43,366 nucleotides of DNA from contig JALXFE010000445.1 in the NCBI GenBank assembly GCA_027069135.1, positions 1 to 43,366 of the forward strand, written 5' to 3'. A program made the position numbers and the translations under genes. Source of the DNA: Thermoanaerobaculia bacterium (GTDB lineage Bacteria; Acidobacteriota; Thermoanaerobaculia; Multivoradales; JAHZIX01). Below are positions 1-43,366 of the stretch, piece by piece. The first letter of the stretch is position 1; each line of letters starts with the position of its first letter. The notes beneath the pieces are model-generated. The model did no database searches, was not told the origin of the DNA, and saw nothing but the letters and a program-made list of their open reading frames with translations.

Positions 1-2
1 GT

Positions 3-863
3 CCCAACGCCCTCTATGCCGACGGCAACGGTGCTGCTCCGGGAGCCGGGGGGCTACCGACCCTCGGTTTGGCGGAGGCCTTCGTCGCCGGGTCGGTTCC
101 GCCGATCGGAGACGAGCTCAACGCGCTATCTTCCTGCGGGGTTCCAACCGGTACCACCACTCTGGCCTTTTTTACTTTGACGCCGCTCTCCACCACGATT
201 CTCTCCTGCGCCGTGATGGTCCCCGGCGACATCTGGGGTCCCCAGCGATGCGCTACCGCGGCGGACGTCTTGATGGTGCCGTTCGGCAGCGGTTCGCCGC
301 CGCTGGTCTACAAGAAGGCGGAACTCCTCGGCCTACAACCGGGAACTCCCGGCGGGGTTCGGGATGTCATCGATGCTCTGGCCTTTAGGTGGGGTGGATT
401 CTCGATGATCTTCTCCCTGGCTCCGGGCTCTCCGACCCTCGGGGCCTGTGCCGCACCGATCACGGCTTGTGGGCCGGAGGATGCATTGTCCGGAGGTTGG
501 TTTGGCCCCGCCGGTTCCCTGATCCCCCCGCCGTCGGTCTTCTTGTCCGGGGCCACCCTGGGGCTCTTGGTCGGCGATAATTTGGACGCCCTGGACATGC
601 CTCTCGATCAGGATTTGGACCTTGTCGAGGATGTGTTCTGTGATAACTGTCCGGCCACGGCCAACAACAGCCAGGTAGACGGGGACGGCGACGGCGTTGG
701 CGACGCCTGCGACGTCTGCCCACTGGTGCCGGATCCCGGCCAGGGAGACGGAGACCAAGACGGCATCGGCGATGCTTGCGACAACTGCCCGAGCGTACCG
801 AACCCCGGTCAGGAAGATCACGACGGGGACGGCATCGGCGATGCCTGTGGAGGAGTTTGCTGA
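3..863 (+). CDS. Thrombospondin type 3 repeat protein, C-terminal part
   Basis: The frame is open to the left edge of the window, so the start lies outside; a TTG at 69 is only an internal codon. The last ~80 residues hold about three Asp/Gly/Cys-rich repeats of the form DxDxDGxGDxCDxCP (about 615-855), the classic calcium-binding thrombospondin type 3 repeat. The preceding ~200 residues have no recognised domain and contain scattered cysteines and Gly/Pro-rich segments, as in secreted proteins. It is probably an exported or surface Ca2+-binding protein, but its signal peptide is not visible. The stop overlaps the 3' end of the convergent kinase gene by 46 bp, inside the last repeat. Partner and role are unknown. 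Confidence 0.75.
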
Positions 864-3277
864 GACCTTCCGGCGGCCCGCCGGAGCTCTTCCAATCTCT
901 GGCGGGCCCTCACGGTCCGGGTGCTCTCGGCTCCCAATTGGTGTTCGAGGGCACGGAGCCCCGCGACCAGGAAGCTCTCCGCTTCCTCAAAATGGCCGAG
1001 GCGAGTGAGGCATTCTCCGAGCACGCTGCGGATGCTTCCGAGGCGCCAGTCCTCCGGGGGTAGATGGTCTCGAAGGAGGGCTAGAGCTCGGCGCAGATGG
1101 GCCTCCGCTGTCGCCGGATCGCCTTCCTTCAATCGAAGCCGGCCGAGGTCTTCTTCGATGTAGGCGGTGTAGAGGTCGCCTCTTGGTGCCAAGCCGCGGT
1201 GGCTTTCCAAAACGCCCAGGAGCAGCTCTTCCGCCTCGCGAAAGCGATTCTGATTCCGCAGGAGGCGCGCGAGGTTTCGAGTCGCGGTGGAGGTCCAGCG
1301 GTGCTCCGGACCGAGGACCCGCCGGTAGCCATCGATGGCCTTGCGAAACAGGCGTTCCGAAGTCTGCTGTTGATCGGAGTCGCGAAGAAGGTAGGCCAGA
1401 TCGTGGGTCACCTGGAGGGTCAACGTGTGATGTTCCCCGTGCAGCTGGCGGGAGAGAGGCAGGGCCCGTCGAAAATAGACTTCTGCAGTGTCCGGGTCTC
1501 CCTTGTCTCGAAACAGGCGAGCCAGCTCGAAGAGACTTTCCAAATAGGCCGGGTGCTGTGTTCCAACATCTTGGCGCCGGATCTGTTCCGCTCGAAGGTA
1601 TAGCTCCAGGGCGCCTTCCAGATCTCCTCGCGCATGGAGCACCTCGCCGAGGTTGTGGAGACTCTCGGCGATCACGAGATCTCCCGTGTCGAAAAGCTGC
1701 TGTCGTATGGACAATGCTCGTCGGTTGAAGGCCTCTGCCTCCCCGAGCCTCCCCTGCTGCAGGCGAAGGGCCGCCAACCGATCGAGGCTCATGGCGGTGG
1801 CTTCGTGAACCTCACCCACCGTGTGGCGATGGACCCGGACAGCGGCTTCGAAAGCTTCCTCGGATCGATCCAGATGACCGAGGGTTTGGTAGGCGTAACC
1901 GAGGGTCAGTAGGAGTCGGCCCTGCACTCTCGGTTGGTGGGCGAGGTCCAAAGGGAGAGCGCGGGACGCCTGATCCAAGACCTTGCGGACCGTCAACTCC
2001 TCGCCCGGAGAAGCGTTGAGCTGGCTGGCTTCGAGCAGCCGATCCAGAAAATCCGTTACCGCCGCCGCGTGAGCTTTTTCCTGTTGTGCGAAGGAAAGAG
2101 TGCTCCGGAGGCGCCTTTCCTGAAGTCCCAGGGCACCGAGGGCGGTGAGTCCCAGCAGGAGGCCGGCGACCACCCACCACCGGCGCCGTAACCATCGTCG
2201 GCTCCGATAGAACCAGGTTCCCGAGCGGGCCCCGACCGGCCGGTGGTCCAGATGGCTCCGGAGGTCCGCCGCCAATTCGGCGACGGAGGGATATCGATGC
2301 CGGGCTTCCGGATCGAGAGCCTTGAGGACGATGGCGTCCAGATCTCCTCTCAGGCGTCTCGCCCAGGTCCGCGAGGGTCGTCTCGCCACTCTGGCCGTGT
2401 GGCTGGGTGGTTTGGAAAGGGGAGGCGGCCGGCTCCCGGCCAGGAGCTGGTAGAGGATGACCCCCAGAGAGTAGACATCGCTGGCCGCGGTCAAGGACTC
2501 TCCACGGAGCTGTTCCGGGCTGGCGTAGACCGGGGTCAGGGCGAGTCGCCTCGTTTCGATCATCTGGGGCACCACCGCGGAATCCAAGAGGCGGGCTATT
2601 CCAAAATCGAGGAGCTTCGGAGCACCGTCGGCTGTGACGAGGACGTTTCCGGGTTTCAGATCGCTGTGAACGATGAGACTTTGGTGGGCATATTGGACCG
2701 CGGTACAGACTTGTAGGAAGAGCTCTAGGCGATTCGTCAGAGGCAGCCCCTGGCGGTCGCAGTAGGCATCGATGGGTTGTCCCTCCACCAGCTCCATGAC
2801 GAAATAGGACCGTCCCGTCGCGGTGGTACCGGCATCGAAGAGGCGGGCGATGGCGGGGTGGTTGAGACGGGCCAGGATCTGCCCTTCGAGAAGACCTTGC
2901 GGCAGGCTCGAGGTCTCGGTCCGGTCGAGCACCTTGATCGCCACCCGTTGCTGAAACTGACCGTCGTCCCGATGGCCCAAGTAGACGGTGCTCTCTCCGC
3001 CCTGGCCTATCGGGCGAATTACCCGGTAGGCCCCCAGTCGCTGTCCCGTCAACCCGGAGGCTATTTCCCGGCTCAGGACCTCGGAGAGCCCATCCGCCAA
3101 GGCTCCATCCAAGAGAGGTTGGTCTCGTCGGTCCTCGGCGAGGAGATCGAGGATCTGGGACCGGAGGTGGTCGTCTTGACCGCAAGTTTCGCCCAGGTAG
3201 CGATCCCGGGCCTTTGGGGAAAGCCCTACGGCGCCATCGAAGACTCGTTTCACTTGAGACCATTGTCGGTGGGGCAT
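818..3277 (-). CDS. Membrane Ser/Thr protein kinase with TPR sensor domain (PknB-like)
   Basis: Predicted 819-aa Hanks-type kinase. From an ATG at 3277, the kinase domain spans about residues 84-345, with a Gly-rich loop ([11 protein letters not shown]), ATP-binding Lys115 (VAIK), catalytic loop HSDLKPGN (Asp206), DFG (Asp224) and a SPE activation-segment end. HSD replaces HRD, so it is a non-RD kinase. One membrane helix lies at about 367-386, followed by roughly 400 residues of TPR repeats rich in GEA/GxL motifs, presumably outside the membrane. A longer frame reaches 3370 but would overlap the sigma factor gene upstream; the inner ATG leaves 14 bp between them and starts at a conserved-looking N-terminus. 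An ECF sigma factor followed by a kinase-TPR protein is a recurring pair in Acidobacteriota and Planctomycetota. The kinase may regulate that sigma factor (inference). Confidence 0.9.
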
Positions 3278-3291
3278 GGAAAGAACTCGAT

Positions 3292-3891
3292 TCAGACGTT
3301 GCCGGCTCGTGAGCACGGGTGCCCTGCAGTGCGCAATCGATGACCCAACCAGGCCCGAGCCAGCCGCCACTCGCGTTGCACGGTGGAGCGAGAGACACGT
3401 AATTGCAGGGCGATCTCCTCGATGGCGCAGCCAAGATAGATGCGCAGCCCGGCGATGCGAGCTTGTCGGGGATCGGCCTCCTGGAGTCTATCCATGGCTT
3501 GGTCCAGGACCAGAAGTCGCCCTGGTTCCTCTCGTCTCTCCACCAGGTCCGGATCGAGGGGAACTCGAACCCACTCTCCTCCCCGTTTCTGGGCTTGGGC
3601 TCTTTCCAGATGTCTCAACAACAGGCGTCGCATCAGCAAGGCGGCTACCGAGTAGAACTGTTGGCGGTTGTGCCAGTGGGCCCGGCCCTGGTCCTGGAGA
3701 CTCAGGTAGGTCTCGTGAACCAACGCGGTCGGCTGCAGCGTATGCCCGGGCCGTTCGCGGAGCATCTGGCGCTGGGCGATGCGGCGCAGCTCCTGGTACA
3801 CCAAGGGGATCAGACGACCGAGGGCGTCGCGATCCCCCGAGCCCCAACACCCCAACAGCTCCGTGATTTCGTCGGATGAGCGCTCTTTCAT
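3292..3891 (-). CDS. ECF sigma factor, TIGR02999-like
   Basis: 199-aa RNA polymerase sigma factor of the ECF group usually found beside Ser/Thr kinases. Signature segments include ELRRIAQRQM, HTLQPTALVHETYLSL (region 2), the QKRGGE linker and a C-terminal region 4 helix-turn-helix ending REWRLARAWL. The start at 3891 is chosen because a strong purine-rich ribosome site (GGGAGGGGGG) precedes it; the frame continues upstream to 3963 without support. It is the first gene of a two-gene unit with the kinase, 14 bp upstream of the kinase ATG. It should redirect transcription when released or activated. No dedicated anti-sigma gene is adjacent, so control through the kinase is the natural guess. Confidence 0.9.
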   Translation of the reverse strand: MKERSSDEITELLGCWGSGDRDALGRLIPLVYQELRRIAQRQMLRERPGHTLQPTALVHETYLSLQDQGRAHWHNRQQFYSVAALLMRRLLLRHLERAQAQKRGGEWVRVPLDPDLVERREEPGRLLVLDQAMDRLQEADPRQARIAGLRIYLGCAIEEIALQLRVSRSTVQREWRLARAWLGHRLRTAGHPCSRAGNV

Positions 3892-4280
3892 CGACCCCCC
3901 TCCCGGATATATTCCACCGGCTTCAGCGGAAAGGAAGTTTCGTGCAGCCAAGAAAATATTCACCAGGAAGATACTGCTAAAAAACTTGTCGCATTATCTC
4001 TAAAGGATCGGGGCCCGTCTAGGTGAAGGACGGCCGATATTGCAGAGGTGGCAGCCGACTCGTTGGGACTTGTTGCCCTTGATCTTGCGGCTAGCTGTTG
4101 GGGCCGGCGCGAGGGAGATTTGGCGGGCCCGGGTCTTGATCGGATGGTGAGATTCGTCGCTGGAGACTTGCGAAGCGTCCTGTTTTCGGTTCTTTTTTGG
4201 ACGAATTCTGCGAGTAGGCGCACCTCGACAAGGATCACCCCGGTGGTTGATCGGGACCGTCGATTTCCTTATAAGGGCCG
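3892..4280. other. Gene-free interval with a degenerate repeat copy
   Basis: No convincing coding sequence on either strand; short open frames here lack family resemblance and ribosome sites. It must hold the promoter of the sigma/kinase unit, but I see no confident -35/-10 pair. Bases 4031-4068 resemble two other intergenic repeats at 5296-5330 and 6889-6940. Confidence 0.5.
4031..4068 (-). repeat. Degenerate REP-like intergenic repeat, copy 3
   Basis: On the minus strand this reads AGTCGGCTGCC followed by CCT and a GCA-TAT-GGCCG segment, matching the order of bases in the copy at 6889-6940 with several changes. It lies just downstream of the transposase-like gene. Because it is short and degenerate, the relationship is tentative. 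Confidence 0.35.
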
Positions 4281-5228
4281 CTATCCGGGTTCCAAGCACG
4301 GGATGGGTTGAACAAAGGATCGCGCAGGTGGAAAGCAACCTGCGGGGAATTCAGCCGAGAGGTCTCCACTACGGAGCCGCGCAGAGGCGGCTCGGTAGGC
4401 TCTCACGAAGATCCGGTAAGCCTCCAGGAATTGAAGGCGCATGGCGCGGGTGGCGGCATGGACGCGGGGAGCTGGGGAAGTCTCGAGGGCGTCCGGCCGG
4501 TGGTGAGGATCCTGCCGGAGGATGGCCCGGCGGCCCAGCGGCTGGGTGCCCTGACATCTGTGATGAGCGGCAGTCTCTCGCTCGATTTCCTCGACCAAAT
4601 CCTGGACACGTGCCTGGTATTCCTCCGGGGAGAGATGTGCCCAGCAAGGGAGGGGGGAGAGCTCGAGAGTGAGCTCTTCTGCGAAGTCGCTGGGTTGAAG
4701 CTTTTTCCCTCCTTTCCTGCGGCGGGCGTTGTAGAGCGCAGTACGGTCAATCCAGATACCGGGGAGGCCGGTGCCGGTCATCTGGGCATGCGCGGAGTTC
4801 AGGCCGGGCCAATCTGTCGGGCTCGAGACCAGTCCCTCCTTACATCCCTGGCTGAGGAGATACTTGAGGCGTTCGACCTGAATCTGCTCTTCGTCCGTAA
4901 CCGGGACGCAGTCGTAACGTCTTGTCCAGAACTTTCCCTTCCACCCATGGAGCCTACCGGCTTCTCGGGCGACGTTCCCGGAGACGAAGTTCATGAAGGC
5001 AGAGAGGTCTTCCTGGCTTGTGGCGGTGGCCAAGAGGTGAAAATGGTTTGAGGGCACGGCGAGACCGACGATCTCGACGGGGTACTTACTCTTGGCCTTG
5101 GCGACGACCCCGGCGACGAGGTCGTTGAGGCTTGTGGAGGGCCTCAGGAGAAACATCCCCATGAGGCATCGTTGGGTGATTTCGGCAAGGAACTTGCCTG
5201 GCGGTGCGTAACGTAATGATGTGCTCAT
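4281..5228 (-). CDS. REP-associated tyrosine transposase-like protein (Y1_Tnp/HUH family)
   Basis: About 315-aa single-copy transposase of the IS200/REP-associated (RAYT) superfamily. The HUH metal-binding motif is seen in SNHFHLLA, and the probable nucleophilic tyrosine lies in the helix LKYLLSQGCKEGL. FWTRRYDCVPV and the C-terminal GRRAIL...FPAGCFPPA segments match the long variant common in Acidobacteriota, so the gene looks full length. An ATG at 5228 follows AAGGAG with unusually tight spacing; a GTG at 5255 is the alternative start. No IS terminal ends are visible. Instead, three related short repeats lie downstream, immediately upstream, and one gene further upstream, as expected for a domesticated RAYT that handles REP-type hairpins (inference). 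Confidence 0.8.
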   Translation of the reverse strand: MSTSLRYAPPGKFLAEITQRCLMGMFLLRPSTSLNDLVAGVVAKAKSKYPVEIVGLAVPSNHFHLLATATSQEDLSAFMNFVSGNVAREAGRLHGWKGKFWTRRYDCVPVTDEEQIQVERLKYLLSQGCKEGLVSSPTDWPGLNSAHAQMTGTGLPGIWIDRTALYNARRRKGGKKLQPSDFAEELTLELSPLPCWAHLSPEEYQARVQDLVEEIERETAAHHRCQGTQPLGRRAILRQDPHHRPDALETSPAPRVHAATRAMRLQFLEAYRIFVRAYRAASARLRSGDLSAEFPAGCFPPARSFVQPIPCLEPG

Positions 5229-5295
5229 ACTCCTTGGGACGGAGGGTGCGAGCACAATCTTGCAGGTACGGGTTATTTTTTTCGAGAAATCTCAG

Positions 5296-5330
5296 AGGAA
5301 TTTCCCAAAACTACTAAGGGGCAGCCGATT
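5296..5330 (-). repeat. REP-like intergenic repeat, copy 1
   Basis: Shares the blocks AGGAATTTCCC and AAGGGGCAGCCGA with the copy at 6889-6940, with a shorter middle. It lies between the protease stop and the transposase-like gene start. Compared with copy 2, the inner dyad CCGACTAGTCGG is degraded here. Confidence 0.5.
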
Positions 5331-5387
5331 CGCGGATGGGCACCCTTCGGCGGTGGCGGCCTCCTCGGCGGGGCCGCCGGAGACGGC

Positions 5388-6662
5388 TCAGGGGGTCGCG
5401 CCGACGGCTGTAGACCATTGGGTCGGCGGATGTCCCCCTTCGAAGTCGTCGGAAAAGAAAAGGTCTCCGTCGCTCGGGAGGAAGGGCTCGATGAGGGGGT
5501 AGATATCACTCATCATCATCCCGCGATTACCAACCCCCGGTGTGCTACAACCGCCGCAGTGGTGAAGGCCTACCATCCGGTTGTCGGACTCCCGGAAGAT
5601 CGGTGAGCCGGAGCTTCCACCTTCGGTATCGAGGGTGTCGTAGTAGCGCAGGGTGGTGCCGTCGACGTCTACGTTGCCACCGCTGCCATGGGTGATCTCG
5701 TGGGGCCGGCCACTGGGGTGTTGGACGATGTAGATCTGTTCGCTATCGGTGAGAGGGGTCGGGTCCGGATCGACAGAGCCGAAGGTGGCCTCTGGATCTC
5801 CGACGACGCTGAAGAGGCTGAAGTCGAGGGCGCTGAGAGTTGGGTCACAGGGACCTGCCGGCGAGTTGGCGAGCAATTCGTCGCACCGAAACGCGACCCA
5901 ATCTGCAGTCGGGGGGGAGCCGTCGTTACACCCCGTTCGGTAGTACCGGAAGACGAATTCCGTGTTGTTGCACGATGCCTGAGAGCTCACGCAGTGGTCG
6001 TTTGTGAGGACTCGGTTTCCTCGTAGGTTTGTCCCGGAGCAGAATAGGCTGACGTTGCCTCCGGCCGTCATGACACCTATGGAGGCGAAGATGGTCGCCC
6101 ATTTTCCGGGGTCCGAGTCGTAGCAGAGGACGTCTTCGAATTGCGCTGGGGCACAGATGCTCTCATGATCGTCACCGCCAAGGGGGGCGTCAAAAATTTC
6201 TGAATCTCCCACCATCACTTTGTCGATGAGGAAAGGAGCCGTTTCGTAGGGCTCCTGAAATCGTAGCTCGAGGGTGAGCTGCTGCCCTTGACCGGAGAGG
6301 CCCCAGAAACTCTCGAGGTCCTTGGGGCCCCGGCCTCGCAGCTCCTCAATGACGCGGCCGGTGCGGCTACGAAGAGTCAGGGAATCGCCGGGTCTTAGGG
6401 CGAAATCGGCAAAATGGACCTTGAGAAACCCAGCGCTAGGAATCTCGACGACTCGGGTCCAGACCATTTCCTTGCCGTCGGATGCTGCATCTGCCAGCTC
6501 TGGGACGATCGTCATGGTGAGGCTGTGGCCCACGATTGGTGGAGACAAATCCGGAGCTCGTGCGAAGACCGGTGAAGCTGCCAAGAGAGCTGCAAGGCCG
6601 AGGGCCGTGAGAAGACTGCCAGGAATCAGTGGAGAGGGTGTGAGACGTCGATGGATCATCAT
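5388..6662 (-). CDS. Secreted trypsin-like serine protease
   Basis: 424-aa exported protease. The start at 6662 (ATG ATG) is preceded by GACGGGAG about 9 bp upstream, and a signal peptide follows (Arg-rich n-region, Leu/Ala-rich core to about residue 35, PVFA). Residues ~40-160 form an N-terminal domain of unknown role. The chymotrypsin-fold protease follows, with His223 (LTNDHC), Asp280 (ALDFSLF) and Ser351 (GGSSGSP), so the triad is intact. Several cysteine pairs suggest disulfides outside the cytoplasm. The C-terminus ends in FFSDDFEGG...QWS, a short tail seen at the ends of many exported proteins in this kind of bacterium and possibly a sorting or anchoring signal. The gene stands alone, divergent from the porin gene. 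Confidence 0.88.
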   Translation of the reverse strand: MMIHRRLTPSPLIPGSLLTALGLAALLAASPVFARAPDLSPPIVGHSLTMTIVPELADAASDGKEMVWTRVVEIPSAGFLKVHFADFALRPGDSLTLRSRTGRVIEELRGRGPKDLESFWGLSGQGQQLTLELRFQEPYETAPFLIDKVMVGDSEIFDAPLGGDDHESICAPAQFEDVLCYDSDPGKWATIFASIGVMTAGGNVSLFCSGTNLRGNRVLTNDHCVSSQASCNNTEFVFRYYRTGCNDGSPPTADWVAFRCDELLANSPAGPCDPTLSALDFSLFSVVGDPEATFGSVDPDPTPLTDSEQIYIVQHPSGRPHEITHGSGGNVDVDGTTLRYYDTLDTEGGSSGSPIFRESDNRMVGLHHCGGCSTPGVGNRGMMMSDIYPLIEPFLPSDGDLFFSDDFEGGHPPTQWSTAVGATP

Positions 6663-7039
6663 GACTAGACTCCCGTCAATAGAGAGGCCTTGGATCTCTG
6701 GGCAGCGACTTTCATCCTGCCGCAAGATCTCGCCTCGGAAGGTGCAGCCCCATTGGGCACGATTTTGGCTACGGCTTCCTTCAAGGTAGTCAGTCTCCGG
6801 CAAAGCGTCAAGGAAAGAACAAGCCCTGGGGCCTCAGCTGACCGCGAAGTGGGTCAGGCACGGCGAGAGGAAATTCCTTGGAGAAGGGCGGAATTTCCCG
6901 AAATCTCGGCAAATATGCGAAGGGGCAGCCGACTAGTCGGGATAGGAATTTCTCGGTCCGTCGCTTCTGCGTCACACGGCCGTTGCATCCGCGTAGAAGG
7001 ATTCCGACGTAATCGGAAAGGACCTTGAGGAGGCAGAAT
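6663..7039. other. Divergent intergenic region between protease and porin
   Basis: 377 bp without a gene; it should contain the promoters of both flanking genes. It holds repeat copy 2 at 6889-6940. Close to the porin start there is a perfect 6-bp dyad, TTCCGA/TCGGAA (7002-7018), that could be an operator or mRNA hairpin. I see no confident promoter hexamers. Confidence 0.4.
6889..6940 (-). repeat. REP-like intergenic repeat, copy 2 (most complete)
   Basis: Contains CGGAATTTCCCGAAAT, AAGGGGCAGCCGACT and the perfect 12-bp palindrome CCGACTAGTCGG. The outer blocks recur at 5296-5330 and, weakly, at 4031-4068. The order on the minus strand is dyad, CTGCCCC, then GGGAAATTCC. Confidence 0.55.
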
Positions 7040-8197
7040 ATGTTGCAGCGTTCTACGATCTTCACACTGGCCCTGGCGTCGATGGTCGCCGCCGTCACCA
7101 GCCGCGCGAGTGCCGGGGTCACTGTCTACGAGAAGGACGACACCTTCGTCGAGATCGGGGGCCGGCTCCAATTGCAATACCACTTGACAGACCCGGACGG
7201 CGGCGACTCCGAAGACGATCTCTTCTTCCGTCGTCTGCGGCCCTATATCGCGGGCAGTGCGACCGAGGATTGGGAGGGAAAATTTCAATTTGACATCGGC
7301 AAGGCCTCAGACGGCAACGAGGTGGCCGTCAAGGACGCCTACATGCGCTACACCGGCCTGAAGAATTTCAAGATCACTCTCGGCAACCAGAAACCACCGT
7401 TCTCTCGGGAGTTCCTGACCTCTTCCAAGCGTCAGCAATTGGTCGAGCGCACCTTCGTCGGAGATCACAACTTCGGATCTCCGGACCGCATGCTCGGCGT
7501 TCGCCTGGACGGCAAGAGCGGTTCCAAGAAGCTCGCCTGGGGAGCCAGCCTCGGCTCCGCTGCCATCGACCCCGACGCCAAGAAGCTCGATTTCGACAGC
7601 CCCGCCAACGCGAACAGCGACTTCAACGAAGGCTGGCTCGCCGCCGGGCGGATCGATTTCCACCCCCTGGGCGAGCTCAAGATGGAGCAAGGCGATTTCA
7701 AGGGGGAGACCAAGTTCACCGTTAGCCTGGCGGCCTTCTCGTGGGCCAACGACGATGACAACAACGGCCGCACTTCCGGCGGCACGACGACGAGTAGCTC
7801 CAAGCCGGATGTAGATAGCGCAAACGGCTTCGAGATTTCCGCAGGGCTGCGCACCCACGGTCTGTCCGTCGATGCGCAAGTCCAGGTGGTGGACGCTGAG
7901 ACTGTGGACCGTGCCTTCACCGGGGGCCTTTACCGGGCCGGCGATACGCAGCTCGATATCTTCGCCGTCGAGGGCGGCTACATGCTCCACAGAAAATTTG
8001 AGATCGTCGGCGGCTACGAGAGTCTGGATGCCGACGGCTACCAGGATGCCTGGAATCGGACCTCGTTTGGTGCCAACTACTTCTGGAACAAGCACAAGGT
8101 GAAATGGCAGCTGACCTACCGGATCGGTGAGAACGTCAACGGTGTCACGGGTGCGGATCAGGACGAGCTTTTCCTGCAGTGGCAATTCGTTTTCTAG
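7040..8197 (+). CDS. Outer-membrane porin, phosphate-selective O/P (OprP-like) family
   Basis: 385-aa beta-barrel porin. The ATG at 7040 follows GAGGAGG by about 7 bp; an upstream TTG at 7025 is less likely. The signal peptide (LALASMVAAVTSRASA) is followed by alternating beta strands. Family segments include FVEIGGRLQLQYH, RRLRPYIAGSATEDWEGKFQFDIG and LGNQKPPFSREFLTSSK, and the protein ends in Phe (QWQFVF), the usual C-terminal signature for outer-membrane insertion. It should form a passive, possibly anion-selective channel; the substrate cannot be read from sequence. An Asp/Asn/Gly/Ser-rich stretch at about residues 236-255 is probably a surface loop. The thiolase gene follows 91 bp later, but functional linkage is not evident. 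Confidence 0.85.
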   Translation: MLQRSTIFTLALASMVAAVTSRASAGVTVYEKDDTFVEIGGRLQLQYHLTDPDGGDSEDDLFFRRLRPYIAGSATEDWEGKFQFDIGKASDGNEVAVKDAYMRYTGLKNFKITLGNQKPPFSREFLTSSKRQQLVERTFVGDHNFGSPDRMLGVRLDGKSGSKKLAWGASLGSAAIDPDAKKLDFDSPANANSDFNEGWLAAGRIDFHPLGELKMEQGDFKGETKFTVSLAAFSWANDDDNNGRTSGGTTTSSSKPDVDSANGFEISAGLRTHGLSVDAQVQVVDAETVDRAFTGGLYRAGDTQLDIFAVEGGYMLHRKFEIVGGYESLDADGYQDAWNRTSFGANYFWNKHKVKWQLTYRIGENVNGVTGADQDELFLQWQFVF

Positions 8198-8288
8198 ATC
8201 TGACGCTGCGGAGCCTGTTTCTTTGGGTCGGGAAGTCCGGCCCTCGGCGAAGCGGTATAGTTCCTGCCATCTTCAGGGAGGGCAAGAG

Positions 8289-9539
8289 ATGAGCGGAGCA
8301 CCAAGGATCGCGATCGTCGGGGGGCGGCGGACCCCCTTCGTCAAGGCTGGCACCGTCTTTCGGAAACAATCGCCGTTGGAGCTGGCTCGCCATAGCGTCA
8401 ACGGCCTGCTCAAGGGGTTGGACCTCGAGGGTGACGAGGTAGACGAACTGGCTTTCGGCATCGTCACCCTCGATCCGGGGGTGCCCCATATGGCTCGGGA
8501 GGTGGTCTTCCAGAGTCGGCTGCCGACCCAAGTCCGGGCCGTGACCCTGACGGATAATTGCATCACGGGCCTGACCGCCATGGCGGCGATCCACGATGCC
8601 ATCGTCGGCGGTCGTGCTCGGTGCGGGATCGCCGGCGGGGTGGAGTCGATGTCGAATCCGGCGCTGCGGTTCTCGAAAAAGGCGAGCCGAATTTTCATGG
8701 ACGCCAACTCCGCCAAGACTTTCGGAAAGCGCCTAGGGCTCTTCGCCAAGCTGCGGCCCAGAGATTTTGCCCCCAACCCTCCCTCCCTCGCGGAGCCGTC
8801 CACCGGCCTCTCCATGGGTGAGCATACGGAGCTCATGGTCAAGGAGTGGAAGATTCCCCGGCAGGCCCAGGACGAGATCGCTCTGGCCAGTCATCAAAAC
8901 GCCCATCGGGCGACGGTGGCCGGCTATTTGACCTCGGAGATCTACCCCCTGGGCGGCGTCGACCGGGACCTGATGATCCGGTCCGAGACCTCCCTCGAGA
9001 AGCTCGGCAAGCTTCGACCGGTTTTTGATCGTTCGGCAGAAGGGACGCTCACCGCCGGCAACTCCAGCCCCTTGACGGATGGCGCCGCGGCCCTGCTCCT
9101 GATGTCCGAGGACAAGGCCCGGGAGGCGGGTCGGGAGGTACTAGCGACGATCAAGGGATTCGAGTTCGTCGGTATCCATCCGGACGACGGGCTCCTCATG
9201 GGGCCGGGCATCGCCGTGCCTCGGCTCCTGCAGCGTTTAGGGCTCACCCTCGAGGATATCGACCTCGTCGAGATTCACGAGGCCTTCGGAGGCCAGGTCC
9301 TGTGCAACCTCGCCGCCTGGGAGACCGGATGGAAGGAACCGGCCATCGGTACGGTCGACCGTGCCAAGCTCAACGTCTTGGGCAGCTCCCTCGCTATCGG
9401 CCACCCCTTCGCCGCCACGGGCATCCGCATCGCCACCACCCTGGCCAACGAAATGAAGCGCCGCGACGCCCGCTACGGCCTGATCTCCATCTGCGGCGCC
9501 GGAGCTACCGCCGGAGCGATGGTGCTCGAAAGGGGCTAA
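8289..9539 (+). CDS. fadI: Acetyl-CoA C-acyltransferase (thiolase), FadI type
   Basis: 416-aa thiolase that cleaves 3-ketoacyl-CoA in beta-oxidation, or condenses acyl-CoAs in reverse. All catalytic elements are present: nucleophile Cys91 (DNCITGLTA), GNSSPLTDGAAA, HEAF, the GHP motif (LAIGHPFAATG) and the C-terminal Cys in ICGAGATAG. The segment around PSTGLSMGEHTELM resembles FadI/trifunctional-protein beta subunits more than small acetoacetyl-CoA thiolases. The start at 8289 is preceded by AGGGAGGG; the frame extends upstream into the porin gene without support. The partner FadJ-type alpha subunit is not in the window. Confidence 0.9.
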   Translation: MSGAPRIAIVGGRRTPFVKAGTVFRKQSPLELARHSVNGLLKGLDLEGDEVDELAFGIVTLDPGVPHMAREVVFQSRLPTQVRAVTLTDNCITGLTAMAAIHDAIVGGRARCGIAGGVESMSNPALRFSKKASRIFMDANSAKTFGKRLGLFAKLRPRDFAPNPPSLAEPSTGLSMGEHTELMVKEWKIPRQAQDEIALASHQNAHRATVAGYLTSEIYPLGGVDRDLMIRSETSLEKLGKLRPVFDRSAEGTLTAGNSSPLTDGAAALLLMSEDKAREAGREVLATIKGFEFVGIHPDDGLLMGPGIAVPRLLQRLGLTLEDIDLVEIHEAFGGQVLCNLAAWETGWKEPAIGTVDRAKLNVLGSSLAIGHPFAATGIRIATTLANEMKRRDARYGLISICGAGATAGAMVLERG

Positions 9540-9573
9540 AGAGCGATAGGGAGGCGTCCTAGAGAACCTTCAT

Positions 9574-9837
9574 TCAACGCCAAGTCTCAGGGAAGAACTT
9601 GCGAATGCGGTCTTCCCGATCCCTGCGGACCGCACCCTCGATGTCGACCACCGGCTTCCCTCGATGAACGAGGAGATCCCGATCACGGATCGCCTCAGCC
9701 CCTTCCAGCACTGGTTTGAGGCGAATGGAACCGTCCACCAACTCGATCTCGAAGGTCGTGCCCGCCTCGATTCCTAGGTCGTTTCGGACCCTTTTTGGGA
9801 TGACGATTCTGCCGAATCGATCGATGGTCGCTTCCAT
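9574..9837 (-). CDS. AbrB/SpoVT-type (MazE/VapB-like) DNA-binding protein
   Basis: 87-aa protein. The N-terminal ~45 residues form a swapped-hairpin AbrB domain: ATIDRFGRIVIPKRVRNDLGI then GTTFEIELVDGSIRLKP. The C-terminal tail, rich in Arg/Asp/Glu, is where VapB-type antitoxins bind their toxin. An AGGAGG ribosome site lies 5 bp before the ATG. No PIN-domain or other toxin gene follows: the next bases are the end of the convergent thiolase gene. It is therefore an orphan antitoxin-like regulator or a stand-alone transcription factor. It is divergent from mdh, sharing the 190-bp promoter region. Confidence 0.85.
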   Translation of the reverse strand: MEATIDRFGRIVIPKRVRNDLGIEAGTTFEIELVDGSIRLKPVLEGAEAIRDRDLLVHRGKPVVDIEGAVRRDREDRIRKFFPETWR

Positions 9838-10026
9838 AGCATCCTCCTGGCAAGAAAGTTTGGCATTTGCCGTTTGAAATTGGCAAGAATTTCGAGGAGG
9901 AACGAGTAGCGGACTCCGGGAGTGGTCGTAGTAGTGGCTGAGACATTGCAGATTCGGTAAGCTCTCCTTCCGGTACCGCGGTGCCACCAAATTTATTCCA
10001 TCCGGACGAGCACGAAGGAGCCCGCC

Positions 10027-11007
10027 ATGAAGAGTCCCGTTCGCGTCGCCATTACCGGCGCCGCTGGAAACATCGGTTACGCCCTGGCCTTCCGTATCGC
10101 CGCCGGCGATATGTTGGGGCCGGACCAGCCCGTCATTCTGCAGCTGATCGAGATTCCCCCGGCGATGAACGCCCTCGAAGGCGTCGTCATGGAGCTCAAT
10201 GATTGCGCCTTCCCCTTGCTGCACGGCATCGTCGCGACCTCCGACGTGAACGAGGGTTTCGACGACTCCAATTTCTGCATTCTGGTGGGCGCTCGGCCCC
10301 GGGGGGCGGGTATGGAGCGCAAGGATCTGATCAGCGCCAACGGCAAGATCTTCGGTCCCCAGGGCAAGGCCATCAACGACCAGGCCTCCCGGGACGTGCG
10401 GGTCTTGGTGGTGGGCAATCCGGCCAACACCAACGCCCTGATCGCCGCCTCCGCCGCCCCGAGTCTCGACCGTCGTCAGTTCACCGCCATGACCCGCCTG
10501 GATCACAACCGGGCCATCAGCCAGCTGGCGGAGAAGACCGGCAAGCATTCGACGGAAATCCGGCGGATGATCATCTGGGGCAACCACTCCTCGACCCAAT
10601 ACCCGGATCTCTCCCACGCCACCGTCGCTGGCTCCCCGGTCGCAGGCCTCGTGGACGAAGCCTGGACTCGCCAGACCTTCATCCCCACCGTGCAGAAGCG
10701 CGGCGCCGCCATCATCGCCGCCCGCGGCGCCTCCTCCGCCGCTTCCGCCGCCGCTGCCGCTGTCGACCACATGGCTTCCTGGACCCTGGGAACCGCCGAC
10801 GGCAATTGGGTCAGCATGGCCATCCCTTCAGACGGCAGCTACGGCATCGAAGAAGGCGTCATGTTCTCCTACCCTTGCACTTGCAAGGACGGTGACATCT
10901 CCATCGTCCAAGGCCTCGACATCGACCCCTTCAGCCAAGAAAAGCTCGACGCCACCAACGCCGAGCTACGAGAAGAACGAGCCGCCGTCGCCGACCTGCT
11001 GGGCTAA
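10027..11007 (+). CDS. mdh: Malate dehydrogenase
   Basis: 326-aa NAD(P)-dependent malate dehydrogenase of the cytosolic-like group, catalysing malate/oxaloacetate interconversion in the TCA cycle. The Rossmann motif [10 protein letters not shown] lies at 11-20. Substrate-binding arginines are in [20 protein letters not shown] lies at 131-137, Asp159 in TRLDHNRA, and the catalytic His187 in [13 protein letters not shown]-type ribosome binding bases (GAAGGAG) precede the ATG. It ends 2 bp before the convergent ATPase-TPR gene with no room for a terminator. Fumarase C, the preceding TCA enzyme, is encoded 5 kb further along. Confidence 0.95.
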
Positions 11008-11009
11008 CC

Positions 11010-13805
11010 CTACGGCTCTTCCCCGGACTTCGCTTCCCGCCTCATCTCGCGCACGCGGCGGCCGATCTCGGCCGCCGCCCGGCGCAGCTCCGCCGCCGCA
11101 ATTCCTACCTCGCCGTTTTCGTCTCCCAGCTCCAGGAGAGCTCCCAGGCGGAACGGCTCCATCTGCTCCCGCAGCTGCACCACCAGGTAAGGAGAGAGCC
11201 TTTCCAAACTCTCGAGGAACGGCGTTGCTCCATCCGTGGCCATGGTTCTCACGGCTGCTGCGGTCATTGCCCAGCGGACTCTCTCCTCCGACTCCGCAAG
11301 ATCTAAGGCCTCCTGTAGGAAGCGAGGCGACGGTGTGTTTTTCAAATCGGCATCCGTGCCACCGAGCAGCAGGCCAAAAAGCCGAGTGGCAATCTTCTGG
11401 ATCGTATAGGCCGCACCCACCCCGAGAGCCAGCCGGAGGGCCTCGAGATAGTCTCTGGCTGCCGCGTCCTTTCGTCCCTTTTCCTGGAAGAGATCTCCTC
11501 TGCTTTTGATTGCGTTGGCCCTCCCGAGGTCGTCGCCGACCTTTTCGAAGAGGTCTCTAGCCGCCTCGAACTCGCTGAGGGCTTGGTCGTTTCGTCCGGA
11601 TCGGAAGAGGACCTCTCCTCTGCTTGTGATTGCGTTTGCCCTCCCGAGGTCGGAGCCGACCTTTTCGAAGAGGTCTCTAGCCGCCTCGAACTCGCTGAGG
11701 GCTTGGTCGTTTCGTCCGGATCGGAAGAGGACCTCTCCTCTGCTTGTGATTGCGTTGGCCCTCCCGAGGTCGTCGCCGACCTTTTCGAAGAGGTCTCTAG
11801 CCGCCTCGAACTCGCTGAGGGCTTGGTCGTTTCGTCCGGAGAGGAAGAGGACCTCTCCTCTGCTTGTGATTGCGTTTGCCCTCCCGAGGTCGTCGCCGAC
11901 CTTTTCGAAGAGGTCTCTAGCCGCCTCGAACTCGCTGAGGGCTTGGTCGTTTCGTCCGGATCGGAAGAGGACCTCTCCTCTGCTTTTGATTGCGTTTGCC
12001 CTCCCGAGGTCGTCGCCGACCTTTTCGAAGAGGTCTCTAGCCGCCTCGAACTCGCTGAGGGCTTGGTCGTTTCGTCCGGAGAGGAAGAGGACCTCTCCTC
12101 TGCTTTTGATTGCGTTTGCCCTCCCGAGGTCGGAGCCTGCCTCCTCGGCTGCTTGGAGGGCTTCCTCCGAGAGTTCCATGGCTATTTCCCAGCGTCCTGC
12201 GAGAAGCGCGAAATGAGAGATTCGGCTCAAGCGGAGAGCTAGGGCCTCTCCCAGTGCTGAGTCTCTTAGGTCGGGGAGGCTGCTCAGAGATAGCTCGAAG
12301 GCCTTCTGGAGGGAGCCGGACCAGTATTCCTTTTCTGAGGCCGCGAGGGTCTTGGATAGGTGTTCCGGTAGGGGTGGTTGCGACGAATCAGCGGCGGGTA
12401 GTTGCCGCTGGCCGGCGGCAGCCTCGGAGGTCCGCCGGAGGCGAGTTTCGAGGGCTAGCTCCAGTAGCTGAAACCGATAGGGATCGGTTCTGCGGTCATT
12501 GGACAAGAGTTTCAATTCCGCCTCCAACTCTTCCTGGCGGTACACCTGGGCGATCAATTCTGCCAGCGCGACCAGGCTTCCGCGCTGGCCCCGTCCGGCA
12601 CGGAAGCGGCGCCAGATGCGGAAGAGGGGTTCGCCGAGCTCGTAGCGAACCTTGGGCCGGCGGCCTAGGGTCTTGACCAGGCCTCGATCCTTGAGGCGCT
12701 TGAGCTGGGTGTTGACGGCGTTGGAGCTGGTGGCCCGCAGGCGCGCGGCGATGTCTTTGGGGGGGAGCGGACCATCCGCGAGAGCGAGGGTGTCCAGGAC
12801 GGCGAGCTCCGCTTCGGGAATCACCCGGGGGTCCAGCCGGGCCTGGAAGTAGGGGCTTTGAGAGTCCAGGAAGCCAGCCAGCATCCGGGCCACTCCGGAG
12901 ACCTGGGTGCGCACCAGGAGTTCGTAGAACAAGTAGGCGAAGCGGGGGAGTCCGCCGGTCAAGGTCAGCAGCCCTTGAATATCGGGCTTCCGGCGTTCGA
13001 AGCCCTCGGCCAAGGCCTCGACCCGGCGGCGATACTCGGGATCCAAGGACATGTCGTTGAGCTCGAGCTCAAGGCAGATCTCCATGATGTGGAAGATCTC
13101 GTCGGAGCTCATCGCTTCCAAGGTGTGGTGGCGGAAGAAATCATAGAAGGCTGCCCGTGGATCCCGCACCTCCGCAAAGAAGGTCGGTGCGCTGGCGACG
13201 AGCAGAAAGCCCGGGGTCTCTTGCAGAACCTTGCGCAGCCCCCATTGTTCCTGCGCCACACTCTTCCGGGAGAGAGCAGGACCGCTGAAGAGAAGGCTGT
13301 CCAGGTTCTCCACGGTGGCGACGATCAGCCGGTCCAGGGTCTTGGCCGTCTCGGCCAGGGTATCCGCTGCGAGCTCCAGGGCTCCTTGATCGTTACTCTC
13401 ATGGGCCAGGCGATCGAGGGACGAACGCAGGAGACTTCGGGCTCGGGGGAAGCGTGGGTCGTCGGTGGTCTCCGAGCCACTTTGCGCCACGGCGGCTTCG
13501 CAGGCCTCCAGAATGCTGATCAGCAGATCTGCCGGATGGGGGGCGACCTCCTCCTCCGCTAGGGCTGCCAGGAGCACTTGATCTTTGAAGGGCGTGTCAT
13601 CTTCCAAGTCATGGCCGAGGAGGGTCAGGAGGTGGGACTTGCCGCTACCCCGGGGGCCGATGATCAAATGGTGCTGGTGGGTCTTGCGGCCCTTCTCCGC
13701 TGCCACCGCTGCGAGGAGATCCGCGAGGAGCTGCTTTCGGGACTCGCCGACCGTGAGTCTCTTCAGCGTCTGCGCATCGCAACGAGAGGGTGTGTAGGAG
13801 AGCAT
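11010..13805 (-). CDS. P-loop ATPase with winged helix and repeated TPR domain (STAND-like)
   Basis: 931 aa. The N-terminal ATPase has Walker A GPRGSGKS at 50-57, a Walker B-like strand LIVATVENLD at 160-169 (Asn-Leu-Asp rather than DE/DD), and a sensor-like strand LLVASAP at 201-207. A winged helix-turn-helix follows at about 333-392 (DIAARL...NAVNTQLKRLKDRGLVK). From about 500 to 790 there are TPRs, five of them (about 562-761) nearly identical 40-residue units. The ~130-residue C-terminal cap is helical. NTPase, then wHTH, then repeat sensor is the order found in STAND-type signalling ATPases. It is the last gene of a three-gene operon, 3 bp after the ATPase gene upstream. Its wHTH is the only obvious DNA-binding module in the operon and could act at the palindromic array at 16104-16148 (inference). 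Confidence 0.85.
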   Translation of the reverse strand: MLSYTPSRCDAQTLKRLTVGESRKQLLADLLAAVAAEKGRKTHQHHLIIGPRGSGKSHLLTLLGHDLEDDTPFKDQVLLAALAEEEVAPHPADLLISILEACEAAVAQSGSETTDDPRFPRARSLLRSSLDRLAHESNDQGALELAADTLAETAKTLDRLIVATVENLDSLLFSGPALSRKSVAQEQWGLRKVLQETPGFLLVASAPTFFAEVRDPRAAFYDFFRHHTLEAMSSDEIFHIMEICLELELNDMSLDPEYRRRVEALAEGFERRKPDIQGLLTLTGGLPRFAYLFYELLVRTQVSGVARMLAGFLDSQSPYFQARLDPRVIPEAELAVLDTLALADGPLPPKDIAARLRATSSNAVNTQLKRLKDRGLVKTLGRRPKVRYELGEPLFRIWRRFRAGRGQRGSLVALAELIAQVYRQEELEAELKLLSNDRRTDPYRFQLLELALETRLRRTSEAAAGQRQLPAADSSQPPLPEHLSKTLAASEKEYWSGSLQKAFELSLSSLPDLRDSALGEALALRLSRISHFALLAGRWEIAMELSEEALQAAEEAGSDLGRANAIKSRGEVLFLSGRNDQALSEFEAARDLFEKVGDDLGRANAIKSRGEVLFRSGRNDQALSEFEAARDLFEKVGDDLGRANAITSRGEVLFLSGRNDQALSEFEAARDLFEKVGDDLGRANAITSRGEVLFRSGRNDQALSEFEAARDLFEKVGSDLGRANAITSRGEVLFRSGRNDQALSEFEAARDLFEKVGDDLGRANAIKSRGDLFQEKGRKDAAARDYLEALRLALGVGAAYTIQKIATRLFGLLLGGTDADLKNTPSPRFLQEALDLAESEERVRWAMTAAAVRTMATDGATPFLESLERLSPYLVVQLREQMEPFRLGALLELGDENGEVGIAAAELRRAAAEIGRRVREMRREAKSGEEP
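11521..12120 (-). repeat. Five near-identical 120-bp tandem repeats encoding TPR units
   Basis: Consecutive 120-bp units begin at 11521, 11641, 11761, 11881 and 12001 with the same bases and differ at only a few positions. In the protein the variation is diallelic: Asp/Ser (GDD or GSD), Leu/Arg (FLS or FRS) and Lys/Thr (AIK or AIT), reassorted between units. This is the pattern of recent unit duplication and gene conversion. The flanking units (before 11521 and after 12120) have diverged. Confidence 0.95.
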
Positions 13806-13808
13806 TTC

Positions 13809-15269
13809 TTATCCCATTCCCGTCAGCCAGGGCTCGGCGACCCGCCAGCGGTCCCGAAGGACCTTGCAACGGATGGTCCAGAGGCCGTCCTGCTCGACCA
13901 AGTCGTAATCCTCTTGCAGGCAGGCCAGGAGCGGCTGGAATTGATGCCTGTGCTCAGGCCCTGCGGCCTGCAGAAACGCTGTCTCGAGGTCGGAGGATGC
14001 CAGGCCACCGTCGGCCCGAGCGAGCCGGGTGAGGATCCTACCGGCGGAGCCCAGCAGTTCCCGTGGATAAGCCTGGCCCCGGAGCTGAAAGGAACTGAAG
14101 AAGCGAGTGCCGTCGTTGCCGAGAAGCCGCTCCTCGTAGACCTCCCGGACAAGCTCCGCGGTCAGCTGTGCGTTTCGCGACCGAGAGTCGACCAGGGCCT
14201 GGACCAGGGCATGGACGAAATAGGGAACCGGCTCGCCGACCGATTCCAGCAGAGCGTCGATGCTGGCATCGTCGGGCACGATCTGTGCTCCATAGCTGAG
14301 CTCCTCGGCCAGGACCCTCCCCTCTTCCCTGGCCAGCGGGGGCAGGTCGACGGGTACGAGATCTCGGAAGCAATCTTCCAGCTGGTGGAAGTGGATGTAG
14401 CTGTTGAGACCTGCGCTGCCGGCCAGGATTTGAGGCGAGGCTGATTCTTGGCGCCGGTCACGGAGAAACTCCAGAAAACTCTGGAGGGCCCCGGAATCCT
14501 CGCGATAGCTGGTGCGCAGGAAGACACTGAATTCGTCGAGCAGGAAGACTGTGCCCTCCAAGGCCTCGAAGAGCTGCTGCGCCGCTCGGAGGGGATCCTT
14601 GTTGGCCTGCTCTTCGAGCTCTCGGGCGGCCCGTCGACGCTCCACCGGGGGGGCTCCGGGCCCCGGCCAGTTGGCACCCAGCGGGTGTTTGCAGAGTCGC
14701 TCCGCCAACCCGGGATCGGCGAGGGCCCCGCGGGTCAGGGATGCGAGGAAGCGGGGGACTGAAGGGTCCGCCGACAGGTCGACGTGGAGGCAAGACCGGC
14801 CGGCCGACTCCAGGCGGTTGCGCAAAGCCGTGAGCACACTGGTTTTGCCATAGCGACGGGGAGCCCGGAAGTGCAGAGATCGGCCCTTGGAGAGGGTTCC
14901 CTCCAACCGGGAGAGAACCTCACTTCTGCCTACCAGGTCCCTCGGTTCTGCCGGAGCGCCGGGGCGAAGCAGGAAGGTATGGATCACGCCCGTCTCGAGG
15001 AGGCTTTGGAGATGCCGTCCAAGGCGAGGGCCGTTGAGACTGCGGTCGGCAAAGAGGTAGTCCCCCAGCCCCACGACCTCGTGGCCGGGTTGAGGTTCGG
15101 TGCCGAGATCCGATTGTAGGAAGATGTCGTCATGGTCTCGGGCCCAGGCTTGAGTAGCCTCCTGAAGACCTCCGATCCAGGTAGCGATGGGGCTGGCGTC
15201 TCCGTCCCGGAGGCGGATCGAGAGTCCCCTTGAGGGTTCACCGAAGAAGAAGCTCAGGAAGAGGCTCAT
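13809..15269 (-). CDS. AAA/archaeal-type P-loop ATPase, middle gene of operon
   Basis: 486 aa from the ATG at 15269. That ATG overlaps the stop of the upstream RelA/SpoT-fold gene as ATGA, and AAAGGA lies 5-6 bp before it; the frame runs further upstream but inside the neighbour. Residues 1-105 form an N-terminal domain I do not recognise (MSLFLSFFFGEP...). The ATPase domain begins near DLVGRSEVLSRL. It has Walker A RAPRRYGKTS at 135-144, typical of archaeal-type and STAND-related ATPases, and Walker B VFLLDEF at 241-247. The C-terminal third has helical, winged-helix-like character (ILTRLARADGGLASSDLETAFLQ). It is probably a cytoplasmic nucleotide-dependent switch working with its two operon partners; substrate unknown. 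Confidence 0.82.
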   Translation of the reverse strand: MSLFLSFFFGEPSRGLSIRLRDGDASPIATWIGGLQEATQAWARDHDDIFLQSDLGTEPQPGHEVVGLGDYLFADRSLNGPRLGRHLQSLLETGVIHTFLLRPGAPAEPRDLVGRSEVLSRLEGTLSKGRSLHFRAPRRYGKTSVLTALRNRLESAGRSCLHVDLSADPSVPRFLASLTRGALADPGLAERLCKHPLGANWPGPGAPPVERRRAARELEEQANKDPLRAAQQLFEALEGTVFLLDEFSVFLRTSYREDSGALQSFLEFLRDRRQESASPQILAGSAGLNSYIHFHQLEDCFRDLVPVDLPPLAREEGRVLAEELSYGAQIVPDDASIDALLESVGEPVPYFVHALVQALVDSRSRNAQLTAELVREVYEERLLGNDGTRFFSSFQLRGQAYPRELLGSAGRILTRLARADGGLASSDLETAFLQAAGPEHRHQFQPLLACLQEDYDLVEQDGLWTIRCKVLRDRWRVAEPWLTGMG

Positions 15270-16069
15270 CGGAGTCCTTTCCGGCTCGCTTTGAGGAATT
15301 CTCTCCAGTTGCGTTCCGCCTGCTGATCCATCAAATGGAGCGCCTCGGCCAGCGCGAGGTCGTTGACCGCCAGCTGGGGAGGAAGGTTTCCTCCCTGCCG
15401 GGTCCATTCATAAAGGGGGTGGTTGCGGCGGTCCCAATGGTCCTGGAGTCGGGTCATGATCTGGATTTCGATCTGGATTCGCTCTTCGCCTTCCGAGCCA
15501 AAGACGGAAAACTGCATGGCGCGGTGGCCGCTTCCCGCTCGGCGCAGGTCGAGATCGGTGACGAAGTTCTTGAGTTTTCCGGCCAGCGGATAGAGACCGA
15601 GGAGGCCTTTTCTGCGTTCCGGAAGGAGGATTTTCAGCACCTTCTTGGCGTCTGAGGGGAGCTCGGCGACCACCCGGAAGCGGGCGAGGTCTTCAAAGCC
15701 GAAGACCAGTTTCTGTAGTTGGTCCAACGAGAAGCGTCCTTTCGGCAGGCTCTCACCCTTTTCGAAGAGGTGGCGCGCAACCTTCGTGCGCAGGCTCTCC
15801 GGTGCTTTGAGAAGGGAGGCCCCGTCGGATCCGGTGACCGTCCAGGCTCGTCGGCGGACAGATCCTTCAGCTGCGAGGAGCGCCTCTTCCGGGGCCCGGA
15901 GGCTCGAGACCACTTCCTCATGAATTTTCGTGGCGACAACGATGACTTTCGATTTGAGAGGTTCATACCAGCGCTGGAAGCTCCGTAGGTCCGGCACCTC
16001 GGCGGGGAGGTGCGTGTCCAGGAGGTCGGAGAGTCGCTGCGGGGTCATCGGTTGCGGTTTTCTGTTCAT
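15266..16069 (-). CDS. RelA/SpoT-fold nucleotidyltransferase-like protein, first gene of operon
   Basis: 267 aa. The order of motifs matches (p)ppGpp synthetase domains. A KAPESLRTK loop at 88-96 resembles the K-x-x-S basic loop. FEDLARFRVV at 125-134 has Asp127 in the place of the metal-binding Asp of DxxGxR. GHRAMQFSV at 181-189 corresponds to GYRSxH, and EIQIMTRLQDHWDRRNH at 201-217 to ExQIRTxxxxxWAxxEH (Glu201). Substitutions (Gly to Arg at 129-131, QIMT for QIRT) set it apart from housekeeping enzymes, and there is no HD hydrolase or TGS domain. It may transfer pyrophosphate to a nucleotide or to tRNA, as small alarmone synthetases and toxSAS toxins do; which is unknown. It leads the operon behind a palindromic operator array. 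Confidence 0.72.
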   Translation of the reverse strand: MNRKPQPMTPQRLSDLLDTHLPAEVPDLRSFQRWYEPLKSKVIVVATKIHEEVVSSLRAPEEALLAAEGSVRRRAWTVTGSDGASLLKAPESLRTKVARHLFEKGESLPKGRFSLDQLQKLVFGFEDLARFRVVAELPSDAKKVLKILLPERRKGLLGLYPLAGKLKNFVTDLDLRRAGSGHRAMQFSVFGSEGEERIQIEIQIMTRLQDHWDRRNHPLYEWTRQGGNLPPQLAVNDLALAEALHLMDQQAERNWREFLKASRKGLR

Positions 16070-16094
16070 GCCTCGGGTTCTCTTGTGGGTGGAG

Positions 16095-16148
16095 ATTATT
16101 CAACAACAGATCTGTTGTCAACAGATCTGTTGTCAACAGATCTGTTGT
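16095..16148 (-). promoter_or_regulatory. Promoter overlapped by three tandem palindromes
   Basis: Three exact 15-bp units, each containing the perfect 14-bp palindrome CAACAGATCTGTTG, fill 16104-16118, 16119-16133 and 16134-16148. On the minus strand each unit junction creates TTGACA, a perfect -35 hexamer. The one at 16116-16121 is followed after 15 bp by AATAAT (16095-16100), a good -10; TAATCT gives a 17-bp alternative. The array lies 35-79 bp upstream of the RelA/SpoT-fold ATG. Operators placed over the -35 fit a repressor. Confidence 0.75.
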
Positions 16149-16332
16149 TTGGCCTCGGGTTCCTGTCCGGGTGCCCTCGGGATTTAGGCGCTGCTTAGCC
16201 CTGGTGCCGTTTCGGGCCGTTCTATACGATGGAGATCCGGTGGTGACAGTTCGTCGCCGTCGGGGCCTAACTTCTTGAAGACGGATTTCTAGGAGCTTCT
16301 CTCCCGCCGGTTGGGAGATTCAGGAGATGACC

Positions 16333-17730
16333 ATGACCGATACACGAATCGAGAAAGACAGCCTCGGTGAGATCGAGGTTCCGGGGGATGGATATTACGG
16401 GGCGCAGACGGAGCGGGCGCGGCAGAATTTTCCCGTCAGCGGGCTGCGCTTTCCGCGGCGCTTCATCGCCGCCATGGGGATGATCAAGAGGGGCGCGGCG
16501 GTGGTCAATGCCGAGATGGAGATCGTTTCCCGGGAGATCTCCGATGCCATCGTCCAGGCCGCTGACGAGGTGATCGGGGGGCGCCACGACAAGGAATTCC
16601 CGCTGGATATCTTCCAGACCGGTTCCGGGACCTCGACCAATATGAATACCAACGAGGTGATCTCCAACCGGGCCATCGAGATTCTCGGCGGCACCCTGGG
16701 GAGCAAGTCACCGGTCCATCCCAACGATCACGTCAATGCCGGGCAATCGAGCAACGATACGATTCCCACGGCCATCCATGTGTCAGCCTACGGCGCCCTG
16801 GTGGAGGATCTGGAGCCGGCGCTGGAGACCCTCGCTGGTTCCCTCGAAGCCAAGGCGAAGGAGTTTGACGACGTCGTAAAGATCGGCCGGACCCACCTGG
16901 CGGATGCGGTTCCGGTGCGCCTCGGGCAGGAGTTTGGCGGCTACGCGCATCAGGTGCGCGGCGGCTTAGCTCGCCTTCAGGCCGTCAAGCCCCGGCTGGC
17001 GGAGCTGGCATTGGGGGGAACGGCGGTGGGGACGGGTTTGAACGCCCCTCCGGGCTTTGCCGATCGGGTCATCGAGCGCATCGCCGAACGCACCGGCCAT
17101 CCCTTCGTGCCGGCTCCCAACCGCTTTGAGGCCTTGGCCGCCAAGGACGCCGCCGTGGAGGTTTCGGGAGCCTTGAAGACGATTGCGGTGTCCTTGACCA
17201 AGATCGCCAACGACCTGCGGTGGCTCTCCTCCGGTCCCAGAACGGGCTTTGCCGAGATTTCGATCCCTAGCCTGCAGCCGGGAAGCTCGATCATGCCGGG
17301 GAAGATCAATCCGGTGATTCCGGAGTCGGTGTTGATGGTCTGCGCTCAGGTCATCGGCAACGACGCCACCATCGTCCTGGGAGGCATGGCGGGGAATTTC
17401 GAGCTCAACGTCATGATGCCGGTGATCGCTTACAACCTGCTGCAGTCCATCGAGATCCTGGCGAGCTCCTCTAGGCTCTTGGCCCGGCGTTGCGTCGACG
17501 GCATCGAGGCCAATCGGGAGCGCTGCCGGCAGATGGTGGAGCAAAGTCTGGCCATGGTCACCTCCCTGGCCCCCAAGATCGGCTACGACGCGGCAGCGGC
17601 CATCGCCAAGGAGGCCTTCGCCACCGGGCGCACGGTCCGCGACCTGGCGACGGAGAAGGGAGTTCTACCTCCTGACGAGTTGGAGCAGGCCCTCGACGCC
17701 CGAGCCCAGACGGAGGGGGGGATTCAGTAG
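16333..17730 (+). CDS. fumC: Class II fumarate hydratase
   Basis: 465-aa fumarase interconverting fumarate and malate, an iron-independent homotetramer of the TCA cycle. Signature [10 protein letters not shown] is present (about 316-325), with conserved [33 protein letters not shown] and [17 protein letters not shown] lies 6 bp before the ATG at 16333; an ATG two codons earlier (16327) directly abuts that site and is less likely. The gene is divergent from the RelA/SpoT-fold operon, with ~180 bp between the operator array and this start. No sign of truncation. Confidence 0.95.
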
Positions 17731-17770
17731 GTACCGCCTTATTTACGCCGCTATACGGTAAGATCACCTC

Positions 17771-18850
17771 ATGTCGGACGCCGGTGATCGACGGATTCTG
17801 CACTGCGACATGGACTGCTTCTACGCGGCGGTTCATGCCCGGGATGATCCGTCGATCCGTGGCAAGCCGGTGGTGATCGGGGGGAAGCCCCAGAGTCGGG
17901 GAGTGGTGGCGGCGGCGAGTTACGAGGCGCGGAAATTCGGCGTTCACTCCGCCATGCCTTCCGCCCAGGCTTATCGCCTCTGCCCCCAGGGGGTCTTTCT
18001 CAAGCCGGACTTCTCCCGGTACCGGGAGGAGTCCCAGAAGATTTTTGCCATCTACCGGCAGATCACTCCCCTCGTGCAGACCGTTTCCCTGGACGAGGCC
18101 TATCTAGACGTCACCGAGCATCTAGAGCCCTTCGGCACCGCGACCCGGGTCGCTCGCGAGATTCGTCGACGGGTGCTCGAGGAGCGCCGACTCACGGTCA
18201 GTGTGGGGGTGGGCCCCAGCCGTTTGGTGGCGAAAATCGCCTCGGACTACAACAAACCGGACGGCCTGACCGTAGTGCCACCGGAGAGGGTGCAGGATTT
18301 CTTGGATCCCATGCCCGCAAGGCGCCTCCAGGGCGTCGGTCCGGCGACCGAAAAGTCCTTATTGGCTCTCGGGGTCGAATCGATCCAGGACCTTCGGGGG
18401 ATTTCTCTCGAGATTCTAAGAGGCCGCTTCGGGAAACACGGGCAAGGGCTCTACCACTACGCCCGGGGCATCGATCACCGGGCGGTCCAACCCCATCGAG
18501 ATCGCAAGAGCCTGGGCTCTGAGAGTACTTTCGCTCAGGATCTTCGGGAGATTTCCCAGATGGAAGCGGAGATTCTTCGCCTGGCGGGGAAGGTGGCGCG
18601 GGGCCTGGAGGGGAGGGGCTTGACGGCCCAAACCGTGACTCTCAAGGCGCGGTACCCGGACTTTACGACGGTGACCCGCTCCTTATCTTTGGGTACGGCG
18701 ACTCGAGACGCGGAGCTTCTGGCGAAGACCGCCCTAGCTCTCCTCGGCCGTACCGAGGCGGGAGAGCGCGGAGTGCGGCTTCTCGGGGTCACGGCCTCTC
18801 GCCTGCGCTCAGGGGGACCGATCCAGCTGCCTCTCTTCCCCACGAGCTAA
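17771..18850 (+). CDS. dinB: DNA polymerase IV (Y family)
   Basis: 359-aa translesion polymerase. Palm catalytic residues are Asp13 (HCDMDCFYAAV) and the Asp108-Glu109 pair (SLDEAYLDV). YEARKFGVHSAMP, SVGVGPSRLVAKIASDYNKPDGL and the helix-hairpin-helix around GVGPATEKSL are typical. The C-terminus carries QLPLF, the beta-clamp-binding motif. It starts 40 bp after fumC. No LexA-type operator is obvious upstream, so induction by DNA damage is not shown. Confidence 0.95.
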   Translation: MSDAGDRRILHCDMDCFYAAVHARDDPSIRGKPVVIGGKPQSRGVVAAASYEARKFGVHSAMPSAQAYRLCPQGVFLKPDFSRYREESQKIFAIYRQITPLVQTVSLDEAYLDVTEHLEPFGTATRVAREIRRRVLEERRLTVSVGVGPSRLVAKIASDYNKPDGLTVVPPERVQDFLDPMPARRLQGVGPATEKSLLALGVESIQDLRGISLEILRGRFGKHGQGLYHYARGIDHRAVQPHRDRKSLGSESTFAQDLREISQMEAEILRLAGKVARGLEGRGLTAQTVTLKARYPDFTTVTRSLSLGTATRDAELLAKTALALLGRTEAGERGVRLLGVTASRLRSGGPIQLPLFPTS

Positions 18851-18898
18851 GAGTGGGGTACCCTTTATGCTAACTATCTGTCAGAAGGGAGTTTGTGG

Positions 18899-20008
18899 TT
18901 GAAGCGTCCGGATCCTGCGGTCTTGCGTCTGATCATCTTCGGTGGCTCGTTGGTCGCTGCGGTGGTCCTCCTGATCATCTTCGATAGTGTCTTCATGCCC
19001 TTGTTGATGGGGTTGGGGCTGGCCTATCTCTTCGATCCCGCGGTCAGCTGGTTCGAGAAGCGAGGTCGCTCCCGGGTGACCGGGGTGATCGTCATTTGCC
19101 TGGTTCTGATCCTGGTCTTGACGGGGCTCGTGCTCTACCTGATCCCAGCGGCAAACCATCAACTAGCGGGCCTCAAGGAGAATCTGCCTCGATACACGGA
19201 GAAGTTACGGCAGCAGGCGGAGCCTCTCCTACAGCGCCTGGAGGCTCGCTTTCCGGAAAAGCTCGAGGAATTCCAGGGGAAGGCCGAGGCCGCGCTTCAG
19301 GAGAACCTACCGAAGCTTGCCGGCTCGGTAGGGAAAGCCGTCAAACAGGTCTTCTCCAGTGTTCTCGGGCTGGTGCTCTTTCTCCTCAATCTGATTTTCG
19401 TCCCGGTCTTTGCTTTCTACCTCCTGGTGGACCTTCCCAAGATCAAGAAGCAAGCGGCGGGATTGATTCCCAAGCCCTACCGGTCGGTGATTCTCGAGCG
19501 CCTGGGGGAGGTCAACATGGCGGTGGCCAGCTTCCTGCGGGGACAGCTGACCATCGCTCTGATCCTGGCCGCCATCAACGCCACCGGGCTGCTGCTCCTC
19601 GGGGTGCCTCTGGGGTTGCTCATCGGTCTGGTGGCGGGGTTGGCGAATATGATTCCCTACATGGCCCTGGTGGTGGGGCTGATGCCCGCCATGCTGCTGT
19701 GTTGGGCGGAATACGGTAGCGTGGCACGGCTGTTGGGAGTCGTGGCGGTCTTCGGTGGTGCCCAACTCCTTGAAGGGACGTTCTTGAGCCCCCGGATCCT
19801 GAGCAAGAGCGTCAACTTACATCCGGTGTGGGTGCTCCTGGCGATCATCGCCGGCGGTAGTTGGTTCGGTTTCTTCGGCATGATGTTGGCGGTTCCCGTC
19901 ACCGCGGCCATTCAGGTTTTTGTCTCTCATTGGCTCGAGCTCTACCGGTCCTCGAGGATCTTCACGGGGAGTGGGCCAGAGCCCGGCACTGTCGAGCCTT
20001 CCCCTTGA
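18899..20008 (+). CDS. AI-2E family transporter (PerM/TqsA-like permease)
   Basis: About 369-aa inner-membrane protein with roughly seven or eight hydrophobic helices: a pair at ~10-50, one at ~62-82, and a cluster from ~150 to the end. The hydrophilic coiled segment between (LKENLPRYTEKLRQQAEPLL...) is characteristic. FVPVFAFYLLVDLPKIKK and the late GGAQLLEGTFLSPRILSKSVNLHPVWVL region are hallmarks of the AI-2E family. Members range from quorum-signal exporters to Na+/H+ antiporters, so substrate cannot be assigned. The start is a TTG at 18899, about 8 bp from GGGAG; a TTG at 18893 is too close to that site. It is 48 bp from dinB. Confidence 0.88.
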   Translation: MKRPDPAVLRLIIFGGSLVAAVVLLIIFDSVFMPLLMGLGLAYLFDPAVSWFEKRGRSRVTGVIVICLVLILVLTGLVLYLIPAANHQLAGLKENLPRYTEKLRQQAEPLLQRLEARFPEKLEEFQGKAEAALQENLPKLAGSVGKAVKQVFSSVLGLVLFLLNLIFVPVFAFYLLVDLPKIKKQAAGLIPKPYRSVILERLGEVNMAVASFLRGQLTIALILAAINATGLLLLGVPLGLLIGLVAGLANMIPYMALVVGLMPAMLLCWAEYGSVARLLGVVAVFGGAQLLEGTFLSPRILSKSVNLHPVWVLLAIIAGGSWFGFFGMMLAVPVTAAIQVFVSHWLELYRSSRIFTGSGPEPGTVEPSP

Positions 20009-20057
20009 AGCTTTCGTCGTCCGGTGCGTCCCGTGCGACGATTCCAGGAGATAGATC

Positions 20058-21731
20058 ATGGGTCGAGATCTGATACGCATTCTGAGCCTTTCGCTCCTGC
20101 TGAGCCTCCTGGGAGCGATGCTGCTGTCGGCGGAGCAGGACGGCCCGGGGGTTTTCGCCGAGATCATCGATGTTCGGGTGGTGAATATCGAAGCTGTTGT
20201 CACCGACAAGGACGGCGTTCGAATCTCTGGCCTGGGCCCGGAGGATTTTGAGTTGAAGGTCGATGGGGAGGAGATCCCCGTCACCTACTTCACCGAGGTG
20301 CTCGGGGGCACTGCGGTGGCCCGGGGGCAGGCCGGTGCGACATCCGGGCTTCCCTCCCTGCAACCGGGAGAACCGGTAGAGACGAGCTACCTGGTCTTCA
20401 TCGACGATTTCTTCTCCATTCAGCGAGACCGTGATCGGGTGCTGGAGGCCCTCGCCGAGGACCTGCCGCTCATGACCCCGGGGGACCGTTTCGCCATCGT
20501 GGCCTACGATGGTCGTCGTCTGGAGATGCTCAGCTCCTGGACGCAATCCGCGCCGGAGGTCGAGCGGGTTCTAAAGGAGGCGAAACGGCGTCCTACGCGA
20601 GGCCTTCAGAGGGTGCTGGAGCAGCGTACATTTCGTAGGAATCTGGCGGATACCCGGGCACTGACCGGCGGAGACCGGTTCGGCACCATCGACGGCAACC
20701 TCGGGGTGGAGGAGGAGCGCTACGCCCAGGAGCTTTCGTCTCAGGTCGAGAGAGTCGTCTCGGCGGCAGCAGCCACCTTGAGAGGTTTCGCTTCGCCTCC
20801 CGGTCGCAAGGTGATGCTGCTCCTCTCCGGAGGGTGGCCCTATCTGCCCCTGGAGTTTGCCATCGGGAGTCGGGATCGGATCTTCTTCGAGCGGGGTATC
20901 GCGGCCGGCCCGGAGCTGTTTCAGCCGCTGACGGATACCGCGAATCGCTTGGGCTACACCCTTTACCCGGTGGATGTTCCGGGACTCGACAACGAGATAG
21001 GAGACATCGAATTCAATCGCTCGAGTTCCACCACCGGCAGGGCTGGTACCGCCACCAACGCCGGCGATGCCTTGGGCTTTACCCGTGAGCAGATTCTTCA
21101 TTCGAGTCTCACCCATCTGGCTCGGGAAACCGGTGGCCAGGCACTTCTCAACTCCCGTCGGCTCGACAGCCTTCCCAAGGTGGCGGAAGACACTCGCTCC
21201 TACTATTGGCTGGGCTTCAGCCCGCCGTGGCAGGGGGACGATCAAGTTCACGATGTTCGGATCCGTATGCGCCAAAAGGGCCTCAAGATTCGTTCCCGAG
21301 AGAGCTTTAGGGATCTCTCACGGAGCAGCCAGATCACCAATATGGTCGAAAGTGCCATGCTTTTCGGTAATTCCCCCAGCGCTCTGCCCTTGGCGCTCGA
21401 ATTCGGGAAGCCGAAGCGAGCGGGGATCGGCAAGGTGACGCTACCGTTGAACATTCAATTCCCGGCGAAAGAGGTTATCCTCCTGCCGACGGCGGATGGG
21501 TATTCCGCTCAGTTGGAGCTACGCATCGCGGCGATCAACAAATACGGGGAGAGATCCGACATCCCGGTGAGCATCATCGCTGTCGAGAGGGCCGATCCCC
21601 CGGACGAAAACTTGGTGCTCAGTTTCTCGACTCAACTCAAGGTGCGCAAAGGAGAACACGATGTCGTGGTATCCATCTACGACCCAGCCAGCGGCGCCTT
21701 ACTTTCCTCCCGCAAGACGATTCATCCCTGA
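20058..21731 (+). CDS. Exported VWFA-related protein (acidobacterial type)
   Basis: 557 aa with an N-terminal signal peptide (LIRILSLSLLLSLLGAMLLSA). The start VNIEAVVTDKDGVRISGLGPEDFELKVDGE and the following LVFIDDFFSI are the pattern of the VWFA-related Acidobacterial domain (TIGR03436 type). The metal-ion site is degenerate (DDFFS instead of DxSxS). A middle insert of ~80 residues and a C-terminal beta-rich portion (LELRIAAINKYGE) complete it. It presumably acts in the periplasm or on the cell surface in protein binding. AGGAG precedes the ATG. This family strongly suggests the phylum. Confidence 0.85.
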   Translation: MGRDLIRILSLSLLLSLLGAMLLSAEQDGPGVFAEIIDVRVVNIEAVVTDKDGVRISGLGPEDFELKVDGEEIPVTYFTEVLGGTAVARGQAGATSGLPSLQPGEPVETSYLVFIDDFFSIQRDRDRVLEALAEDLPLMTPGDRFAIVAYDGRRLEMLSSWTQSAPEVERVLKEAKRRPTRGLQRVLEQRTFRRNLADTRALTGGDRFGTIDGNLGVEEERYAQELSSQVERVVSAAAATLRGFASPPGRKVMLLLSGGWPYLPLEFAIGSRDRIFFERGIAAGPELFQPLTDTANRLGYTLYPVDVPGLDNEIGDIEFNRSSSTTGRAGTATNAGDALGFTREQILHSSLTHLARETGGQALLNSRRLDSLPKVAEDTRSYYWLGFSPPWQGDDQVHDVRIRMRQKGLKIRSRESFRDLSRSSQITNMVESAMLFGNSPSALPLALEFGKPKRAGIGKVTLPLNIQFPAKEVILLPTADGYSAQLELRIAAINKYGERSDIPVSIIAVERADPPDENLVLSFSTQLKVRKGEHDVVVSIYDPASGALLSSRKTIHP

Positions 21732-22088
21732 TTTTCCGCCTAGTGGCTAGCATCTCGCCCTGAAGCTGTTAAGATGCGGCCCCACTTTTTCGGGGCTTCT
21801 GGATCCTTTCCAGTATAGGACCTCTTGAATCTTGAAGTCTTCTTGAGTTGTCTGTTATAACAGCAGTGCGTTCACATTAGGGATCCCACTAGCGGAAAGG
21901 CGCAGCGAAATGCTGGTGCAGACAGAAAATTTGTTTATAGAAAATAGATGAATGTCTATTACTGAATTCCCAGATTTTTCTCGGCCTTTGTCCCGTCTAT
22001 GCATGAATTTCGAACACCTCATTTGGAGGGCAATGTCTATCCGGCTTGCCTATCCCCATCGCAACATCTACACCTAGGAGGCATAACC
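21732..22088. other. Gene-free leader region of small exported protein
   Basis: 357 bp, clearly more AT-rich after 21820 than its surroundings. It contains a GCCCC/GGGGC hairpin at 21779-21796 (loop with T5, no U tail, so only a weak terminator candidate), a promoter-like stretch with a palindrome near 21832-21863, and a 6-bp hairpin AATAGA/TCTATT at 21943-21960 in the probable 5' leader. An in-frame ATG at 21999 lacks a ribosome site. Confidence 0.45.
21832..21863 (+). promoter_or_regulatory. Candidate promoter with 12-bp palindrome
   Basis: TTGAAG (21832-21837), 18 bp, then TATAAC (21856-21861). The -10 is embedded in the perfect palindrome CTGTTATAACAG (21852-21863), which may be an operator. 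It would drive the 96-aa exported protein about 225 bp downstream. Confidence 0.4.
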
Positions 22089-22379
22089 ATGTTCCGTAAC
22101 GTAACTCTCATCACCCTCGTCGTCGCTCTGATCACCGTCGTCGCCGTCCCCGCTACCTTCGCCGCTCAATCCGCCTCTTCTGACAGCGCGACCCTCGAAG
22201 CCCCCGCCCAGGTCACCACCTCCACCGTCTCCGCTCAAGGTGCAAGTCTCGTGGATCGTCTCGTCGGTTTCTTCTTGGGAATCGCCGGCAGTGCTTGGGA
22301 TGGGGACTCCAATAACGCGGACGCTGGTGGTCGTGATGGAGATATTGGTGCGAACTTCGATCCCAACAGTCGGACCTAG
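22089..22379 (+). CDS. Small exported protein of unknown function
   Basis: 96 aa. AGGAGG lies 7 bp upstream of the ATG, a near-ideal ribosome site. Residues 1-26 form a signal peptide (MFRNVTLITLVVALITVVAV, PATFAA), followed by a Ser/Thr/Ala-rich linker, a short hydrophobic segment (LVDRLVGFFLGIAG) and an Asp/Asn/Gly-rich tail (WDGDSNNADAGGRDGDIGA). I recognise no family. Strong translation signals, a long leader and secretion suggest an abundant envelope peptide or a precursor of a signalling peptide. The next gene on the same strand, 355 bp on with its own promoter, encodes a soluble TPR protein. Confidence 0.7.
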   Translation: MFRNVTLITLVVALITVVAVPATFAAQSASSDSATLEAPAQVTTSTVSAQGASLVDRLVGFFLGIAGSAWDGDSNNADAGGRDGDIGANFDPNSRT

Positions 22380-22539
22380 ACCGTGCCATGTAGGAAACTC
22401 AGCCCCTCCCATTTTCCGATGAAAAGGTCGTTTGCCGTCTTGGGGAGAGCTTCCTGGGGTCTGTCGCACGAAACCGCGGAGGGATCAGCACTACTGGAGC
22501 ATGGATGCTCTGACTGGGAGAATTTTTTTCGAGGGGGGG

Positions 22540-22568
22540 TTGTCATACTTTTTAGGATGTTTTAAACT
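22540..22568 (+). promoter_or_regulatory. Promoter of TPR gene
   Basis: TTGTCA (22540-22545), exactly 17 bp, TAAACT (22563-22568), lying in a locally AT-rich stretch. Predicted initiation near 22575 places the three 18-bp repeats at 22596-22649 in the transcribed leader. Confidence 0.55.
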
Positions 22569-22595
22569 CAATACCTGAGGCGGGAGGGTTGCTAG

Positions 22596-22649
22596 AGTCT
22601 CCCCGGAAGAGATAGTCTCCCCGGAAGAGAGAGCCTCCCCGGAAGAGTA
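22596..22649 (+). repeat. Three 18-bp direct repeats in leader of TPR gene
   Basis: Units 22596-22613, 22614-22631 and 22632-22649 read AGTCTCCCCGGAAGAGAT, AGTCTCCCCGGAAGAGAG and AGCCTCCCCGGAAGAGTA. The common core is CTCCCCGGAAGAG. They sit between the candidate promoter and the ATG at 22735 and could be protein-binding sites or an RNA element. Confidence 0.85.
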
Positions 22650-22734
22650 GGGGAGCCGAGATGGCGACTTCAGACTAGGCACACCGTAGATCTCTTCGCC
22701 TGGAACGCTAGATTAAGGAAGGGTAGATGAGTTC

Positions 22735-24045
22735 ATGAAAGACCTCGCAGCAGGAAAGGGAGTTGTTTTAGCCTTTCCTGGTGTTTGTCGCCCTGAGATG
22801 AGCGGTGGCGGCACCATAGCAAAGAACGGAGCCTTCCGAAGCCCAGCTATCGAGGCGGAGACGGCTTATACCTCCGACGGAGAGCAACCCGAAGGCTACG
22901 ACGAGGTATTCTCACGGCTCTCTGAGAGAGTGCGGACTGGGGATCGTATTGCCGCCAACGAGCGCGAGAACGCTCCTATGCGATTTGCCGAACTGCTTGC
23001 ATGTTCCTCAGCAGATAGAAGCGACCTCATCCGGGCTGATGAGCGCTTTCACTCGTTCCTTCTAGCTGAAATGCTCCTAGAGCGCAGCCGGGAAGCGCGC
23101 TCAGAAGATGATCTACCGCGGGCGAGAGAGTCCGCTGAGCTTGCTGTAGAAGTCGCAAAAAAACTGGATGAAAAATTTTACGGCCGGGAGCTCAAGATCG
23201 GTCTTGAGATGAGGGCTTGGTCAACATTAGGGAACAGCCTCCGTCTCCAGGGAAATCTTCGCGGTGCTGAAGCTGTTTTCGCAAACGTTGACAGGCTGAC
23301 TCCCGCTATCGCTCCGGATTCGGTGGAAAGAACCGACGCGCTGAGCTTCAGGGTGTCGTTCTTGACAGACCAGAATCGTCTGGAGGAGGCTCAGGCTGTT
23401 CTCCAGGAGCTGACAGAAATCTACCGAGCCACGGAGAATCCGGTCAAACTTGGCAAGACTTTGATCCAATATGGCCTAGTTCAGGAGAGGGCCGGAGATC
23501 TCGATTCTGCGATCGAGTCTCAGGTCGAGGCTCTCAGGCTCCTCAGGGAAAGTGGCGATGATCGCCTGTCGTCGTTCGCCTTGGGAAATCTCGCTAACTG
23601 TCTAGAAAAAGCCGACCGTAGCGAAGAAGCTCTGAAATTCTTAGGGCAGGCGCGCGAATGGATGGAAGAGTCTGGGACCGCGAGCTATTTGGCCCGCGCC
23701 AGATGGTTGGAAGGACGGATCGCGGCCTCCCTTGGCCAGGATAAGACCGCAGAAGATGCATTTATCTTCGTCAGAAAGTTCTTCACCGACAGAGCGGTGA
23801 GTATCGAAGCAGCCGCAGCTTGTTTTGACCTTGCCCTACTCTACTGTCGGCAGGATCGAATCCAGGAGCTCAAGCGACTAGCGACGGAGATGGTTCCCAT
23901 CTTCGAGCGGCAAGGCTTGGACCGTCAGGTCATGGCAGCCCTCATCCTCTTCCAGCATGCAGCAGAGAAGGAGATCGTGACCCTGGGTCTGGTTCAGGAG
24001 ATCGTAGCCTACGTCAAGCGTACGCAGAGTCACTCCAGCTCCTGA
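22735..24045 (+). CDS. Soluble TPR-repeat protein
   Basis: 436 aa, no signal peptide or membrane helix. The first ~50 residues are unordered-looking; from about 55 onward it is all helical. FHSFLLAEMLLERSREARSE leads into five to seven TPR-like repeats (LGNSLRLQGNLRGAEAVF, YGLVQERAGDLDSAIESQ, LGNLANCLEKADRSEEALKFL). The C-terminus VMAALILFQHAAEKE...VQEIVAYVKR is a recurrent ending of a large TPR family in Acidobacteriota. It is more AT-rich than most of the window. No catalytic or DNA-binding domain is seen, so it probably binds a protein or peptide. The ATG at 22735 has only a weak distant AAGGAAGGG, so the start is moderately certain. Confidence 0.8.
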   Translation: MKDLAAGKGVVLAFPGVCRPEMSGGGTIAKNGAFRSPAIEAETAYTSDGEQPEGYDEVFSRLSERVRTGDRIAANERENAPMRFAELLACSSADRSDLIRADERFHSFLLAEMLLERSREARSEDDLPRARESAELAVEVAKKLDEKFYGRELKIGLEMRAWSTLGNSLRLQGNLRGAEAVFANVDRLTPAIAPDSVERTDALSFRVSFLTDQNRLEEAQAVLQELTEIYRATENPVKLGKTLIQYGLVQERAGDLDSAIESQVEALRLLRESGDDRLSSFALGNLANCLEKADRSEEALKFLGQAREWMEESGTASYLARARWLEGRIAASLGQDKTAEDAFIFVRKFFTDRAVSIEAAAACFDLALLYCRQDRIQELKRLATEMVPIFERQGLDRQVMAALILFQHAAEKEIVTLGLVQEIVAYVKRTQSHSSS

Positions 24046-24068
24046 GAAGGCTCCTCTCGTCTTCAGTC

Positions 24069-24455
24069 CTAGCCTCCGTCCTCACCCCTTTTCAAACGAT
24101 CCATTCGTCTCCGGTCTTTTTTTGTAGGCCTACCGGAGCCTTGTTCGCGTTTGGCGGGCGTGGCTCGTAGGAGGCGCTCGAGGGGATCTCGGGTCGGGGG
24201 AGGAGGGCTTTGATCCTCGAAGAGCCGGGCGGCTTCCGCCTTGGGTAGGGGCTTGTCGCGCAGCTCCTTGACGATGAAGACTCGGTTCCATTCTCCCTTC
24301 TCAACTTCGATACGATCCTCTAGGGCGACGTTCCTGTGGGGCTTGGCGATAGAGCCGTTGACCCGTACACGGGAGAGGTTGCAGGCCCGGGTAGCCTGGC
24401 TACGGGTTTTGAAGGCCCGGGCGACCTGGAGCCACTTGTCGAGTCTCACCTTCAT
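24069..24455 (-). CDS. S4-domain RNA-binding protein (Hsp15-like)
   Basis: 128 aa. The N-terminal S4 fold is clear: VRLDKWLQVARAFKTRSQATRACNLSRVRVNG, then VALEDRIEVEKG. A basic C-terminal tail (KKDRRRMDRLKRG) follows, as in Hsp15/HslR, which binds stalled 50S-nascent chain complexes. Size and architecture fit that group; recycling of stalled ribosomes is inference from the family. It is divergent from the potassium channel gene with 46 bp between starts, and no clear ribosome site precedes the ATG. Confidence 0.85.
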   Translation of the reverse strand: MKVRLDKWLQVARAFKTRSQATRACNLSRVRVNGSIAKPHRNVALEDRIEVEKGEWNRVFIVKELRDKPLPKAEAARLFEDQSPPPPTRDPLERLLRATPAKREQGSGRPTKKDRRRMDRLKRGEDGG

Positions 24456-24501
24456 GTCGATAGTTTAGCTTGCTCTGGGGAACCGGATTAGAATCGGGAC
24501 G

Positions 24502-26121
24502 ATGCAACGCTCAAAACGGCGCCTCATGACTCTGGTCCTGGCCTTGCCGATCTTGGTTTTGGTCTGCGGCTGGCTGTACATGCTGGGAATGGAGCACCTG
24601 GAGGGCGACCCTCGGACCTTCCTGGAAAGCCTCGGTTGGTCCGCGGAGACGCTGACGACAACGGGATATGGGGCCGATAGTAGCTGGAACCACCCGGCGA
24701 TGGTCGTTCTTTCGATTGTGGTCCAGTTCGCTGGCGTCTTCATGGTCTTTCTCCTCATCCCCATCTACCTGATTCCTTTTCTCGAGGAAAGATTCGACAC
24801 CCGCATGCCGCGAGCGGTGTCGGACCTCGAAGATCACGTCATGATTCTCGGCTACAGCGCTACGGTCGAGACTCTTCTCGATCGGCTGCACCAGGCGGGG
24901 GTCGGGACGGTGGTCGTGGAGCCCGATGAGACCCGGGCCCGGTGGCTTTTCGACAAGGGCCGTACGATCGTTCACCGGCCTCTTCGGGAGAGCGCTTTGG
25001 AGGCAGCGAATTTGGAGCAGGCTCGAGTGCTCATCGCGAACTCCACCGACGAGGAGAACGCCGGGATGATTTTGGCAGCTCGGGATATGGGTTTCGAGCG
25101 TGAAATTCTCTGCCTGGTGGAAGAACCCTTCCATCGGCGGCCTCTCATGTTGGCAGGAGCGACGGCGGTCTATACGCCGAGGCATATGTTAGGAGCGGCT
25201 CTGGCGGCGCAGGCAAGTCGGAGAATTAGCCCCCGGGTCTCCGGGATCGAGCAATTGGAGGAAGGGCTTGCCGTGCGAGAGCTCCGGATCCAGGAAGGGA
25301 GTCCCCTGGCGAATCAGACTCTTGCCAGTGCCGGCGTCGGAGCCCGCTTTGGGGCGACGATTATAGGGCTCTGGCGGGCGGGGGACTTCGAGCCCCGGCC
25401 GTCGGCCTCTTCCCAGCTTCCGGCCGGGGGCATCCTCATTGCCGTCGGCTCAGAGGAGAGCCTGGACCGCCTTGCAGAGATCGCAGCGCCATTGCCGGAA
25501 GAGGGGCCGTTCATCGTTTGTGGGTACGGCGAGGTCGGGCAGAAAGTAGCCGAGCTCCTACGGGATGCTGGTGAAGTCGTTCGCGTCATCGATCTGCAGG
25601 ATTTAGAAGGGGTGGATCGAGTCGGGGACGTCTTGGATTTTCGGATTCTGGAAGAGGTCGGAGTCCAGGAGGCTCAAGCTGTCGTCGTGGCCTTGGATTC
25701 GGATAGTGCGACCCTTTTCGCGACGGTGATTCTGCGGGATTTGGCCCCCGCCGTACCGATCATCGCCCGAGTCAACCGGGAGGACTCAGTACATCGAATC
25801 CACCGCGCCGGAGCGGCGTCGGCTCGATCTCTCAGTCAGGTTTCGGCCCAAGTTCTCGCCCGCAGGCTCTTGGGCGAAGACTCCGTTTCTTTGAATCCGC
25901 AATTGAAAGTGATGAGGGTCGAAAGCTCCGGCTTAGCGGGCAAGCATCCGGCAGAGCTCGCCATTCGGCAGAAGACGGGTTGTTCCGTCGTGGCGGTGAG
26001 CCGAGAAGGAAATATCTTGTCCGAGTTCGGCGAGGAGTTTCGATTTCAACCGGCGGACGCGGTCTTCGTCTGTGGAAATGTTGCGGATGTCGATGGGTTT
26101 CGACGGAATCTCGAGTCCTGA
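24502..26121 (+). CDS. Potassium channel protein with two RCK (TrkA-N/TrkA-C) modules
   Basis: 539 aa. Two membrane helices (about 8-28 and 66-92) flank a pore loop with the K+ selectivity filter TTTGYG. Two RCK modules follow. The first Rossmann fold starts DHVMILGYSATVETLLDRL, with Glu in VVVEPDE at the end of strand 2. A TrkA-C-like part (GLAVRELRIQEGSPLANQ) comes next. The second fold is FIVCGYGEVGQKVAELL with DLQDLEGV, then a second TrkA-C (LKVMRVESSGLAGKHPAEL). Two RCKs in one chain imply a tetramer with a built-in gating ring that binds nucleotide or cations. It resembles MthK/Kch-type channels. Confidence 0.92.
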   Translation: MQRSKRRLMTLVLALPILVLVCGWLYMLGMEHLEGDPRTFLESLGWSAETLTTTGYGADSSWNHPAMVVLSIVVQFAGVFMVFLLIPIYLIPFLEERFDTRMPRAVSDLEDHVMILGYSATVETLLDRLHQAGVGTVVVEPDETRARWLFDKGRTIVHRPLRESALEAANLEQARVLIANSTDEENAGMILAARDMGFEREILCLVEEPFHRRPLMLAGATAVYTPRHMLGAALAAQASRRISPRVSGIEQLEEGLAVRELRIQEGSPLANQTLASAGVGARFGATIIGLWRAGDFEPRPSASSQLPAGGILIAVGSEESLDRLAEIAAPLPEEGPFIVCGYGEVGQKVAELLRDAGEVVRVIDLQDLEGVDRVGDVLDFRILEEVGVQEAQAVVVALDSDSATLFATVILRDLAPAVPIIARVNREDSVHRIHRAGAASARSLSQVSAQVLARRLLGEDSVSLNPQLKVMRVESSGLAGKHPAELAIRQKTGCSVVAVSREGNILSEFGEEFRFQPADAVFVCGNVADVDGFRRNLES

Positions 26122-26475
26122 TCAGCGATCGCCTCGCAGCTCCCGGATTTTGTGGTCCCGCCGAGCCTCGATACGCTCGTATTCCCGGCGGTAGTCCTCC
26201 AACTCCTGGGGGTGGTTCGTGGGATCTCCCCGTTGGAGCCGTTGGCGGTGCATGATCTCTAGCTCCGCCAATTGAGCTTCGGCGCGATTGCGGGCTTCGG
26301 CCATCTTCTCTCGAATTTCGTCCGAGAGGGCCCCTACTTCGGGCCGATCGATGCCCTGTTGTTCGAGGCGCTCGAGAGCAGCTTCGTAGGCACTCTTCAA
26401 TCCTTTGTTTGCGGCTTTGTCTGCGGCTTTGTCTGCGGCTTTGTCTGCGGCTTTGTCTGCGGCTTTATCTGTCAT
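26122..26475 (-). CDS. Small helical protein with N-terminal KAAD repeats
   Basis: 117 aa. Residues 4-24 are five Lys-Ala-Ala-Asp/Asn units encoded by 12-bp DNA repeats; the rest is charged and helical (IREKMAEARNRAEAQLAELEIMHRQRL...), suggesting a coiled coil. No family is recognised and no ribosome site precedes the ATG. Composition and strand agree with a real gene: it ends exactly against the stop of the convergent channel gene. It could be a structural or nucleic-acid-associated protein; function unknown. Confidence 0.6.
   Translation of the reverse strand: MTDKAADKAADKAADKAADKAANKGLKSAYEAALERLEQQGIDRPEVGALSDEIREKMAEARNRAEAQLAELEIMHRQRLQRGDPTNHPQELEDYRREYERIEARRDHKIRELRGDR
26411..26470 (-). 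repeat. Five 12-bp tandem repeats (KAAD codons)
   Basis: GCGGCTTTGTCT is repeated exactly four times from 26411, with a fifth copy carrying one change (26459-26470). The unit is a multiple of three, so slippage changes length without shifting the frame. Confidence 0.9.
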
Positions 26476-26656
26476 AGGGGGAGAGTATCATCGGTCTCGG
26501 TGTCGACCCCGGGGGAATGACGCTTCCGGTGGGTGAACCGCGATGCGGCTCCTCACCGTATTTCCCTATGCGGCCTGCGTGGGATTTCCTTCCTTCCCGG
26601 GATCGCGTATCCTTGACTCCTCTACACAAGCCCCAAAGTCTTCCTTCGAGGTGACC

Positions 26657-27196
26657 ATGACCGCAGTCAAGACAATCTTCAAGACAATCTTCAAGATCTT
26701 TCCAGCATTGCTCCTGATGACCGTTACCGTTTCGGGCTGTCGTCCGGGGACCGGTGACGTGGCTGCGGAGGACCGGGAGGCCGCGCCGGAGTTCTCCCTG
26801 GCTTCCGTCGAGGGGGAGGAGCTGGGCCTTGGGGATCTCAGCGGTAAGGTAGCGATCCTCGATTTCTGGGCGACGTGGTGCTCACCGTGCCACCTTCAGG
26901 CGGAGATTCTCGAAGAGCTGCAGGAAGAATTCGCGGGCCAAGATCTGGAGATCGTTTCGATCGATACTGGAGAAGTTGCGGAAAGAGTCCGCACCTTTGT
27001 CGAGAAGAACCCCAAGGCCTTCGCGGTGCTGATCGATGCAGACAGCAAAGTCAGCGACGAGTTCGAGGTCACTGCCCTACCGACCGTGATTCTCCTCGAT
27101 CGACAAGGGCGCATCGCCTTCACCAGTGTGGGCCTCACCCCGGCGAACGAGCTGCGACCGGTGATTCAGACCGAGCTCGAGCCAGCACCCACCTAG
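26657..27196 (+). CDS. TlpA/thioredoxin-like lipoprotein
   Basis: 179 aa. The signal sequence ends in a lipobox (VSGC, Cys about residue 28), so it is probably membrane-anchored outside the cytoplasm. The thioredoxin fold carries the redox motif WATWCSPCH and the cis-Pro loop ALPTVILLDRQGRI, with PEFSLASVEGEELGLGDLSGKV at the start typical of TlpA/ResA. It should reduce disulfides, for example in cytochrome c maturation or protein repair. The ATG at 26657 follows GAGGTG; an upstream frame to 26543 has no ribosome site and would bury the signal peptide. Twelve-bp repeats encode TIFK-TIFK just after the start. Confidence 0.9.
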   Translation: MTAVKTIFKTIFKIFPALLLMTVTVSGCRPGTGDVAAEDREAAPEFSLASVEGEELGLGDLSGKVAILDFWATWCSPCHLQAEILEELQEEFAGQDLEIVSIDTGEVAERVRTFVEKNPKAFAVLIDADSKVSDEFEVTALPTVILLDRQGRIAFTSVGLTPANELRPVIQTELEPAPT

Positions 27197-27234
27197 AGAA
27201 ACCCACCTAGAGAAACTCAGTCTAGAGAAACCCC

Positions 27235-27266
27235 GCGGGCCGCTGGCGATGATCCAGCCGACCCGC
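27235..27266. terminator. Possible bidirectional terminator hairpin
   Basis: GCGGG/CCCGC and GCTGG/CCAGC form a two-part stem (27235-27266) between the convergent TlpA-like and OmpA-like genes. The U-tract is poor, so the call is tentative. Just upstream, CTAGAGAAAC occurs three times (27193-27230). Confidence 0.4.
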
Positions 27267-27285
27267 CCATTCTGTGGTTCCTAGG

Positions 27286-27897
27286 CTATTTCAGGACGAC
27301 GATGACGACCCGTCGGTTGGACAAACGTCCCTCTTCCGTATCGTTGTCAGCGACCGGTTCGCTCTCTCCATAGGAGATCACGGAAATCCGGTGAAGGGGG
27401 AATCCGTGCTGGCTGCTCAGGTGGCGGCGGACGGCCTCCGCACGGTTTAGACCCAACTCGTAGTTGTGGGCATCCGAGCCCTTGCTATCGGTGTGTCCTT
27501 GAATCTCGATGTAGACGTTCTCGTTCTTGCTCTTGACCATTGCCGCGAAGGCGTCGAGAGCGGCCTTGGCATCGTCTAAGAGCTCTGCCTCATCGGATTC
27601 GAAGTGGATCTGATCGTCGGTGAAGGTGGCCTCGTAGACGAATTTTCCTTCGGCAAGTCGGCCTGCGGCTACGGCTCGGTCCAGCGCATCCTGAGCGGTC
27701 TTGGAGGCGTCCTCGATCATCTGCTCCTGGTCGTCGAGGCGGGTCTGATTCGCCTCTACCTGGTCTTCGACCCCGTCGATGCGTTGGGTCATCTGCTCTT
27801 GGGTCGTCGCGACCTGCTGCTCTACATACTTCTTGGTCGCGCAACCCGTCGTCGCCAGGGTGGCGGCGAGGGCCACGGCGGTCCACTTGGTGTTCAT
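27286..27897 (-). CDS. OmpA-family lipoprotein (Pal-like)
   Basis: 203 aa. Signal peptide with lipobox ATTGC (Cys19), an Lpp-like coiled-coil segment (EQQVATTQEQMTQRIDGVEDQ...), then an OmpA C-terminal domain that binds peptidoglycan: IHFESDEAELLDDAKAALDAFA, IQGHTDSKGSDAHNYELGLNRAEAVRRHL and SNRRVVIVV. AGGAGG sits about 8 bp upstream of the ATG. It tethers the outer membrane to the cell wall, consistent with a diderm cell. Monocistronic by context. Confidence 0.93.
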   Translation of the reverse strand: MNTKWTAVALAATLATTGCATKKYVEQQVATTQEQMTQRIDGVEDQVEANQTRLDDQEQMIEDASKTAQDALDRAVAAGRLAEGKFVYEATFTDDQIHFESDEAELLDDAKAALDAFAAMVKSKNENVYIEIQGHTDSKGSDAHNYELGLNRAEAVRRHLSSQHGFPLHRISVISYGESEPVADNDTEEGRLSNRRVVIVVLK

Positions 27898-27984
27898 TCG
27901 ATATTCCTCCTCTCAAGTCATGGAAAGAAAAGCCCGTGTGGGGAAAAATCCTCGAGCGCGGGCATGCTACCAGCTATGAAGGGC

Positions 27985-28962
27985 TCAAGGGCGAGCGGGG
28001 ATTCCTCCCACGTAGCCCCGGCGGAAGGCGACCTTCCGCCGTTTGCCCCGAACTCGAACCTCGATTTTGTGGTACGAACCGTCGCCCTGGACTACGGTCG
28101 GGAAGCTCAAAATGTATTGATGGCGCAGATCGTCGACGACGGCGTTGCAGGCGGCGTCAACCTCTGATTTTCGGCGGATCGAGGCATAGCGTCCGCCGGT
28201 TTCATAGGCGAGCAGATTCAAGACGTCAGCAAAGCGGTACAGTTTGTGGCCCTCGGGGTCCAAGGCGTAGGGGCTCCCGGTATCCAAACCCAGCACGTAG
28301 ACCGGCAGCTCCGCCTGGCGGACCAGGTTCCGAGCCGTGGAAGCCTCAAGGGCGCTGGCATTGTCGACGCCGTCCGTGATGAGGATGGCCACCTGCTTCA
28401 AGCTGTCAATGCTGGTTTCGAGATCCGGCAACCAGGCGATGGCGTCGTGGAGAGCGGTGGTTCCATGAGGCATCCATTGGTCCTTGGCTTGGCGGAGGGT
28501 GGGAAGATCCTGGGTCGGTGGTATCTGGACCTCCAGATGGCCGCTGCCGAAGGTGGCAAGGGCCATCTGATCACCGGTCTGAGCGCGATCCAAGAAGCAG
28601 TCGAGGATAAGACGGCTGACTTCCAACTTGCCGCCGTTGGCGATGCTGCCCGACAGGTCCTGGAGGATGATGGTGCTGACTGGGGCCTCTCGGCCGGTCG
28701 CAAAATCCGGAGTCTCCAATCGCCGGCCGTCGATGTAGATCTCGAAATGTTTGGATTGGAGGTCCCGGACGTATCCCCTCGGGCCCTTCACGATGATCGG
28801 GACCAGAACCCAATGTACGTCCACGGTGCCATGAAACGCCGTCTCGCTGAAGCCTTGGGGCTTCTGAGCATTCCCTGACGAGGCTAGCAAGGCCATTGCC
28901 AGGGAGTAAAGAAGAGCTCTGGCTGGTAGTGTCGCGGGGTTGGGAGTCAAGGAGGACCTCAT
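27985..28962 (-). CDS. Exported VWFA-domain protein
   Basis: Up to 325 aa. A hydrophobic N-terminus (ARALLYSLAMALLASSGNAQ) is a signal peptide, followed by VHWVLVPIIVKGPRGYVRDLQSKHFEIYIDG, the opening strand pattern of VWFA-related acidobacterial proteins. The metal-ion site is intact here (DLSGSI, then a later Thr/Asp: ILITDGVDNAS). Likely a periplasmic or surface adhesion or scaffold protein. The start is uncertain: the ATG at 28962 overlaps the start codon of the plus-strand neighbour and has no ribosome site; TTG at residue 5 or ATG at residue 23 are alternatives. Confidence 0.82.
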   Translation of the reverse strand: MRSSLTPNPATLPARALLYSLAMALLASSGNAQKPQGFSETAFHGTVDVHWVLVPIIVKGPRGYVRDLQSKHFEIYIDGRRLETPDFATGREAPVSTIILQDLSGSIANGGKLEVSRLILDCFLDRAQTGDQMALATFGSGHLEVQIPPTQDLPTLRQAKDQWMPHGTTALHDAIAWLPDLETSIDSLKQVAILITDGVDNASALEASTARNLVRQAELPVYVLGLDTGSPYALDPEGHKLYRFADVLNLLAYETGGRYASIRRKSEVDAACNAVVDDLRHQYILSFPTVVQGDGSYHKIEVRVRGKRRKVAFRRGYVGGIPARP

Positions 28963-29215
28963 GTCGGATCAGGAAAACACGATCAATATTCGAAATATTT
29001 CCATCAAGTGCGCCAATTGCAATACGTATCAGACGCTCAGCGGCTTTGGCAAGCGGGAAGATTGGAACGTTTACACCTATGAGTGCGAAGATTCCGGGTG
29101 CGACCCAGCGGTGACTCGCACTCTGGTCGAGGTCCCCCAGCATCTGGATGAGTTCGCTAATCGCGACCCACAATGGCGCGGGGGCGGTCGTCACGGTGAA
29201 TTGGGCGATGCCTAG
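28961..29215 (+). CDS. Small Cys-motif (zinc-ribbon-like) protein
   Basis: 84 aa. The ATG at 28961 is well supported by AAGGAGG 5 bp upstream. Four cysteines in CANC and CEDSGC, 26 residues apart, suggest a metal-binding knuckle, with aromatic residues between. No signal peptide and no named family. The stop codon TAG lies within the first bases of the inverted-repeat element at 29212-29377, so the native C-terminus may have been replaced. Its start codon overlaps that of the divergent VWFA gene by 2 bp. Confidence 0.65.
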   Translation: MSDQENTINIRNISIKCANCNTYQTLSGFGKREDWNVYTYECEDSGCDPAVTRTLVEVPQHLDEFANRDPQWRGGGRHGELGDA

Positions 29216-29377
29216 CAGCCCGTGGCAAAAGTCGAACCGCGCTCCGAGCGGTTCTATCCGGCCGAATCTTCGTTGTCAAACCGCGATGATTCCCGAATCA
29301 TCTGCGGTTTTCCGCCTTGATTCGGCTCGAATACTCCTCGCTCTCGCTAGCGCCTGACTTCTGCCACGGGCTGCTAG
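29212..29377. mobile_element. MITE-like inverted-repeat element
   Basis: Terminal arms of 22 bp (29212-29233 and 29356-29377), CTAGCAGCCCGTGGC... paired with ...GCCACGGGCTGCTAG, differ at one base. Inside are a GAACCG/CGGTTC hairpin (29234-29254), a GCCGAATC/GATTCGGC stem (29261-29268 with 29319-29326), and within that a long hairpin AAACCGC-GATGATTC/GAATCATC-GCGGTTT (29278-29310). It has no coding capacity. TA at both borders fits insertion at TA, as in the IS630/Tc1 group, but a structured RNA or terminator remains possible. Confidence 0.6.
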
Positions 29378-29612
29378 ATATGCTAGCCTACCCTGCACGC
29401 GAGGGGTTCTGGGGCCTGGCTTTAGGACCTGGCTTTAGGGCCAATTAAGAAGCCGCTTCCAACGCATCGTAAAATCTCGGTCATCTGATGTTTTCCGGCT
29501 GCCGCATCGAGCGTCGGGACGAACGGGGAGTGAGGGCTCCGTCGGGGAGTCGATCCGGGGAAGACCGGGGTATGTTGACGGATTGTCCGCTTGGCTGATC
29601 ACGAGGGAGTCC
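29378..29612. other. Gene-free interval upstream of GapII-like gene
   Basis: 235 bp without a gene. It contains a 13-bp direct repeat CCTGGCTTTAGGA/CCTGGCTTTAGGG near 29416-29441. The promoter of the next gene should be here; no confident hexamers were found. Confidence 0.4.
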
Positions 29613-30680
29613 ATGAAGAATATCGTCCACATCGTAGGTACCGGGACAATCGGTGAGCCGCTCATCGGTTTGTTTAGCGATTTTGGCCACAAGATCGGGG
29701 TCGACGAGATCACGTTCCATAAGCGCACGCCTCTCGCATCGGATCGGGCAAAGATCGGCCATCTGATGCGCCGGGGAGCCAAGCTGGCGGTCGATCCGGG
29801 ACGGGAGAAAGCCTTCGAGGACCTGGGGCATAAGGTCAGCTTCAGCGCGATGGAGGCATTGGAGAGAGCCTCCGTCGTCATCGATTGCACTCCGGCGGGT
29901 AACGAGAACAAGGAAGCTTTCTACAAGGACCTTTCCGGCCCTAAGGGTTTTCTCTCCCAGGGGAGCGAGTTCGGTTTCGGAAAGCCCTACGCGAGAGGGA
30001 TCAACGACGAGGTCCTGGATCCGGAGAAGGATCGCTTCATCCAGGTCGTCTCCTGCAATACCCACAACATCACGACTTTGGTCCGAACTCTCTGTGAAGA
30101 TCCCTCGACCGGGGCTCTCGATCTGGAGAACGCCACCTTCGTCTGCATGCGCCGGGCCAACGATATTACCCAATCCGGGAGCTTCATTCCGGCTCCCCAG
30201 GTGGGGAATCACGATGATGCGGAGTTCGGGACGCACCATGCACGGGACGCCAACTCGGTATTTCGTACGATGGGCCACGATTTGGACCTCTTCTCCAGCG
30301 CAGTGAAGCTCAACACCCAATACATGCACTCCATCTGGTTCCAGATTCGATTCAACCGCGAAGTGACGGTGGAGGAGGCTACCCAGCGGCTGCGGGATAA
30401 CCATCGGGTGGCCGTCACCGACAAGCGTTCGGCGAACCTGATTTTCAGCTTCGGTAGAGACCACGGATACTATGGCCGCATCCTCTCGCAGACGGTCGCA
30501 GTCCTGCCGACGCTCACGGTGCATCGCAAGCGCAAGTTGGTCGGATTCTGCTTCACTCCCCAAGATGGGAACTCGTTGCTGTCGTCTGTCGCTGCGGCGC
30601 TTTGGCGCATCGACCCGGACCCGGAGAGTGTCTCCCGACGTCTGGATCCGCTGCGCCAATGGCTCTACCGGGAAATCTAG
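29613..30680 (+). CDS. Type II (archaeal-like) glyceraldehyde-3-phosphate dehydrogenase homologue
   Basis: 355 aa. The N-terminal nucleotide-binding motif VHIVGTGTIGEP is followed by VVIDCTPAGNENKEAFY. The putative catalytic Cys148 lies in VVSCNTHNITTLVRTL, matching SCNTTGLxRTL of archaeal GAPDH. VCMRRANDITQSGSF...GTHHARDANSVF and YMHSIWFQIRF continue the GapII pattern. It would oxidise glyceraldehyde 3-phosphate with NAD(P)+, or act on a related phospho-aldehyde; sequence differences from archaeal enzymes make the exact substrate uncertain. The start at 29613 has GAGGGAG 4 bp upstream. The rRNA methyltransferase gene starts 8 bp after the stop, so the two are probably cotranscribed. Confidence 0.72.
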   Translation: MKNIVHIVGTGTIGEPLIGLFSDFGHKIGVDEITFHKRTPLASDRAKIGHLMRRGAKLAVDPGREKAFEDLGHKVSFSAMEALERASVVIDCTPAGNENKEAFYKDLSGPKGFLSQGSEFGFGKPYARGINDEVLDPEKDRFIQVVSCNTHNITTLVRTLCEDPSTGALDLENATFVCMRRANDITQSGSFIPAPQVGNHDDAEFGTHHARDANSVFRTMGHDLDLFSSAVKLNTQYMHSIWFQIRFNREVTVEEATQRLRDNHRVAVTDKRSANLIFSFGRDHGYYGRILSQTVAVLPTLTVHRKRKLVGFCFTPQDGNSLLSSVAAALWRIDPDPESVSRRLDPLRQWLYREI

Positions 30681-30688
30681 CTGGCGCT

Positions 30689-31945
30689 ATGGCCTCAGAA
30701 TCTTCGTTACCGGTAGCTCCCGAAGCCGGGAAACTGAAGGAGTCGGGACCTGCAGAGCAGGAAGACCTGGAGCTGACCATCGACAAGTTGGTGGCCGGCG
30801 GGGACGGCTTGGGGCGCTTCGAGGGATTTCCGATCTTCGTGCCCCGGTCGGCTCCCGGCGATCGGCTGAAGGTGCGTTTGACGGAGCGAAAGGCCGACTA
30901 TGGCCGGGCCGAGATTCTCGAGATTCTCTCCTCCGGATCCGGTCGCCGAGAGCCGCCCTGTCGCTATTTTTCCGACTGCGGCGGCTGTGATCTACAGCAT
31001 CTCGAAGACGCCGTGCAGACGAAGCTCAAGGCTGAGGCGTTGCGGGAGACCCTGCAGCGGCTCGGGGGTTTTCGAGAGCTGCCCCCCATTCGCATCCGGG
31101 TCGGAAACCCTTGGGGGTATCGCCTCCGGACGCAGTTGCACACCGAGGATTCCGACGTCGGAACGCGGATCGGCTACCTCGCCCGGGGGAGCCATCGGCT
31201 GGTCCCCGTCGACCGCTGCCCGGTGTTGGTCCCCCAGCTCGAGCATTGGCTCCCCCGTTTGCCAGGCCGCCTAGGGGAGACACCACCCCGGCGGTTGGAT
31301 CTCTGCGCCGGAGGTGACGGGGCGGTGACGATGGCGCCCCGGATCGAGGGCCTTCCTCACGGGGAGGTCAAGACCGAAATCGCGGGTTTCACGCTAGCCT
31401 ACGACGCTCGATGCTTCTTTCAGGCCCACCACTCGCTCCTGGGTGCCTTGGTGGAGGAGGCGGTAGGGGATTGGGCTGGAACCCTGGCCTGCGATCTCTA
31501 TGGTGGGGTCGGCTTGTTCAGCCTTCCCCTGGCTCGAACCTACGACCGGGTCGTTTCCGTCGAGGGAGACCGACTGGCCAGCCGATTCGCCCGCAATAAC
31601 GTCCGCCGGAACCGGGTCGCCAACGTCGAGGTGGTCTCCCGATCGGTAGAGAGCTGGATCACCCAAGGGGCGGATACCCCCGACCGCGTTCTCGTCGATC
31701 CACCCCGGACGGGCCTCTCGCCCCGGGTTCGCAGCCGTCTCCTCAAGATTCTCCCCAAGAGGTTGACCTACGTTTCTTGTCATCCGGCGACTCTCGCCCG
31801 GGACCTGAGAGCCTTCAAGCCACAATATCGTCTCGAGAGCATCACTGCCCTGGAGCTCTTTCCTCAGACCGGGCACTTAGAGGCGGTCGTCCAATTGGTG
31901 CTCCGAGATGCCGTCGGCGGCCCCTCGGACGAGGTCTCCAAGTAG
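30689..31945 (+). CDS. 23S rRNA (uracil-5-)-methyltransferase RlmD/RumA family
   Basis: 418 aa. An N-terminal TRAM-like OB domain (DLELTIDKLVAGGDGLGRFEG) precedes a [4Fe-4S] cluster motif CRYFSDCGGC plus a later Cys (DRCPVL). The SAM-binding region is CDLYGGVGLFSLPLA with VEGDRLASRFARNN. DPPRTGLSP and the nucleophilic Cys in YVSCHPATLARDL complete the catalytic site. It methylates uridine at C5 in 23S rRNA or tRNA; assignment within RlmC/RlmD/TrmA is not resolved. Start at 30689 has a weak ribosome site and probably relies on coupling to the gene 8 bp upstream. Confidence 0.88.
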   Translation: MASESSLPVAPEAGKLKESGPAEQEDLELTIDKLVAGGDGLGRFEGFPIFVPRSAPGDRLKVRLTERKADYGRAEILEILSSGSGRREPPCRYFSDCGGCDLQHLEDAVQTKLKAEALRETLQRLGGFRELPPIRIRVGNPWGYRLRTQLHTEDSDVGTRIGYLARGSHRLVPVDRCPVLVPQLEHWLPRLPGRLGETPPRRLDLCAGGDGAVTMAPRIEGLPHGEVKTEIAGFTLAYDARCFFQAHHSLLGALVEEAVGDWAGTLACDLYGGVGLFSLPLARTYDRVVSVEGDRLASRFARNNVRRNRVANVEVVSRSVESWITQGADTPDRVLVDPPRTGLSPRVRSRLLKILPKRLTYVSCHPATLARDLRAFKPQYRLESITALELFPQTGHLEAVVQLVLRDAVGGPSDEVSK

Positions 31946-32002
31946 AGCTCTCGTTTCCCCGTCCCGGTTTCCTCTGAGCCCGGGAGGGTGTCTAAGGAGG
32001 GT

Positions 32003-32602
32003 ATGAGCACGATGCTGGCCATCCCTTCCAAGGGACGAACACTTCAGAGGACCGCCAAGATGCAGCGCAGCGGGGAACGGGACCTTCTAAGAGCCTTGGC
32101 GGGGGGCGACCGCAGCGCCGCTCAGGACCTCATCCAAGAAACCTATCCACAGATCTACGGTGCTCTGTTTCGCTTGTGCGGGGATCGGGATCTCGCGGCA
32201 GATTTGACCCAGGAAACCTACCGCCGGGCGTGGAGTGCCATCGGCGGCTTTAAAGGACGGTCCCGTTTTTCCACCTGGCTGTATCGAATCGCCTACACCT
32301 CTTTTCTAAATCACGTCCGTCGGCCCCGTCCGGTCCAATCTCTCGACGAAGATGGGAGCGAGCGCCTCGTCGACACAGCTCCTTCCCCGGAGGAAGTAGC
32401 GGGACAAAGCGGCGAGGCCTACCGCCTACGGAAAGCGGTCATGGCCTTACCGGAGCCTCTTCGTGGCACCGTCGCCAGCCGGTTTTGGGGAGAGCTGCCC
32501 GTGCGGGAGATCGCTCAGGAGGAGTCGGTGACCCCGGTCGCGATTCGCAAGAGATTGAAGAAAGCCATGGGGCTCCTCGCCGTGGCATTGGAGGAAGTCT
32601 GA
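32003..32602 (+). CDS. ECF RNA polymerase sigma factor
   Basis: 199 aa. Region 2 is seen in LFRLCGDRDLAADLTQETYRRAW and FKGRSRFSTWLYRIAYTSFLNHVRR, region 4 in LPEPLRGTVASRFWGELPVREIAQEESVTPVAIRKRLKKAMGLL, a helix-turn-helix. AAGGAGG lies 2 bp before the ATG at 32003 and 11 bp before another at 32012, so the exact start is open. The stop overlaps the ATG of the following VWA membrane protein by one base (TGATG), so the pair is translationally coupled. That protein is the likely anti-sigma or sensor (inference). Confidence 0.92.
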   Translation: MSTMLAIPSKGRTLQRTAKMQRSGERDLLRALAGGDRSAAQDLIQETYPQIYGALFRLCGDRDLAADLTQETYRRAWSAIGGFKGRSRFSTWLYRIAYTSFLNHVRRPRPVQSLDEDGSERLVDTAPSPEEVAGQSGEAYRLRKAVMALPEPLRGTVASRFWGELPVREIAQEESVTPVAIRKRLKKAMGLLAVALEEV

Positions 32603-34776
32603 TGAGCGTGCTGAAGGAGAGAGAGATCGCCCGTCGCCTCGCTTCCTTGGAGGCTCCGGAACCTCCGCCGGATCTCTTGGAAAAGCTTAGGGCGGAGATT
32701 CCCCCTCATTTCGATCTGGCACCGGAGGATTCTGCTGAGGTTTCCATTGGGGCCCCCGAGCCGGTCGTCGGTAGAGGCTGGTCTCGCTATTGGCCCATCG
32801 CTGCAACGTTTGCGATAGCGCTCGGCGGCGGGTTCCTGGCGTTTGAGGTGCAACGGCAATCCGCTCCCTCCGGCCTCCCCCAACCTGTCCTGGGGGACTC
32901 GGAGGAGTCGAAGCAAGAGACGATAGGATCTTTGCGGCGGGTCCCGGGAACGACGCAGCCTGCGGACCCAGTGGGGCTTGCAGACCCAGCAGAGTCTCCG
33001 GACCCAAGAGGCGAAGCCGATCGTGTCGCGGCGAGGTCTGATGCGGAAGAGTTTCGGTCTGCGCCTCGCCAGCTCTCAGCGCCTCCGGAATCCCCGGCGA
33101 CTCCCGGGGTTTCGGACCCACGGGTGTCGGTCCCAGGCCCGGATCCGAGCCCGCCACCGCCGGTGTTGAGCCGGGATTTTCTCGAGGAGGCGGCCGTTCC
33201 ATCCGGCACCTTCGATGACGAGATCTCCGTTCAGGGCGAGGCCCCCGAGATCGCAGTTACCTCTGCGATCTCCAGCAGCATGGCTACGAATCGGCGCTGG
33301 CGCCGGAAGGCGAAGAGGGATGTCGCGGCGGAACTATCCGAGCCCCGGGCTGCTCGGCCCCAGCCGTCGACCGGGGGAATGGCGGAACCCAACGACCAGC
33401 CCTATGGGGACGTCTTCTTCCGTCCCACGGGAACGAATCCCTTCATCGATACGGAAGAGGACCACCTTTCCACCTTCGGGCTCGACGTAGACACCGGCTC
33501 CTACACCATCGGACGCCGGTATCTCCGGGATGGCAACCTGCCCCCGGCGGAGTCCATCCGGGTCGAAGAATGGGTCAATGCCTTCGACTACGGAGACAGA
33601 CCTTCGATGCGAGGAGATTTTGCTCTCCTTGCCGAGGGCTCCCCCACTCCCTTCGCCGGCCCCCGGTACCGTCTACTTCGCCTCGCGGTACGGGGACGGA
33701 CCGTCGAGGCAGGGAATAGAAAGCCCGCGGTTCTGACCTTCGTGGTGGACGTTTCCGGCTCGATGGATCGGGAGAATCGCCTCGCGTTGGTCAAGAAGAG
33801 TCTGGGGTTACTCCTGGGAGAATTGCGGAGCTCGGATCGGATCGCCTTGGTGGTCTTCGGTAGCCGGGGCGAAGTGCTTCTCGAGCCGTCGAGCGACCAC
33901 GAGCGGATCCGCTCGGCGATCGACCGCCTGCAGCCCGGCGGGTCCACCAACGCCGAAGAGGGGTTGGCCTTGGGGTATCAGCTGGCGTCCCGATTCTTTC
34001 TCGAGGGTGGGATCAACCGGGTCATTCTCTGCTCCGATGGGGTCGCGAATGTTGGCCGTACCGGGCCGGAGTCTATTCTCCGAAGAATTCGCCAGGAGGC
34101 CGAACGAGGGATCGAGCTGACGACCCTGGGTTTTGGCATGGGCAATTACAACGATGTCCTGATGGAGCAGCTCGCCGACCAAGGCGACGGCCGGTACGCG
34201 TATCTGGATACCCTGGAGGAAGCGCGCCGGGTCCTGGTCGAAGATCTCACCGGAACCCTACAGACCATCGCCTCCGAGGTCCGAGCTCAGGTGGATTTCA
34301 ACCCTAAAACGGTGGAGAGATACCGCCTCCTCGGCTACGAGAATCGGGAGATTCCAGACGAGAGATTTCGGGACGATACTGTCGATGCGGGGGAAGTCGG
34401 CGCCGGGCATACCGTGACGGCTCTCTACGAGATCAAGCTGCGCCGTGGGGATCTCGTCGAGGAACGCCTGGCGACTCTGCATTTGCGATTCCGATCCGCG
34501 GCGACGGGCTCCTTCGAGGAGCTCTCGCGGGAGATTCGCGAGACAGACCTGGCACCGTCCTGGAAGCGCGCGTCACCGTCCCTCCGTCTGGCCTCCTTGG
34601 TGGCGGAAATGGCTGAGATTCTCAAAGGGAGCTATTGGGCCAAGGGGGGGAGCCTCGATCGCGTCTTCCGTCTCGCTCAGGGGCTCTCTCCGGAGTTCGC
34701 GGGCGATGAAAGGGTTGCCGAATTCGCGGCCCTGGCGGGCAAAGCCACTCGCCTGAGGCGGCAGGAAGAGCGGTGA
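32602..34776 (+). CDS. Membrane-anchored VWA protein (YfbK-like), probable sigma partner
   Basis: 724 aa. A ~55-residue cytosolic segment with EREIARRLASLEAPEPP, one membrane helix (YWPIAATFAIALGGGFLAF, ~63-82), a ~150-residue Pro/Ser-rich linker, then a YfbK-type region: FFRPTGTNPFIDTEEDHLSTFGLDVDTGSY, VWA domain with MIDAS VDVSGSMDRENR, SDGVANVG and a DUF3520-like tail. Just before this, EISVQGEAPEIAVTSA resembles the plug-start motif of TonB-dependent receptors. Coupled by 1-bp overlap to the sigma gene, so the short cytosolic head could bind the sigma factor while the outside VWA domain senses a ligand (inference). Confidence 0.85.
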   Translation: MSVLKEREIARRLASLEAPEPPPDLLEKLRAEIPPHFDLAPEDSAEVSIGAPEPVVGRGWSRYWPIAATFAIALGGGFLAFEVQRQSAPSGLPQPVLGDSEESKQETIGSLRRVPGTTQPADPVGLADPAESPDPRGEADRVAARSDAEEFRSAPRQLSAPPESPATPGVSDPRVSVPGPDPSPPPPVLSRDFLEEAAVPSGTFDDEISVQGEAPEIAVTSAISSSMATNRRWRRKAKRDVAAELSEPRAARPQPSTGGMAEPNDQPYGDVFFRPTGTNPFIDTEEDHLSTFGLDVDTGSYTIGRRYLRDGNLPPAESIRVEEWVNAFDYGDRPSMRGDFALLAEGSPTPFAGPRYRLLRLAVRGRTVEAGNRKPAVLTFVVDVSGSMDRENRLALVKKSLGLLLGELRSSDRIALVVFGSRGEVLLEPSSDHERIRSAIDRLQPGGSTNAEEGLALGYQLASRFFLEGGINRVILCSDGVANVGRTGPESILRRIRQEAERGIELTTLGFGMGNYNDVLMEQLADQGDGRYAYLDTLEEARRVLVEDLTGTLQTIASEVRAQVDFNPKTVERYRLLGYENREIPDERFRDDTVDAGEVGAGHTVTALYEIKLRRGDLVEERLATLHLRFRSAATGSFEELSREIRETDLAPSWKRASPSLRLASLVAEMAEILKGSYWAKGGSLDRVFRLAQGLSPEFAGDERVAEFAALAGKATRLRRQEER

Positions 34777-34789
34777 CGAGCTTGAAGCC

Positions 34790-36037
34790 CTACCAGCTGG
34801 ATCCCGAAGGCGCCAGGAGGCGTTGGCGGAAGGCGGGGACGGCGAGAACGGCGGCGACGGTGAGGGCGCCGAAGAAGCTCAGACCGGCGGATGTAGCGAA
34901 ATTTCCTGCATGTCCCAGGACCGTCGCCAGCCAGCCGGAGAGGACTCCCGCACCGATTTGCGCCACCACCACGATGCTGGCTTGCAAAGTGTAGTCGGTA
35001 CCGCCCCGATCCGGCCGGCAGACATCCATCATCAGGGTGAAAAGGGCCACGGTGGCCATCGTGCCGGTGAATTGTTCGGTAACGCTTAAAGCGAAGAGGT
35101 AGGGCAAGCTCGTCCAGCCTCGGGCCGCGAGCAAGAAGCCGATCAAGGGCAAGGCCTGGACCACACCGAGGAGCAAGAGGCCGCGTCGCCGCCCGAGCCC
35201 AGTGATGGCCCACCCACCGGCGAAGGCCCCGAGGAAGCTCGAGGCAGATCCGGCGATTCCCATGAGGCCGATCTGTTCCTTGGTGACACCGGCGTCGACG
35301 AGAAAGGGGCTGATCATTCCGCTGGCGATGGCGTCGCCGCCCTTGTACACGACGAGGAGGAGAAGCCAGAAGATCATGGCCGGGCGTTGGACGGCCTCGG
35401 AGAGATCTCGAAAGAGGAGCAGCAGGGCTGGAGAGAGGGAGCCCGGTGGGGCGTCGGAGCCGGGTCTTGGAGCCTCCCGAAAGCGGAGGATCGGGACTGA
35501 AGCCAAGGCCAGAGCTCCCGCCAGGCAGACGAAGGTCAACCGCCAACCGAGTCTTCCGATCACCAAGAGTAGGACGCCGCCGCCGAGGATCATTCCGACG
35601 CGGTAGGCCGCCACCTGAATGCTGTTGCCGAGGCCTCGCTCTTCTGCCCTCAAGAGACCTACCGCAAGGCCGTCGGTGGCAATGTCCTGGGTAGCGGCCA
35701 CCAGGTTGGTCAGGAGGATGATGGCGGCCAGAATCGCCAGGCCGCTATGAAGTCCGACCCATCCCATGGAGAGCAGGATCAATACCGCCGTTCCCTGAAG
35801 CGGGAGGATCCATCCCCGTCGCCAACCCAGACGCCGGGAAGAGTAGCGGTCGATGAGTGGGGCCCAGAGAAATTTGAGAGCCCAGGGCAGGGCCAGGAGG
35901 CGGGACCAGCCGATGATTCCCAAGGAGGCGCCGTTTTCCCGCAGGAGGGTGGGTAGGGCGACGGCGAAGAATCCGTAGGGCAGGCCCTGGGAGAAATAAA
36001 GAGAGGACAGCAGAGTCAGTTTCTGGAGCCGTTTCAT
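34790..36037 (-). CDS. AmpG-like MFS permease
   Basis: 415 aa with about twelve membrane helices. LYFSQGLPYGFFAVALPTLLRENG, LPWALKFLWAPLIDRYSSRRLG and ATQDIATDGLAV are signature segments of the AmpG/PAT branch of the major facilitator superfamily. E. coli AmpG imports anhydromuropeptides for cell-wall recycling; other members import acetyl-CoA or siderophores, so substrate is probable, not proven. Convergent with the VWA gene, 13 bp between stops; its promoter region is shared with the divergent pterin enzyme gene. Confidence 0.88.
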   Translation of the reverse strand: MKRLQKLTLLSSLYFSQGLPYGFFAVALPTLLRENGASLGIIGWSRLLALPWALKFLWAPLIDRYSSRRLGWRRGWILPLQGTAVLILLSMGWVGLHSGLAILAAIILLTNLVAATQDIATDGLAVGLLRAEERGLGNSIQVAAYRVGMILGGGVLLLVIGRLGWRLTFVCLAGALALASVPILRFREAPRPGSDAPPGSLSPALLLLFRDLSEAVQRPAMIFWLLLLVVYKGGDAIASGMISPFLVDAGVTKEQIGLMGIAGSASSFLGAFAGGWAITGLGRRRGLLLLGVVQALPLIGFLLAARGWTSLPYLFALSVTEQFTGTMATVALFTLMMDVCRPDRGGTDYTLQASIVVVAQIGAGVLSGWLATVLGHAGNFATSAGLSFFGALTVAAVLAVPAFRQRLLAPSGSSW

Positions 36038-36148
36038 GAGGTTCTGGAGAGTCGCTGTGAGTATAGCCTGTCGGTCTTCCCGAGTCCTCGTGGGACCTTC
36101 GTCCCCCCCGGGGCTGGACCGGTGCCGGAAAGGCTAGAATAGGGGCTT

Positions 36149-36655
36149 ATGAATCACTCCCAAGAATTCTCTGTTCTTCTCGCCAAAGAGGATTTCAAGT
36201 TCTCTGCGGCGCATTTCACCCTCTTTCCGGACGGCTCGGCCGAGCTTCTCCATGGTCACAACTACCAGGTCGCTGTGGAGGTCTCCGGCGAAGAGCTTGA
36301 CGATTACGGCCTGCTCTGCGACTTTGCCACGTTGAAAGTAGAGATCCGGAAGCTTTGTGAAGGCCTCGACAGTCGAACACTCATTCCACTTCGGAGCTCT
36401 GAGTTAGACGTCCGCCAGGTGGGCGAATCGGTGGAGGTCAGCTACAAGGATCGCCACTACCGCCTGCCTTTGCAGGATGTGCTCTTGCTGGATCTCGAGA
36501 ATACCTCCATCGAATTGATGGCGGTCATGTTGTGGCAAGACCTGGCTCTCAGGCTCGGCGAGAGTCGAGTCACCCGGTTGGGAATCTCGGTAGCGGAGAC
36601 GGCGGGTCAAAGCTGCTGGTATCGGGCGCGCATTCCTTGCCACCCGGAAAGCTGA
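36149..36655 (+). CDS. 6-pyruvoyl-tetrahydropterin synthase/QueD family enzyme
   Basis: 168 aa, usual family length. Zinc ligands are His22 (FSAAHF) and His35/His37 (ELLHGHNYQV). LLCDFATLK, LDSRTLIP and NTSIELMAVMLW follow the family pattern, and VAETAGQSCWY carries the late Glu. The catalytic Cys normally four residues before HGH is absent; Glu32 sits three residues before (ExxHGH), the arrangement described for PTPS-III enzymes that act in folate synthesis. Queuosine precursor synthesis is the alternative. Stand-alone gene, divergent from the AmpG-like permease. Confidence 0.82.
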   Translation: MNHSQEFSVLLAKEDFKFSAAHFTLFPDGSAELLHGHNYQVAVEVSGEELDDYGLLCDFATLKVEIRKLCEGLDSRTLIPLRSSELDVRQVGESVEVSYKDRHYRLPLQDVLLLDLENTSIELMAVMLWQDLALRLGESRVTRLGISVAETAGQSCWYRARIPCHPES

Positions 36656-36689
36656 TCGTAGGCCTAGTCCCAAGACTAGCGACGAAGGC

Positions 36690-36738
36690 CCACCTGTGAT
36701 GCCGTAGGAATCCGGCACCACAGGTGGTTGTTCCCTTT
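36690..36738. terminator. Bidirectional Rho-independent terminator
   Basis: Stem CCACCTGTG/CACAGGTGG (36690-36698 and 36719-36727) continues into an inner TGCCG/CGGCA pair, with a 7-base loop. It is followed by TTGTTCCCTTTT on the plus strand. It lies between the pterin enzyme gene and the convergent subtilase gene. A smaller CTAGTC/GACTAG hairpin precedes it at 36664-36679. Confidence 0.7.
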
Positions 36739-38471
36739 TAGAGGGCTCCGCCGAGGTTGCGTCCGGCGGGGGCGCTCAACAGCACGGGTGTCGAGGTCCA
36801 ATACTCGGCCGTCGACCCTGTGGGGCTGATGACATAGATCAGAGACGGCTGGGTCGCTCGGGACGGGATCAAGGCAGCGAATCGCTCGAGGACCAAGCGT
36901 CGGTAGGTCCCTTCGATCAACTCATCCAGGAGATCTCCCTGCCCTGCGCTGCGCTCGAGGAGCGGGTAGAAGTCTTGCTCTATGCGCAGATAGAGTCCTT
37001 CCAAGGTCTGTCCATTGTTGATGCCTCCAGACGCGGATATATCGAGGATGATGCTACCGCCTCCCGTGGCGGCTCCCGCGGCCTGATAGCCGAGTTTTTC
37101 TTCCTGACCGGGGCCGGTCGGTGCTGCGAATTCCCAACCTCCACCGGAGACGCAGGGGACGCAAAAATCCGACGAAGGTGCAGGGCTGGTGGTCGAGATC
37201 CATTCCTCGATGCTGGGGATTGTCAAGCCGTTCGCCAAGGGCGGAACCGGGCCCTTGATGAGAAGAAAGGGCTGGACGAAAGATTGACTCCAGCAATTCT
37301 GAGACGTTTGACCGAGCATTTGTTGGAGCATGTCGTTGGCGGCGGGGTTGCAACGGGGATTCAGATCTTGGGACAAGACATAGCAGCCTAGCTCCGAAGA
37401 CCACACGGGGTGGACCATGCCCGGGAGGGGATCCGGGAGCGAATTGTCGGCCGCTCCATCCACGAGCCAACCGGCCAGAATGGCTGCCGAGTAGGACGAT
37501 CCCGCCGGGGCGGGCCAAAGCCCTCCCACATCGGGCCCTTCGGGGAATGGAAGGCAAAGACCATATCCCGGAGTTAGCGCGGTGGCTTCCGGGGGAGTTT
37601 CCCAGGACGGTGCCACCGTCTGGCCCCAGCGAAAGGCTGCCATGTCGAGGGTGCCGGCACCGAGAACACTGTCGACCCCGGCGGGGAAAAGAAACGAACC
37701 ATGATTGCCGGCGGAGCCCACGAGAAGGACATCCAGACTCTTCAGATGATCGAGCACCTGTCGAATTTGACAGCTGATGACATTCGGATCGCAATCACCG
37801 GCCGGTGCCAGCTCAGAGGCCGAAGGCTTACGCCCGAAGCTGAGATTGAGGACTGCCGGTGGATTGAGCCCGTCGGTCTCGATCATCTCCACGAGCGAGC
37901 AGATCGTGGCCAGGACGTGTCCGTCGTTGACCGTTGATCCGAGAGCCTGGGTGATCGAAGGGTCGTCCAGGGAAAAGAGGCTCACCGGTCGCTGCGAGAG
38001 CATCTGGACGGTCGCGCCGACCGTCCAGCCGTGCCAGTCGTTCCAATCGGCGATCGCGACCCAGGCGTTGCTGCCGCCGCCTCCCGGCGGTCCGAAACAA
38101 GCTCCCTGGTCGCAAGGAACGGGGGGCTCCGGTGGTGCCGTGGGCCCTGCAGCATTAGGAAGGCTCACCAAGGGCGTGATGGGGCCTCCGGGCAGGGAGG
38201 GCACCTGCCTGATATGCGTCCGCCACGGTTTGGGATAGGCCTCGACGACCTCGTTATCGTTGTTGCCCAGGTAGGTGCAGACGGTGCCGGACTGGGAGCC
38301 GACAAGGAGCTGGCCGTAACTGCCACAGGCAAAGGTCAGGACTCCGGACGGGACTTCGCAAGTGGACTCGACGATGCCCCACTCCAGATTCATTTGAAGG
38401 GCCATAGCGGGGTTCGACGCCGCCCATAGAGCCACCACCATCAACGTTATTCTCAGGGGAATCTTCATCAT
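36738..38471 (-). CDS. Exported subtilisin-like (S8-type) protein
   Basis: 577 aa with a signal peptide (ITLMVVALWAASNPAMA). S8 landmarks: His147 in WHGWTVGATV, VLNLSFG, the oxyanion Asn256 in LVGSAGNHG, and Ser326 in GSSYSAAILAGWL. The usual Asp region (DTG) is not found; Asp142 and Asp145 sit only 5 and 2 residues before the His, so the catalytic Asp is displaced or the enzyme is altered. Many cysteines (about 15) suggest disulfides. Its ATG overlaps the stop of the anti-sigma-like gene (ATGA); GGAGGAG precedes it. Last gene of the sigma/CHAT operon and possibly its effector or a processing protease. Confidence 0.78.
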   Translation of the reverse strand: MMKIPLRITLMVVALWAASNPAMALQMNLEWGIVESTCEVPSGVLTFACGSYGQLLVGSQSGTVCTYLGNNDNEVVEAYPKPWRTHIRQVPSLPGGPITPLVSLPNAAGPTAPPEPPVPCDQGACFGPPGGGGSNAWVAIADWNDWHGWTVGATVQMLSQRPVSLFSLDDPSITQALGSTVNDGHVLATICSLVEMIETDGLNPPAVLNLSFGRKPSASELAPAGDCDPNVISCQIRQVLDHLKSLDVLLVGSAGNHGSFLFPAGVDSVLGAGTLDMAAFRWGQTVAPSWETPPEATALTPGYGLCLPFPEGPDVGGLWPAPAGSSYSAAILAGWLVDGAADNSLPDPLPGMVHPVWSSELGCYVLSQDLNPRCNPAANDMLQQMLGQTSQNCWSQSFVQPFLLIKGPVPPLANGLTIPSIEEWISTTSPAPSSDFCVPCVSGGGWEFAAPTGPGQEEKLGYQAAGAATGGGSIILDISASGGINNGQTLEGLYLRIEQDFYPLLERSAGQGDLLDELIEGTYRRLVLERFAALIPSRATQPSLIYVISPTGSTAEYWTSTPVLLSAPAGRNLGGAL

Positions 38472-39307
38472 TTCTCCTCCAAGGAATGCTCATCGCTCGT
38501 CGCTGGCAAGAGCCGGATCTGCCATGGGTAGACCCGACGGTGTTTCCCTCCTGCGAGGGCGGCCAAGGGGTCATTCCCCTCGAGCATGATCTCTGTTGCC
38601 GGGGTGTCGTCGGGACTATGAACCACAAAGAAAAAGTCGAATTGCCCCGAAGGGCTCCGCACCAAGGCGGCCGCCGGCCCTGCTAGAAGCGCGGCACCTC
38701 GAACCACTTCCAAAGAGAGAGGTGGGGTCGGGGGAAGATAGCGCAAAAGGTCGCCATCACGTCGGAAAACGCTGAACGCAAGACCCGCGCGAGCTTCTCC
38801 CCGAGGCTCGATCCGGATCTGTACTCGGGTGTCCGGGTAGGCCTCGATCGACGAGCTCGGGGAGGGCGGTTCGACGGTTTGGCTGCGGGCCGAGGCCAAT
38901 CCTTGCGCATGGAGGTCAAAAGCGAGATCTGTGGGTAGGCCTTGCGGGCGAAGGAGGGGGATGAAAAGTAGAAGACTAAGTGCCGCTGCTGCCGCTGCGT
39001 ACCCGGGCCACCACTGCCCCCAACCGAACCGGCCAGTCGACCTAGAGGCGCCGGGACGGCTTCGTAAGATGCGTTCGCGAAGCTCCAAGGGAGTGTTCGG
39101 TAGCTTCACGCCGGCAAGCTCCGCCAAGCGTTCCCGGGTCTTTCGATCTGTCGCCAGGGTCAACTCGATTTCTTTCTCGTCTTCCGGGTCCATGGTGCCT
39201 GAGCGGTACCTCTCGAGGTCCCTATCCGTAAGCCTGGCGGATCCCTCTCCTGCGCGGGCCTGAGATGCCAGGGTCCAAAGGAGATCCTCACGTTCTTCGT
39301 GGGTCAT
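38468..39307 (-). CDS. Anti-sigma-like single-pass membrane protein
   Basis: 279 aa. The cytosolic N-terminus of ~95 residues (RLTDRDLERYRSGTMDPEDEKEIELTLATDRKTRERLAELAG) has the helical, charged look of anti-sigma domains without the zinc HxxxCxxC motif. A single helix (YAAAAAALSLLLFIPLL) is followed by an external beta-rich ~160-residue part with IRIEPRGEARAGLAFSVF. No database family is certain. Starts and stops overlap both neighbours by 4 bp, so the protein is made in step with the CHAT and subtilase proteins. Role as anti-sigma for the operon's first gene is inference from topology and position. Confidence 0.65.
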   Translation of the reverse strand: MTHEEREDLLWTLASQARAGEGSARLTDRDLERYRSGTMDPEDEKEIELTLATDRKTRERLAELAGVKLPNTPLELRERILRSRPGASRSTGRFGWGQWWPGYAAAAAALSLLLFIPLLRPQGLPTDLAFDLHAQGLASARSQTVEPPSPSSSIEAYPDTRVQIRIEPRGEARAGLAFSVFRRDGDLLRYLPPTPPLSLEVVRGAALLAGPAAALVRSPSGQFDFFFVVHSPDDTPATEIMLEGNDPLAALAGGKHRRVYPWQIRLLPATSDEHSLEEK

Positions 39308-42165
39308 TTTGTCTCTCCAACTCTGTGTCGTCGGCGGTCAGCCGCTCCCTGGTCGTGGGGGCGGGAACTTATGCCTTCACCGGTTGGGGAGTGGGGTAGT
39401 GAAAAAATTGCCCCCCTCTTCGTGGGGCGCCCCAGTAGGAGGAGAGCTCCCCAGGTGGACGCTGGAAAGTCCTGACGTGTCGCTTCGAGAGCTTCTCGAA
39501 ACGCGAGAGCTGCATTGGCATCGTCGCCCAGAGCCTGGTAGAACCTCAGGTTGAAGGCCTTGGCAAAGCGGTTGTCGAGCTCGACGCGGCTGGCGATGAC
39601 CCATAGTACGCCCCGGCGAAGCAAGAGCCCCGCAATCCCGTAATGACCACTGTCGGCGGTGACGGGCCAACGTCCGGTAAGGCAGCTGCTTAAGTTTGCG
39701 AAGCGCAGGGAGAGCGGCAGCTCTGCCAACTCGATGAAGGTGACGGGGCGGTCCGCCATCTGAAGACTGGAAAGCTCGGGATAGGCCGCATCGAAGCTGC
39801 CATGGGTGTCGATGTGAAGCCAGCTCGCGGCACCCAGCGACTGCCGAAAGGCCTCGTGAGTCGCGGCGCCTCCGTAGAGAATTTCACTTTCCGGGAAGAG
39901 CCGACGGTAGTCGTCTGCAGCGTCTGCGGAAAGAAGATCCCCCAGAGGGTCGACGACAAAGAGAGGCCGCGCATCGTCAGCGATCCTAGATCTCTTTCCG
40001 GTGCGTGCGGGGGTATGGATGGGGATGGTGAAGCTCGAAAGCCAGAGCTGCGAATCGCCTTGTTCTCCCGAGACCGGAAGCGCGCTCAACGGGATCTCCT
40101 GGAGGATTCCATGCAGGGCGAAGGTGGTGACGGGGTCGAGGGTCTGAGGCTCGGAGGGTACGAGAGCCAGCGCTACCGGAGTCAGAAGACGCCTCCATTC
40201 CGAATCACTCAAGGGAGGGACGGAGGATTGAGAGGCGGTGGTTCTGAGGAGAACCTTCCGTAGATCGGCCGCTCGAAGGGGAGTTCGTTTGACGAGGCGT
40301 GGGCCAAGCTCGGGATCGAGCTCCAGAAGCAGGAGCTCGTCGTCGACCAGGAACGCGCGGAAACGGGGCTCTTCCGAGAAGGTTTCGTCGAAGGGGACGC
40401 AAGTAGATTGCTGTCGCCACAGCTCTTGAAGCCGTTGTCGTATGGATTGTTGAAGGGGCTTGCGCTGAGCTCGCCGAATGTCCCCTGCGGGTTTCTCGAG
40501 AGCGGCGAGCTTCTTCAACAGCTCTTTGCGCTCCCGGTGGCGAAGATCCGATTCTCGGGCCCCTTCCCCAGTACACAATGCGCCCTCGGAAGTCCGGTCT
40601 CCAAGTCGATCCAGCAGGGTCAGCAGATCCCAGGCACCGCGGAGGTCCCCTCGGTCGACGGCCAGCCGTGCAGCGCTGTAGTAGTCCTCAGATCTTCTGC
40701 TGATACCCAATGCGATGGACTGCCCCAGTCGCTGGGGGGTGGCGTAGGCGTGGTGCCGCAGGGCCTGATCGAAGGCAGCGGCGGCAAGGGGAAGGTCTCC
40801 GACCCTACGAAGGGCCCGGGCGGAACAGCCCCAGGACCATGCAGCGACCAGGGGAACCTCCGCCCGGTTCGCCAACTCGACACAGATCCGGAGGGCCCGG
40901 CGAGGATTCCCAGCCTTGAGGGCCGCACTCCCTCGGACCACTTGGATCCAATCCTCGACCTCTCGGCGGCCGGCGGTGTCCGGGATCATCTCCAGCAGAT
41001 CCTTCGCCCGATCGAGCTCGGGCTCGGGATCTTCTTCGAGCATCAGCGTCAAATGAGCCAGGTTGACCAGGAGATTGGCTCGTTCCCGGGGAAACGTTTC
41101 AGCGGAGATGTCTTGGAGGGCCGCTCGGGAAATCTCCCGAGCTCTTTCGAAGTCTTCCATCGTCGCTTGAGGATCGAGGAGGGTCAACCAACCGAGGGTC
41201 ACCTGTGCACCGGCCAGGAGAAGAGGGTTGCAGGGCCAGCGGCCACAGTCGTCGATAGCCTCGCGGAGGCGGGCGACCCCTTCGCCGGCGGCATCGACAC
41301 GGACGAGAATTTCCGATTGTCTTCGCACCGATTCGATCCAGGTCGGGTCGGCGATTCTGGCTTGACGCCGTTCCGCTTGGCTGAGATAAATCCAGGCTTC
41401 GTTGAGATTCCACTCCTTTCCCAAAGCTAGGTCCGCTCTTGCCAGGGCCGCCTGACTTCCCCAAAAGGAGGAGGTGTCTCCTTCGATCCAGGGTGGGAGG
41501 TCGGCGAGGATTTGTCGGGCCCGGTCCTCGCCGTCCTCCGAGTCTCCCCGGCGAAGGAAGTAGGCGGCGATCAGGGAAGCCCGCACCCTCAGGTAAGGAA
41601 ACGCCGCCGCCGATGCCCGCTTCGCCTTGAGCAGGAGATCTTGAGCGATGGCGATAGGATCCCGGTGCTGGTCCCGTACCGTGCTGAGGATGTCTCGGCG
41701 TAACGCCTGGTAGGCGGAGTCCTCCGGATCCAGGTAGATCGCCAGCTCTGGAAGGGGACTTCGAGAACCATCGAATCGATCCCGCAGCTCACCGCCGAGT
41801 CGAGCCTCCCGGGGCTCCTTGAATCGAGCCGGGATCGGAGCATCGAAACACAGGACGTTTCCCAACCCGACGCTGGGAGGAGCGAAATCCTCGGAAAGAG
41901 CCTTGCCGTCGAGCTCCAGCCGTACATCCCACTGGCTGGTATCGATCGCTGCATCGGTGGCGATGCAGAGGCTCAAGGGCGCCTCCCGGCCCAGGTACCG
42001 AGGAAGGGGAGGACCGTCGTCGCTCAGTCGGAGCTCCTGATGATTTCGCGGCAGGACTTGGATCTGAGCCTGTAACTCCGGCGGTGGAGGGGTAGTGCAA
42101 CCGACCGCCGCAGCCATGGTTGTGGCGAGTACCGCTAGCCTTGAAGGCCAAGAAGCTTCGCGCAT
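39304..42165 (-). CDS. CHAT-domain caspase-like protein with TPR region, predicted lipoprotein
   Basis: 953 aa. The N-terminus RLAVLATTMAAAVGC is a lipoprotein signal (lipobox AVGC), unusual for a CHAT protein. Residues ~100-560 are mostly helical, TPR-like (ALARADLAL, RANLLVNLAHLTLML, LKAGNPRRALRICVELA). The C-terminal CHAT domain has the dyad His788 (WLHIDTHGSFD) and Cys828 (ANLSSCLTGRW), with WVIASRVELDNRFAKAFNLRFYQAL and STWGALLLLGRP typical of the family. It is probably a cysteine protease. The start overlaps the sigma gene by 31 bp and the stop overlaps the anti-sigma-like gene by 4 bp. Confidence 0.85.
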   Translation of the reverse strand: MREASWPSRLAVLATTMAAAVGCTTPPPPELQAQIQVLPRNHQELRLSDDGPPLPRYLGREAPLSLCIATDAAIDTSQWDVRLELDGKALSEDFAPPSVGLGNVLCFDAPIPARFKEPREARLGGELRDRFDGSRSPLPELAIYLDPEDSAYQALRRDILSTVRDQHRDPIAIAQDLLLKAKRASAAAFPYLRVRASLIAAYFLRRGDSEDGEDRARQILADLPPWIEGDTSSFWGSQAALARADLALGKEWNLNEAWIYLSQAERRQARIADPTWIESVRRQSEILVRVDAAGEGVARLREAIDDCGRWPCNPLLLAGAQVTLGWLTLLDPQATMEDFERAREISRAALQDISAETFPRERANLLVNLAHLTLMLEEDPEPELDRAKDLLEMIPDTAGRREVEDWIQVVRGSAALKAGNPRRALRICVELANRAEVPLVAAWSWGCSARALRRVGDLPLAAAAFDQALRHHAYATPQRLGQSIALGISRRSEDYYSAARLAVDRGDLRGAWDLLTLLDRLGDRTSEGALCTGEGARESDLRHRERKELLKKLAALEKPAGDIRRAQRKPLQQSIRQRLQELWRQQSTCVPFDETFSEEPRFRAFLVDDELLLLELDPELGPRLVKRTPLRAADLRKVLLRTTASQSSVPPLSDSEWRRLLTPVALALVPSEPQTLDPVTTFALHGILQEIPLSALPVSGEQGDSQLWLSSFTIPIHTPARTGKRSRIADDARPLFVVDPLGDLLSADAADDYRRLFPESEILYGGAATHEAFRQSLGAASWLHIDTHGSFDAAYPELSSLQMADRPVTFIELAELPLSLRFANLSSCLTGRWPVTADSGHYGIAGLLLRRGVLWVIASRVELDNRFAKAFNLRFYQALGDDANAALAFREALEATRQDFPASTWGALLLLGRPTKRGAIFSLPHSPTGEGISSRPHDQGAADRRRHRVGETK

Positions 42166-42725
42166 GCGGTGACCGCCTTATCGAGGATCTGTTTCAATTT
42201 GTAGGTGGCCTTACGAGACCAACCGCAGACCCGGGTCACCTCTTCCGGAGACAGGCCGTCCCGGTAGCGCAGGGTGTAGTACAGGAAAACGCGTTCTCTT
42301 CCCTCTTTGAGGCAGGTCTCCAATCGCTCTAGGGTATCTCGGTCGATGGCATGCCGTTCCGCCAACGGGTCCAAGGGGATGTCGTGGCGATCGAAGAGGG
42401 AGACCACTCTGCGATGGAAGGCGGAGCGACGCCGGTTGGAGGCGACACCACAGGCGAGGTCCCAGAGATAGGTCTCGAGGTGGGAGGCGGTCTGCTCCCG
42501 GGCCGGGACCTTGTCGAGGTATCTGCGAAGGACTCGCCCTCCATTTTGGAAAAAGAAGAGAAAGGAATCCTGAAGGAGGTCTTCTCCGTCGAGACCTCCG
42601 GGGTAGGCGTAGCGCTGTTTGAGCCGGCGGAAAAGTCTGGGAGCAAAGGTGTCGTAGAGCCAGGCCGCCGCTTCCCGATCTCCCTCCAGGATTCCCGTTA
42701 GCCGATGCCGAACCGTCGGATACAT
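42135..42725 (-). CDS. ECF-type sigma factor leading CHAT operon
   Basis: 196 aa. Region 2 (WLYDTFAPRLFRRLKQRY, DGEDLLQDSFLFFFQNGGRV) and region 4 (LEGRERVFLYYTL-type segment, LSPEEVTRVCGWSRKATYKLKQILDKAV) are recognisable, with a longer linker than usual (FDRHDIPLDPLAERHAIDRDTLERLE). A divergent ECF group. The ATG at 42725 has GAGGT about 11 bp upstream. First gene of a unit with the CHAT lipoprotein, the anti-sigma-like protein and the subtilase, all overlapping. Confidence 0.82.
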   Translation of the reverse strand: MYPTVRHRLTGILEGDREAAAWLYDTFAPRLFRRLKQRYAYPGGLDGEDLLQDSFLFFFQNGGRVLRRYLDKVPAREQTASHLETYLWDLACGVASNRRRSAFHRRVVSLFDRHDIPLDPLAERHAIDRDTLERLETCLKEGRERVFLYYTLRYRDGLSPEEVTRVCGWSRKATYKLKQILDKAVTACAKLLGLQG

Positions 42726-42855
42726 TGCGGCATCTTACCTCTGGTATGTTCGGGCTTGTATCGAAACTGCCCTGGGCCATGGGGGCGCCCGCCGAGAGCG
42801 ACTACGGCGAGGCAAGCCCCCTCGGGCCTACCTCGTCGCTCTTGGGTGTGCTCCT

Positions 42856-43092
42856 CTACCCGGTCGTGTGGCTGGAGACGACGCGTTCGACTTCCTCGTC
42901 TTCAGGAAATCGCCCGGTTTCTTTCTTCGAGTAGATCAGCTTACCGTCCAACTCGACCTCGAAGACACCGCTGCGTCCCTTGATGAGCGTGGCTTCAATG
43001 CCAAATTTTTCTCGAATCGAGTCCGCCAGACCGGCGGCTCTGGGTAGGTAATTTCAAACTACACAGTATTCAATGGAAAGGCTGTTTGCCAT
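42856..43092 (-). CDS. SelW-like (Rdx family) selenoprotein with in-frame UGA
   Basis: 78 aa if the TGA at 43054-43056 is read as selenocysteine (U13). The N-terminus is IEYCVVUNYLPRAAGLADSI: a CxxU redox motif followed by the family's NYLPRA helix. After it come GIEATLIKGRSGVFEVELDG and KLIYSKKETGRFPEDEEV, which match Rdx/SelW proteins to the expected end. Read as stop, only 12 residues would remain and the conserved downstream frame would be unexplained. AGGAG is 8 bp before the ATG, a TATAAT lies 36 bp upstream, and a SECIS-like hairpin follows the UGA. A thioredoxin-fold redox protein, probably cytosolic. It follows no operon partner. Confidence 0.85.
43019..43040 (-). promoter_or_regulatory. 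Bacterial SECIS-like hairpin after UGA
   Basis: On the minus strand GAG-CCGCC-GGTCT-GGCGG-A-CTC folds into an 8-bp stem with one bulged A and the pentaloop GGUCU. The loop begins about 22 nt after the UGA, within the 16-37 nt known for bacterial SECIS elements. The E. coli fdhF SECIS apical loop also contains GGUCU. Confidence 0.75.
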
Positions 43093-43127
43093 GAAGGGTC
43101 TCCTCTCGTCAATGCGATCGAAACGGC

Positions 43128-43133
43128 ATTATA
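43128..43133 (-). promoter_or_regulatory. -10 box of selenoprotein gene
   Basis: Consensus TATAAT on the minus strand, 36 bp upstream of the ATG at 43092. No good -35 is seen at 16-18 bp, so part of the promoter may depend on an activator or an extended -10. Confidence 0.5.
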
Positions 43134-43260
43134 CGCCAGTCGAAGGGAGGCGCAGCTCGCCGCCGAACCGCCGTCTTTCAAGGAGCCCAGGGGTGGGTGG
43201 AGTTCGGCTCCGTGGTAGGCTCTGCGCTTAGCCCACACTGTTTCCCCGGGGAGCCCAAGG

Positions 43261-43366
43261 ATGATCGACGACAATCCGACACTGCAGATACGCGAGGACC
43301 GGCTGGCGAAGTTCGACCCTGAGGAACGGGCAAAGCTGATCCGTATCGCGGGCCATGTGCGAGCGA
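43261..43366 (+). CDS. Start of an unrecognised gene, cut by window end
   Basis: ATG at 43261, with GGGGAG about 8 bp upstream, opens a frame to the window end: about 35 residues beginning MIDDNPTLQIREDRLAKFDP and continuing with charged, helical sequence (EERAKLIRIAGHVRA). The rest is outside the window, so no function can be assigned. The 168 bp between it and the divergent selenoprotein start hold both promoters. Confidence 0.5.
   Translation, partial: MIDDNPTLQIREDRLAKFDPEERAKLIRIAGHVRA

Follow-up and report, generated by a model that had tools for sequence, protein, structure and literature searches.

In Escherichia coli, the SECIS element of fdhF consists of a short upper stem with a GGUCU loop about 18–21 nt after the UGA and is bound by SelB. 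Bacterial SelW-like selenoproteins with a CxxU motif are described in the 2005 Sargasso Sea study (PMC1088965). For this family, Cys homologues were reported to be very scarce or absent in organisms that contain selenocysteine (Sec), Sec was taken as its original state, and three selenoprotein families were counted in Acidobacteria (PMC1794560). SelW-like proteins form the most numerous family (PMC2398784), and a 2026 review lists PF10262 as CxxU with one Sec (PMC13188914). NCBI has models for the family. Bacterial SelW-like CxxU proteins (PF10262) have been known as a family since 2005–2006, and the gene analyzed here is an ordinary further member of it.

Reading frame and family membership

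The window, i.e., the whole stretch of DNA that was analyzed (43,366 nt), is an entire contig, and the SelW-like gene therefore lies close to the contig end, with the sequence farther upstream not visible. On the minus strand, positions 43092 to 42856 form an open frame of 78 codons when TGA is translated as U, giving the product MANSLSIEYCVVUNYLPRAAGLADSIREKFGIEATLIKGRSGVFEVELDGKLIYSKKETGRFPEDEEVERVVSSHTTG followed by the stop codon. Exactly one codon is recoded, the TGA at 43054–43056 (minus strand), which places U13 within the motif CVVU, the CxxU of the family, whose second redox position is encoded by an in-frame UGA. The preliminary description had proposed such a complete Rdx/SelW frame, with CVVU at the CxxU/CxxC place of the family, and had expected ORF callers to split or miss it. 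The translation agrees on all three points, the table 11 ORF listing splitting the gene at the TGA, and the hidden gene was correctly found although standard ORF calling breaks it up.

The product matches Pfam Rdx (PF10262) over residues 5–72 with 76.6 bits against a cut-off of 22.6 (E = 1.7e-21). The match covers both sides of the TGA and spans codon 13, indicating one domain and confirming that the flanking sequence is family-like. The two SelW-type families of NCBI are likewise matched above their curated cut-offs, NF041051 over the whole domain (97.9 bits, cut-off 88) and TIGR02174 (66.5 bits, cut-off 34.2). Solved Rdx/SelW-type structures matched by sequence are 3dex, 2fa8, 2ljk, and 2npb. 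In the assembly that carries the gene (G000), it is the sole Rdx gene found.

Conservation of the in-frame TGA

The taxonomic family is represented by four genomes, and each carries the gene with its TGA. Within the class, 104 of the 120 sampled genomes have an Rdx match, and one in-frame TGA is found in every match that extends over the motif; the three matches without a stop are fragments that start behind the motif, at profile positions 15, 39, and 42. In 80 loci from genome contigs of many phyla, every homologue read has TGA at the same codon. The search query carried Cys at the codon 13 position, so the search was not biased to TGA, and no close relative with TGC or TGT at the Sec codon was seen among the homologues read. 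Across the class, SelW-like selenoproteins are thus close to universal and without exception carry Sec, in line with the published view of Sec as the family's original state (PMC1794560).

A single in-frame TGA is also what a nonsense mutation (TGC/TGT to TGA) in a CxxC Rdx gene, or a sequencing error, would yield, and the split ORF listing fits such a pseudogene, in which decay of the downstream frame would have become possible only recently. Behind the TGA, the same-genus homologue differs at 11, 10, and 26 sites in codon positions 1, 2, and 3, respectively, with dN of 0.21 and dS of 1.04 (dN/dS about 0.2). This concentration of differences at third positions argues for purifying selection on the downstream frame, and the homologues read in other phyla are also intact behind the TGA. 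Close homologues that stop at this codon and carry a decayed downstream frame, which had been named as grounds for abandoning the selenoprotein, were not encountered; the TGA is kept and the frame is undecayed. Given the same TGA in all homologues read, in the class and elsewhere, the purifying selection, and the covarying SECIS described below, the pseudogene or sequencing-error explanation was rejected as barely credible.

A second Rdx paralogue, of more divergent sequence (HCVSUGYRPRAASLAA...) and likewise bearing TGA at the Sec position, was observed at L024:1501-1668 (G002:C17:33506-33736), and second Rdx matches occur also in genomes G017, G060, G080, and G104.

The putative SECIS hairpin

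A hairpin, GAGCCGCC-GGUCU-GGCGGACUC (43019–43040, minus strand), follows the TGA. Its stem comprises 8 base pairs and a single bulged A, its core reads CCGCC-GGUCU-GGCGG, and its GGUCU loop (43032–43028) lies 21 nt after the UGA. Like bacterial SECIS elements, it is positioned directly 3' of the UGA and has an apical loop that begins with G. Its fold energy is within the range of shuffled sequences (z = -0.71), and Rfam gave no match to SECIS or any other family. Since Rfam has no SECIS match and fold energy alone is uninformative here, the element was judged by covariation.

The stem is constrained by the codons of RAAGLAD/E, but the genetic code leaves the third positions of Ala6/Ala10 (nt 18 and 30 after the UGA) and Ala7/Leu9 (nt 21 and 27) with much freedom to vary. 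Compared with shuffles that ignore the relatedness of the sequences, for which the recurrence of alternative pair types in separate phyla serves as a guard, the wobble pair 18:30 is formed in 104 of 108 distinct sequences (shuffle mean 69, maximum 82) and the pair 21:27 in 106 of 108 (mean 63, maximum 78). C-G, G-C, G-U, U-A, and A-U pairs all occur at these sites, and the pair switches within separate groups, e.g., GCC...GCG and GCT...GCA in Bacillaceae and GCG...GCT in Betaproteobacteria. Of the 108 sequences, 94 have GGU or AGU as the first codon of the loop. The SECIS-like hairpin with a GGUCU loop, anticipated from the window alone, is present, and compensatory substitutions at synonymous wobble sites support it as a putative SECIS, its covariation being exceptional though its fold energy is not. 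The gene thus contributes a clear SECIS alignment of 108 distinct sequences, though no new principle.

Selenocysteine machinery in the genome

The gene was expected to imply selenocysteine machinery in the organism, and a lack of selA, selB, selC, and selD would have spoken against it. The full set is found in the same genome (97.45% complete, 2.4% contamination). selA is single copy (C342:83459-84814, 554.5 bits), selB is present in two full copies (contigs C342 and C273), and two tRNA-Sec genes (selC) score 69.7 bits (C342) and 66.8 bits (C185), both called tRNA-SeC with anticodon tca by ARAGORN. Two copies of selD (C342 and C320) each contain one in-frame TGA. The C342 SelD begins with MALGALFKKPTLTSLAKTCGUAAKLSP, with U at the place of the SelD catalytic Cys/Sec, and is thereby a second, independent UGA-Sec gene in this genome. 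selA is matched in 115 of the 120 genomes from the class; as nearly all of them possess it, comparing the presence of the machinery with that of the gene carries no signal at this level.

Read-through alone does not name the inserted residue, and the UGA might be translated by another route, through reassignment to Trp or Gly or through near-cognate suppression, yielding a residue other than Sec. Against this stand the full selA/B/C/D set with a UCA tRNA-Sec, the SECIS with a GGUCU loop after the UGA, the location of the UGA at the catalytic CxxC/CxxU position, and the use of TGA as an ordinary stop in other genes near the sel cluster. Stop-codon reassignment was rejected on these grounds, and non-Sec read-through is considered very improbable. 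The in-frame TGAs of P0002, P0003, and P0005 near the C342 cluster were examined as Sec codons and rejected; they lie past the recognized domain and are followed by an arginine-rich, out-of-frame-like translation, indicating ordinary stops.

The frame, the family match, the conserved UGA, the covarying hairpin, and the selA/B/C/D genes were observed here, and on this sequence evidence the gene is most probably (about 97%) an intact SelW-like selenoprotein gene whose UGA at codon 13 is decoded as Sec. The product would belong to the bacterial SelW-like (Rdx) family, as a small oxidoreductase with a thioredoxin fold. By analogy with the family and the established Sec pathway, SelB carrying Sec-tRNA(Sec) would be recruited by the hairpin after the UGA, with GGUCU in its loop, allowing the ribosome to insert selenocysteine at codon 13. 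As in other family members, the CxxU motif near the N-terminus is expected to cycle between the selenenylsulfide and the thiol/selenol, and the protein probably acts in redox reactions of thiols or peroxides.

The duplicated sel genes of this genome, on contigs C342 (locus L105), C273 (L106), C320 (L107), and C185 (L140), form a subject of their own. The C342 cluster has the order selD-selB-selC-selA. Its SelB is only 52–54% identical to those of the related genomes G001–G003 and of C273, whereas the C273 SelB is 62–65% identical to SelB of G001–G003; in each of the other family genomes, selB and selD both occur as a single full-scoring copy. The tetranucleotide composition of C342 correlates with that of the window at 0.974, so the cluster looks resident, perhaps acquired by horizontal gain, although it may instead be contamination. 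With two SelB proteins (about 54% identity), a pair of tRNA-Sec, and a pair of Sec-containing SelD, the genome could be read as running two systems of Sec insertion that are partly orthogonal within a single cell, with the SelW-like gene served by only one of them, which is considered unlikely. In G003, a short stretch that matches selB and contains a TAG stop lies just upstream of selA (G003:C33:101549-101638, minus strand) and is perhaps what is left of a C342-type cluster that the sister species has lost. A gene for a phosphonate-binding-type (PhnD) periplasmic protein adjoins the C342 cluster (L105:509-2413, minus strand) and could be an uptake gene for selenium or another oxyanion.

Flanking signals and neighboring genes

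The ribosome site proposed for the gene was located as a Shine-Dalgarno-like GAGGAG (43105–43100, minus strand), 7 nt before the ATG. The proposed -10 box stands in part: a TATAAT (43133–43128, minus strand) is found 35 nt before the ATG, and the homologues at L022 and L023 have a TATAAT at a similar distance upstream, but no -35 was found and no consensus sigma-70 promoter passed the scan upstream of the gene. Past the stop codon, a strong hairpin without a U tract (42795–42842, minus strand; -43.4 kcal/mol for an 84-nt stretch, z = -2.5) is a possible 3' end structure; the scan found no U-tract terminator downstream of the gene.

Elsewhere in the window, 39304–42165 (minus strand) encodes a 953-aa protein with a C-terminal CHAT protease domain. 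It is preceded by the gene of a 196-aa protein (42135–42725, minus strand), which has no Pfam match and, by eye, looks like an ECF sigma factor.

UxxU genes in Verrucomicrobiales

In the order to which the Verrucomicrobiales MAG locus L070 belongs, SelW-like genes were observed that contain two in-frame TGAs with two codons between them (UxxU with two Sec, in YUGMUNY or a near form), among them L070:3001-3198, L083:3001-3201, and L063:3001-3204. The frame is intact in L162–L164, L166–L171, and L174, from ten genomes, one of which holds a further, identical copy (L165). Sister genomes (L173, L175–L182) have C at the first motif place, i.e., CxxU. In the UxxU genes, the two UGAs are 9 nt apart and would have to share a single SECIS. 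The 2026 review gives the SelW-like family only as CxxU with one Sec and does not list UxxU (PMC13188914). This verrucomicrobial group and the two selB/selC/selD sets are more unusual than the SelW-like gene itself.

Comparison with known systems

The present gene shares with the bacterial SelW-like family (SELENOW-like, PF10262, CxxU) the fold family, the length, the CxxU position, the UGA at the second motif position with a SECIS directly downstream, and the near absence of Cys forms in Sec-using bacteria (PMC1794560; PMC2398784; PMC13188914). It differs in nothing essential: x-x is V-V here, and the host genome belongs to an Acidobacteriota-like lineage, the closest public loci being those of Acidobacteria/Thermoanaerobaculia MAGs. 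The NCBIfam model NF041051, SelT/SelW/SelH family (seleno)protein (SelTWH_Campy), is matched over its curated cut-off across the domain, though it is named after Campylobacter-type proteins, from a phylum other than that of the present host. With the fdhF SECIS of E. coli, the hairpin has in common a short upper stem and a GGUCU loop at a similar distance from the UGA, while its stem sequence is unlike that of fdhF and its recognition by SelB is putative.
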